46,999 bases of DNA from assembly GCA_021793405.1 (NCBI GenBank), contig JAJYSV010000029.1, positions 1 through 46,999 of the forward strand. The letters are read 5' to 3'. This DNA comes from Acidobacteriota bacterium (lineage in GTDB: Bacteria > Acidobacteriota > Terriglobia > Terriglobales > Acidobacteriaceae). Within the stretch, counting starts at the first letter, position 1, and each line of letters starts with the position of its first letter. Below are positions 1 through 46,999 of this stretch, in pieces. Below the pieces are notes generated by a model. The model did no database searches and was not told the DNA's origin. It saw nothing but the letters and a program-made list of their open reading frames with translations. The translations under genes were made by a program, and so were the position numbers.

Positions 1-67
1 TCTCCTCGCCTTGATCGTAAGCAAACAGAAACTTACGGCGCAAATCATCCCCATATGGCTTCGCCAT
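1..67 (-). mobile_element. IS630-type transposase, N-terminal fragment (continues off left edge)
   Basis: On the minus strand an ATG at 67 opens a frame that stays open for 22 codons to the window edge. It reads MAKPYGDDLRRKFLFAYDQG, the characteristic start of IS630-family transposases (an N-terminal helix-turn-helix preceded by the 'PYSxDLRxKxxxAY' signature). Only this start is visible, so whether the transposase is intact cannot be told. The terminal inverted repeat should lie between 68 and about 127, next to the fetB stop codon. IS630 elements insert at TA, and the fetB stop TAG (127-125) supplies one. Confidence 0.7.
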
Positions 68-124
68 CGATTCACTCGCCGCAGAGTCTCGCCAAGATGA
101 GTCTACACTATTTCAGAAAATGCT

Positions 125-907
125 CTAGCTGAGCGGTCGGAGTTGCTGCTGAGGAGTAAAAATCCTTCGCGGAGCCAAGTAGGTTGCCGTCAGACAACTG
201 ATTCCGCCGGCGGTAAAGATCATTCCTAGAATTATGAATTGATAGAGGGCCGCGTATACCGGTGACGAACCGGACAACACCATGCCGGCCATCATGCCGG
301 GAATCCAGACGATTCCGAGGCTGCGCAGATTGTCGGTGGCGGGAATGAGGCTGGCATGAAAGGAGGCGCGCAAGTACGGTTCGGCGGCACGGTCCGCCGC
401 CGCGCCGAGGGCCAGCGCGGACTCAATTTCCCCGCGGTGGGACCGGACTTCGCCCAGGAATCGATTCAGGAAGAGGGATTGGATATTCATGTTCTGCGCG
501 ATCACCATGCTGCCGACAGGGATCAGAATGATGATTTTCGGTTCGACAATACCGAGCAGTGTCATTACCGTGAGGACGCCGCCAGCACCGGCACACATGC
601 AGAGCAGCGAGAGTGTGTAGGCGCCGGGCAGTTCCGGCACTCGCCTGCGCACGATGGTGGAAGCGATGAAGATCATCGCTGCCAGCACGGGAATGCCCGT
701 CCACCAGGGGCCGCGGAGCAGGGCGGCGATGAGCAGCCCGACCAGCAGAATCTGGACCAGGCCGCGCAATAGAACGAGGGGAATTTCCTTGCCGATGTTG
801 GCCCCGCGACGCGCGGCAAACCGTGCGACCAGGATCGCCAGCACGGCCACGGCGGCGGCCTGCCCCAGTCCCAAGGATACTTGCGTGTGAAACAGCAGCC
901 TAAGCAT
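125..907 (-). CDS. fetB: FetB-like ABC transporter permease (UPF0014, iron export)
   Basis: A 260-residue polytopic membrane protein matching the UPF0014/FetB family, whose members in enterobacteria pair with FetA to export iron and lower peroxide stress. Several hydrophobic spans are visible, and family-like segments include 'KEIPLVLLRGLVQ' near residue 40, 'PVGSMVIAQNMN' near 130 and 'LIPATDNLRSLGIVWIPGMM' near 188. Length is the usual size for the family. Its ATG overlaps the end of the ATPase gene by 8 nt (ATGCTTAG, 907-900), so the two are translationally coupled. The stop codon abuts a presumed IS630 end. Family assignment is strong; iron as substrate is inferred from the family. Confidence 0.85.
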   Translation of the reverse strand: MLRLLFHTQVSLGLGQAAAVAVLAILVARFAARRGANIGKEIPLVLLRGLVQILLVGLLIAALLRGPWWTGIPVLAAMIFIASTIVRRRVPELPGAYTLSLLCMCAGAGGVLTVMTLLGIVEPKIIILIPVGSMVIAQNMNIQSLFLNRFLGEVRSHRGEIESALALGAAADRAAEPYLRASFHASLIPATDNLRSLGIVWIPGMMAGMVLSGSSPVYAALYQFIILGMIFTAGGISCLTATYLAPRRIFTPQQQLRPLS

Positions 908-1601
908 CCAGCAACTCCTGAGGCGTTCCCAGTCCGGCGGCTTGGCCGCCTTCCAGCTTCAATACCAGATCGGCTACTCGTTTGGCCTGGGAGACGTCAT
1001 GGGTCACCCAGACACAGGTCGTGTTCCGCTCGCGGACCAGGCTAACCAGGAGCCGCTCGATGTCCTGCTTGGAGGCGTCGTCGAGAGCGGAGGTAGGCTC
1101 ATCGAGCAGCAGCACCTCGGGCTGGTTGGCCAAGGCTCGCGCAATCGAAACCCGCTGCGCCTCCCCGCCGGAAAGGTTCGCGACATCACGGTCTTCGTAT
1201 CCGGCCATTCCAACATGGCGCATCAATTCCGACACCTGGGTATCTGCCAGCCCATCTCCGTGCTGCGCCGGTCCATATCGAACATTCTCGGCGGAGGTTC
1301 CTGGAAACAGGTAAGCATGCTGCATGACCATGCCGATCCGTCGCCGCAGATGTCTCGTGTCCATCTCGCGATAGTCCTTGCCATGGAACAAAATTGTGCC
1401 GTCCGTGGGTTCATCCAGCCGGTTCAACATCCGCAGCAGCGTGCTTTTTCCGGCGCCACTGGGTCCAAGAACGGCCAGGATCTGCCCCTGCTCCAGTCGG
1501 AAGCTGACATCGCGCAGCAAACATTTGGGGCCGCTCGCGAGGTCGAGGGTCCGAGAGAGCCGTACGGCTTGCAACACATCAGTATTCATGAAATTAGACA
1601 T
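900..1601 (-). CDS. fetA: FetA-like ABC transporter ATP-binding protein
   Basis: A 233-residue ABC ATPase partnered with the downstream permease. Walker A GPSGAGKST is at residues 46-53, signature LSGGE at 143-147, Walker B VLLLDE at 163-168, then an H-loop in 'WVTHD'. The short size, single domain and overlap with the FetB-like gene fit FetA, the ATPase of a putative iron exporter. The frame is open further upstream (to 1652), but residues before ATG 1601 look non-coding; a second ATG lies at 1589. No strong ribosome-binding site is seen. The region immediately upstream holds a dispersed repeat (1661-1770). Confidence 0.8.
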   Translation of the reverse strand: MSNFMNTDVLQAVRLSRTLDLASGPKCLLRDVSFRLEQGQILAVLGPSGAGKSTLLRMLNRLDEPTDGTILFHGKDYREMDTRHLRRRIGMVMQHAYLFPGTSAENVRYGPAQHGDGLADTQVSELMRHVGMAGYEDRDVANLSGGEAQRVSIARALANQPEVLLLDEPTSALDDASKQDIERLLVSLVRERNTTCVWVTHDVSQAKRVADLVLKLEGGQAAGLGTPQELLDA

Positions 1602-1660
1602 GGCGCATATCGGGCGAGAACTATGCTGGGTGCACGCCCAATTCCACTTCATCGAAGTTC

Positions 1661-1770
1661 TGATTCAGTCGATAGAAGGCCCCGCAAGGGCTAAAGCTCT
1701 ACATATTTTCAGTTATTTAGGGCAAAGCTGAAGCCGTGCCCTGATGCAAAAAAAGGCTTAGTCAGAGCTT
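1661..1770. repeat. dispersed repeat, copy 1
   Basis: A roughly 110-bp non-coding segment similar to 2628-2739. Shared blocks in order are 'tgatt.agtcgatag.aag', 'cccc.caggg', 'ata..tatt', 'cggctaaagccgtgccctgat.caaaa' (degenerate here) and 'aggctt..tcagagct'. It contains short self-complementary parts around the 'aagccgtgccc' core. It sits between the fetA start and the leader of the first DUF4142 gene. It looks like a small intergenic repeat element (REP or MITE-like); no coding potential is seen. Confidence 0.6.
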
Positions 1771-1926
1771 CCCTAACTGTAAATGAAGACCGTCGAATGC
1801 CAGGGTGGGAATTCCGGAGGACACCCTTTCAACTGGGGAATCATCCAAATTTGGTAGAGTTCTTTGGGCAACTTCCGCGACGATGTAGATCGCGCCGAAC
1901 GATTTGAAAGTAAGGAGGGAAGCAAG

Positions 1927-2610
1927 ATGAGGCGGAATAATACCAGCTTTTTCAAATTTAGTTTTTTCAGAGCAGGACTGTTGGCAACAGGGCTGTTGCT
2001 ACTGACGACAACACCGGCGGGTCTGGCGCAGATGCCGGGAGGGCAGAATGGCAGCAACCCCGGCACTCCATCGGGCGGAATGCAGCCGAATGGGATGCAA
2101 CCGAATGAAATGCAGCCGAGCGGGATGCCCCCGGAAGGAATACAGCAACCCCAGCAGAACCAGCAGTCGATGGAGCGCAACCAAACTTTTGGAAATTTAA
2201 GCAGAAATATCTATGTGGAAACGCAACTCAGCAAGCTCGCGCAGAAACACACCAGCAATGCCGACGTGAAGAAATTTGCCCAGCAGGTGATTTCCGACGA
2301 TCATAAGCTGCAGGGGAAGGTAATTGTTCCCGCAACGAACGATGGCCAGATCTTTGTGCCCCAGGTGCCCAGCCAAACGCAGCAGGCTGAAAAGCAAATG
2401 AAGAAGCTCTCTGGTCCGCAGTTCGACCAGATCTACCTGGTGCAGATGGATGCCTATGTCAAGAACGATCAGCAGGTCGCCGCGCAGGCATCTTCGATGA
2501 CGGATTCATCGGACGTAGCGAAAGTGGGAATGCAGGAGCAGAACCTGGCGAATCAACGGCAGGAGCAGATTGCCAAGCTGAGTGCAGAAGAGAACTTCAG
2601 AATCAAATAG
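1927..2610 (+). CDS. DUF4142 secreted protein, copy A
   Basis: A 227-residue protein with an N-terminal signal peptide (hydrophobic run about residues 13-34 ending 'AGLAQ'), a Gly/Met/Gln/Pro low-complexity linker (about 36-85, imperfect pentapeptides such as GMQPN) and a C-terminal helical DUF4142-type domain. Diagnostic blocks are 'NIYVETQLSKLAQKHTSNAD', 'VKKFAQQVISDDH' and 'GPQFDQIYLVQMDAYVKNDQ'. The start is set by an excellent Shine-Dalgarno AAGGAGGG at 1912-1919; an in-frame start at 1864 would add residues before the signal. Function of the family is unknown; such proteins are predicted to be periplasmic or outer-membrane. It is the first of three tandem paralogues. Confidence 0.85.
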   Translation: MRRNNTSFFKFSFFRAGLLATGLLLLTTTPAGLAQMPGGQNGSNPGTPSGGMQPNGMQPNEMQPSGMPPEGIQQPQQNQQSMERNQTFGNLSRNIYVETQLSKLAQKHTSNADVKKFAQQVISDDHKLQGKVIVPATNDGQIFVPQVPSQTQQAEKQMKKLSGPQFDQIYLVQMDAYVKNDQQVAAQASSMTDSSDVAKVGMQEQNLANQRQEQIAKLSAEENFRIK

Positions 2611-2627
2611 ATCAGTTAGGAAGCGCT

Positions 2628-2739
2628 GATTAAGTCGATAGGAAGAAGTCCCCCTCAGGGGTGACAGCCCTATAGATATTCCGCCATTTACGGCGCGGCT
2701 AAAGCCGTGCCCTGATACAAAACAGGCTTCATCAGAGCT
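2628..2739. repeat. dispersed repeat, copy 2
   Basis: Second copy of the element at 1661-1770, located just after the stop of the first DUF4142 gene. It has clearer internal symmetry: 'cccctcagggg' (2649-2661 area) and 'gcgcggctaaagccgtgcc' (2693-2711), each able to form a short hairpin. With copy 1 it brackets the first DUF4142 gene in the same orientation. The remaining gap to 3020 carries a leader homologous to that of the first gene. Confidence 0.6.
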
Positions 2740-3020
2740 ATTTTTAGATCACTTGAAGTAAAAAAACCTTGACCTGCCGCAAGGAGAAAATTCCAAGTCC
2801 TGCACTTAGCCCCACGCGAAGCGTAGACTGTCAAATTGTGGAGCACGCGGTTGTTCATGGATAAGCCACATTTCCCTTCTCAGATTGGCTGCGTGAAGGG
2901 CGTTCCCAGAGTGGGAGTCCGCAGGATACATTTTCGATGGCGATGCCGACAGACTTCCTCCAGCAACTTCACCAACGATGCAGATCGCGTCGCGCGATTT
3001 GAGATCTGGAGGTGAGCAAC

Positions 3021-3689
3021 ATGAGGCGGAATGTTTTCAGTTTTCCTCGAGCAGGACTGTTGGCAACCGGACTGCTACTGACGATAGCGCAGCCGGCAGG
3101 AGCGCAGCCGGATCTTCCTTTTGTAGCTGGCAGCTTGCAGGGTGGACCCATGCTGTCTGAAAATCACCAACAGTTCGAGAACAACCCACAAACGATGATG
3201 GCCCTCACCATTTCTGCCAGCATGTGCAGAAATATCTATGTGGAAACGCTACTGAGCGGGCTCGCGCTAAAACACACCAGCAATGCCGATATCAAGAGTT
3301 TCGCCCGGGAGATGATTGCGGTCGATCGCAGGTTTGAAACTCAGGTGAATCTGTCCCAATCGACCGAATCCGTGGAGCGATATGGAAGGGGGCAGGAAGT
3401 GAGTCTGCCGGAGTCGGACAATACCTTCCTATGTGCGAGTTTCGTGCCCAGCGAGACGAGACAGGCGCAGAAGGAAATGAAGAAGCTCTTCGGGCCGCAG
3501 TTTGACCAGAAGTATCTGGTCCAGATGGATGCTTACATCAGAAACGATCGGGAAGTGGGTGCCCGGGCATCTGTGATAAGGGGCGCGCCGGACGTCAACG
3601 CAATGGGGATACTGGCGCGAGATCTGGCGAAGGAACGGGAAACACAGATTTCCCATCTGACGGCAGAAGAAAACTTCAAAATCAAATAG
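3021..3689 (+). CDS. DUF4142 secreted protein, copy B
   Basis: A 222-residue paralogue of its upstream neighbour. It begins with the same MRRN and a signal peptide ending near 'AGAQP', and shares 'NIYVETLLSGLALKHTSNAD', 'KEMKKLFGPQFDQKYLVQMD' and the C-terminal 'LTAEENFKIK'. It is more divergent in the middle ('AVDRRF' replaces 'SDDHKL', and two cysteines appear). Start ATG 3021 is preceded by GGAGGTGA at 3008-3014; a GTG at 3012 lies within that site. The untranslated leader (about 2905-3020) also resembles the leader of the first copy (about 1797-1926), so the duplicated unit includes the upstream region. Function unknown. Confidence 0.8.
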   Translation: MRRNVFSFPRAGLLATGLLLTIAQPAGAQPDLPFVAGSLQGGPMLSENHQQFENNPQTMMALTISASMCRNIYVETLLSGLALKHTSNADIKSFAREMIAVDRRFETQVNLSQSTESVERYGRGQEVSLPESDNTFLCASFVPSETRQAQKEMKKLFGPQFDQKYLVQMDAYIRNDREVGARASVIRGAPDVNAMGILARDLAKERETQISHLTAEENFKIK

Positions 3690-3817
3690 ATGTCGTCTAG
3701 ATGTCGTCAGCCATTTGGACGATTGGCCACCTGGGCGGAGCGAATTTTTCCAGGCGCTTTGGCGGCGAAGAAGATACTATTTTGTGTAACATGATTCGAG
3801 AAAGACGGAGGATTCAG

Positions 3818-4345
3818 ATGATGCGGAGTTTTTTTACTTTTCCCAAGATTGGTTTGATGGCGGTCGGACTGTTCTTGATGGCACCCACCGTTATGCTAGC
3901 GCAAAAAGGAGATACGCAAGAGGTGCTCGCGCACTTGTACAGAAACACGAATGTGGAGACCAATCTGAGCAAGATGGCAATGAAGAACAGCACCAACGCG
4001 GATGTTAAGAAATTCGCACACCAGGTGATGTCCGACGATCGCAATGCTGGCGGCGAGTTGATGGAGTACGCAATGAAATACAATTTACGGCTGATCGCCG
4101 AAGCGCCTGCTTCGACCGTTGAGGCCGAGAAGCAGATGAAAAAACTCACAGGCGAGGCGTTCGACAAGATGTATCTAGTGCAGATGGATGCCTTCGTGAA
4201 AGACGACCAAAAAACAGCCGCACAAGCCAGCGCCATTAGCGATTCCGAGGTGAGCGCAATAGGCACAAAGATTCAGAACCTGGCCAGCGACCGCGCGAAG
4301 CAGATTACAGCTCTGACCACAGGCGAGGGGTTCCAAATCCAGTAG
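3818..4345 (+). CDS. DUF4142 secreted protein, copy C
   Basis: A 175-residue third paralogue, the shortest: signal peptide (residues 1-28, ending 'VMLAQ') followed almost directly by the DUF4142-type domain ('NTNVETNLSKMAMKNSTNAD', 'VKKFAHQVMSDDRN', 'FDKMYLVQMDAFVKDDQK', C-terminus 'GEGFQIQ'). It lacks the low-complexity linker of the first copy. GGAGG at 3807-3811 serves ATG 3818 or the adjacent ATG 3821. It is separated by 128 bp from the second copy. Function unknown; likely periplasmic. Confidence 0.8.
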   Translation: MMRSFFTFPKIGLMAVGLFLMAPTVMLAQKGDTQEVLAHLYRNTNVETNLSKMAMKNSTNADVKKFAHQVMSDDRNAGGELMEYAMKYNLRLIAEAPASTVEAEKQMKKLTGEAFDKMYLVQMDAFVKDDQKTAAQASAISDSEVSAIGTKIQNLASDRAKQITALTTGEGFQIQ

Positions 4346-4519
4346 AGAGCGTCCACCGCGCGCGAGCGGTTCGCGAGCCTGTCGCGGCCAGGTCGTACAA
4401 TGAGAGCCAGCATGCTATCCAGAGATTCATTATGGCAGCGCAGGCTCGATTCTGACGGCCCGGATTGCACGTCCGTCCCGTCTGCGCGCGTGTTCCCTCC
4501 GCCAACAGAATCCGGCCGT

Positions 4520-5323
4520 ATGACGCTTCTTCGACGCGTACGCTGGAGCGTTTGGGCGCTGCTGTTGTTTGCAATGGCGCCGTTGCTTCTCGTCTCGAGC
4601 CTGAGAGCGGAGAAGGTCAGCGATCTGACGCCGCACGGGTATGTAAACGATTTCGCCGGAGTCTTGTCGCCGGCAACCCGCGGTCATCTGGAGACGCTGT
4701 GCACGGAAGTCGACCAGCAGGCCCATGCACAGATCGCCGTGGTCACCATCCATACGACAGGCGATGACACCATCGATGACTTTGCCTCTCGCCTGGAAGA
4801 GAAATGGAAAGTCGGGCCCAAAGCGACCGACAAGGGCGTGATTCTTCTAATCGCGACCGACGACCATCATTATCGATTTGAAGTTGGATACGGTCTGGAA
4901 GGCATCCTGCCCGATGGAAAAGCGGGCTCGATCGGCCGCGAGATGGTGCCTTATTTGCGTCAGGGAAATTACGATGATGCGGTCACGGTGGGGGTACAGG
5001 ATGTAGCCCAGATCATCGCCCAGGATGCCGGCGTGACGCTGCAGACTCCCGTGCAGAACTATGTTCCGCAAAGTCAGGAGCATCCTGCCAGCGCACTGAA
5101 AGATATCTTGCTGGCTATTTTCGCGATACTTGTTTTCATCTCTCTGCTGCGATCCGGCACAAGTGGCTGGGCAGGATTTCTTCTTGGATCTATCCTCGGG
5201 AACATGTTGGGCGGCGGCCGTAGGGGTGGTGGCTTTGGCGGCGGCGATGGAGGAGGCGGCGGAGGCTTTGGCGGTTTCGGCGGCGGCGGTTCCGGGGGCG
5301 GGGGCGCTTCCGGCAACTGGTGA
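4520..5323 (+). CDS. TPM-domain membrane protein (YgcG/DUF477 family)
   Basis: A 267-residue protein: signal peptide or first membrane segment (about residues 8-30), a TPM domain (about 35-175; 'VNDFAGVLSP', 'QIAVVTIHTTGDD', 'DKGVILLIATDDHHYRFEVGYGLEG', 'PYLRQGNYDDAV'), a second hydrophobic segment ('ILLAIFAILVFISLL') and a Gly-rich tail containing runs of GGG. The tail may be surface-exposed or act as a flexible anchor. TPM proteins are commonly next to lemA, as here. Start at ATG 4520 is chosen because the signal sequence follows; an in-frame ATG at 4400 would add about 40 uncharacteristic residues. No good Shine-Dalgarno is seen at either. Confidence 0.8.
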   Translation: MTLLRRVRWSVWALLLFAMAPLLLVSSLRAEKVSDLTPHGYVNDFAGVLSPATRGHLETLCTEVDQQAHAQIAVVTIHTTGDDTIDDFASRLEEKWKVGPKATDKGVILLIATDDHHYRFEVGYGLEGILPDGKAGSIGREMVPYLRQGNYDDAVTVGVQDVAQIIAQDAGVTLQTPVQNYVPQSQEHPASALKDILLAIFAILVFISLLRSGTSGWAGFLLGSILGNMLGGGRRGGGFGGGDGGGGGGFGGFGGGGSGGGGASGNW

Positions 5324-5428
5324 CAGGCCCCGCGCATATCGTATGGAAGCCCACGCGCATCGAATGAAGGGCTGAAGCAGCGAAGACAGGTTGCAGGACC
5401 TAGGAAAGACTAAGGGAGAACAATCAAG

Positions 5429-6016
5429 ATGAAACGAACCGGCATGGTCGTTCTTGCAGTGCTCGCAATTCTGGTGGTGGTGGCGTTGCTGGTGTTTGGG
5501 AGCTATGTTTCCGCCCGCAACCAGATGGTGGCCAAGAATGAACAAGTAAAGCAAACGTGGTCGCAGGTCGAGGTTGTGATGCAGCGGCGCGCGGACCTGA
5601 TCCCCAACCTGGTGGCCACGGTACAGGGATTCGCCGCGCACGAAACGACGGTCTTCAGCGATATCGCAAATGCGCGGGCAGCACTGTTGGGAGCACGAGA
5701 TCCGCAATCGAAAATTGCGGCGAATGGACAGCTCGACAACGCTCTCGGTCATTTGCTGATGATTTCCGAAGCCTATCCGCAGTTGCGATCGAATCAGAAT
5801 TTTCTGCAACTGCAGGATGAACTGGCCGGGACGGAAAATCGCATCGCCGTCGAGCGCCGGCGGTACAACCAGGCGCTGCAGGACTACAACACCTTCATCG
5901 GCCTGTTCCCGAATAGTATCTGGGCCGGTATTGCAGGCTATCACCGGAACAATGCGTACTTTGAGGGCACTCCGGCGTCGCAGCAGGTCCCGAAGGTGGC
6001 CTTTTCCGGCAAGTAG
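5429..6016 (+). CDS. lemA: LemA family protein
   Basis: A 195-residue protein with an N-terminal transmembrane segment (about residues 6-26), then the LemA helical domain. Typical blocks are 'ARNQMVAKNEQVKQTWSQVEVVMQRRADLIPNL'-like residues 30-60, 'LLMISEAYPQLRSNQNF' near 111-127, 'AVERRRYNQALQDYN' near 140 and 'FPNSIWAG' near 160. Ribosome-binding site AAGGGAGAA precedes the ATG. Lies 105 bp after the TPM gene, forming the common TPM/LemA pair. Cellular role is not settled. A strong bidirectional terminator follows (6041-6069). Confidence 0.9.
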   Translation: MKRTGMVVLAVLAILVVVALLVFGSYVSARNQMVAKNEQVKQTWSQVEVVMQRRADLIPNLVATVQGFAAHETTVFSDIANARAALLGARDPQSKIAANGQLDNALGHLLMISEAYPQLRSNQNFLQLQDELAGTENRIAVERRRYNQALQDYNTFIGLFPNSIWAGIAGYHRNNAYFEGTPASQQVPKVAFSGK

Positions 6017-6040
6017 CACGAAGTGTTCCCATGGAGCACA

Positions 6041-6069
6041 AAACGGCTGCCCATCGAGGGCAGCCGTTT
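6041..6069. terminator. bidirectional terminator between lemA and the STAS gene
   Basis: Perfect 12-bp stem AAACGGCTGCCC (6041-6052) and GGGCAGCCGTTT (6058-6069) with loop ATCGA. The T-rich end on either strand and its position between convergent genes (lemA stop at 6016, STAS gene stop at 6091) fit a shared intrinsic terminator. Confidence 0.85.
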
Positions 6070-6090
6070 CAACTGCGGAAGTTCGAGCGA

Positions 6091-6441
6091 TTACTTGTGC
6101 GTGAAAACAGCGATGGCTTGCGCTTCATCGTCTTTGATGTCGAATACTGTGTACAGCTTGGTGATCTGAAGCAGATCGTGGACTTTTTTCGTCAGCTTCA
6201 ACAACTTCAGTTCGCCGCCCTGATTGCGCGTGGCTGTGAAGGCGCTCACTAGCTCTCCGATGCCGGAACTGTCGATGTAGTTGACTTCGGCCAGGTTGAG
6301 CAGGATATCTTTCGATCCCTTGCCCAACAATTCACGAACCGCATTGCGCAGTTGCACGCTGCCTTCGCCGAGTGTAATGCGACCGCTGAGATCGAGAATG
6401 GTGACTCCATCCACCTGACGGGTGCTGATCTTCATGCTCAC
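6091..6441 (-). CDS. STAS-domain anti-anti-sigma factor (RsbV/SpoIIAA-like)
   Basis: A 116-residue single STAS domain. The regulatory motif D57-S-S-G ('[11 protein letters not shown]') carries the serine that the partner kinase phosphorylates in this family. In the unphosphorylated state such proteins bind the kinase and free its client sigma factor or other target. The start is GTG at 6441, favoured over ATG 6435 by an AAGGAGG site 9 nt upstream (6451-6457). That site overlaps the TAA stop of the upstream kinase gene, indicating translational coupling. No sigma factor or PP2C phosphatase gene is in the window, so the target is unknown. Confidence 0.85.
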
Positions 6442-6455
6442 GGTAATAGTCCTCC

Positions 6456-6884
6456 TTAGGCTCTTTTCTGAGTTGAATCCAAGTGCTTGATAAGTGTTAA
6501 CTCGGTTCCGGGATGCAGTAGCTTGAAGTGTACCTCGTCCATAAATGATCGGATGATGAAAATTCCCCGTCCGGAACCGCTGAGCAAATTCTCCGGCGCC
6601 ACTGGGTCCGGCAGGGTGTTGGGATCGAGCCCGCTTCCCTGGTCGCTGATGCGGATGACGAGCGACGAGCCGGTATTCTCAAACGAGGCAGTGATTTTCT
6701 TCTGCGGATCGTAGGCATTTCCATGGAGTACCGCATTGACCGCGGCTTCCCGCACCGCCATGGTGATCTGAAAGATCTGGTCTTCGTCCAGTCCCGATTT
6801 CTGGGCCAGTTGTTCCGCCGCTTCCTCCACTTTGTTCACGCTGTCCAGCGACGAGTCCAAAGTGTAACTGAATCGACTTCCCAT
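6456..6884 (-). CDS. RsbW-like serine kinase / anti-sigma factor (HATPase)
   Basis: A 142-residue GHKL ATPase. N-box '[12 protein letters not shown]' at residues 45-56, G1 box 'SDQGSGLDP' at 80-88, G2 box '[12 protein letters not shown]' at 103-114. These are hallmarks of the RsbW/SpoIIAB group that phosphorylates a STAS partner, here encoded immediately downstream. Start at ATG 6884 gives the usual family length; the frame is open to 7136, but that extension has no recognisable domain, and GTG codons just upstream are alternatives. No clear Shine-Dalgarno is present. Confidence 0.8.
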
Positions 6885-7443
6885 GGAATTCACCACACAC
6901 CTGGCCCGCTTGAATTGTCTTTCCTGGCCTTCGAATGCGGATGTCGCCGCAAACGGTCCCCAGAAACTCTCCACAGGGGCAGTTTGCTTGCATATTCGCC
7001 GAGTGTCAAGGCGGTCTTTCCATTGGCGTAACGAACCGGCTTCGATGGGGAGGATTTTTTCGTCCTGTGCCGGTTGGCTCAAGAGCGCGAAACTGCATCC
7101 CAGTTTCTGATATCGCTTCGCATTTGGAACAGCCACTCGACGAGGGAACCGAGGGGCTTCGGCTGGCGAGCCGCCTTGCGTCTCTGAGCGCCTTGAAATG
7201 AGGTTTCGTGAAGGGGGCGAGCCGCGCGGAATTTATGTCGGCTTTTGTAGTCGTCAAACAGGAAAGAATCTGCCCCGGCGTTCGACGGGGTTGAGTAGAC
7301 TGTCAAGGAAGGTCGAACCGGTTCGCATGCAGGATTAGAGCGCGTCCGTTGATTGCCGCGCGGGCTTTTCTTTCAAGAAAGGCTAGACGAATACCCGTTT
7401 GTGACTCGGAAGCAGGTTGCCGACCGCTCAATGCAGATCGAAA
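6885..7443. other. non-coding gap between divergent rsbW-like and mgtE-like genes
   Basis: About 560 bp with no convincing gene; several short frames overlap here but none resembles a known protein. It presumably holds the two divergent promoters. Visible structure: a perfect 12-bp palindrome CGAACCGGTTCG (7314-7325), a short hairpin CCCCG...CGGGG (about 7273-7290) and a CTTTC/GAAAG hairpin (about 7370-7381). No promoter hexamers could be placed with confidence. Confidence 0.4.
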
Positions 7444-8760
7444 ATGAGAGTGCCTGCGATGCAGCTCGACCAGACAAAAAAGGCGAATGAGCATAAAGAA
7501 GGGTCGCAGGCCAAGGACTCCATCCTTGTGCATCTGTCGCTGCTTTTGGGCAGCGCGATCCTGGACGCGGCCGGTCACTCGCTCGGTCATGTGCGGGAGG
7601 TTGCGGTCACTCCGGGAGTGCGGGCATCGCTGGTCACGGAGTTGATCTGGGGCCGCAAGGACGAACTGCAGGCAGTCGCGCCAGCGGGACTGGAGCAGAT
7701 GTCTAACGGGACATTGCGGCTGCGTGGCGATGCCCACCCCAGAGCATTCAATATGGGCGAGCCGTTGCTGCTGCTGGATCGCGACCTGATGGATCAGCAG
7801 ATTATCGACGTGCATGGAAGAAAAGTTGTTCGCGTGAACGATGTCTCCTTGTTGTGGCTGCCGCAGGAAGGTGGCGGGGAAATGCGTGCCATTGAGGTGG
7901 AAGTAGGCACGCTGGGAGCGATGCGCCGGCTGCTAAAGGGAATTTTGACCAAGCGGGCGATTGAACGGCTGACGAAAAGGATTCCATCCCGTGCCATTCC
8001 CTGGGATTTTGTGGATCTGATTGAAGTCGATCCGGCGCGCCGCGTACGGCTGAAGATTTCGCATGAACGGCTGGCGCAATTCCATCCATCCGACCTGGCC
8101 GATATTCTAGAGGACCTCGCTCCAGTCCAGCGGAAAGCCATTTTCAATTCCTTGGATGAAGAAGTGGCTGCTGAGGCTCTGGAAGAAGTGGAACCCAAGC
8201 TGCAGAGGCAACTGCTCGAATCCATGGACTCCGAACGCGCTGCGGACATTATGGAAGAGATGGATCCCAGCGCGGCCGCCGATCTCTTAGCAGAGTTGCG
8301 CAAGGAGCGGTCGGAAGAAATCCTTGAAGAAATGGAGCCGGAGGAGCGGGAAGAAGTAAAAGAGCTTTTGGAATTCAGCGAGCATTCCGCCGCGGGCCGC
8401 ATGACAACCAAATATATCGCGGTGCCGGCGGACGCTAGCGTGGCCCAGGCAATCGAAGCGCTGCGCAATTTCGACGACGATCCCGAGACGGTGACGGAAA
8501 TTTACCTTGTAAGTGAAGCGGGAGTGCTGCTGGGTGTGGTTTCGCTGGCCAGGTTGTTGCTGGCGTTGCCGGAGAGCAAAGTCGCGGTGCTCAGCGAATC
8601 CCGCTTCGTCAGTTGTCCGTCGGGAATGCACGACAAGCAGGTCGCGGAACTGTTCGATCGCTATAACTTGTATGCTCTACCCGTGGTGGAAGAGCATAAC
8701 AAGCTGGTGGGAGTGGTGAACGTGGACCAGGTCATCGCTTTTATGCGGCAACAGGCGTAG
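7444..8760 (+). CDS. soluble MgtE-like protein (PRC-barrel-like + MgtE_N + CBS pair, no membrane domain)
   Basis: A 438-residue acidic, soluble protein. Order: two PRC-barrel-like segments (about residues 38-150; 'ILDAAGHSLGHVREVAV' and 'IIDVHGRKVVRVNDVSL'), an MgtE N-terminal superhelical domain (about 205-330; 'HPSDLADILEDL', repeated E/D-rich helices) and a CBS pair (about 330-438; 'GRMTTKYIAVPADASVAQAIEAL', 'LYALPVVEEHNKLVGVVN'). In MgtE channels this cytosolic module senses Mg2+ and gates the pore; here the pore domain is absent and the gene ends after the CBS pair. A divergent Nramp lies in the same run of genes. Start uncertain (ATG 7444 or 7459). Regulatory partner of a transporter is an inference. 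Confidence 0.8.
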   Translation: MRVPAMQLDQTKKANEHKEGSQAKDSILVHLSLLLGSAILDAAGHSLGHVREVAVTPGVRASLVTELIWGRKDELQAVAPAGLEQMSNGTLRLRGDAHPRAFNMGEPLLLLDRDLMDQQIIDVHGRKVVRVNDVSLLWLPQEGGGEMRAIEVEVGTLGAMRRLLKGILTKRAIERLTKRIPSRAIPWDFVDLIEVDPARRVRLKISHERLAQFHPSDLADILEDLAPVQRKAIFNSLDEEVAAEALEEVEPKLQRQLLESMDSERAADIMEEMDPSAAADLLAELRKERSEEILEEMEPEEREEVKELLEFSEHSAAGRMTTKYIAVPADASVAQAIEALRNFDDDPETVTEIYLVSEAGVLLGVVSLARLLLALPESKVAVLSESRFVSCPSGMHDKQVAELFDRYNLYALPVVEEHNKLVGVVNVDQVIAFMRQQA

Positions 8761-8777
8761 GCGAATCACACAACAGC

Positions 8778-9884
8778 ATGGAGAATCCGCGCACATCCCC
8801 GCCAGCGGTCCCCGGTTTGCGGATTCTGTACATCGCGCCGATGAATTATGGCTGGTACGGACTCTATCGCCAGCGCAGTCTGGAGCGGCTTGGCCACACG
8901 GTTTTCCCCATCGACATCATGCACTATGAGGGGCGCGGCAATCCTGTGCTGGCGCGGGTCCGCTATCGATTGCAGGTCGGTCGCACCGTTACCCGCATGA
9001 ATGAAGACGTGCTGCGCCTGGCGCGGGAGCATCGGGTGGATGCCGTGTGGTTCGACAAGCCGCTGTTTCTTCGCGCCGCCACGCTGCGCCAACTGCGGGC
9101 CATGGGCATCGCCACCATCGATTACATGATCGACAATCCCTTTGGACCGCGGCGCGATCCAGGATTTCGCCTGTACGTGCGCACGATTCCGGAGTACGAC
9201 CTGCATGTGCAGCAGAGGGATGTCAGCGTCCAGGCATATCTCGAGCGAGGCGCGCGCCGCGTGGTCAAGGTGCAGACGGCTTTCGAGCCGAGCGTACATT
9301 TTCCTCCGCCGGCAGGTTGGTCGGACAAGGACCGCACGCGGGAAGTTTCTTTTATTGGCACACCGTATGACGAACGACCGCAATTTCTGACCGATCTGTG
9401 GCGCAAATACAATGTACCGGTCGTGATTTCCGGTCCGCGCATCTGGACGCGCAAACTGGATCGCGCCGCGTTGGCTGCGCTTTATCCGCAACCGGACGAA
9501 CTGTACGATGCCGCGTACCGCGAAGGCATCTGGCGATCGAAGATCAATCTCAGCTTCCTGACGCACGGCAATCAGGATGAATACGCGCATAAGAGCTTTG
9601 AAATCGCGGCATGCGGCGGATTCCTGCTGGCAGAACGCTCCGCGGGACATAGCGAGCGTTTCAAAGAAGACGAAGAAGCGGTGTTCTTTTCCAGCCTGGA
9701 AGAGTGCGCTGAAAAGATTCGCCTTTATCTCGACGACGAACCGGCGCGGACCCGCATTGCGGCCGCGGGACAGCGCCGGGCTGTCTCCTGCGGATATGAC
9801 AATGACACGCAGCTCGCCAAGGTCCTGGATGTTGTAACGGAATTGCTGCCGCAAATTCGCGCCGGGAGCGGGCAGCCACAATGA
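8778..9884 (+). CDS. CgeB-like glycosyltransferase
   Basis: A 368-residue soluble protein resembling CgeB/DUF3880-type GT-B glycosyltransferases. N-terminal Rossmann start 'LRILYIAPMNYGWYG' (about residues 14-28). C-terminal half has 'EVSFIGTPYDERPQFL', 'KINLSFLTHG', and the family signature 'KSFEIAACGGFLLAE' followed by 'FKEDEEAVFFSSLEECAEKI'. Donor and acceptor cannot be read from sequence. It starts 17 nt after the MgtE-like gene and its TGA overlaps the next ATG (ATGA), so it is coupled to the GMC oxidoreductase. The three-gene set suggests glycan or glycoside modification. Confidence 0.75.
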   Translation: MENPRTSPPAVPGLRILYIAPMNYGWYGLYRQRSLERLGHTVFPIDIMHYEGRGNPVLARVRYRLQVGRTVTRMNEDVLRLAREHRVDAVWFDKPLFLRAATLRQLRAMGIATIDYMIDNPFGPRRDPGFRLYVRTIPEYDLHVQQRDVSVQAYLERGARRVVKVQTAFEPSVHFPPPAGWSDKDRTREVSFIGTPYDERPQFLTDLWRKYNVPVVISGPRIWTRKLDRAALAALYPQPDELYDAAYREGIWRSKINLSFLTHGNQDEYAHKSFEIAACGGFLLAERSAGHSERFKEDEEAVFFSSLEECAEKIRLYLDDEPARTRIAAAGQRRAVSCGYDNDTQLAKVLDVVTELLPQIRAGSGQPQ

Positions 9885-11521
9885 TCGTCGACCTCGAACG
9901 CGAGCAGGTTTTGCCCGAGTTCAACGCGGACGTGTGTGTTGTCGGCGCGGGGGCGGCAGGCATCGTGCTGGCTGCGGAGTTGGCGCGTCAAGGCAAGCGG
10001 GTGCTGTTGCTGGAAAGCGGCGGCGGCAAAGAGGAAGAGGTCATCCAGAGGCTGAACAAAGCCGAACGGACCGGTCAACCCTTGAAGGCGGTCCATCCGG
10101 GTCGCTTTCGCGCGCTGGGCGGGACAACCATACGGTGGGGCGGCCAGATTCAGGAGATGCAGGAGCAGGATTTCGAGTCCCATGCCGGAATTCCGGGCAG
10201 CGGCTGGCCGATTTCCAAGTCTGCTCTGGAGCCGTACTATCAGCGCGCGCTCCACGCCGAAGGTCTGTTGCCTGTGTTGCAGACCGATGGACAGGTGTGG
10301 CGGCAAATTGGAAGCATCGCGCCCGACTTTGGCGAATGGCTTGTCCCCTATTTCACCCGCTGGTGCCCGGAACCAAACTTCGCCCGCCTCTACCGCGACA
10401 CGCTTGCATCCCCAAATATCTGCGTAGTGTTGCACGCAACGGTTTGCGGGCTGTTGATGGATGTCGCGGGCGATGCTGTCACGAGCGTGCGCTGCCGGAA
10501 TTTCGCGGGCAACGAACAAGTCTTCAACGCTGCCAGTTACGTACTTTGCCTGGGAATGGTGGAGACTATCAACTTGCTGTTGCAGCCTTTGGCGAGCGGG
10601 CACATTGCCCCGTGGCAGCAAAATAAATGGCTAGGGCGGCATGTGCAAAGTCACATCGACTACAACGCCGCCCGGGTGGTCGCCATCGATCGAAAGAAGC
10701 TGGAGCGAGTGTTTCCCAATATCTATCTCAAGGGAAGAAAATATCATCCGAAGCTTCGCATCGCTGCCGAGCGGCAGCGCGAGGAAGGCATCCTCAACAT
10801 TGCCGGAGCGATTTCTTTCATCAGCATCGGGAACGTGGAACAGGATGTGCGCCAGATGAAGTCGGCGGCGCGGAACCTACTACGCGGCAACTGGTCGGCG
10901 ACCGGTGTGCGCGATACGATACCGGCATTGCGGCGGCTGCCTATCCTGCTGCAGTTGGCTTATAGCTTTTATGTCAGCCATCGCGCGTACTGGCCCAAGG
11001 ATGTCACGTATTGGTTACGGGTCCATTGCGAGCAGGAGCCGCTGTCGGCCAGCAGCATCACCCTGTTGCCGCAACGCGATGCGCTGGGAATGTTCCGCAG
11101 TCGCATCGATTGGCAGGTGTCGCCGCTGGAGTGGAAGACGATTCGGCGCTTTACAGAAATGGTTCAGAACGCATTGCAGACGGCGGGATTGGCGACACTG
11201 GAGCCGCAGCCGGAGTTGACGCTGGAAGATGGGTATCGCAGCGTGACGTTCGATGATAGTTACCACTGGATGGGCGGGACGCGCATGGCTACGAGCGCCG
11301 CCGAGGGCGTCGTCGATACCGACTTGAAGTTATTCGGCGTGAGGAATGCTTACGTATGCAGCGCTTCGCTCTATCCGACCTCCGGATTTGCGAACCCGGT
11401 GCATACCCTGCTGGCGCTGGCGATTCGTCTGGCCGATCATCTGGTGGTTGGTCTGTCCTGCAGCAACTTTCCGGCAACTGTTTCTGACGACGCTGCTCCG
11501 CGGGTGCGAGTCGATGCTTGA
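9881..11521 (+). CDS. GMC-family FAD-dependent oxidoreductase
   Basis: A 546-residue flavoprotein. Dinucleotide-binding 'VGAGAAG' at residues 21-27 with following 'VLLLESGGG', GMC signature-like 'RALGGTTIRWGGQ' near 78-90, and a C-terminal GMC domain with active-site candidates H462 ('YHWMGGTRMA') and N505 ('GFANPVHTL'). GMC enzymes oxidise alcohols or sugars; the substrate here is unknown. It overlaps the glycosyltransferase by 4 nt and the aldo/keto reductase by 8 nt (ATGCTTGA, 11514-11521). No signal peptide, so cytoplasmic. Confidence 0.8.
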   Translation: MIVDLEREQVLPEFNADVCVVGAGAAGIVLAAELARQGKRVLLLESGGGKEEEVIQRLNKAERTGQPLKAVHPGRFRALGGTTIRWGGQIQEMQEQDFESHAGIPGSGWPISKSALEPYYQRALHAEGLLPVLQTDGQVWRQIGSIAPDFGEWLVPYFTRWCPEPNFARLYRDTLASPNICVVLHATVCGLLMDVAGDAVTSVRCRNFAGNEQVFNAASYVLCLGMVETINLLLQPLASGHIAPWQQNKWLGRHVQSHIDYNAARVVAIDRKKLERVFPNIYLKGRKYHPKLRIAAERQREEGILNIAGAISFISIGNVEQDVRQMKSAARNLLRGNWSATGVRDTIPALRRLPILLQLAYSFYVSHRAYWPKDVTYWLRVHCEQEPLSASSITLLPQRDALGMFRSRIDWQVSPLEWKTIRRFTEMVQNALQTAGLATLEPQPELTLEDGYRSVTFDDSYHWMGGTRMATSAAEGVVDTDLKLFGVRNAYVCSASLYPTSGFANPVHTLLALAIRLADHLVVGLSCSNFPATVSDDAAPRVRVDA

Positions 11522-12503
11522 GAGAATTGCATTGCCCGGCGGCGGCCGCGCAAGCACTCGGCTTGGATTTGGCGGCTCGGGCCTGATGGGCGGTTTGAGC
11601 GAGCGGGAATCGCTGATTCTCTTAGAGACGGCGTTTGAAGCGGGAATTCGCCACTTCGATGTGGCGCCGTCCTATGGTCATGGCCAAGCGGAGCGATGCC
11701 TGGGAAAATTTTTGCGTGGGAAAACGGAGCAGGTCACGGTCACCACAAAATACGGTATCCTCCCACCCGCGCAGGCTGGTCTGCTGGGAGTTGCGCGGGG
11801 TATTATGCGCCCCGCCCTTCGACGGCTCCCCGCAGTCCGTAAGCGGGTGGCGCGGGCGGCGGCCGGGCTGAAGACCCAAGCGCGTTTTTCAGCGGACGAA
11901 GCGCGGCGATCGCTCGATCGCAGTTTGCGGCATCTAGGCATTGCTCGCGTCGATGTGTGGCTGCTGCATGAAGCGACGGCAGACAATCTCGACGATTCCG
12001 ACCTGTTGCCATTTCTTCAGAACATGCGGCAGCAGGGCCGCATAGGAATCTATGGAGTGGGTACAGAGCGCAGGCAGGTGGATGCAGTTTGGCAGAGGCA
12101 TCCCGGTTACTGTCCCGTGCTACAGTTCGAGTGGTCCGTACTGGATAACGAAGCCGAATTTCCCGGTGCATTTTTCATCCACCACCGCGCTGTTTCAGGA
12201 GCCATGGGTGCGATACAGAATGCCTTCGAGCGCAACGCTGAGATGTGCGGCCGCTGGTCGAATGCGGTGGATGCAAACCTGGCCGAGCCGCAAATTCTTG
12301 CCGCAGTTCTATTGCAGGCCGCTCTGGCATCAAATCCCAACAGCATGGTGTTGTTTTCCTCGCGCGTCCCGGCGCACATTCGTGCCAATGTTCGCGGCAT
12401 AGAAGATCCTGCATCGGTCGCTCGTGGGAAGCGTTTTCTGGAACTGGTCGCTGAAGGACGTGACTGGATGGGCGAACGGGCTGAAAAGGGCCCACGCACT
12501 TGA
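11514..12503 (+). CDS. aldo/keto reductase
   Basis: A 329-residue AKR-superfamily enzyme with the catalytic tetrad: D49 and Y54 ('FDVAPSYGHGQAE'), K79 ('TTKYG'), H152 ('LLHEA'). Between the Lys and the next strand there is a longer, Arg-rich insertion (about residues 84-125) than in typical AKRs. Start ATG 11514 lies inside the end of the GMC gene; the frame is open further upstream but there it only shadows that gene. Together with the glycosyltransferase and GMC enzyme it could interconvert an alcohol and a carbonyl on a sugar; this is inference. Confidence 0.8.
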   Translation: MLERIALPGGGRASTRLGFGGSGLMGGLSERESLILLETAFEAGIRHFDVAPSYGHGQAERCLGKFLRGKTEQVTVTTKYGILPPAQAGLLGVARGIMRPALRRLPAVRKRVARAAAGLKTQARFSADEARRSLDRSLRHLGIARVDVWLLHEATADNLDDSDLLPFLQNMRQQGRIGIYGVGTERRQVDAVWQRHPGYCPVLQFEWSVLDNEAEFPGAFFIHHRAVSGAMGAIQNAFERNAEMCGRWSNAVDANLAEPQILAAVLLQAALASNPNSMVLFSSRVPAHIRANVRGIEDPASVARGKRFLELVAEGRDWMGERAEKGPRT

Positions 12504-12507
12504 GGGT

Positions 12508-12560
12508 GCAGGTGCGGATGTTTACCACAATCGTGTACCCTGAAACATCCGGAGACCTGC
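12508..12560 (+). promoter_or_regulatory. leader inverted repeat enclosing the Nramp Shine-Dalgarno
   Basis: Nested perfect inverted repeats fill the gap between the aldo/keto reductase stop and the Nramp start. GCAGGT (12508-12513) pairs with ACCTGC (12555-12560), and GGATGTTT (12516-12523) pairs with AAACATCC (12543-12550). The apical part can add CAC/GTG. The Shine-Dalgarno GGAG (12551-12554) sits in the internal loop between the two helices, and ATG 12561 follows the last paired base. As RNA this would be a 14-bp interrupted hairpin able to limit ribosome access. A DNA operator is an alternative reading. Confidence 0.6.
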
Positions 12561-13802
12561 ATGAAGCGACGCTGGAAGACCCAATTCGTTTTGTTTCTTG
12601 CGGTCCTCGGGCCCGGCATTATTACCGCCAACGTCGATAACGACGCGGGCGGCATCCTGACCTATTCGCAGGCAGGCGCGCAGTTCGGCTACATGCTGTT
12701 GTGGACGATGATTCCCATCACGCTGGCGCTGGTTGTGGTGCAGGAGATGTGCGCGCGCATGGGCGCGGTGACGGGCAAGGGATTGAGCGACCTGATCCGC
12801 GAAGAATTCGGGCTGCGCATCACGTTCATCATGATGATCCTGCTGGTCATCGTGAATTTTGGCAATGTGATCGCCGAATTTTCCGGCATCGCCGGCAGCA
12901 TGCAGTTGTTTCACATCAGTAAATATATTTCCGTCCCCGTTTGCGCCACGCTGGTGTGGCTGCTGGTGGTCAAGGGCGACTACAAGGGCGTGGAAAAGAT
13001 ATTTTTGCTGGCCTCCGCTTTTTACATTGCGTACATTGCCGCGGGGGTTCTTGCCGGACCCGACTGGCATACCGCGCTGCTGGCCACGGTCAAACTTCCT
13101 CCGCGCCCGATTTGGCACAAATCGTCCTACATTTACATGGTCGTCGGAGTCATCGGTACGACCATCGCGCCATGGATGCAGTTTTATCTTCAGTCCTCTG
13201 TGGTCGAGAAGGGGATCAACGTCAAGCAGCTGGGGGCCTCGCGACTGGACGTAATAATCGGCTCGTTTTTTACCGACATTGTGGCCTGGTTCATCATTGT
13301 GGCCTGCGCGGCCACGCTGTTCGTGCATGGCCTGGGGGCGATTCAGGTACCGTCGGACGCGGCAGAAGCCATGAAGCCGCTGGCCGGGCAATATGCCTTC
13401 ATTCTGTTCGCGGCGGGGTTGTTCAATGCATCGTTGTTTGCCGCCTCCATCCTGCCGCTTTCGACCGCATATACGGTATGCGAAGGCATGGGGTTTGAAT
13501 CCGGTCTGGACAAGCGCTTCAGCGAAGCGCCCGCCTTCTACTGGCTGTATACGCTGCTGATCGCAGCCGGGGCCGGGGTGGTGTTGTGGCCGCACTTTCC
13601 GCTGGTGAAGGTGACGATCCTTTCGCAGGTGCTTAACGGCGTTCTGTTGCCTGTGGTGATGATCCTGATGCTGGTGCTGATCAACAAGCCGGAGCTGATG
13701 GGGAAGCACACGAATAACCGCTGGTTCAATGTCATTGCATGGGCCACGGCGATCATCGTGATCGGATTGTCGGTCGCGATGCTGTTTGCGCAAGGCAGCT
13801 AA
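12561..13802 (+). CDS. divergent Nramp/SLC11-family divalent cation transporter
   Basis: A 413-residue polytopic protein, about 11 membrane spans, that aligns with Nramp around TM1 ('GPGIITANVDNDAGG') and TM6 ('GVIGTTIAPWMQFYLQSS'). In TM1 the canonical metal-binding DPGN becomes D28-A-G-G31, so Asp stays but Asn is lost. In TM6 the canonical A-x-x-M-P-H becomes T200-T-I-A203-P-W, so the soft-metal Met is lost. Loss of that Met is a feature of Nramp-related Mg2+ transporters (NRMT), so Mn2+/Fe2+ should not be assumed. It is preceded by the leader hairpin (12508-12560). Its stop overlaps the convergent NUDIX stop by 4 bp. Confidence 0.8.
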   Translation: MKRRWKTQFVLFLAVLGPGIITANVDNDAGGILTYSQAGAQFGYMLLWTMIPITLALVVVQEMCARMGAVTGKGLSDLIREEFGLRITFIMMILLVIVNFGNVIAEFSGIAGSMQLFHISKYISVPVCATLVWLLVVKGDYKGVEKIFLLASAFYIAYIAAGVLAGPDWHTALLATVKLPPRPIWHKSSYIYMVVGVIGTTIAPWMQFYLQSSVVEKGINVKQLGASRLDVIIGSFFTDIVAWFIIVACAATLFVHGLGAIQVPSDAAEAMKPLAGQYAFILFAAGLFNASLFAASILPLSTAYTVCEGMGFESGLDKRFSEAPAFYWLYTLLIAAGAGVVLWPHFPLVKVTILSQVLNGVLLPVVMILMLVLINKPELMGKHTNNRWFNVIAWATAIIVIGLSVAMLFAQGS

Positions 13803-14242
13803 AGGATTTTTCCCTGCGCCAGATCGCGAATAAATTTGCGGTCGGCGGCGAGAAAATTGTACGCCGGCAGGTCGCGCAGCTCGGCCCATCGCATGTCCTG
13901 AAACACGCGGTTCTTCATTTCTCCTTCAAAGTGATACACAGCGAAAAATCGCAGGTGGATGGAGCCGCCATTGCGATAATTGTGCTGGACCTCTGTGATG
14001 TAGGGGCCGATCTGGGCGTCGATGCCCAGCTCTTCTTCCAACTCGCGGCGCAATGCCTGCTCGGGAGTTTCGCCCGGCTCGATTTTGCCGCCCGGAAACT
14101 CCCACTGCAGGCCCATGGCGGTGCCGGCTTTGCGCTGACAGATGAACACTTCCTTGCCTCGCAGAATCAATGCCGCGACGACGGCGCGCATGCGTGGTTT
14201 TTCCGGTTGGGACTGAGTAGCAACTTGGACTTCTGGTTCCAT
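13799..14242 (-). CDS. NUDIX hydrolase, MutT/8-oxo-dGTPase-like
   Basis: A 147-residue NUDIX protein with a complete box G-x5-E-x7-REL-x-EE-x-G at residues 51-73 ('GGKIEPGETPEQALRRELEE'). 'MRAVVAALILRGKEVFICQRK' before it and 'FPGGK' are typical of MutT-type enzymes that clean oxidised nucleotides; the exact substrate is unproven. ATG 14242 leaves a 20-nt gap after the upstream B12-binding-like gene. The frame extends to 14347, overlapping that gene, but the extra residues look unrelated, and an internal Met at residue 18 is another option. Last gene of a three-gene minus-strand operon. Confidence 0.75.
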   Translation of the reverse strand: MEPEVQVATQSQPEKPRMRAVVAALILRGKEVFICQRKAGTAMGLQWEFPGGKIEPGETPEQALRRELEEELGIDAQIGPYITEVQHNYRNGGSIHLRFFAVYHFEGEMKNRVFQDMRWAELRDLPAYNFLAADRKFIRDLAQGKIL

Positions 14243-14262
14243 CTCTTCATTAGGATAGTGAT

Positions 14263-15114
14263 TTATGGCAGGTTCCGCGAATCGGGAAGCGAAATCAGGC
14301 GCGGATGCGAGGGGAAGGAATTTGGATGTATGGCCGCGGCCAGACATGCCAGGCCCTGCAGTAATGGGTGAGCCGGCGTGTTGAGAAACTCATCCGGAAT
14401 GCAATAGACGCGGCCTTGCGCCACCGCGCGCAAAGATTGCCAGCCCCGCTGCTCGATGACGCGCGCGAGCGGCACACGATCGCCAGCGCCGCACCAGGCG
14501 AAAATTAAAATGTCCGGGTCCGTGGCCGCGACTGCGTCGGCCGTGGTAGATTTTCCTGCTTCTCCAACAAAGTTGCCTCCGGCGGCTTCTACCAGTTCCC
14601 TGACCCAGGGTTGCGAATGGATGAGAGGCTTGCCCCACTCTTCGCAATACACGCGTGGTTTGTTGCGGCAATTTTCCGCTTGCGTGCGAACTGCCTCAAT
14701 GTTCGTCAGGATTTCCGCAATCAATTCTTCGCCGCGATCCGAGGCATGAACGACCGAGGCCAGCAGGCGAATATCCGCGAGAATATCGGCGAGTGTATGG
14801 GGCGCCAGCGCCAGAACCGGGCAACCGGCGCGCAGAATGGCGGCCAGAGATTCCATTCGATAGGGAACCGATGCAAGCACCAGGTTGGGTCGGACGCCCA
14901 GTAATTCTTCCATGGTGGAGGACCATAAGTCGGCAATCACTGTCAGCCCACGTGATTCAAGTTCCGGCAAAGCTTCCACGCAATAGCGGGTGCAGGCGAC
15001 CAGATTATTCAGGCGGCCTAGGCGGTCCAGGATCAGCGTGATGCTGGGCTGAAGAGAGGCGATGCGGAATGGAGAAGACGGGCCGCCGGACTGAACGTCT
15101 CTAGGCTCGGACAT
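14263..15114 (-). CDS. cobalamin-binding-like (BtuF-type) protein without signal peptide
   Basis: A 283-residue protein of the helical-backbone metal-receptor/BtuF type: 'RIASLQPSITLILDRLGRLNNLVACTRYC' region near residues 17-46, 'RPNLVLAS', 'HTLADILADIRLLASVV', 'RVYCEEWGKPL', 'ADAVAATDPDILIFAWCG', 'VYCIPDEFLN'. The family normally binds vitamin B12 in the periplasm, but the N-terminus (MSEPRD...) has no signal peptide or lipobox. Start ATG 15114 overlaps the HAD gene stop by one base (TGATG). No btuC/D genes are nearby, so an intracellular binding or regulatory role is possible. Confidence 0.7.
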   Translation of the reverse strand: MSEPRDVQSGGPSSPFRIASLQPSITLILDRLGRLNNLVACTRYCVEALPELESRGLTVIADLWSSTMEELLGVRPNLVLASVPYRMESLAAILRAGCPVLALAPHTLADILADIRLLASVVHASDRGEELIAEILTNIEAVRTQAENCRNKPRVYCEEWGKPLIHSQPWVRELVEAAGGNFVGEAGKSTTADAVAATDPDILIFAWCGAGDRVPLARVIEQRGWQSLRAVAQGRVYCIPDEFLNTPAHPLLQGLACLAAAIHPNSFPSHPRLISLPDSRNLP

Positions 15115-15860
15115 CAGGCATCGATCGGACCAGGTTGGAACACTGGCCATCCTTTTGCCGCTGCAAGCGCACTCAGCTCGGCGGTAGGATTGACGACGAA
15201 TGGATGTGTCGCGATCGCCAGCATGGCGGCATCATGGATCGAGTTGCCGAAGACCGCATCCGGGTGCTGAATGCCGTGGCGCGCCAGCGATTGCACTTTG
15301 CCTTCATCGGTAGGGGTGTCGAGCAGTTCGTCTGTAATCAAACCATTGGTGACGCGAACGCGGGCTGCCAGCACACGCTCGGCTGGAATGCCAAAGTGTT
15401 GCATGGCGTCTTCAATCAACCAGCTGTTGGTGGAGCTGACGGCCCAGACCGTAGCACCTCGTTCCTGGAGTTGACGGCAAAGCTCGCTCATCTCTGGAAA
15501 GATGTGAGGACGCATCAAGGCGTCGAAGTATGTATGCACGGCCTGCCGCAATTCCGTTTCACGCAGGTCACGATAGATCTGCACCATCTCGCCGCAGATG
15601 GCGAGTTCGGAGACTTCTCCGCGGAGATACGCGCGATACCGCGTGTCCATCCAATTGCAGGCTTCGCGGGAAAGCAGTCCGGATTCCATGGACCATTGCA
15701 TGAAACCTACGCCAGCGTCGCCGCCCCACAGCGTGCCATCGCAGTCGAAGACGGCGAGGGAGGGCTGGGCAGCGTCGATGAGACGGAAGAATTCAGAAGA
15801 GGTAAGAGTGGGGAGTTTGGGTGATATGAGTTGTTGTGCCAAAACAAACGACCTTGTCAA
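15114..15860 (-). CDS. HAD-IB phosphatase, phosphoserine phosphatase-like
   Basis: A 248-residue HAD hydrolase: motif I D39-C-D-G-T ('FDCDGTLW'), a helical cap, motif II in 'AVSSTNSW', motif III Lys in 'DEGKVQSL', motif IV in 'GNSIHDAAML'. This order matches the SerB-like HAD subfamily; substrate is not assignable (phosphoserine or a sugar/nucleotide phosphate are candidates). The start is uncertain: TTG 15860 is the only early start codon in frame and no Shine-Dalgarno precedes it. It heads an operon with the B12-binding-like and NUDIX genes. Confidence 0.75.
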   Translation of the reverse strand: MTRSFVLAQQLISPKLPTLTSSEFFRLIDAAQPSLAVFDCDGTLWGGDAGVGFMQWSMESGLLSREACNWMDTRYRAYLRGEVSELAICGEMVQIYRDLRETELRQAVHTYFDALMRPHIFPEMSELCRQLQERGATVWAVSSTNSWLIEDAMQHFGIPAERVLAARVRVTNGLITDELLDTPTDEGKVQSLARHGIQHPDAVFGNSIHDAAMLAIATHPFVVNPTAELSALAAAKGWPVFQPGPIDA

Positions 15861-15889
15861 AAAATAAAAAAGAAATTCAGAAGGCGTGG

Positions 15890-16087
15890 CTACTTCCTGC
15901 TCGCGACTGATCCTTCCACTCTATGATGCAGCATTCGAGCAAACTCCGCCAGCGTTGTAACCAGGGTGTAATCTCGCGGTGCACCTGCGGGCTGGCAAAG
16001 TTGATTCCATACAAAGAGTTCGCCGCCGCGATCTCTATCTAGCCGATAATTTGTGCAGGCGAGGCGGAGCGTGGAAAGTAATCGCAA
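15890..16087 (-). CDS. possible small protein upstream of the HAD gene
   Basis: A 65-residue frame starting at TTG 16087 and ending at TAG 15890, containing 'GGELFVWNQLCQPAGAPRDY' and 'TTLAEFARMLHHRVEG'. The composition looks protein-like and it fills an otherwise empty 210-bp gap, but its start overlaps the xerD start on the other strand, the start codon is weak, and I recognise no family. It could equally be a fragment of a lost gene or a chance frame. Confidence 0.2.
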   Translation of the reverse strand: MRLLSTLRLACTNYRLDRDRGGELFVWNQLCQPAGAPRDYTLVTTLAEFARMLHHRVEGSVASRK

Positions 16088-17036
16088 TCTCGATTTGATC
16101 CAGGGCTATCTGACGTATCTGCGCGTCGAGAAAGGTCTTCGTCCGCTCACTTGCGAAGCATATCGTCGCGATCTTTTGCAGTGTGCGGAGTATCTGGAGA
16201 AGACGGACGGCTTTCTTGCAGCGGCCCGACATGAAGACCTAGCGGGGTTCATTGCTCACCTGCAAGCGCACCAGGTGGAGGCACGCAGTCGCGCGCGGAA
16301 ACTTTCCTGTCTTCGGGGCCTGTATCGGTGGCTCCTGCTGGACAAGCGCATCGCGTACGATCCGACGATTCATGTGGAAACGCCCGCCGGATGGAAGGTG
16401 CTTCCCAAGTCTCTATCGGAAGCCGAAGTGGTAACGATGATCGATCAGGCCGGGGGGCATTCGGCCGATAGCAGCGCGGAAACTTGCACGCCGCAGTCGT
16501 TGCGCGACCGCGCCATGCTGGAGCTTTTGTATGGCGGCGGCGTGCGGGTATCGGAGTTGGTGGACCTTGCGGTCGAGGACGTTTCCTTGCAGCAGGGACA
16601 GATGCTGGTGCGTGGAAAAGGCGATAAGGAACGGATTGTGCCGCTGGGTCAGCCTGCGGTTCAGGCACTCACGGAGTATCTGCAGCATGGCCGTGTCCGC
16701 TTGCTGCGGAAATCGAATGTGCGGCAGGTATTTCTGTCGCAGCGTGGGAAACCGCTGACACGGCAGACGATATGGAGCATCGTGAAGCATGTGAATCATC
16801 GGGCCAGTCCGCACATGCTGCGCCATAGTTGCGCTACCCATATGGTGGAGCACGGCGCGGATCTGCGCACGGTGCAAACATTGCTTGGCCACGCCGACAT
16901 CTCGACCACAGAAATTTATACGCATCTCGCATTGGGCAGACTGAAGGCCGTGCATCGAGAGCATCATCCACGGGGCAGGCGAATGCAGGCCCAGGGCAAT
17001 CCAATGCAGGCGCTGTCCTCGGATCCAACTGCATGA
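16071..17036 (+). CDS. xerD: tyrosine recombinase, XerD-like
   Basis: A 321-residue site-specific recombinase with SAM-like N-terminal domain (residues 5-90) and catalytic domain. All catalytic residues are present: R159 ('GGGVRVSEL'), K183 ('RGKGDKER'), H248-x-x-R251 ('SPHMLRHS'), H274 ('LLGHADIS'), Y283 ('TEIYTHL'). The C-terminus '[12 protein letters not shown]' is XerD-like. Start GTG 16071 is preferred because GAGG lies 6 nt upstream (16061-16064) and the resulting N-terminus matches XerD; GTG 16053 is the alternative. XerC/XerD resolve chromosome dimers at dif. The TGA overlaps the ATG of the next gene. Confidence 0.85.
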
Positions 17037-18013
17037 AGGCCGCGCGCCAACCCGCTAATGAGGTCGTTCCGGAGAATGTTCCCGAGGCGCAGGCGTCCCA
17101 AATTCTTCAACTCATTTCGGAATACATGACCGTGCTGACTTCCGAGCGCGCCGCCTCGGAGCATACGATTCGCGCGTACCAGAGAGAATTGGACTCGTTC
17201 GCCGTATTTCTAGCGAAACGTTGCGGCACAAGCGTCGCGCCTGCGCAGATTGAACATCCGGTGATCCGCGAATACATGGGGACGCTGTACGAAAAGGATT
17301 TGTCCAAGCCCAGCGTGGCGCGGGCGCTGGCGGCTATTCGATCGTGGTTCGGATGGTTGGCGCGTACTGGGCACATTGACCAGAATCCAGCGCGGCTGGT
17401 CTCAACCCCCAAGCTACCGAAGCATCTGCCGCGCGTGCCGGGCGCCGAACAATTGAATCAGGCACTCGACGCGCCAGCCGTGGAGACAGCGTGGCCGGAG
17501 CGCGATCGGGTCATTCTGGAATTGCTGTACGGATGCGGTATCCGCAACGCGGAGTTGGTTGGGTTGAACCTGGACGACATTCAATGGGGCAACGAATGTC
17601 TGCTGGTACGCGGCAAGGGGCGCAAGGAACGCTATGTTCCGTTGGGCGATGCGGCGGCGATGGCGATTCGCGCGTATCTGCCGCAGCGGGCGCAAAAGCT
17701 GGCCGAGGCCAAGCGTCCCTCCGAGGCGCTGCTGCTGAATGTGCGATTGCGTGGCAATGGCCGCCTGACCACCCGCAGCGTCGGTCGCATTGTGAAGCAT
17801 CTTGCGCTCTCGCATGGTCTTGCGGCCGACGTGCATCCGCACACCTTGCGCCACGCCTTTGGAACGCACATGCTGGAAGATGGGGCGGACCTGCGTGCCA
17901 TTCAGGAAATCCTGGGCCACGCGCGGCTTTCGACGACGCAGCGCTATACCCATCTGACCTCCGGCCAGGTTGCGGCTGTGTACGACAGGACGCATCCACG
18001 GGCGAAAGCCTGA
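17033..18013 (+). CDS. xerC: tyrosine recombinase, XerC-like
   Basis: A 326-residue second tyrosine recombinase, coupled to xerD by an ATGA overlap (17033-17036). Catalytic residues R171 ('GCGIRNAEL'), K195 ('RGKGRKER'), H270-x-x-R273 ('[14 protein letters not shown]'), H296 ('ILGHARLS') and Y305 ('TTQRYTHL') are intact. The C-terminus '[13 protein letters not shown]' is XerC-like. A short N-terminal extension (residues 1-20) precedes the SAM-like domain. Tandem xerD-xerC in one transcript differs from the usual separate loci and suggests the pair is the cell's chromosome-dimer resolution system; no dif-like site was located here. Confidence 0.85.
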
Positions 18014-18197
18014 CACTGGCGACTGCGCTGTCTGGCCATTACAATAAAGATGTGGCCATCCCCGTGAGCCGCGCATACGACGGCGCGCTCTGTCCGCCCT
18101 GAAAACCGCTTAAAATCGATTGTGTACGCCGAATTTGGGGCATCGTTCGACGGCGAACAGGCACAGAGACATTGCAAGAAAAAGGTTGGATTTTCCC

Positions 18198-21100
18198 TTG
18201 ATAGCAATTGGCAATGCACTAACAAAAGTTTTCGGCACCAGCAATGAGCGCACCGTGAAGCGGATGCTGCCCATGGTCAATGCCATCAACGCCCTGGAGC
18301 CGGAGATGCAGCAGCTCTCAGACGAACAGATGCGCGCCAAGACGGACGAGTTCCGCGCCCGCATTGCGGCTCACATTGCCGATATCAAGGATCCCGAGGA
18401 GCGGTACAAAGCGGAACAGGATGTGCTGGAAGAGGTCATGCCCGAGGCCTTCGCACTGGTGCGGGAGGCTGGACGCCGCGTCATTAACATGCGCCACTTC
18501 GACGTGCAGCTGATTGGCGGTGCAGTCTTGCATCAGGGCAAAATCGCCGAGATGAAGACCGGAGAAGGCAAGACGCTGGTCGCCACGCTGCCATGTTATC
18601 TGAACGCCCTGGCGGGCCACGGCGTGCATGTCGTCACCGTGAACGATTACCTGGCCAAGCGCGATGCGGAGTGGATGGGCAAGATCCACAACTACCTGGG
18701 GCTTTCCGTAGGCGTGATCGTGCACGATCTGGACGATGCTCAGCGCCGCGCCGCGTATGCCGCCGACATCACCTATGGGACCAACAACGAGTTTGGCTTC
18801 GATTACCTGCGCGACAACATGAAGTTTGAGCTGGCGGAGTGCGTGCAGCGTCCCCCGTATTACGCCATCGTCGATGAGGTAGACTCCATCCTGATCGACG
18901 AAGCGCGTACGCCGCTGATCATCAGCGGCCCCACCGATCAGACGACGGATAAATATGCGCGCGTGGTGCGGATCGTTCCGCAATTGGAGATGGGCGAGGA
19001 GATCGACTCCCTCGAACAGAAAATTCTGACCGGCGATTATGTGGTCGACGAAAAGCATCGCACCATTGGCGTGACCGATGAAGGCTGGGTCAAGATTGAA
19101 AAGCTGCTGGGAATTGAGAGCATCGCCGACCCGGAAAACTGGGATCTGAAGCACTACGTAGAAACCGCGATCAAAGCGCATGCGCTGTATAAGCGCGACG
19201 TGAATTACGTCGTCAAGGACGGCGAAATCATCATCGTCGATGAATTTACCGGGCGCCTGATGCCGGGCCGGCGCTGGTCCGATGGTCTGCACCAGTCGAT
19301 TGAAGCCAAGGAAGGTGTCAACATCCGACGCGAAGATCAGACGCTGGCGACGATTACCTTCCAGAACTATTTCCGCCTGTACAAGAAGCTTGCCGGCATG
19401 ACAGGTACGGCCGATACGGAAGCCGCGGAGTTTGAGAAAATCTACAAGCTGGAAGTAGTGGTGATTCCCACCAACATGCCGATGCGCCGCATCGACAATA
19501 CCGACGTGGTGTTCCGCACCGCGAAAGAAAAATATTTTGCGGTCGCCGATGAGATTGCCCGGCTGCATGAGAACAAGCAGCCCGTCCTGGTGGGCACCAC
19601 ATCGATTGAAAAGTCCGAATTGCTGTCGCAGATTTTGCAGCGCAAGGGCGTTCGCCACGTTGTGCTGAATGCGAAGTTTCACGAGCGCGAGGCGGAAATC
19701 GTCGCGCAGGCGGGGCATCTGGGCATGGTGACCATCGCCACCAACATGGCCGGTCGGGGCACGGATATTGTGTTGGGCGGGAATGCGGAATTCCTGGCCA
19801 AGCAGGAGCTGGTGAAGAAAAATCGAGCCCGCGCGGTGAGCGCGGCGGAAGGGGAGATCTTCCCGACGGCGGCCCCGGGCATGATGCGTTTCTATTACCA
19901 GAGCCAGGAATTTGAGACCCCGGAAGCAGACTGGAAGGAAGTCTATGCCGGGTATGCCGCACAGGCGGCGGCAGAACGCGAGGAAGTGCTGGCAGCGGGC
20001 GGTCTCATCATCCTGGGAACCGAGCGCCATGAGTCCCGCCGTGTCGACAACCAGTTGCGTGGCCGCGCGGGACGCCAGGGCGATCCGGGAGCTTCGCGGT
20101 TTTTCCTATCGCTGGAAGATGACCTGATGCGCATCTTCGCCAAGGAATGGGTTTCCAATCTGCTACAGCGCCTGGGCATGGAAGAGGGCGTGCCGATTGA
20201 GTCGAAGCTGATCACGCGGCGCATTGAGGCGGCGCAGAAGGCCGTCGAAGGACAGAATTTCGAGTCGCGCAAGCATGTGCTGGAATATGACGATGTGATG
20301 AACAAGCAGCGCGAGGCGGTCTATGGAACACGCCGCCAGTTGCTGGAAGGTGTCGATCAAAAAGAACTGATCACGGACGATTACGTCTCCAATATTTTGA
20401 GCAACATTCTCGACGTTCACGCGCCGGATAACCTGCATCCCGACCAATGGGACGTGAAGGCGCTCGGAGACCAGTTGCTGATGCAATTTGGCATGGACAT
20501 TTCCGCTGAGGGAATTCCTGTCCGCGAACTCAATCGGCATGAGCTGGGGGAGGCGTTGTTCGCTCATCTGAAGGAACGTTACGACGCCAAGGAGCAAATC
20601 ATCGGGGAGCAGGCCATGCGCTACCACGAGCGCATGATCATGTTGAGCGTGCTCGACGGCCTATGGAAAGACCATCTGCTGGCGATGGATCAGCTGAAGG
20701 AAGGGATTGGGCTGCGCGGTTATGGGCAGCAAGATCCTTTGATTTCCTACAAGCGTGAATCCTACGAAGCGTTTGAAGCGATGATGACGCGGTTCCAGGA
20801 AGATACTGTGCGCTTCCTGTTCCGCATGCAGATCATGGGACCGGACGGGAAAGAAATCTCCGTACCGTCGCGTCCGCATCCGCAATCGATCGTTTTCAGC
20901 GGAGGTTCCGCGACCGCCGCCGATCCTGGATATGTGCCTGCCGGGACCGGGGGAATACTGAATGGCGCGGGCTTGAATGGAGGATCATCGAACGGCACCG
21001 CGCCGGCCATACCCGTGCCAATGCGCGCGCCTTCCACCACGATCGATTCTCTGGAAGAAGAATTTCACCGGCGCAAGAAGCGCGAGCTGCAGCAGGCCCG

Positions 21101-21227
21101 CATGGCGGGAGCGGGAGAGTCGAGCGAAACCGTCCAGCGCCGGAGTGGGGAGAAAGTTGGGCGCAACGACCCGTGCCCGTGCGGCTCAGGCAAGAAGTTC
21201 AAAAAATGCCATGGAGCGGACGCGTAG
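18198..21227 (+). CDS. secA: SecA, preprotein translocase ATPase
   Basis: A 1009-residue motor of the Sec export pathway. Walker A 'MKTGEGKT' near residue 119, DEAD-type '[14 protein letters not shown]' near 235, 'GTDIVLGG' and '[11 protein letters not shown]' in the second nucleotide-binding fold, helical scaffold '[19 protein letters not shown]', and a C-terminal zinc SEC-C motif '[18 protein letters not shown]' (SecB/lipid contact). Start is probably TTG 18198, giving '[18 protein letters not shown]', which fits SecA N-termini; the frame is open to 18120. A TAAAAT box at 18111-18116 could be the -10 element. A Gly/Ala/Pro-rich linker precedes the zinc tail. Confidence 0.95.
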
Positions 21228-21337
21228 GGCGCGTTCGCAGCCGGTCGGCAGAAATCGGTAGTTCACTAAATTTCGATTTCAACTGCAATACGGAAATTCA
21301 TAGACATACGCCCGCGCCCGGTGGGAGGATTACGGGT

Positions 21338-22153
21338 ATGTGGCAATATTACAGACGGTTCCTGCGCACCTTGTGGGGTGACTTCAAGGTAGCCACGGGG
21401 GTGCAAGTTATCGCTCTCCTTGTTGCAATCGCTATTTTCGCCTTCCAATATCGGTTCGGGCTAATCCCTGAAAAAGCCGTCCACGCCAATTTCTGGTCTA
21501 TCGCGTGGCCATATGTGGGTTTGATTGTTGGACTATTCGTTTGGCATTTAACCAGAACGCCCTACAAATTAGACCAACAACGGGCTACAGTGATCGAAAA
21601 TCTCACTACAGAACTTCAGGAGGCTGCAAAAGCCAAGCAGAAATACCTAGATGCTGCCCCTCGGCTTGGGATGAGAATCGTGCCCCTTTCTGATCCTCTG
21701 GTATTTGGCAGCGCCAGGTTAGACGTGGAATTTAGGCTTCGCCTTCTGATGGGTCGGCCCGCGAGTTCCTTAAGTATCGAGCCTATTTACTCCAAACGAG
21801 GGGTGCATTCGATTCATTTTCATTCTCTATCCTTTCTTGCGGGAGACCAAGAATCGTCCGTTGAATTTGAAGTGTGGAAGCTCGACACCTCTCCTTCCCG
21901 CAAATCCCGTGCCCTCCGGCAAGGGTGGGGAGACCTTCTTGCGGAGTTCGTGGGGGAGTCTCTGGGTAATGGATGGGGAATCGAAACTTCCCCCCTTATC
22001 GTCAATTTTAAGGATGGAGATGATTATAAAGCGCAACGATTCAGACTTACCTTTGATCCCAATACGCGCCAGTTAGGCGTTATCGACGAATATCCAGGTA
22101 TTGTTGCGCTGCACGTTAGAGGCCAGCCTGAATGGATAGCCAATTCAAATTAG
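21338..22153 (+). CDS. unrecognised two-span membrane protein
   Basis: A 271-residue protein with two N-terminal transmembrane segments (about residues 20-42 and 52-72), a short charged helical or coiled stretch ('RATVIENLTTELQEAAKAKQ', about 85-104) and a ~160-residue soluble C-terminal domain. I do not recognise the family. GGGAGG at 21323-21328 sets the start at ATG 21338. Codon use looks less GC-biased than in flanking secA, and there is no functional link to its neighbours, so it may be a recent acquisition. Confidence 0.6.
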   Translation: MWQYYRRFLRTLWGDFKVATGVQVIALLVAIAIFAFQYRFGLIPEKAVHANFWSIAWPYVGLIVGLFVWHLTRTPYKLDQQRATVIENLTTELQEAAKAKQKYLDAAPRLGMRIVPLSDPLVFGSARLDVEFRLRLLMGRPASSLSIEPIYSKRGVHSIHFHSLSFLAGDQESSVEFEVWKLDTSPSRKSRALRQGWGDLLAEFVGESLGNGWGIETSPLIVNFKDGDDYKAQRFRLTFDPNTRQLGVIDEYPGIVALHVRGQPEWIANSN

Positions 22154-22205
22154 GACACAACCAAAAAATCCACCTCAGTGAATCGAAGCATCGCAGCGAC
22201 TAATC

Positions 22206-22889
22206 TCAGGAGAGCGCCTTGTTGCTGCGTGAGGGACGGTAGATCTGGGCTCCTAAAACGCCACCCGCAATAGCGAAGAGCAAGATCAGCACGGACAAGA
22301 AAGCCATCGTCAGCAAGATCAGGCCAATGCGGCCTTCGGCGGAGAGCCAAAAATTGGTGAATACGGCCACCGGAGCCTGAGAATCCATCGACGCCGCATG
22401 AGCTGCGGCCTGCTTCACGATCATCGTTAACTGCGTGTCGATCTGGTTTCCTTCATGCATTCCATACCGCTGGACGACCAGCAGGACCGCATTGGCCGCC
22501 AAGGCAACCGTTGCTGCTATCAGGCCCACCAGTGCGCCGACACGTGCTCCTATGCGCGGCCCCAGCAAAACCATCGGTCGGCGGCGATGATAGATCCCCA
22601 ATACCGCGACGGCTCCAGCACCGACCCAGAGCACGCTTCCAGCCGCCAATAGTGCGCACAGAATTCCTACCGCCAGGCCCACCATGGCGGCGATTCGAAT
22701 GGCGATGTTCCATGAGATGGAATTGCCTGGATTGGCAGCCGTTATCTGGGGCGTACCGCTGTCGACGCCAATCGCGGATGCGACCTCATCGTTCTGCGCA
22801 ACGTAGCGCACTTGCGGCGCGCCGCACTCCTGGCAATAGTAAGCTTCAGGTTCCAGGGTTGCACTGCACCGATGACAAACAGGATCCAT
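22206..22889 (-). CDS. zinc-ribbon membrane protein of unknown function
   Basis: A 227-residue protein: N-terminal zinc ribbon with two CxxC knuckles ('VCHRCSA' near residue 5 and 'YYCQECGAPQ' near 19), then about four hydrophobic segments (roughly 60-85, 88-98, 112-140 and 186-215) with a hydrophilic loop between the last two. Such zinc-ribbon/multi-span proteins are common but poorly characterised. It follows the lipoprotein gene by 62 bp on the same strand, so they may be co-transcribed. Confidence 0.65.
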   Translation of the reverse strand: MDPVCHRCSATLEPEAYYCQECGAPQVRYVAQNDEVASAIGVDSGTPQITAANPGNSISWNIAIRIAAMVGLAVGILCALLAAGSVLWVGAGAVAVLGIYHRRRPMVLLGPRIGARVGALVGLIAATVALAANAVLLVVQRYGMHEGNQIDTQLTMIVKQAAAHAASMDSQAPVAVFTNFWLSAEGRIGLILLTMAFLSVLILLFAIAGGVLGAQIYRPSRSNKALS

Positions 22890-22951
22890 ATGTTGAAGCT
22901 AAACCACCTTGGCATCCGCCGCAATCTTGGTCGACTGCGATGGGTCAGGAA

Positions 22952-23632
22952 TCAGTCGGTCTGTCCCCTATGCGGCAGCTGGACCACGATCATGGAAAAT
23001 TTCGTTCCGTTCACCGTGGGATTGAACTCGACGATATGCTGGCTTTCAGGCGAGCCCGCCAGGAGCTTGATGGCTCCGGAAATCTGGGGAGTTGAAACAC
23101 TCATATGCTTCTTCGACTTGTCGATACTAATGGTCACTTCGTATTCATGGCCATTGTCGCAGGTGAGTCCCTGGCTGGTTTTCGCAGGTTCTCCAATCGC
23201 CGCTTTGTCCTTGCACGTGAGCACGTCCCCATACTGTGCCATGGCGTTTTTATAGAATGCGATCACCTTCTCTTCCGGATCGCTGCTGCGGTATCCAATC
23301 GCTTTCACATGCAGGTGCCACTGGCCGAAGCTCATACGAATGTCCGCGGACCCAGAATCATCGCCATGCTGACCTGTCTCGATCGCCCCAGGATAGACGG
23401 GCAGGCCTATGTTGGCACCGTTAACGGAGTTCGTGCGAACGTCAAAGCCGCCCAGGGGAGTGTGTAAATGTACGTTCTCCGCCGCGCCATTTTTCTTTTC
23501 ATGCACCGAGCAGCCAGAAAACACAAATAAAAGCGCACTGAGCAGCAGAGTTGTCGTTCGACCTCTACTTGCTAAGTCGCCCGCCAAACTGGCCTTTCTG
23601 CGATGGGGATTGGATACTCGTCTGGACTGCAT
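22952..23632 (-). CDS. predicted lipoprotein of unknown function
   Basis: A 226-residue protein with a basic N-region followed by a hydrophobic stretch and a lipobox ending at C41 ('LLFVFSGC'), so probably a lipid-anchored envelope protein. The mature part contains 'GLPVYPGAIETG' and 'FYKNAMAQYGDVLTC', a pattern I have seen in uncharacterised acidobacterial lipoproteins; two cysteine pairs may form disulfides. Start ATG 23632 is preceded by AGGAGG at about 12 nt; the frame is open to 23755 without further support. Confidence 0.65.
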   Translation of the reverse strand: MQSRRVSNPHRRKASLAGDLASRGRTTTLLLSALLFVFSGCSVHEKKNGAAENVHLHTPLGGFDVRTNSVNGANIGLPVYPGAIETGQHGDDSGSADIRMSFGQWHLHVKAIGYRSSDPEEKVIAFYKNAMAQYGDVLTCKDKAAIGEPAKTSQGLTCDNGHEYEVTISIDKSKKHMSVSTPQISGAIKLLAGSPESQHIVEFNPTVNGTKFSMIVVQLPHRGQTD

Positions 23633-23748
23633 ACTCGGGAGGAACCTCCTGCGGCGCGGCGATTGCGCTACTCGATCAAGATACGCTCTTGTGTAGAGGA
23701 TGGTTCCGGTGCACGCTAGGGAAAATTTACCTGCGGCATATTTATTTG

Positions 23749-23778
23749 TTGACATTGTTACGTCGATACCCCAATATA
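23749..23778 (+). promoter_or_regulatory. putative promoter of the structured RNA
   Basis: A perfect TTGACA (23749-23754) followed after 17-20 nt by an AT-rich block CAATATATA (23772-23780) that could serve as a -10 element. Transcription would begin near 23781-23787, at the first base-paired segment of the RNA below. Confidence 0.45.
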
Positions 23779-23780
23779 TA

Positions 23781-23952
23781 GGGCGACGTCATCCAAAAAC
23801 GCAATTCTTGGCACATGCGGTACAAACAGCTTTTCGGGAGAAGAAGCTGCCGGAGGCAACGGGAATGTCCCAAGGTTGCGCGTAGAGCATGACGATTTCC
23901 TCAACACAGGAACCAGGCAACGGCCTTGCCATTTTGGCAAGGCCTTTTTTTT
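23781..23952 (+). ncRNA. putative structured RNA or leader with intrinsic terminator
   Basis: Nested complementary segments fold into a branched RNA. P1 CGTCAT (23787-23792) pairs with ATGACG (23889-23894). P2 is CGCAA-t-TCTTGG (23800-23811) with CCAAGGTTGCG (23870-23880), 11 pairs. P3 is ACAT (23813-23816) with ATGT (23865-23868). Inside are a CAGCTTTT/AGAAGCTG hairpin (23827-23849) and a small CCG/CGG hairpin (23850-23862). Downstream are TTCCT/AGGAA and then the terminator GGCCTTGCC-ATTTT-GGCAAGGCC plus eight T (23922-23952). Length is about 170 nt. No convincing gene upstream on this strand needs the terminator. I could not match it to a known riboswitch, 6S RNA or SRP RNA. Confidence 0.5.
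23922..23952 (+). terminator. intrinsic terminator upstream of the FecR-like gene
   Basis: Perfect 9-bp stem GGCCTTGCC/GGCAAGGCC with loop ATTTT and a tract of eight T. It ends about 200 nt before the FecR-like start codon, so it either ends a small RNA or acts as an attenuator in that gene's leader. Confidence 0.85.
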
Positions 23953-24151
23953 GTACGCTCGGAACGTTGTCTCGTTTTGGGCTGATGGAACCGCAGGCTC
24001 CGCGCGGGTATCGCCGGCAAGTTTTTCGGCCGCGATCACGGCACGGTCTTACGCGCTATCATTTACACCGTCCAAAACAATTAGGTTGAAGCCGAGAGGC
24101 CATCCCCTGTTGGAGGAAGTCTCTTCGCTGGCAATCCGAGGCGCAAACAGA

Positions 24152-25798
24152 ATGACAAAGTACCAGTACTCTTCGATAATCCTGCGGCTGGCTGTGTTGT
24201 TGCTCGCTGGAACGACGCAAGCCATTGCCGCGAGCGGCGACCCGCCGATTCGTGTTGCGCGTCTGGCGCAGATAGCAGGCCAGGTGTCTCTGGAGCCAGC
24301 AGGAACGGAGCAATGGACCCAGGCAATGGTCAACGCTCCATTGACCACGGGAGACCGGCTTTACGTTGACCAGAATGGTCACGCGGAACTTCAGATGGCG
24401 CGGATGGCGGTGCGCGCCGGACGCTATACAGACCTGTTCATAGCCAATCTGGCGAATACAGTTACACAATTCGGTCTAGCGCAGGGAACTCTGCACGTAC
24501 GTACATTCGAACTTGAGCCCAGTAGCAACGTGGAGATCGACACGCCCAACGGAGCAATCACGGTCGTGCAGCCGGGCGATGTTCGCATCGACGCCTATAT
24601 GGCAGACGGCGGTACGCTGGTGACGGTCAAGTCCGGCGAAGTGCAGATCACCGGGCCCAAATTGTCTCAAGTGTTAGGCGCGGGCCAATCGGTCCATCTT
24701 GTTGGCAGCCATCCCATCACGGTGCTGCCGCAGCGTATGCCTGGTGCGGACCCCTTCGATGTCTGGAGCCTGCAGCGAGACCGGGCGTTTCTCAGCTCCA
24801 AGGCCCGCGACTATGTCAATGCAGGCACGATTGGATCGGAGGATCTTGATCGGTATGGGACGTGGACGCAGACATTGAAATACGGTCCGGTCTGGTATCC
24901 GTCGAACGTTCCCGCGGGATGGACTCCCTATTCAAGTGGTCGCTGGGTCTGGATTTCCCCATGGGGCTGGACGTGGGTGGATACGTATGCTTGGGGCTTC
25001 GCGCCATTCCATTATGGTCGTTGGACCGACTTGGGATCGCGGTGGGGCTGGATACCGGGTCCATTGGGAGTTGCTCCCATCTACTCGCCGGCAATGGTCG
25101 CGTTCGTTGGCGGCGCGGGCTTCACTAACGATGCCGGCGCGCAGCTTTCCGGCTGGTTTCCACTGGGACCGGGAGAGCCATTGTACCCATCGTACTTCTG
25201 CACTTCGCGCTACTTCACACAAGTGAACCTGACGAATATCGGGAACCATCGTGGCAATATAAATGCGTCGAATTATTTCCGCTACTATCACAGTCGAATT
25301 GCGCTGCATTCGATCCGGTACATCAACGAGAAGAAAGGAACGATCGCGTTTCCGCTGGACGAGTTTGCCGCTGGGCACACGATCACGCCTGCAACAGCGG
25401 TTCACCCAGGTGCTCAGCAGCTGGCGCATGCACAGATCCTTGCGCATCCAATGGCTGCCCCCACGGTGCAGAGTCTTGTCCCGCACCCGGTCAGTCCTGT
25501 TCCTGTCCCCGCGGAAAGGCCTACTCTTGTTACCTTGAGCGAGCCGCAAACAGCAATTGCGAGTGGCGCGGCGGCACAGTACGAGCACGCACAGCCGCAG
25601 CCTAACTCCGACGGTGGACGAAGCCCGCTGATTGCACGTACTCCGCCTCCGCCCGACAGCCCAAGTTTCGCGGAGAGGCAACCCGCATATAGTTTGGATC
25701 CCGGACGCCCGCTCGATCCGGGCCAGTTGAACAATCTGAGCCAAGGCCGTCCGGCGGGCGCTCCCGCTACGGCGGAGTTTCCGCCTCATCACTTTTAA
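24152..25798 (+). CDS. FecR-domain, Trp-rich exported protein (DUF6600-like)
   Basis: A 548-residue exported protein: signal peptide (about residues 8-27), a FecR-like beta domain (about 85-190; 'SSNVEIDTPNGAITVVQPGDVRIDA', 'LVTVKSGEVQIT'), then a Trp-rich block of WxW/GRW repeats (about 245-305; 'SGRWVWISPWGWTW', 'YGRWTDLGSRWGWIPG') characteristic of DUF6600 proteins, and a Pro-rich low-complexity tail. There is no FecA or ECF sigma partner nearby, so it is probably a structural or sensory envelope protein rather than a sigma regulator. Start ATG 24152 is chosen because the signal peptide follows; the upstream extension of the frame crosses the terminator. Confidence 0.75.
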   Translation: MTKYQYSSIILRLAVLLLAGTTQAIAASGDPPIRVARLAQIAGQVSLEPAGTEQWTQAMVNAPLTTGDRLYVDQNGHAELQMARMAVRAGRYTDLFIANLANTVTQFGLAQGTLHVRTFELEPSSNVEIDTPNGAITVVQPGDVRIDAYMADGGTLVTVKSGEVQITGPKLSQVLGAGQSVHLVGSHPITVLPQRMPGADPFDVWSLQRDRAFLSSKARDYVNAGTIGSEDLDRYGTWTQTLKYGPVWYPSNVPAGWTPYSSGRWVWISPWGWTWVDTYAWGFAPFHYGRWTDLGSRWGWIPGPLGVAPIYSPAMVAFVGGAGFTNDAGAQLSGWFPLGPGEPLYPSYFCTSRYFTQVNLTNIGNHRGNINASNYFRYYHSRIALHSIRYINEKKGTIAFPLDEFAAGHTITPATAVHPGAQQLAHAQILAHPMAAPTVQSLVPHPVSPVPVPAERPTLVTLSEPQTAIASGAAAQYEHAQPQPNSDGGRSPLIARTPPPPDSPSFAERQPAYSLDPGRPLDPGQLNNLSQGRPAGAPATAEFPPHHF

Positions 25799-26098
25799 AA
25801 AAGGTGCTGCGTGATTCGCCCATCACAACTTATACTTCTAGCAGGGTTGTTTATGTGGAGTAGTTCCACGGTAGGTATACCCAGCGGGATTGCGTGTTTG
25901 CGCGGCCTGTCTATGAAGAAAAGCTACACCAGGAGATGGTTGAGCGGGGTATAGTAGCCGTGGAACGCGCTAGCGATCGGTAGTTGCATGGGGTTCGAGT
26001 TACCGACGAATTCGTGCGCGGGGCCAGCACAAACGAAGCAGTCCACTTTCTTGTTGAGATGAATTTATGCATCTCTGCCTGGGGATGAGGGGAGTCTG
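25799..26098. other. non-coding gap before the MerR gene
   Basis: 300 bp without a recognisable gene. Short inverted repeats occur (GTGGA/TCCAC at 25855-25869; GGTATACC near 25875; TCGGTA/TACCGA near 25977-26007) but none forms a convincing terminator or known RNA. It must contain the promoter of the MerR gene. Confidence 0.35.
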
Positions 26099-26680
26099 AT
26101 GGCACAACAGCAGCCCGCCCGACGCAAGATGCAACCTGCGAAATCACCTGTCTCGATTCCGGACAAGCTATATTTTCGAATTGGGGATGTCGCGGAACTG
26201 TGCGGATTACCCGCGTATGTTCTGCGCTTCTGGGAAACGGAATTTCCGCAATTGAAACCGCATAAGGGCGGCAGCGGCCAGCGCCTGTACCGGAAGCGGG
26301 ATGTTGAGATCGTTCTCAGGATCAAACATCTGTTGTATGGCGAGGGATTTACCATCGCGGGCGCTCGACGGCTGCTTGTCGAGAAGCGTCACGCGCCGAC
26401 TGTTCTGCCTCAGCAGTCTGATGCTGAGGTCCGCCTTGAGCCGGTGCAGTCGGGACGAACCCATCCACCCACGACATCCAAGAACGGGAAACCGTCCTCG
26501 CTTGTGGCGGCCGCCTCGAAGTCTGCTGCGGATGGTCCTCAGTTCAACGAGCTGCGAAACGAGATGCGGGCATTGCTGACGATCCTGGGCGCCGAGGAGA
26601 GTGAGCGCCGTTCCAGTCCGGTCGTGAGCCGGCCCAAGAAAAAGGCCCGCGAGAATGCCAACGAGCCCACACTATTTTAG
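26099..26680 (+). CDS. MerR-family transcriptional regulator
   Basis: A 193-residue protein with an N-terminal MerR winged helix-turn-helix (about residues 25-95; 'YFRIGDVAELCGLPAYVLRFWE', 'GQRLYRKRDVEIVLRIKHLLY', 'FTIAGARRLL'), a Pro/Ser-rich linker and a short helical segment, ending with a basic tail. There is no Cys-rich metal site, so a metal-sensing role is not supported. GGGGAG precedes the ATG. The 250 bp that follow carry no gene on this strand. Confidence 0.85.
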   Translation: MAQQQPARRKMQPAKSPVSIPDKLYFRIGDVAELCGLPAYVLRFWETEFPQLKPHKGGSGQRLYRKRDVEIVLRIKHLLYGEGFTIAGARRLLVEKRHAPTVLPQQSDAEVRLEPVQSGRTHPPTTSKNGKPSSLVAAASKSAADGPQFNELRNEMRALLTILGAEESERRSSPVVSRPKKKARENANEPTLF

Positions 26681-26857
26681 ATTTGGCGACCTGGCTCTTT
26701 GGCTCGATGGGTCGATGCGTTTCGAGGTTCCACAGTCCGTCTGTCCAAGAGAACAGATTCTGCGCATCTTTTCCTGCCAGGTAGGCTATAGTCCAGAATT
26801 TAAGGCTCGTGCCGCCGCCACCGCAGGTATGTGCTTCGTCCTCGAAGGAATTGCGAC

Positions 26858-26885
26858 AAAAAAAGGGCCCCTCGTGTGAGGGGCC
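26858..26885 (-). terminator. intrinsic terminator of the OmpA-like gene
   Basis: On the minus strand GGCCCCTC (26885-26878) and GAGGGGCC (26873-26866) form an 8-bp stem with a 4-nt loop, followed by seven T (26864-26858). It lies 46 bp past the stop codon of the OmpA-like gene. Confidence 0.85.
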
Positions 26886-26930
26886 AATCTGCCTTGGTTC
26901 TCTCTTGTGTGAGAGCTTTTATGTCAACCC

Positions 26931-27854
26931 TTATTCGGTCGGGCCTGGCTGCGACGCAGTCCCATTCGAGGAGGACTGCGCGGTACCGGACTGCGCCGCG
27001 CCGGTTGTTGAGGCACCAACGTTCGACGCACTCAAGGTTGACAAACTGTTATGCATCAGTGTGACTTCCACGACGCTGCCGCGGTGGGGTGCGCTCGAAT
27101 CGTTCACAGTGAGCGGAGCATTCCCCAAGCCAATCTGGCGAATCTTATAGAGCGGAATGTGGTTCTGTTCGACTAGGTACCGCGTTACCGCCGAAGCCAT
27201 GTTGTGGGAAGCAGTGATTCCCGCCTGGCCACGCAGCGTTGAATACCCCTGTACATCAATCAGATAGCCACGTTGACCTTGCACCTGAGTTGCGAGCTGA
27301 TCCAATGCATCCTTGGAATTCTGTCCCAGAACCGAGTGTCCGGTGCGAAAGCGAATCTCCACGGTGGTGACCGTCTGGTATTGATCCAGATTGCTGACGG
27401 CCGTTCCAATCGCCGCCGTCTGACTACTGGCCTGCTGAGCGGTTTGTTGCGCCTGATTGGCGGTATTGCCAGCAGTTGTCGCGTGCTGGTCGGCGACCAG
27501 CGCCTCATTCTGAGCCCTCGTAATCCCTGCCTGCGCGCGCGAGTCTACGTCTTTGATCTGCTGAGCATTCTGGGCGGTCAGCTGATCCAGTTCATTCAAC
27601 CGATCTTTCACGGGACTGAGTTGGCGATTGACCCACTTTTTGCGGGCCATGGGATTTACGCGTCCCCAGAAGCCCTCATGCGGCTTGGTTTCTAATGGTT
27701 GCCCGGCCGCATAGGAACCATCTGTCGAGGTTCCCGTTTGGACTTGAGCGTCCGGCGCCGCGCCTGCAGCCTGCGCCATGAGCGGCAATGCCGTACTGGC
27801 TGCCAGAATTGCAGTTGCGATTCGCAGGATATTCTTAGAACTGGACGTCTTCAT
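26931..27854 (-). CDS. OmpA-family outer-membrane/peptidoglycan-binding protein
   Basis: A 307-residue exported protein: signal peptide (about residues 5-30, 'AASTALPLMAQAAGA'), a helical Ala/Gln-rich coiled-coil region (about 75-150; 'LNELDQLTAQNAQQIKDVDS', 'ANQAQQTAQQAS') and an OmpA C-terminal domain (about 165-265; 'VEIRFRTGHSVLGQNSKDAL', 'YLIDVQGYSTLRG', 'ITASHNMASAVTRYL'). The domain binds peptidoglycan; the coiled coil may span the periplasm. ATG 27854 is preferred because GGA lies 8 nt upstream; ATG 27866 is possible. The C-terminus is Ser/Gly/Thr-rich. Confidence 0.8.
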   Translation of the reverse strand: MKTSSSKNILRIATAILAASTALPLMAQAAGAAPDAQVQTGTSTDGSYAAGQPLETKPHEGFWGRVNPMARKKWVNRQLSPVKDRLNELDQLTAQNAQQIKDVDSRAQAGITRAQNEALVADQHATTAGNTANQAQQTAQQASSQTAAIGTAVSNLDQYQTVTTVEIRFRTGHSVLGQNSKDALDQLATQVQGQRGYLIDVQGYSTLRGQAGITASHNMASAVTRYLVEQNHIPLYKIRQIGLGNAPLTVNDSSAPHRGSVVEVTLMHNSLSTLSASNVGASTTGAAQSGTAQSSSNGTASQPGPTE

Positions 27855-28067
27855 TAATTTTTCCATATCCCATATCGAAGCCAAACTGACCTGCGCTATG
27901 TGACAACGCCCATACAAGTGCAAGCACCGTGCCAAAGGCGGCGCTCGACTCAAACAATTTTCAAAATGTTGATTTTAAAAGAATAAATTAGGGAAACCCC
28001 TGATCACGGACCGATGGCAGTTGGGCCAGCCGGCCTGCAATAAGGTAAATCCTGCTCGTTCCACGGC

Positions 28068-28100
28068 AAAAAATACGCCCGACAGGGGAGGTATCGGGCG
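28068..28100 (-). terminator. intrinsic terminator of the 28.2-28.8 kb gene
   Basis: On the minus strand CGCCCGA (28100-28094) pairs with TCGGGCG (28082-28076), followed by TATTTTTT (to 28068). A second hairpin, GGTTACC/GGTAACC (28133-28153), lies between it and the stop codon at 28232 but lacks a T tract. Confidence 0.7.
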
Positions 28101-28231
28101 GCAAGATCGTCCCGGACGCATGCCTGTTGCCTGGTTACCAGGCCCAGGTAACCGTCAGGGGATGAGGTTTTTTCGCGGAAAAGTTCAAGGCAAGATGGCC
28201 CTGCCGGATAGGCCGCTCGCGGAAAGGCCCC

Positions 28232-28807
28232 CTAGGGTCGAGTCCCTGCGTGCAGGACCTGGATTTGGGGAGCCTGCTGATTCCACATCGGCGAGACGTT
28301 ATCGAAGATCAACCGGAAATCCTGTGACTTTCCTGGCGCCAATGGAGCGGCGCTGATCGGCTCGATGTCAACATACGGCTCACGCGATCGAACCAGACTG
28401 ACCGGTATCTGCTCGATCTGCGGGGCCTCTCCGGAGTCGTTCGCAAACAGCACCCGGAGAGTCAGGGAGGCGACCGTCCTATCCCCGCGATTTTCCAGTG
28501 TTCCATCGACATAGGTGAGTTGGTCGCCGGCAAAGTTGCTGCCCTGACTCACGTGGAGATTGCCGAAAACGAGGTATTTTGCGTAGGGATCGACGCCGGA
28601 GCCCGGTGCGGTCGATGGAGTTCGGCCCATCCAGAGAACTACCCCCAGCAAGCCGACGACGGCAATCACCGCGACAACCCACGGGAGAAAATTGCGCTCA
28701 GATTTTTCTCCGGCAGAGTTTGTGGAGCCCGGGCCTTCGGCAACAAAGAGTACGGGTGTGCGGCGTGGTGTTGGAGGCTGTGAGGGGCCCGGACCTGGGT
28801 CGTTCAT
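28232..28807 (-). CDS. single-span membrane protein with beta-rich outer domain (DUF2393/FxLYD-like)
   Basis: A 191-residue protein: Pro-rich cytoplasmic N-terminus (about 40 residues), one transmembrane segment (about 43-60, 'WVVAVIAVVGLLGVVLW') and a periplasmic domain with the rhythm of FxLYD/DUF2393 immunoglobulin-like folds ('YVDGTLENRGDRTVASLTLRV', 'PLAPGKSQDFRLIFDNVS'). Such domains occur in uncharacterised envelope proteins. Family assignment is tentative. It stands alone, divergent from the small ORF at 29011. Confidence 0.6.
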   Translation of the reverse strand: MNDPGPGPSQPPTPRRTPVLFVAEGPGSTNSAGEKSERNFLPWVVAVIAVVGLLGVVLWMGRTPSTAPGSGVDPYAKYLVFGNLHVSQGSNFAGDQLTYVDGTLENRGDRTVASLTLRVLFANDSGEAPQIEQIPVSLVRSREPYVDIEPISAAPLAPGKSQDFRLIFDNVSPMWNQQAPQIQVLHAGTRP

Positions 28808-29010
28808 GGGCCGATTGTAACGCGGCCTGTCATCCGATAGAAACAGTCGGTAAACCGCGGAACGATGAAAAAAACAAAAAATGTCTAAAGTTGCGAATCC
28901 GATTGGTCGAAAACTACGTCATAGAGATAGCGCCAGGGAATTCAATCTTCTAAGTTTTATCCAGATTGGAAAGTCCTGCGAACCAACTGCGGCTGAGAGG
29001 AGCATCCATC

Positions 29011-29130
29011 ATGTCGGCTCTCAAGAAGCAAATTCGTAAGCGCCCGGCACATCCGCAAGGAGACACGATCTATCGGGCAGCCGCAGTGGCTGCCGCTCTG
29101 ATGGTGCTGGCAGCTGCACCATTTTTCTGA
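29011..29130 (+). CDS. 39-residue small membrane protein
   Basis: Reads MSALKKQIRKRPAHPQGDTI then a hydrophobic Ala/Leu segment (about residues 23-39) ending in FF: a basic N-terminus with one membrane span. A good ribosome-binding site AGAGGAGC (28996-29003) precedes the ATG at proper spacing, which is the main support. I know no family. A small regulatory or structural membrane peptide is possible. Confidence 0.5.
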   Translation: MSALKKQIRKRPAHPQGDTIYRAAAVAAALMVLAAAPFF

Positions 29131-29215
29131 GTTGATAGAAGGCGTTGCGGTCGGCTTTGAACGGTGCGGAAATCTGTCTTGGGCCGTTCACGCTCTTAGC
29201 TATTCTTCCCGATGG

Positions 29216-30040
29216 TTATAGAAAATTCGCGCGACGCACTGTTTGCCGAAAATCTTTCCCTTCCATAGAAACAGGAATGCACATTTCCTGCAGGCGCGAT
29301 CGCATTCGTTCGCCGATGCGGTCGCCCAAAGTCTCTTCGCGCATGGCCCTTGTCGCAGCGTTCGACGGTGCGCTTCGGGAAACGTCCCGGTCCGTGACGG
29401 AAGTGGATTGCGCGTGGATCAAGGCCGAAGGAAGATTCGGGTAGTTAGTGGTAATCAGCGTGGTTCGCTTGTCGTTGTAGCGCGTATTCAACACATGCGC
29501 TACCGTGTCCCACACCCAGTCCGTCGGTTTCACTGCACCGAGTTCATCCAACAAAAGAATTTCCGCTTCAAACACTGGCCGCAAAATCTCCAGCTCTGTG
29601 GTGGCGACCTGCGGGTTGTAGGAGTTTTGAATCTGCTTCAGCAGGTCGCGATAATCGCAGAAAATTCCCGTGGCTCCGCGCTGCTCGATCAGTTCTCGCA
29701 GGAGTCCGACAGCCAGGTGTGTTTTCCCGCATCCGATGCTGCCGGTCAGCAGCAACCCGCGGCCACCGGTCTCGAGCGGGTAACCTTCGGCAAATCGACG
29801 CGTGGCCATCAGCGCCATGCCCAGGGATGGATCTGCGCCACGAAAGCCAGTGTCGAAGCTTTCCAGCGAGCAGTGGGTGTAGCGTTCGGGAATTCGGGCC
29901 TTCTGCAGCCGCAATTCCGCTTTTCGCTCGAAACGGCAGATACATTCGGCGGCGAATTGCTCCCCGTCGCGGCGAACCAGCGTCACGCCGAGACCGCCGC
30001 AATGCGGGCAATCAGTCGTGGGATTATCGGTCATTTTCAT
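29216..30040 (-). CDS. DnaC/IstB-like AAA+ ATPase with N-terminal zinc ribbon
   Basis: A 274-residue ATPase: CxxC...CxC zinc-binding N-terminus ('CPHCGGLG' and 'ECICRFERK', residues about 10-35), then the AAA+ core with Walker A 'GSIGCGKTH' (about 107-115), Walker B 'ILLLDELGAV' (about 173-182), sensor 1 'TTLITTNYP', and Arg finger region 'LGDRIGERMRSRL'. This is the architecture of helicase loaders (DnaC/DnaI type). IstB transposition helpers are similar, but no istA is adjacent. ATG 30040 or 30034 starts the zinc ribbon; no Shine-Dalgarno is obvious. Confidence 0.75.
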   Translation of the reverse strand: MKMTDNPTTDCPHCGGLGVTLVRRDGEQFAAECICRFERKAELRLQKARIPERYTHCSLESFDTGFRGADPSLGMALMATRRFAEGYPLETGGRGLLLTGSIGCGKTHLAVGLLRELIEQRGATGIFCDYRDLLKQIQNSYNPQVATTELEILRPVFEAEILLLDELGAVKPTDWVWDTVAHVLNTRYNDKRTTLITTNYPNLPSALIHAQSTSVTDRDVSRSAPSNAATRAMREETLGDRIGERMRSRLQEMCIPVSMEGKDFRQTVRRANFL

Positions 30041-30132
30041 GATAGGAGATTCGGTCGCCGCAGATGGGTCATGGTCTCTATTCTGCTCTCCAGTATCGCA
30101 GCCGCTTCGCCAACGGGTACACCATTGATCCA

Positions 30133-30161
30133 TTGCAGGCTGTGGGAATCTCGCATAAACT
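30133..30161 (+). promoter_or_regulatory. putative promoter of rpmE
   Basis: TTGCAG (30133-30138), 17-nt spacer, TAAACT (30156-30161). The hexamers match the sigma-70 consensus at 3/6 and 4/6 positions with ideal spacing, 34 bp before the rpmE start codon. Confidence 0.4.
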
Positions 30162-30195
30162 AGAAAGTAGCGTTTTGAGAAAGGTTTTAGTCCCA

Positions 30196-30444
30196 ATGCC
30201 GAAGCAAGGAATTCATCCAAACTACGATACGATTCGTGTGCAATGCGCCTGCGGTCATAGCTTTGAGACCCGGTCCACCCATAAGGGCGACATTCACATG
30301 GAAATCTGCTCCAATTGCCACCCGTTTTTCACCGGCAAGCAGAAGATGATCGACACCGCCGGTCGCGTGGAACGCTTCCGCCGCAAATATGCGCAGTCGG
30401 ACTCCGCGAAAGCCGAGACGGCCGCAGCGGGAACTGCAAAATAA
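30196..30444 (+). CDS. rpmE: 50S ribosomal protein L31
   Basis: An 82-residue protein starting [20 protein letters not shown], classical for bacterial L31. It has all four zinc-site cysteines (CxC and CxxC: 'VQCACGHSF', 'ICSNCHPFF'), so it is the zinc-containing (C+) form, and an Ala-rich C-terminal tail longer than usual. The frame is open upstream to 30064, but ATG 30196 gives the canonical start. Followed by its own terminator. Confidence 0.95.
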
Positions 30445-30468
30445 CGGCTGCCGGTGGAACGACATCCA

Positions 30469-30494
30469 GGCCTCCGCTGCGGCGGGGGCCTTTT
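30469..30494 (+). terminator. intrinsic terminator of rpmE
   Basis: GGCCTCCGC (30469-30477), loop TGCG, GCGGGGGCC (30482-30490) with one G-T pair, then TTTT. It ends the rpmE transcript 25 bp after its stop and separates it from the dus gene. Confidence 0.75.
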
Positions 30495-30524
30495 GGTTCT
30501 TACGAAGTCAAATGACCGAATCCC

Positions 30525-31694
30525 ATGAAAAAGCATTGGGACAATCCGGCGGAACATGCGATGCCTGCGACGGAGCGCGTCCCCGCGTCGTTGCTGATTG
30601 GCTCCGTTAAGATTGCGCCCGCAACAGTACTGGCTCCGATGGCCGGTGTCACGGACACGGTTTTTCGCCGGTTCATTCGCAATGCCAGTTTGTTTAGCCA
30701 AAGTGCAGCGCCAGAAAGCACGACGGCGGAATTTGCCGATGGGATTGAAGCTAGCGTCACCAATCAGCAATCCGGCTGCGGGCTGATTATGACGGAGTTT
30801 ACCTCCGCCGACGGCCTGTCGCGGATGCGGGAGTCGAAGCGGAAGCGATATTTGACGTACTACGAAGACGAACATCCGATTGCGGCGCAGCTTTTCGGTT
30901 CCGATCCAGAGACACTGTCGGAGGCGGCGCGCATCGTTGAAGATGCGGGCTTTGACATAGTGGATTTGAATCTTGGCTGCCCGGCCAAGCGCGTTGTCAG
31001 TTGTAACGGCGGCAGTGGCCTGCTGCGGGATCTTCCTTTGATTGCGCGTATTTTTGAGCGTATTCGTGCGGCGGTCAAGATTCCGTTTACCGTGAAATTT
31101 CGGATGGGATGGAATGATGACAACATCGTGTGCGTGGAGCTGGCAAAGCTGGCGGAATCGAGCGGATTGAATGCCGTGGCGCTCCATGCCCGCACGCGCG
31201 AGCAGGGTTACGCCGGTCAGGCGCGATGGGAATGGATTGGCGCCGTCAAAGAAGCGGTGACGATTCCGGTGATTGGCAACGGCGATATTCGCACTCCCGA
31301 GGACGCCTGCGCGTTGGTCGCGGAGACCCACTGCGACGCGGTGATGATTGGCCGCGCAGCGCCGGCCAACCCATGGATCTTTCGCCAGATCGCGGAATAC
31401 ACGGCCAGGGGAACTTACAGCCAGCCTACCGAGACCGATCGTTATCATCTGATCCGGACTTACTTTTCCATGCTGCTCGATGAGGAATATCCGGACGCAA
31501 TCGGCAAGATGAAGCAATTTGCTTCCTGGTTTACGCATGGAGTTCCGGGCGGCGCAGGATTGCGGAAGGCGATCTACGAAGCGAAGACGGGGACTGGAAT
31601 TATCGAATCGGTGGAACAATTTTTTGGGTCTAGACTGCTCGAATCGCCGGTGCATGCATCCTTCGAGATCGAGGAGCCGGTACCCGTCGAGTAA
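30525..31694 (+). CDS. dusB: tRNA-dihydrouridine synthase (DusB-like)
   Basis: A 389-residue FMN enzyme that reduces uridines in the tRNA D-loop. Signatures: 'LAPMAGVTDTVFRR' (about residues 36-49), 'QLFGSDPETLSEAARI', catalytic Cys in 'LGCPAKRV', 'VKFRMGWND', 'HARTREQGYAGQARW', 'VIGNGDIRTPED' and 'MIGRAAPANPWIF'. A ~25-residue insert ('ASLFSQSAAPESTTAEFADG') after the first strand is longer than in many Dus proteins. ATG 30525 lacks a clear Shine-Dalgarno; Met at residue 13 (30561) is an alternative. Confidence 0.9.
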   Translation: MKKHWDNPAEHAMPATERVPASLLIGSVKIAPATVLAPMAGVTDTVFRRFIRNASLFSQSAAPESTTAEFADGIEASVTNQQSGCGLIMTEFTSADGLSRMRESKRKRYLTYYEDEHPIAAQLFGSDPETLSEAARIVEDAGFDIVDLNLGCPAKRVVSCNGGSGLLRDLPLIARIFERIRAAVKIPFTVKFRMGWNDDNIVCVELAKLAESSGLNAVALHARTREQGYAGQARWEWIGAVKEAVTIPVIGNGDIRTPEDACALVAETHCDAVMIGRAAPANPWIFRQIAEYTARGTYSQPTETDRYHLIRTYFSMLLDEEYPDAIGKMKQFASWFTHGVPGGAGLRKAIYEAKTGTGIIESVEQFFGSRLLESPVHASFEIEEPVPVE

Positions 31695-31705
31695 AGAGTC
31701 GCCGC

Positions 31706-33283
31706 TTATTTCTCACGGCGCTTGCGGAAGACGACGCGAATTTTCTCTCGCCAGCGTTCGTCGAGCGCGATCAAGGTCCAGTCGACTTCCTGCGAAACGT
31801 AGCGCAGGACGACTTCGGTTGCGGGATGGATGCGCAATGCCGGCGCAATCAGATAGAGCAGCGGAGCCTCGGCGCGAAGCTGCTTTCCGGGAAAATATCC
31901 GAAGCGCTCCAGATCGCTTTCAGGCTCGGAACTGCCGCCTTTGCCGGCAACCGAGAGATGATGTCGCCGCACGCGTACCCAGTAGTCGAGCGCCTGCAAT
32001 GCCAGATGCAGGTCTTCATCGGCTTTGATTTCTACAACCACCAAGCGGCCATCCCGCCGCACCGCCAGCAGATCGAGCACGGCGCGGTCTGCCGCGGAGA
32101 ATGCCGGCACCTGCGCGTAGACAGGCTGCGGCTCGATCATGGCGTCGATCGAATCGAGCGAGCGTCGCAACATGGATTCCAGCCAGCGTTCCGGCTGCTG
32201 GCGATACAAGGCGTCGCGTTTATCTCCATTGGGCTGCCGGCGGGCAATGAGTTTCTCCACCATTTCGCGCAGCTGTGGAGTGGACTCCTCTGTCAACTGA
32301 GTCGCGTTGGCACCGCTGCCAAACAGAATTTCTTCCGAGCGGGCGAAGCTGTTTTCTGCCGCGCTGGTCCGCACGCGCGCAAACTCCAGACCGTTCCACA
32401 GCAGGCCTACCTCGCTGCCGCTGCGAAAGACGATTTCCATCTGCGCAACCGCGTGGGAGGGAAGCATGGCTCGCACGCGCTGGATCGCGGGATGAAACCG
32501 TTGCTCGGCGGCCGTGATGTTGGGCGTGTGGACGAGGCGAGATTGGAAATTTCCCTGGTCGCTGAATTCTCGCTGGTACAGTTCCTCGGCTTTTTCATCG
32601 AGCTCATACAATTCCCACTTCGCCGCGCGCGAGTTCATCCAAGTCAACCGCGCCGCCGTTACAGCGGACCTGCCTCGCGGAAGTATCAGCCGCAGTCCTT
32701 CCACCAGGCGTCGTCCGCCGCTCTGTTCCCTGCAATGATGCAGCCACAGCACGCCCAACGTCAGCATGCCGTCGACGAGTGCCTGGTTTTCTTCCCCATT
32801 GATTGCAATGACAGCCCAGGCGGAGTTGCCGCGGACCAGCAATCCGCGCGCGTAGGAAGGGCCGAAGCTTCGCTCCAGGTCCATCGCGGTGCGTAGTCCC
32901 TCCACCTGGAAATCTGGAAAATAACGCGGGAGCAGGCGTTCCAGCAGCGGAATAAAGCGGGTGCGGGTATTGTCTCGCTGCGAAGGCAGGCGCCGTTGCT
33001 GCGGTTGCAGCTCGAGCGTCTGCGGCTTGGTTTGGCCCATGCGCAAGACATGCAGACGCAATCCGGTTTTGCGCACCGTGATGTCGACGACATGGCGAAT
33101 TACATTGCGTTCTTCTGACCAGACGTGCAGGACGCAATGGCCATGCTCCGCCGTAACGGTTGTGCTCGCCAATCGCAGATCGAACAGAATGCGGCCGTTT
33201 TCCAACAGCACGGAGGCAGGCTGATCCTGCAAAAATGCTTGCAGTTGGAGTGCAAGTTGCTCTGGGTTGGACCCGTCTACCAT
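31706..33283 (-). CDS. large protein with C-terminal PD-(D/E)XK nuclease-like domain
   Basis: A 525-residue soluble protein. The N-terminal ~395 residues are unrecognised and rich in charged and Arg residues, with an internal 'LVHTPNITAAEQRFHPAI' stretch. At residues 401-435 there is a classic nuclease core: D404 ('LDLLAVRRDG'), E418-x-K420 ('LVVVEIKADEDL'), then Q430 ('ALQALDYW'), the same pattern as in NucS/DUF91-type and Holliday-resolvase-like PD-(D/E)XK enzymes. ATG 33283 overlaps the YfiT-like gene stop by 7 nt, so they are co-translated. A DNA-processing role is inference; the substrate is unknown. Confidence 0.6.
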   Translation of the reverse strand: MVDGSNPEQLALQLQAFLQDQPASVLLENGRILFDLRLASTTVTAEHGHCVLHVWSEERNVIRHVVDITVRKTGLRLHVLRMGQTKPQTLELQPQQRRLPSQRDNTRTRFIPLLERLLPRYFPDFQVEGLRTAMDLERSFGPSYARGLLVRGNSAWAVIAINGEENQALVDGMLTLGVLWLHHCREQSGGRRLVEGLRLILPRGRSAVTAARLTWMNSRAAKWELYELDEKAEELYQREFSDQGNFQSRLVHTPNITAAEQRFHPAIQRVRAMLPSHAVAQMEIVFRSGSEVGLLWNGLEFARVRTSAAENSFARSEEILFGSGANATQLTEESTPQLREMVEKLIARRQPNGDKRDALYRQQPERWLESMLRRSLDSIDAMIEPQPVYAQVPAFSAADRAVLDLLAVRRDGRLVVVEIKADEDLHLALQALDYWVRVRRHHLSVAGKGGSSEPESDLERFGYFPGKQLRAEAPLLYLIAPALRIHPATEVVLRYVSQEVDWTLIALDERWREKIRVVFRKRREK

Positions 33284-33807
33284 CCCATCCGCTCGCGTAG
33301 CGCGGTGATTTGGGCGGTGTGATGGCGGCCATGCCATGCATACAGCGCGGCGACCTGCTCCAGGGTTTGAGCGCCGGATTCAGGATGTTTATAGCCGCGT
33401 TCTGTCCAGCTAATTTCGTCCAACGAGCGCAGCAGGGCGACCCAGCGGGCCTGCAGCGCGTCAAGAAGTTGCAGCGAAACTTCGACTGGCTGGGTCCGTG
33501 CATCCGCGAGGTCGGCCCATAAATTTTCCTTGTAAGGGGTGATCAAAGGCCAGTCCTCGGTGAGTGCCAGGCGCACTCGACCGCTGGCCTGCATGTGACT
33601 GTCGGCTACATGATGGACGGTTTGCCGCACACTCCAACCGCCTTCGCGATAGGGGGTATCGAGCTGCTTCTCCGACAGGCCGCGCACCGCGTTGCGAATT
33701 TTTTCGGGCAGCTCCGCAATGGATTTCATGGCCTCTTCCCGTTCTGCCCGGGTGAGGCTGGTGGATCGCACGAATTTGCCGATGGGGTAGCGCGCATCGT
33801 TGTTCAT
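33277..33807 (-). CDS. YfiT/DinB-family metal-dependent protein
   Basis: A 176-residue four-helix DinB-superfamily protein. 'YPIGKF' near the N-terminus, 'GWSVRQTVHHVADSHMQAS' and 'YAWHGRHHTAQI' are YfiT signatures; the His triad for a divalent metal is one of the adjacent HH pair plus the two in WHGRH. YfiT relatives include thiol (bacillithiol/mycothiol) transferases, so thiol-dependent detoxification is possible. The start is ATG 33807 or GTG 33816; GGAGG lies within the first codons of the longer form. Overlaps the nuclease-like gene. Confidence 0.8.
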   Translation of the reverse strand: MNNDARYPIGKFVRSTSLTRAEREEAMKSIAELPEKIRNAVRGLSEKQLDTPYREGGWSVRQTVHHVADSHMQASGRVRLALTEDWPLITPYKENLWADLADARTQPVEVSLQLLDALQARWVALLRSLDEISWTERGYKHPESGAQTLEQVAALYAWHGRHHTAQITALRERMGW

Positions 33808-33985
33808 GCCCTCCACGCTACCACGGAACGTTCGTCTCGACCACGAGGCCCCACGTGGATGCGTCGCGCGCCGAATTTGGGCCCTGAAGTGCGTCCTTCG
33901 GCATTGGGGTGAATCTAAAAGATAGAATCAAATCAGGCCGGCGGCCGTGCGCCAGATCACCGCGTCATTCCAGAGGAGTTATCTC

Positions 33986-35428
33986 ATGCAGCCAGCATCT
34001 CCCGATACCCGCAAGTTTTTCTATGAACATCTCGGCCTGAATGAGCAACTGCTGGAGCAGTGTCTGGGTGCAGCACTCTCGGCGGGCGGCGATTATGCGG
34101 ATCTTTATTTTGAATACATCACGGCAAGTTCGCTGATGGTGGATGAATCTCTGGTGAAATCCGCGAGCCAGGGAATCAGCGCGGGTTGCGGCTTGCGGGT
34201 AGTTTCAGGCGAGCGCACCGGATACGCCTACACGGACGATCTATCTCCTGAAAGGCTCCTTCGTGCGGCTCATACCGCTGCGCTGATCGCCAGTGGCCCT
34301 TCGAAGCAGCAGGTACAGGGTTTTCGCGAGTCGCCTTCGGCTGGGTTGTATGCAGTAGCCGGCGCAGGCACAGACGCGGAAACCGCCGCAAAGCTTGCGC
34401 TTATCCAGCGCGCTGATCGCGCGGCCCGAACCTACGATGCGCGCATCGTGCAGGTGCAGGCAAGCTTCGCGGACGAATTACGGCGGATACTTGTTGCTGG
34501 ATCGGATGGAAGTTTTGCGACCGATACGCAACCGCTGGCGCGGCTGAATGTATCCGTGATTGCGAAGGAAGGCGACAATATTGCCCGGGGCAGTTCCGGT
34601 GGCGGCGGTCGTGTGCTGCTGGATTTCTTTTTGACCGACAAGACGCCGGAATATTTTGCCGTCGAAGCTGCACGACAAGCGGTGTTGCAACTTGGCGCGG
34701 TTCCCGCACCGGCTGGAGAAATGCCGGTGGTGCTGGGACCGGGATGGCCCGGAGTTTTATTGCACGAGGCGGTGGGCCACGGCTTGGAAGCGGATTTCAA
34801 TCGCAAGAAAACGTCCGCCTTCGCAGGCCTGATTGGCCAGATGGTCGCGAGTCCCAAGGTAACGGTGGTGGATAACGGGACCATGCCGAATCGCAGAGGC
34901 TCTTTGAACGTGGATGATGAGGGCTCACCCACGCAGGAGACGGTATTGATTGAAAACGGCGTGCTGAAGGGGTACATGAGCGATAAGCTTTCCGCGCGGT
35001 TGATGGGGATCGCGGACACCGGTAATGGCCGCCGCGAAAGCTATCAACACATCCCCATGCCGCGCATGACGAATACCTATATGCTGGCGGGCGAGGACGA
35101 CCCGCAGGACATTATCCGAAGCGTGCAGCGCGGACTGTATGCGGTGAATTTCGGTGGGGGGCAGGTCGATATCACCAACGGGAAATTTGTCTTTTCGGCG
35201 TCGGAGGCCTATCTGATCGAAGACGGAAAAATTACCGCCCCGGTGAAGAATGCAACATTGATCGGGAACGGTCCAGAGTCGCTGAAGTACGTCTCCATGG
35301 TCGGCAATGACCTAAAACTGGATGAGGGCGTTGGGACCTGCGGCAAGGCCGGGCAGAGCGTGCCTGTCGGCGTTGGCATGCCGACCATCAAGCTGGACAA
35401 AATGACCGTAGGCGGAACCGGCAATTAA
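33986..35428 (+). CDS. tldD: TldD metallopeptidase subunit
   Basis: A 480-residue protein, the catalytic subunit of the TldD/TldE heterodimeric protease. The zinc motif HExxxH is at 260-265 ('LLHEAVGHGLEAD'). Other family blocks are 'GDYADLYFEY' near 35, 'MPNRRGSLNVDDEGSPTQ', 'LKGYMSDKLSARLMG' and 'GNGRRESYQHIPMPRMTNTY'. Start ATG 33986 is fixed by AGAGGAGT just upstream. In E. coli the complex trims microcin precursors and degrades unfolded CcdA; the substrate here is unknown. The tldE gene follows after 30 bp. Confidence 0.93.
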   Translation: MQPASPDTRKFFYEHLGLNEQLLEQCLGAALSAGGDYADLYFEYITASSLMVDESLVKSASQGISAGCGLRVVSGERTGYAYTDDLSPERLLRAAHTAALIASGPSKQQVQGFRESPSAGLYAVAGAGTDAETAAKLALIQRADRAARTYDARIVQVQASFADELRRILVAGSDGSFATDTQPLARLNVSVIAKEGDNIARGSSGGGGRVLLDFFLTDKTPEYFAVEAARQAVLQLGAVPAPAGEMPVVLGPGWPGVLLHEAVGHGLEADFNRKKTSAFAGLIGQMVASPKVTVVDNGTMPNRRGSLNVDDEGSPTQETVLIENGVLKGYMSDKLSARLMGIADTGNGRRESYQHIPMPRMTNTYMLAGEDDPQDIIRSVQRGLYAVNFGGGQVDITNGKFVFSASEAYLIEDGKITAPVKNATLIGNGPESLKYVSMVGNDLKLDEGVGTCGKAGQSVPVGVGMPTIKLDKMTVGGTGN

Positions 35429-35458
35429 CGGATTGTCAAGGATTTTCGAGGATCTTTC

Positions 35459-36835
35459 GTGAATAGTGCAGCGATCGTAAGTGAGAATATCATCGGCAAA
35501 GAATTTGTAACTGACATTGTTTCGAAAGCGTTACGCGCGGGCGCCAGTGATGCGGAAGCTGTCTTCGCCGAGGGCGACGAGTTTGAGACTCTAGTCCGAC
35601 TGGGCCAGGTGGAGCAGTTGAAGGAAGCCGGTTCTCGCGGGTTGGGCCTGCGAGTGTTTCAAGGCCAGCGGACAGCCTCGACCTCCACCAGCGATCTTTC
35701 GGCGGAGGGCATCGACCAGTTGCTTTCGGGAGCCATGGCATTGGTGAGCGTTACCTCCGAAGATCCGTTTGCGGGCTTGCCAGAGCGCGGGGAATTCGGG
35801 ATGCTTTCCGGTGATCTCGATCTATATTACGAAGATGTTTACTCGCTTCCTGCGGTGGAACGCATTGAATACGCGCGGCGCACGGAAGCGGCGGCCATGG
35901 CTGCGGACGCACGCATTCAAAACTCCGGGGGCGGCAGTTTCGACGCTGCGACCAGCCGCAAGATTCTGGCGAATTCGCGTGGGTTTGTTGGAGAAGTGCG
36001 CCGTTCCTCCTGCTCGATCAGCGCCCAGCCCATTGCACAATCTCCCGATGGGGGAATGCAGCGCGATTATTGGTATTCCAGCCAGCGCTCGCTGGCGCTG
36101 CTGGATTCGCCGGAGGCGGTGGGACTGGAAGCTGCGCGGCGCACGGTGCGAAAGCTGGGCGCGCGCAAGGTTCCCACGCAGCGGGTCCCGCTGGTATTCG
36201 CCCCAGAGGTCGCCACTTCCATCCTAGGGGCAATTCTGGGCGCGATCAATGGAAATGCAGTCTACCGCAGCTCTTCGTTTCTTGCCGGCAAATTGGGAGA
36301 AACTGTGGCCGGAAACAATTTGACGATCATCGACGACGGCACGATGCCGGGCGGTTTCGGCAGCGCGCCATTTGATGGAGAGGGTTTGCCCACGCGCCGC
36401 AAGGTGGTGCTCGACTGCGGCGTACTGACCAGCTATCTTCTGAACACTTACACGGCGCGCAAGCTCGGTCTAAAATCCACGGGGAACGCCGCACGCGGGC
36501 TGGCGGGCGCTCCAGGAATCAGTTCGGGGAATTTTTATCTGGAACCCGGAACGAAGGCGCCAGAAGATATTCTGGCGGAGATTCCCAACGGCCTCTATGT
36601 GACCGATCTGATTGGTCATGGCGTCAATATTGTTACTGGAGATTATTCTCATGGCGCTTCCGGGTTGTGGATTGAAAACGGGGAACTCACGTATCCCGTG
36701 GAAGAAATTACGGTAGCGGGCAACCTGAAAGAGATGCTGCACAATATTTCCAGCATTGGCAGCGATCTGATTTTCCGCAGCGCCGTGGCTTGTCCCACGA
36801 TTTGCATCGAAGGAATGACGATCGCGGGCGAATGA
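35459..36835 (+). CDS. pmbA: TldE/PmbA subunit of the TldD/TldE protease
   Basis: A 458-residue homologue of TldD lacking the HExxxH motif, as expected for TldE/PmbA. Family features: 'VRLGQVEQLKEAGSRGLGLRVF' near residue 50, 'DDGTMPGGFGSAPFDGEGLPT', 'LLNTYTARKLG', 'GDYSHGASGLWIENGELTYPV'. Starts with GTG 35459 preceded by GAGGA. Convergent with egtD: its stop is 39 bp from the egtD stop, with no obvious terminator hairpin. Confidence 0.92.
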   Translation: MNSAAIVSENIIGKEFVTDIVSKALRAGASDAEAVFAEGDEFETLVRLGQVEQLKEAGSRGLGLRVFQGQRTASTSTSDLSAEGIDQLLSGAMALVSVTSEDPFAGLPERGEFGMLSGDLDLYYEDVYSLPAVERIEYARRTEAAAMAADARIQNSGGGSFDAATSRKILANSRGFVGEVRRSSCSISAQPIAQSPDGGMQRDYWYSSQRSLALLDSPEAVGLEAARRTVRKLGARKVPTQRVPLVFAPEVATSILGAILGAINGNAVYRSSSFLAGKLGETVAGNNLTIIDDGTMPGGFGSAPFDGEGLPTRRKVVLDCGVLTSYLLNTYTARKLGLKSTGNAARGLAGAPGISSGNFYLEPGTKAPEDILAEIPNGLYVTDLIGHGVNIVTGDYSHGASGLWIENGELTYPVEEITVAGNLKEMLHNISSIGSDLIFRSAVACPTICIEGMTIAGE

Positions 36836-36874
36836 GCGGGGCATATCCTGCAACCTGCGCACCCAGCCGCAGAT

Positions 36875-37918
36875 TTACGCGGCTGCCTCTTCCTCATTCC
36901 GCGGCATGACTGCCGCATCGACGACGCGCGCACCATGCACACCGAACCAGCGGTCCTCGTCATACCAGCTTTGCTGCAGAATGTACCCGCTTTTCAGCAG
37001 CAAGTCCTCAACAGCTTCGGGAGTGAATTTATAGCAGTTCTCGGTGTGGATGGACTCCCCACGTTTGAACCCGAAGCTGCGATCGAGCGATTCCACGTGG
37101 ACGGTTTGATTGCGCTTGCTGTCCAAGTGCATCTCGATCCGGCTTTCCGACGCGTTCCAGATCGCGCGATGTTCAAAAGCATTCGGCGCGAAATTAGCCC
37201 CCAGCTCGCGGTTCAGTCTGATCAGAACATTTTTGTTGAAATGCGCGGTGATCCCAGCGCTGTCGTTGTAGGCTGCCAGCAAGGACGCGGGATTTTTCAC
37301 CATGTCGGTACCCAACAACAAGGCATCTCCGGGCAGCAGTTGGGAGCGCAACCAACGCAACAACTCCACGGCATCCTCCGGACCGAAGTTTCCAATACTG
37401 GAGCCGATGTAGAGAGCGAGCCGTCGGCCTTCGGTTGGGAGGTTCAACGATTTTTCACGGGTAAATTCGGAGCAGATCGGGTGCACTTCGATCGCAGGCA
37501 GCGCGGCATGGACATTTTTCGAAGCCAACTTCAACGCGGCTTCAGAAACATCGACAGGCACATATAGGGTGCGGGCCTGTCGGGCCGTCAGCGTGCGCAA
37601 AAGGACCAAAGTCTTGCTGGCGCTTCCGGGCCCCAGTTCGACTACGGACAACGGTTGCTCGCCGAGCCCCGCGAGCGCGGCAATCATCTCGGATGCATGG
37701 CGAGAAAAGATTGCATGCTCGCGCGAGGTCAGATAATACTCTGGCAGCCGGGTGATCTTCTCAAACAGCATGGATCCGGCTGCATCGTAAAACAGCCAGC
37801 AGGCCAGGCGCTTCTGCTGCGCGGACAATCCTTCCGCGACAGCCTCGGCCACGGCCAGACGCTCTTTGGTACGTACCGTTGTCGATGGGAGGATGATGCT
37901 ATCCAGGACAGAAGCCAT
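36875..37918 (-). CDS. egtD: EgtD, L-histidine N-alpha-methyltransferase
   Basis: A 347-residue SAM-dependent enzyme that trimethylates histidine to hercynine, the first step of ergothioneine synthesis. Signatures: 'FYDAAGSMLFEKITRLPEYYL' region near residues 43-63, 'VVELGPGSASKT' (SAM motif), 'YVPVDVSEAAL', 'LYIGSSIGNFGPEDA', 'HFNKNVLIRLNRELG'. ATG 37918 starts 2 nt after the egtB stop; an in-frame TTG at 37924 overlaps it. GGAGGG at 37930-37936 can serve as ribosome-binding site. Last gene of the minus-strand operon. Confidence 0.93.
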   Translation of the reverse strand: MASVLDSIILPSTTVRTKERLAVAEAVAEGLSAQQKRLACWLFYDAAGSMLFEKITRLPEYYLTSREHAIFSRHASEMIAALAGLGEQPLSVVELGPGSASKTLVLLRTLTARQARTLYVPVDVSEAALKLASKNVHAALPAIEVHPICSEFTREKSLNLPTEGRRLALYIGSSIGNFGPEDAVELLRWLRSQLLPGDALLLGTDMVKNPASLLAAYNDSAGITAHFNKNVLIRLNRELGANFAPNAFEHRAIWNASESRIEMHLDSKRNQTVHVESLDRSFGFKRGESIHTENCYKFTPEAVEDLLLKSGYILQQSWYDEDRWFGVHGARVVDAAVMPRNEEEAAA

Positions 37919-37920
37919 GT

Positions 37921-39222
37921 TCAAGCGGTCCCTCCATCCGCAGCCAGACGAATGCCGGAGAATTGCCAGCGCGTGCCGGGAGCGAAAAAATTTCGATAGC
38001 TGGCGCGAATGTGCGACGCGGGAGTGACCGCCGAACCGCCGCGGAGCACGAACTGGTTACACATAAATTTGCCGTTATATTCGCCCAGCGCACCGGGTGC
38101 AGTGCGATAGCCCGGATAGGCGACATAGGGGCTGCGCGTCCACTCCCACACATCGCCAAACAGTTGTGCGGGCTGGTGCGGGTCGGAGTCACCGCGTTGC
38201 GGCGCCAGCGGATGTAGCGCTCCGCTTTCGAGCAGGTTGCCAGAGACATAGACAGAGTTCGCGGCATGTTCCCATTCAAATTCGCTGGGCAGCCGACACC
38301 CGGCCCAGCGCGCGTAGGCATCCGCCTCGTAATAGCTGAGGTGACAGACGGGCGTTTGCAGCAGGGCATCGAGCGGGATGATTCCACGCAACGTAAACAC
38401 ATCCCATCTGCCGGACGGATCGCGATGCCAATAGAGAGGCGCCTGCCAGTCGAGGGCCTGGACCGTGTCCCAGCCGTCAGATAGCCACAATTCGGGTCGC
38501 TGGTAGCCGTTGTCCTGGATGAAATTGCGATACTCTGCGCAGGTGACGGGCCGCGATGCGAGGCGGAAGGGTTCTAAGAAGACCTGGTGGCGAGAGAATT
38601 CGTTGTCGAAGGCAAAGCCGTTTCCGCGATGGCCGATCTCCACCAGACCACCGGCATAGTCCAGCCAGTGATGCGTTTCCGTTGAGCCAGCGCTCGCAGG
38701 AAAAGGAGACTGCTCATACACGGGTTGCAGGGGGTTCGACCAGAACGCGTGCTTGATATCCGTCGCGATCAGCTCCTGGTGCTGCTGTTCGTGGTGCATC
38801 CCCAATTCGATGCGGTCGCATATCTCCGCGGATGCATTGGTCGCCAATAATTGCCCGATCCCATGTTGGACGTATTGACGGTAGGCGCGAACCTGTTCCA
38901 GCGATGGGCGGGAAAAAGACGCGCGCAGTTGTTTTTCCGGATGATTGCCGAGGGACTTGTAATAGCTGTTGAACAGCCAATGGAAATCCGGATGATACGA
39001 CTGATATCTGGGTAGATACGGACGCAGAAGAAACGTCTCAAAGAACCAGGTTGTATGCGCCAGATGCCATTTCACCGGGCTTGCTTCGGGGCAGGATTGG
39101 ACCATCATGTCCTCGGGCGTAAGCCGTTCGGACAGGGCATCCGTCATGGCCCGGACTGCTTGAAAGCGCTGCGCCAGCTGGGTCTGGCGCGCTTGGACAG
39201 GTGTGACTTCCAAAATCTCCAC
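37921..39222 (-). CDS. egtB: EgtB-type iron-dependent sulfoxide synthase
   Basis: A 433-residue protein with an N-terminal DinB-like helical domain and C-terminal formylglycine-generating/sulfatase-modifying fold. The iron site is visible: H53 ('PVKWHLAHTTWFFE') and H144-EQQ-H148-Q-E150 (HX3HXE). It joins hercynine to a thiol with O2 in ergothioneine synthesis. Start GTG 39222 is backed by AGGAGGA at 39228-39234. With no egtA or egtC here it may use cysteine directly, as reported for the enzyme of another acidobacterium, Chloracidobacterium. Coupled to egtD. Confidence 0.92.
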   Translation of the reverse strand: MEILEVTPVQARQTQLAQRFQAVRAMTDALSERLTPEDMMVQSCPEASPVKWHLAHTTWFFETFLLRPYLPRYQSYHPDFHWLFNSYYKSLGNHPEKQLRASFSRPSLEQVRAYRQYVQHGIGQLLATNASAEICDRIELGMHHEQQHQELIATDIKHAFWSNPLQPVYEQSPFPASAGSTETHHWLDYAGGLVEIGHRGNGFAFDNEFSRHQVFLEPFRLASRPVTCAEYRNFIQDNGYQRPELWLSDGWDTVQALDWQAPLYWHRDPSGRWDVFTLRGIIPLDALLQTPVCHLSYYEADAYARWAGCRLPSEFEWEHAANSVYVSGNLLESGALHPLAPQRGDSDPHQPAQLFGDVWEWTRSPYVAYPGYRTAPGALGEYNGKFMCNQFVLRGGSAVTPASHIRASYRNFFAPGTRWQFSGIRLAADGGTA

Positions 39223-39241
39223 GCAATCCTCCTGAGACTTA

Positions 39242-39961
39242 CTAGATGCTAGGATGCACGTTGAGCAGCCTAGCCAGCATATAGGCTGCGCCCGCCGCCA
39301 GTCCTCCGATGGAAACTGTTTGCAGCGCCGATTTCCATGTTCCGCCGCCAGTCAACCGCCCCTTGATCGCACCAAAAAAGAAAAGCGCAATCAACGTAAT
39401 GATGACGGAAGCATGTAAGGCGGAGGATGCCTGTTCGAGGACCATATAGGGGAGTAAAGGAATAAATCCACCGGCAATATAAGAAAAAGCGATGACGGCA
39501 GCGCTCTGGCGGGCGCGGAAACTGGCGGGTTGTTCCAGGCCGAGCTCGAAACGCATCATGAAGTCCACCCACGCCTTTGGATTTCGCTTCAACGCCGTCA
39601 ATACCGAGTCGCTCTCCGCGCGGGTGACGCCGTATTCCTCAAAAATCTGATAGATTTCCTCTTCCTCATCCCGGGTGCGCTCGACGATTTCCTTCTCTTC
39701 GCGGCGGCGTTCGCTAGCGTAATGCTCGACGTCGCTGCGAGCGGCAAGATAACCGCCCAATCCCATGGCGATCGAGCCGGCAGCGATTTCCGCAAGACCA
39801 GCCAGTACGACGATGTGAGAGGAGCCCACCGCGCCAGAGAGTCCGGCGGCCAGCGCGAAGGGAACCGTCAGGCCGTCGGACATGCCAATGACAACATCGC
39901 GCACCAGTTCGGTTGACTCAAAATGGCTCTCAATATGGTCTGTATTGGCTAAATCGTGCAT
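39242..39961 (-). CDS. VIT/CCC1-family iron/manganese transporter
   Basis: A 239-residue membrane protein: TM1 'VVIGMSDGLTVPFALAAGLSG', TM2 'LAGLAEIAAGSIAMGLGGYLAA', a cytoplasmic charged metal-binding loop rich in Glu ('RRREEKEIVERTRDEEEEIY', about 86-105), then three further spans. This is the VIT1/CCC1 layout, proteins that move Fe2+ or Mn2+ out of the cytosol. It ends 19 bp before egtB on the same strand, so it probably shares its transcript; this links metal detoxification with ergothioneine production. Confidence 0.85.
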   Translation of the reverse strand: MHDLANTDHIESHFESTELVRDVVIGMSDGLTVPFALAAGLSGAVGSSHIVVLAGLAEIAAGSIAMGLGGYLAARSDVEHYASERRREEKEIVERTRDEEEEIYQIFEEYGVTRAESDSVLTALKRNPKAWVDFMMRFELGLEQPASFRARQSAAVIAFSYIAGGFIPLLPYMVLEQASSALHASVIITLIALFFFGAIKGRLTGGGTWKSALQTVSIGGLAAGAAYMLARLLNVHPSI

Positions 39962-40056
39962 GGGGCGCAGTTTACCTTATCGAATTGAAGATTGGATGTC
40001 GAAAACCATAGATGAGACGCATTCAATCTGGGGGAACTGTACGAACGGACTACGGG

Positions 40057-40263
40057 CTATTGTTTTTCAGAAACTTCCAGCGACTCGGCGATGGTTTTCG
40101 CGAATCCATATGGGCAGTGGCGGCAACTGGATTGGCAGCAAAAACCGCGTTTCCGATGGTACGCCTCGGTGAAAACCAAATACGGCCCGTCAAAATACCA
40201 ATCGTCCTCATTTTCGTCAGGCAGACTGGAGGGTTCCGGCGGGGTTGGATTGGGAGTCGTCAT
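40057..40263 (-). CDS. DUF5522 cysteine-rich mini-protein
   Basis: A 68-residue protein with the DUF5522 signature 'YLVFTEAYHRKRGFCCQSSC' followed by RHCPYGF: four Cys in the pattern CC-x3-C-x2-C, likely a small metal-binding knuckle. ATG 40263 gives the family's usual start of a short Pro-rich lead followed by the acidic 'DENEDDWYFDGPY'. Function unknown. It lies 35 bp after murJ and 95 bp before the VIT gene on the same strand. Confidence 0.8.
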   Translation of the reverse strand: MTTPNPTPPEPSSLPDENEDDWYFDGPYLVFTEAYHRKRGFCCQSSCRHCPYGFAKTIAESLEVSEKQ

Positions 40264-40298
40264 CGCTGGTGGCTTCAAGGCCCTTGCTTCCAAGCCTA

Positions 40299-41990
40299 CT
40301 AAATGTTCGATATTTGTGGTGATTCCGATTCCAAAGCGGTTGTGGGGACATTCGTTGCGCTGCGGCCGCGAAAACGTCCGATCAGTTGTTGCGGCAGGTT
40401 GGATCGGGTCAGGCGCAGGACCAACCATGCTATCGCCAGCCACACCGCCGTGCCGCAGGCTAGTTGTAGTAAATCGCGGGGAAATGAGCCAGGCGGCGGC
40501 AACACATGCAGCACGCCAAACAGGACAGCGAAAGAAACCACCCCCGCCGCCAGCGACCGTGCCAGTTCGGAGTATTCCAGGCCACTCCATGGAACCAGCC
40601 GCTTTCGTTGCAGGAGCCATGCCAACGCTAAGGTTTGCACCAGAATGCCGCAGTCGGAAGCAATGGCCAGCCCGACCACGCCCATGTGATGAAACAGCAT
40701 CCAGTAGAGGGGGATCGATGCCACTGTAATCAGCGTGCTGGCGGTCATGGGAGTGAGGGTGTTGCCGGCAGCATAGAAGGCTCGCGCATAGATGGCCTGC
40801 GCCGACCAGAAACAAAGCGATCCAGCGAATAGCGTGAAATAGAGTGCCGTCTGACGGGCGTCGGCGTGAGAGAACGATCCGCCCCGCAGAACCAGGTCGA
40901 CGGCTGGGTAGGCAAGGCCGATCATCCAGGCTGAGAGCAGAAAAGCGAAGGCATAAATGCGCGTCACAATACGGCTGACCGCGCCGGCAAATTCGCGATG
41001 CCGATTTTGACCGGCAAGGGCGGCAAAAAATGGCATGGAAGCTGCGCCCGCGGCCTGTCCAAGGATCGCCATCGGGGCCGTAAACAACGTTTTGGCGTAC
41101 GTGAGTTTGGCGATATTTCCGCTGCCGTGCGACGAAAAGAAGAAGAGGATCCAGTTGTCCGCCGTTACCAGGGAGACGCCGATCATCAATGGAATAGACA
41201 TGCGCACCCAATCTCGCAGGCCAGGGTGCGACCAGTTCAGGGAGAAGCGAAGGCGCAGTCCGATACGACGCGTTCCAATGTAATTCAGCAAGAGGGGTCC
41301 GGCAATGGCCCCGGCGAGCGCGCCCACGGCCAACGAGGACACCCCAAGACGCCGGGCCAGCAGAACTCCGCCGAGTATGATCCCAAGGTTATAAACCAGC
41401 GGAGAGATAGCCTGCCAGGCAAACTGTTTTTTTACCAGCAGCACAGCCGCCAGCACGCCGCCCGCAAAAAAACATAGTTGCGCGGGCAGCAGGATGCGGG
41501 TCATGTGCGTGCACAAATCAGCTTTGTCCGCGCTGAAACCGGGAAAAAACGTGCGCGTATAGAAGGGGGCAAACACTTCGCCCAGAAGGACTGCCGTCCC
41601 AAGGACCAGCAGCATGACACTCAGAATGACAGAGAGCGCCCGTTCCCCTTCCTGCTCGCGTCCCTGCTCGCGATAGCGGCTCAGAATCGTGATGAATGCA
41701 ATGGATGCCGCGCCCCCGACCAGAAAATAGTTGAGCATGTCAGGAAGCTGAAAGGCCGCGCTATAGGCGTCGGTCAGCGAACCGGCGCCGAAAAGATACG
41801 CGATCACTTTTGCGCGAACCAGCCCGATGACGCGCGATAACAGGGCGGAAACCATCAGCAGCAGCGTGGCGGAAAACGCAGTGTGCTCGTGGGACAGGCG
41901 CAGCCACGTTGGGCGCCGGCTGGCGCGCTTGGGACCGTGCTGAGTGGCAGCGGTGATCTGTCCTTGATCCTGCATCTTGCTCTCTGCCAT
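40299..41990 (-). CDS. murJ: MurJ, lipid II flippase
   Basis: A 563-residue polytopic protein (about 14 spans) of the MurJ/MviN family that moves lipid II across the inner membrane for peptidoglycan synthesis. Typical: 'LLMVSALLSRVIGLVRAKVIAYLFGAG' near residues 40-66, 'AYSAAFQLPDMLNYFLVGGA' near 71-90, 'FYAAGNTLTPM', 'RGGSFSHADARQTALYF'. The start is placed at ATG 41990 (MAESKMQDQG), preceded by GAAGAGA; the frame is open to 42380 but that part overlaps the divergent gene. Divergent promoter region 41991-42168 is shared with the cytochrome gene. Confidence 0.9.
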   Translation of the reverse strand: MAESKMQDQGQITAATQHGPKRASRRPTWLRLSHEHTAFSATLLLMVSALLSRVIGLVRAKVIAYLFGAGSLTDAYSAAFQLPDMLNYFLVGGAASIAFITILSRYREQGREQEGERALSVILSVMLLVLGTAVLLGEVFAPFYTRTFFPGFSADKADLCTHMTRILLPAQLCFFAGGVLAAVLLVKKQFAWQAISPLVYNLGIILGGVLLARRLGVSSLAVGALAGAIAGPLLLNYIGTRRIGLRLRFSLNWSHPGLRDWVRMSIPLMIGVSLVTADNWILFFFSSHGSGNIAKLTYAKTLFTAPMAILGQAAGAASMPFFAALAGQNRHREFAGAVSRIVTRIYAFAFLLSAWMIGLAYPAVDLVLRGGSFSHADARQTALYFTLFAGSLCFWSAQAIYARAFYAAGNTLTPMTASTLITVASIPLYWMLFHHMGVVGLAIASDCGILVQTLALAWLLQRKRLVPWSGLEYSELARSLAAGVVSFAVLFGVLHVLPPPGSFPRDLLQLACGTAVWLAIAWLVLRLTRSNLPQQLIGRFRGRSATNVPTTALESESPQISNI

Positions 41991-42168
41991 GGATTCTCTT
42001 CGTTTGATTCTATCGGGGGAGAAAGCCGGCAAAGCTGGATTCTTCGCGGGATGGACGAAAAGATTGATTCTCGCCCAGCATGAACTCAGTTCAGGTCGGA
42101 GAATCCCGACCAAGAGGTCGTGACCCCAATCACAGCGATGGTCTGTGAGCTGGAGTTTCATCGAGTGT

Positions 42169-44154
42169 ATGCGGAGCAAACGTAAGATTTGCGCATGGGT
42201 TGTCGGTATCTCCCTGCTGTCGTGGGCCTGTGGAGCACGCGCAGCGCAAAAACCGACCGACAAAGATTGCCTGACTTGCCACTCCGATCCCAGCATGACG
42301 AAGGATATAAACGGCAAGAAGATTAGCCTGTACGTCGATCCAGACAAGCTGCAGCATTCGATCCATGGCGGCATGTTCACCTGCGTGGATTGTCACAAGG
42401 ACGTGACCGAATCTCCGCACCAGGCGGAGCCGAAGACAATCACCTGCGCCCAGTGTCATGCAGATGCACAGAAGGCCTATCTGCACAGCAACCACGCCAA
42501 AGACACAAGACAGGACGGAACGCCGGCCGCGACCTGCGTAAATTGCCATGGGGATGCCCACGGAATCCTGCCGACCAGCGATCCAAAATCCTCAATCAAC
42601 CACGCCAATATTCCTGCGACCTGCGGCCAGTGTCATGGGCAGAAATTCGTGATGGAATCCAGCGGTGTGAGCACCCAGGTTTTCGCCTCGTATCAGGAAA
42701 GCGTGCATGGCCGGGCGGTCGAGGGTGGTTCCCAGAACGCGGCGGTTTGCACGGATTGTCACGGCGCGCATGAGATTCTGCCTGCCAACGCTGCCAGCTC
42801 TCCGATCAACAAGTTCAACGTCTCTGCCACCTGCGGCAAGTGCCATGGTCAAATCCAAGGCGTCTTTATGCAGAGCGTCCATGGGCAGGCGCTTGTTCGC
42901 GGCAATCAGCTTTCCCCTAGCTGCACGGATTGCCATGGAATCCATACCATCAAGGCCCCCACTCCAAACTCTCCGGTCGCGGAGGATCTTGCTGGCGCCA
43001 CTTGTGTGCGCTGTCACCAGGGCGTGCGGCTGACCCAGGAATTCGGGGTCCCGGGCAATCGGGTTTCCAGCTATCTGGACAGCTATCACGGACTGGCCTA
43101 CCAGAATGGTTCGGTGGTTGTGGCCAACTGCGCGAGTTGCCACGGCGTGCACAATATTTTGCCATCGAGCGATCCGCGATCCACCATCAATCCGGCCAAT
43201 CTCGATGCGACCTGCGGGCAGTGCCACAAGGGGGCGACGAGGAGGTTCGTGCTGGGCAGGGTACATCTCGATCCGGCGCAGCCTACGAGCATTGGCGATG
43301 TCGTAGTGCGCTTTGTACGACGCTTTTATATTGGGATGATTCTGCTGGTGATTGGAGGGATGTTCCTGCACAACTTCATCATCTGGCGCAGGAAGGCCAT
43401 CGCACGGCGCAATGCCCAACATCGCACGGTGGTCCGCCTGACTCGAAATCAACGGTGGCAGCACGGTCTCTTGATGCTGACTTTTACCGTGCTGGTGGTG
43501 ACGGGTTTCGCTCTGAAGTATCCGGACTCATGGTTTGCGGCAGTGTTCGGCATGGGCGAGCGGCTGCGCAGCATTGTTCATCGCGTGGCCGGAGTGGCCC
43601 TGATCGTTCTCTGCATGTACCACATTGTTTACGCCGCAGTGACCAGGGAAGGACGGCAGTGGATCGGCGCGATCGCGCCAGCCCCGAAAGACGCATTCGA
43701 TGCGTGGGGAACGATGCGATATTACCTGGGCCTCGGCCGCGAAAAGCCGAAGTTCGGCCGCTTCAATTACGCGGAAAAGGCGGAGTACTGGGCGATGGTC
43801 TGGGGTACCACGTTGATGGCTGCCACAGGAATCATGCTGTGGGCCAAGGTCTCCATTGGGAATCTTCTCGCTCGCTGGTGGCTGGATGTTGCGACCGCGA
43901 TCCATTTCTATGAAGCGATCCTGGCGGCGTTGGCGATTGTCGTTTGGCACTTCTATCAGGTCTTGTTCGATCCCGATACCTATCCCGTAGAGTGGGCATT
44001 CTGGGATGGCAAGATGGATGCGAAGCACTATCGTGAAGAACACGAGTTGGATACCGAGACGCTGGCCGCGGCTGAGGGGACAGTCACCGCAAACGTGGCG
44101 GAAACTTCCGGTGAAAATACCGCAGCCAAGCATGCAGGAGAGCCGCGAGAGTAG
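42169..44154 (+). CDS. 11-haem cytochrome c fused to di-haem cytochrome b (CbcL-like quinol oxidoreductase)
   Basis: A 661-residue protein: signal peptide (about residues 5-27), a periplasmic domain with 11 CxxCH motifs between residue 33 and about 360 (CLTCH, CVDCH, CAQCH, CVNCH, CGQCH, CTDCH, CGKCH, CTDCH, CVRCH, CASCH, CGQCH), then a four- to five-span cytochrome b domain. Candidate b-haem ligand histidines lie in 'RWQHGLLML', 'IVHRVAGVAL', 'MYHIVYA', 'AIHFYEA' and 'WHFYQVL'. This is the layout of Geobacter CbcL (9 c haems), a menaquinol oxidase feeding extracellular metal reduction. ATG 42169 is preferred over GTG 42145. No partner genes are adjacent. Confidence 0.85.
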   Translation: MRSKRKICAWVVGISLLSWACGARAAQKPTDKDCLTCHSDPSMTKDINGKKISLYVDPDKLQHSIHGGMFTCVDCHKDVTESPHQAEPKTITCAQCHADAQKAYLHSNHAKDTRQDGTPAATCVNCHGDAHGILPTSDPKSSINHANIPATCGQCHGQKFVMESSGVSTQVFASYQESVHGRAVEGGSQNAAVCTDCHGAHEILPANAASSPINKFNVSATCGKCHGQIQGVFMQSVHGQALVRGNQLSPSCTDCHGIHTIKAPTPNSPVAEDLAGATCVRCHQGVRLTQEFGVPGNRVSSYLDSYHGLAYQNGSVVVANCASCHGVHNILPSSDPRSTINPANLDATCGQCHKGATRRFVLGRVHLDPAQPTSIGDVVVRFVRRFYIGMILLVIGGMFLHNFIIWRRKAIARRNAQHRTVVRLTRNQRWQHGLLMLTFTVLVVTGFALKYPDSWFAAVFGMGERLRSIVHRVAGVALIVLCMYHIVYAAVTREGRQWIGAIAPAPKDAFDAWGTMRYYLGLGREKPKFGRFNYAEKAEYWAMVWGTTLMAATGIMLWAKVSIGNLLARWWLDVATAIHFYEAILAALAIVVWHFYQVLFDPDTYPVEWAFWDGKMDAKHYREEHELDTETLAAAEGTVTANVAETSGENTAAKHAGEPRE

Positions 44155-44214
44155 AAATGGATACTCGCCGAGGTGTCGATGGGACGGTGCGAAGGTCCGT
44201 GATCGATGGAGTGC

Positions 44215-45213
44215 TCAACTGAAGCCAAGTACGGGATGCGGCGAATACGGTTCCTCGAGAGAGGAAATCTCTTCGGGCGTCAAGCGTATCGAGAGTGCGG
44301 CGACGGCATCCTGCAGATGATATGGCTTGGTCGCGCCAACAATTGGGGAGTTGACCGTAGGCTTGCTCAGCAGCCATGCGAGGGCAAGCTGCGCGCGGGA
44401 AACGCCACGCTTTTCGGCCACCTCTCCGAGGCGATCCACAACGCGGCGATCCGCGTCCTCCGTCTGAGAGTACATGCTTGTTCCGAACTTGTCCGTGTCG
44501 TACCGTTTCGTGTGTTCACTCTGCCACGGACGAGCCAGACGCCCGCGGGCAAGCGGGCTCCATGGAATGACGCCGATTCCCTCGGCCTGGCAGAGCGGAA
44601 GCATCTCGCGCTCTTCTTCGCGATAGAGCAGGTTGTAATGATTCTGCATGGAAACAAAACGGGTCCAACCGTGACGATCGGCGAGATAGAGTGCCTGAGT
44701 GAATTGCCATGCATACATCGACGACGCGCCGATATACCGCACTTTGCCTGCCTTCACCACATCATGCAGCGCCTCCAGTGTTTCCTCAATCGGCGTCTCA
44801 TAATCCCAGCGGTGAATCTGGTAGAGGTCGACGTAATCCGTCTGCAGGCGGCGCAGGCTCTGGTCGAGTTCATAGAAGATCGCTTTGCGGGAAAGGCCAC
44901 CGCCGTTCGGCTCCTCGCGCATTATGCCATGCACTTTGGTGGCGAGGACGATGGCTTCGCGGCGAGTGTTGGCTTTCAAGAATCGACCTAGCACTTCCTC
45001 GCTGGCGTCACCGGAATACACATTGGCTGTATCGATAAAATTGATTCCGAGATCGAGCGCCTGCCGAAAGAAGGGCTGGCTCTCTTCTTCGTTCAACGCC
45101 CACGCATGACTTCCAGGTTTCAGCTTGCCTTTGGCTGGCGCGCCATAGGTCATGCAGCCGAGACAAATGCGAGAAACTTGCAGTCCTGTCTTGCCAAGCC
45201 TGACGTAGTCCAT
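44215..45213 (-). CDS. aldo/keto reductase, YajO/AKR-type
   Basis: A 332-residue AKR with tetrad residues in 'FIDTANVYSGDASEE' (Asp, Tyr), 'LATKVHG' (Lys) and 'YQIHRWD' (His), NADPH-site block 'VIPWSPLARGRLARP' and C-terminal 'LLSKPTVNSPIVGATK'. Similar to YajO and the AKR11-13 group. ATG 45213 is supported by AGGAGAAGCA immediately upstream. A 22-bp perfect inverted repeat at 45265-45286 lies 51 bp upstream and may be its operator. Not obviously in an operon. Confidence 0.85.
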   Translation of the reverse strand: MDYVRLGKTGLQVSRICLGCMTYGAPAKGKLKPGSHAWALNEEESQPFFRQALDLGINFIDTANVYSGDASEEVLGRFLKANTRREAIVLATKVHGIMREEPNGGGLSRKAIFYELDQSLRRLQTDYVDLYQIHRWDYETPIEETLEALHDVVKAGKVRYIGASSMYAWQFTQALYLADRHGWTRFVSMQNHYNLLYREEEREMLPLCQAEGIGVIPWSPLARGRLARPWQSEHTKRYDTDKFGTSMYSQTEDADRRVVDRLGEVAEKRGVSRAQLALAWLLSKPTVNSPIVGATKPYHLQDAVAALSIRLTPEEISSLEEPYSPHPVLGFS

Positions 45214-45264
45214 TGCTTCTCCTGGATCAGTGGGATGATTTCTGTCATGATGACCGCCTGGGAT

Positions 45265-45286
45265 GCTCTTACTCAATAGTAAGAGC
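45265..45286. promoter_or_regulatory. perfect inverted repeat, putative operator
   Basis: GCTCTTACT (45265-45273), spacer CAAT, AGTAAGAGC (45278-45286): a 9-bp perfect dyad upstream of the aldo/keto reductase. It lacks a T tract on the minus strand, so it is a poor terminator for the upstream thpR gene, whereas its size and position suit a dimeric repressor. A second dyad, AGCGTCC/GGACGCT (45311-45333), lies further upstream and may be the thpR terminator. Confidence 0.5.
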
Positions 45287-45431
45287 TTTCTGGTTTCGTT
45301 AAGGATGCTAAGCGTCCGAATCTTAGGGACGCTGTTTCGCCGCAATGTGTCTAGTTATGGATCATTTCTGCCTCTGCATGCCTGGAGGTCTCAACCAGCG
45401 CGGCGTATCGGGGAGGCAAGTTCGTAGAAAC

Positions 45432-45980
45432 TTAACGGCCATCAAGACGAAAGCGTTCGCGGATTTCGTAATGGGAGCCGGTGGATCGGGTGAAGCTTTC
45501 GTACAGGATGAATTCCTTTGCGATAAAGCTAGTGAAGCTTGGCTGACGGGAAATCCTGGATTTCCATATTTCGAGATGTTGTGCTCCGCCTTTGCCTTTA
45601 GCGCGTGCCAGAGTGATGTGGGGACGATACGGGCGATCCTCGGGGATGAATCCGCAATGGCCCGTCGCCGCGATGACGTGTTGCTGAAGGGAGAGCAATG
45701 CAGGCGTGATACGAACACCAGCAAAGAAAATTCCAGCGCGATCTAAGAGCCCCAGGGATTCAAGTTTAATGGGGACGGGGGACAGGTGTGGCGCGCGAAG
45801 CCGGTCAACGAGGCATTCATATTGCTGCTGGCTGGCAGTGCCCAGAAATTGCAATGTGATGTGCCGCGATTCCGGCGCGGACCAGCGTAGTCCGGCTTCA
45901 TTCGACTGAAGGCGGGTCGTGATCGCCGAGAGTTCCTCGATCACCGTAGCGGCGAGTGGAATTCCAACAAAAAGGCGCAT
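45432..45980 (-). CDS. thpR: RNA 2',3'-cyclic phosphodiesterase (ThpR/LigT)
   Basis: A 182-residue 2H phosphoesterase with both catalytic HxTx motifs: H40 ('SRHITLQFLG') and H121 ('RPHITLARAKG'). The start MRLFVGIPL is typical. The family hydrolyses 2',3'-cyclic phosphates on RNA ends. No strong Shine-Dalgarno is visible. Separated by 43 bp from the NUDIX gene on the same strand. Confidence 0.9.
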   Translation of the reverse strand: MRLFVGIPLAATVIEELSAITTRLQSNEAGLRWSAPESRHITLQFLGTASQQQYECLVDRLRAPHLSPVPIKLESLGLLDRAGIFFAGVRITPALLSLQQHVIAATGHCGFIPEDRPYRPHITLARAKGKGGAQHLEIWKSRISRQPSFTSFIAKEFILYESFTRSTGSHYEIRERFRLDGR

Positions 45981-46023
45981 CTCGATGAAAGTGTAAGCCG
46001 CCCTGAGCCGTTATGGCGCTACC

Positions 46024-46524
46024 TCATGAGGAAACCTCACGCATTCCCGCAAAGTTCAATCTCTGGGAAAGCCGATCGAGAAAAGGCTCCTGGTTTTTGT
46101 GAATGCGTTCTCTCGCGTCGCCGAGGGAAAACCAGTCGCCACGATCCACTTCAGGAATCTCGATCAAGCGACCCGAGTGCGGCGGCCATTCCACTTCACA
46201 GCAATTGCTGGCCAGAAGGGAGGGGTCGCAATCGCCTTCAAACGCCCACGCTGATACGACCTTGCCGCTGGCCAGTCGCACTGTGCCGAGCTCGAGAAAT
46301 TCCCCGGACACCACAAAACCGGTTTCCTCCTGGAATTCCCGTCTGGCGGCTTCTAGCGCCTGCTCGCCTTCGTACTCTCCCTTGGGGATGGACCATGCGC
46401 CCAGATCCTTGTGCGCCCAGAAAGGACCACCGGGGTGTACGAGGAAGACTTCTACATGTTCATTGCGCCGCCGATACATCAGCAGGCCCGCGCTGCGTTT
46501 TGGCATGGATCCTGCTCCACTCAT
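46024..46524 (-). CDS. NUDIX hydrolase (Ap4A/AP6A pyrophosphatase-like)
   Basis: A 166-residue NUDIX protein with box 'GEYEGEQALEAARREFQEET' then GF, matching G-x5-E-x7-RE-x2-EE-x-G. Preceding 'FLVHPGGPFWAHKDLGAWSI' (PKGE follows) is typical of the dinucleoside-polyphosphate or phosphohistone-type NUDIX group. ATG 46524 has GGGAGG 10 nt upstream; ATG 46506 with GGAG is an alternative. Probably co-transcribed with thpR. Confidence 0.8.
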   Translation of the reverse strand: MSGAGSMPKRSAGLLMYRRRNEHVEVFLVHPGGPFWAHKDLGAWSIPKGEYEGEQALEAARREFQEETGFVVSGEFLELGTVRLASGKVVSAWAFEGDCDPSLLASNCCEVEWPPHSGRLIEIPEVDRGDWFSLGDARERIHKNQEPFLDRLSQRLNFAGMREVSS

Positions 46525-46550
46525 CTGCTTAGCCTCCCAGTCGCCTTGAT

Positions 46551-46928
46551 ATGCTTAGCGAACGCGCATTCCATCCGCAATTCAAGTCCCAATGTTCCTT
46601 CCAGTACTTCACCATATTTTTGACGATTACGCCGGTAAGAAGACTGGGGCCAGAGATTGTTTTCAGCCATACCCACGTGCAGGGAACCGGAGGCGTAGAC
46701 CTTGGTGACATTCTGTTGATGCCGGTGGTTGAAGGACGGAACTGGAGCTGGGATACCGCCGTTCCTGAGGACCAGGTCGAGGCGCAGATCAATGCACTTG
46801 GAGTGAAGTCGGGTTGGGTTTTTAGCGCTTCAGAACCAGGCTACCGATCTTTCTTCTCGCACCAGCGCGAGGTCAGGGCAATCGCATTTGAAATTCATCA
46901 GTTGAACCAGGGTTGGTACTTACGGTAG
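46551..46928 (+). pseudogene. GH92 alpha-mannosidase remnant
   Basis: From about 46650 the frame reads 'FSHTHVQGTGGVDLGDILLM' and later 'GYRSFFSHQREVRAIAFEIH', which correspond to the GH92 segments 'GFSHTHLSGTG..DYGDILLMP' and 'YRSxFSHxxExAxPgYY'. The usual family protein is 700 or more residues; here the homology spans under 100 residues, has no signal peptide or C-terminal catalytic part, and ends at TAG 46928. It is best read as a truncated, decayed gene. Residues before about 46650 do not resemble GH92. Confidence 0.55.
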
Positions 46929-46965
46929 AGGTTGGCAGGCATGAAATTTCTTGCAGGGGGATTTC

Positions 46966-46999
46966 ATGTCCAGCAAAGAAACACTGGAGCAGTTTAGTT
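46966..46999 (+). CDS. possible start of a gene cut by the right edge
   Basis: AGGGGGA (46955-46961) followed by ATG 46966 and an open frame MSSKETLEQFS to the window edge. The good ribosome-binding site and spacing are the only support; too short to identify. Confidence 0.3.
   Translation, partial: MSSKETLEQFS

Follow-up and report, generated by a model that had tools for sequence, protein, structure and literature searches.

The window, that is, the whole 46,999-nucleotide stretch of DNA analyzed here, carries at 12561-13802 on the forward strand an intact open reading frame (ORF) with an ATG start, encoding a 413-residue protein of the Nramp family (Pfam Nramp, E 6.3e-96). We name the gene nrmT, for Nramp-related magnesium transporter (NRMT), from the combination of ORF translation, Pfam, PDB sequence match, alignment, tree and Foldseek. 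Checks of the ORF and its translation ruled out a frame or coordinate error at this position. nrmT closes a same-strand run headed by a gene for a soluble protein with an MgtE N-domain (MgtE_N, E 1.4e-26) and CBS match (E 3e-14) and without the MgtE membrane domain. This MgtE fragment spans 7417-8760 on the forward strand, with a start perhaps at 7459; its description also draws on an alignment of 14 relatives, and it matches the cytosolic domain of T. thermophilus MgtE at E 7.1e-31. A PRC-barrel match at its N-terminal side is sub-threshold (19.5 bits, cut-off 21.2). Three forward-strand genes, each described from its ORF and domain match, lie between the fragment and nrmT: a glycosyltransferase-like gene (Glyco_trans_1_2, 8778-9884) after a 17-base gap, a GMC-type FAD oxidoreductase (9881-11521) overlapping the preceding gene by 4 bases, and an aldo/keto reductase (11514-12503; longest ORF from 11346), the ATG at 11514 lying within the last bases of the GMC gene. 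A 57-base gap separates the aldo/keto reductase gene from nrmT.

Conservation and control of the gene run

A same-strand MgtE-N fragment gene near the transporter gene, here with three genes between, is a common, though not universal, trait of NRMT-type genes. Shin et al. (2014, PMC4072509) describe the fragment as a common nrmT neighbor and propose that it exerts feedback regulation. Among 80 relatives (L006-L085), an MgtE fragment on the same strand lies upstream of the transporter gene in 53, as far as the sequence around each gene extends. A separate count, which also happens to concern 53 loci, takes those L006-L085 loci having at least 7.9 kb upstream; here the upstream same-strand fragment is present in 41, and none was found upstream in the other 12. 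The glycosyltransferase, GMC oxidoreductase and aldo/keto reductase (8778-12503) intervene variably: 25 of the 53 fragment-bearing loci have none of these three genes, 19 have the glycosyltransferase only and 9 have all three.

Riboswitch control by a known family was rejected, as no match in the window rose above the gathering score; the sole match in positions 7000-12600 was to another family and no better than chance, and no M-box riboswitch was found in the window or in the genome. In this respect the window gene is unlike the Clostridium acetobutylicum NrmT genes (Ca_c0685, Ca_c3329), which are under M-box control; by description they share its clade, and two genes of the Ca_c0685 operon together make up an MgtE-N homologue (PMC4072509). 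The M-box marks only a subset of NRMT genes. Among the papers listed, judged by title and abstract, none other than Shin et al. 2014 was recognized as dealing with acidobacterial NRMTs or the MgtE fragment.

Metal-site residues and kinship with EleNRMT

Site residues were compared across 149 rows aligned with MAFFT, made up of 146 profile hits together with the window protein, EleNRMT (the Eggerthella lenta Nramp-related Mg2+ transporter; PDB 7QIA/7QIC/7QJI/7QJJ) and D. radiodurans MntH (DraNramp). Inspection of the alignment reveals that D28-A-G-G31 in TM1 (12642-12653, forward strand) falls without gaps on the canonical DPGN, and T200-T-I-A203-P-W205 in TM6 (13158-13175, forward strand) likewise on the ATVMPH of DraNramp (canonically A-x-x-M-P-H), which rules out that the canonical motifs lie at some other position of the chain. 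The coordinates, residues and gapless TM1/TM6 alignment given in the initial annotation were therefore right. Relative to DraNramp, the Asp is kept as D28, while G31 replaces the Asn, T200 the Ala, A203 the Met and W205 the first TM6 His; TM3 Glu106 and TM10 Gln356 are retained. EleNRMT has the same letters in both motifs (D55 and G58; T224 and A227).

The window protein passes the general NCBIfam model NF037982, 'Nramp family divalent metal transporter' (70.2 bits, cut-off 50), and does not pass the MntH subfamily model (137.5 bits, cut-off 430). In the alignment it has neither the canonical MntH/Nramp combination of DxxN in TM1 with A/CxxM in TM6 nor DxxN-AxxT, the motif of plant Al3+ NRATs (PMC8806188). 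With canonical MntH/Nramp proteins (DraNramp, ScaDMT, EcoDMT) it shares the Nramp fold and the TM1 Asp; unlike them, it is without DPGN, A-x-x-M-P-H, the TM6 His and the TM3 Asp. The initial view that this is not a canonical Mn2+/Fe2+ Nramp, in which Mg2+ was named among the options, is thus upheld by the alignment and the MntH model. The motif present, DxxG in TM1 with TxxA/T in TM6, is that published for the NRMT clade, in which both Asn and Met are lost (eLife 2022, PMC8806188). Since EleNRMT carries the identical DAGG and TTIAPW, the double loss is an NRMT hallmark. The initial annotation had assumed that NRMTs lose only the Met, which is mistaken, and had read the further loss of the Asn as a sign of a clade outside the NRMTs with unknown selectivity, which the published motif and EleNRMT contradict. 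It had also stated that only the TM1 Asp remains. The canonical Asn and Met are indeed gone and D28 is kept, but that statement omits T200, at the place of EleNRMT Thr224, whose hydroxyl is an added ligand, and Q356, the equivalent of Gln379, which EleNRMT needs for transport (PMC8806188). The protein is therefore ordinary, its explanation is already in print, and taken alone it contributes little.

Across the 149 rows, in which some genes appear more than once (nrmT of the window three times), TM1 reads DxxG in 125, of which 116 have TxxA or TxxT in TM6, 8 have TxxS and 1 has AxxA. The rows without DxxG comprise 14 with canonical DPGN and 10 others. Exact DAGG/TTIAPW occurs in 40 rows, EleNRMT counted, so the signature is not a product of chance or a frame artefact. 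A degenerate or non-functional Nramp whose metal site was lost by drift could account for the missing canonical ligands, the sole point in its favor, but the ORF is intact and the site is conserved: across 27 aligned rows, paralogues among them, D28, E106 and P204 never vary, and conservation at T201, W205 and Q356 is 90% or higher. Moreover, matches at E below 1e-100 occur in 230 of 250 Acidobacteriaceae genomes, the remaining 20 including some incomplete ones, and we give degeneration practically no credence. At E up to 0.001, a Nramp-type match is present in 249 of the 250, a count that includes canonical Nramps and paralogues.

The top PDB sequence match is EleNRMT (7qia, E 3.8e-108). The best D. 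radiodurans MntH chain reaches E 9e-26 (8e6i, by title a Met-to-Ala mutant), and the wild-type chain 8e5s reaches E 4.5e-25. Identity over aligned columns is 47.5% to EleNRMT and 25.8% to DraNramp. A maximum-likelihood tree was built from 44 of the 149 rows, with EleNRMT as its sole characterized NRMT. In it, the window protein lies on the EleNRMT/acidobacterial side, apart from the DPGN/MPH clade (14 rows, 100/100 support); support is 93/68 at the fork uniting EleNRMT with the acidobacterial rows. The tree hence places the protein with the NRMTs. An AlphaFold model built from 27 sequences (mean pLDDT 82.3, pTM 0.86) has EleNRMT as its first Foldseek match (TM 0.89, 47% identity), which bears out the fold. 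The model breaks TM1 at residues 27-28 and, by DSSP, renders TM6 as a continuous helix; it thus fails to reproduce the unwound TM6 site, and it cannot by itself show that site. The initial proposal of a separate Nramp clade whose substrate would be new, be it another hard cation or a non-metal, drew on the absence of both canonical ligands. EleNRMT, however, binds and transports Mg2+ and Mn2+ with the same letters, and the tree groups the window protein with its clade, leaving that proposal highly improbable. The initial annotation had set against its own claim any homologue of like signature that carries Mn2+, and EleNRMT is such a homologue in part, as it carries Mg2+ also.

Mg2+ or Mn2+ as cargo

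The sequence, site residues, clade, gene order and co-occurrence are shown here; from them we infer that the nrmT product is most likely an NRMT: a LeuT-fold Nramp-family carrier that imports Mg2+, can carry Mn2+ and is probably not proton-coupled. EleNRMT is reported to transport Mg2+ and Mn2+, not Ca2+, and to show no H+ coupling; its pocket is widened by the Asn-to-Gly and Met-to-Ala replacements together with main-chain shifts, such that Mg2+ keeps much of its water shell (PMC8806188). By analogy, Asp28, the added Thr200 hydroxyl and a main-chain oxygen would face a widened pocket in the window protein, where Gly31 instead of Asn and Ala203 instead of Met would leave room for an ion keeping much of its water shell, an arrangement that would suit Mg2+. 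Transport would run down the electrochemical gradient, and proton coupling is probably absent because the TM6 histidines and the TM3 Asp are gone. Among the proton-path positions, W205, L210 and V103 are replacements and the TM3 E106 is kept. In the alignment, W205 stands at the place of DraNramp His232 and V103 at that of Asp131. The Arg pair of TM9, where the alignment is less sure, reads R/R in DraNramp, Y/W in the window protein and K/S in EleNRMT, so the window protein and EleNRMT do not match cleanly in this stretch of the proton path. Overall, the window protein resembles EleNRMT in DAGG and TTIAPW, the Thr ligand, the TM3 Glu, the TM10 Gln, the lack of TM6 histidines and the fold. It differs in the TM9 pair, in L210, where EleNRMT has Asn, and in overall sequence identity.

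A protein encoded in genome G047 (L126, 5927-7165), which is presumably the A. capsulatum NrmT, is 70.9% identical to the window protein. Its TM1 reads DPNG, the Asn lying one position N-terminal to its canonical location, whereas the window TM1 reads DAGG as in EleNRMT. Neither CorA nor the MgtE membrane domain was found in G047. Shin et al. (2014, PMC4072509) report that Acidobacterium capsulatum NrmT (ACP2977) fully rescued a Mn2+-uptake mutant and rescued a Mg2+-uptake mutant only with low-millimolar Mg2+, that co-adding the A. capsulatum MgtE fragment (ACP2976) did not help the rescue, and that this NrmT is likely a Mn2+ transporter. The window protein is like A. capsulatum NrmT in bacterial family, in sequence and in having an MgtE-like fragment upstream; in A. 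capsulatum, by contrast, the fragment is adjacent to the gene, TM1 is DPNG and rescue favored Mn2+. The complementation, the close identity of the probable A. capsulatum protein and the Mn2+ transport by EleNRMT itself would all fit an NRMT by descent that mainly imports Mn2+, with the MgtE fragment responding to Mn2+. Against this stand the DPNG of L126 versus the EleNRMT letters of the window protein, a canonical DPGN/ATVMPH Nramp (L001) also encoded in the window genome, and the failure to find CorA or the MgtE membrane domain in the window genome or G047. On balance we judge principal import of Mn2+ to be unlikely. From the sequences, it is possible that the published Mn2+ rescue would concern the DPNG type, and DPNG versus DAGG is a possible reason for the difference.

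The proposal that nrmT serves Mg2+ import was also set against the complement of Mg2+ transporters. A profile search of the window genome found no CorA and no MgtE membrane domain, and its single MgtE_N domain is the window's own fragment. The NRMT is not the sole candidate Mg2+ route, since the genome also has one MgtA-type P-type ATPase over the cut-off (808.1 bits versus 610.75) and two CNNM matches. Also weighing against the proposal are the lack of an M-box, the pass of the general Nramp model NF037982 and the 12 fully flanked relatives in which no upstream fragment was found. In a sample of 60 Acidobacteriaceae genomes with at least 95% completeness, CorA occurs in 12 (one at just 29 bits), while 8 genomes have the MgtE membrane domain, 7 of them over the cut-off. 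MgtE_N occurs in 58, counted as domain matches and thus including full-length MgtE in the few genomes having it. Strong NRMT matches, at E 1.6e-152 or better, are present in 58 of the 60. The exceptions are G043 and G072, with best E values of 1.0e-48 and 1.7e-66; this pair alone lacks MgtE_N, and each of the two encodes CorA (E 4.7e-61 and 1.4e-66). If kinship is ignored, the same pair would be drawn by chance 1 time in 1770, and both would have CorA 66 times in 1770; the joint absence may be one loss event through kinship.

Although it is a correlation only, this co-occurrence favors an NRMT and MgtE fragment acting together, with Mg2+ as cargo. The soluble protein encoded first in the run, with its MgtE N-domain and CBS match, is probably a sensor of cytosolic Mg2+ that adjusts carrier activity. 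More tentatively, and with some doubt on our part, a detached soluble MgtE sensor in Acidobacteriaceae might gate an unrelated LeuT-fold NRMT, the pair forming the main Mg2+ importer in replacement of CorA and MgtE. What is new relative to the 2014 feedback proposal is the replacement pattern across the 60 genomes, which bears on a point left open in the literature, namely the ion served by acidobacterial NrmTs, Mg2+ or Mn2+, and the role of the MgtE fragment. The occurrence of an NRMT together with an MgtE fragment in genomes that mostly lack CorA and MgtE merits more attention than the gene itself.

Paralogues and variant sites

The DPNG form of TM1 defines a sub-group (L126, L028, L031, L038, L040, L127 and L128) that accounts for 12 of the 149 rows, with the Asn shifted by one place and a Gly at the Asn place. 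Several other Acidobacteriota Nramp homologues (L143, L149, L152, L154 and L155) read GPGT/TTVVPY, so that even the TM1 Asp is missing; judging by these motifs, they are perhaps not divalent-metal carriers.

The window genome encodes two further paralogues. The second NRMT-like protein (L003; G000:C73:2578-3621, minus strand) has NDAGA in TM1 and TTIAPW in TM6; with Ala, not Gly, at the Asn place, it falls outside the published DxxG-TxxA/T motif, and its best PDB match is EleNRMT (E 9.9e-65). The third (L004; G000:C81:41531-42550, plus strand) reads DVGS in TM1 and AVIMPW in TM6, keeping the Met and losing the Asn and His, and has Glu at the conserved TM10 Gln. It sits on a long branch near the NRMTs, with EleNRMT as its best PDB match (E 4.2e-46), and known motifs offer no guide to its ion. 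The sites of these two paralogues are stranger than that of nrmT and deserve more attention than nrmT.
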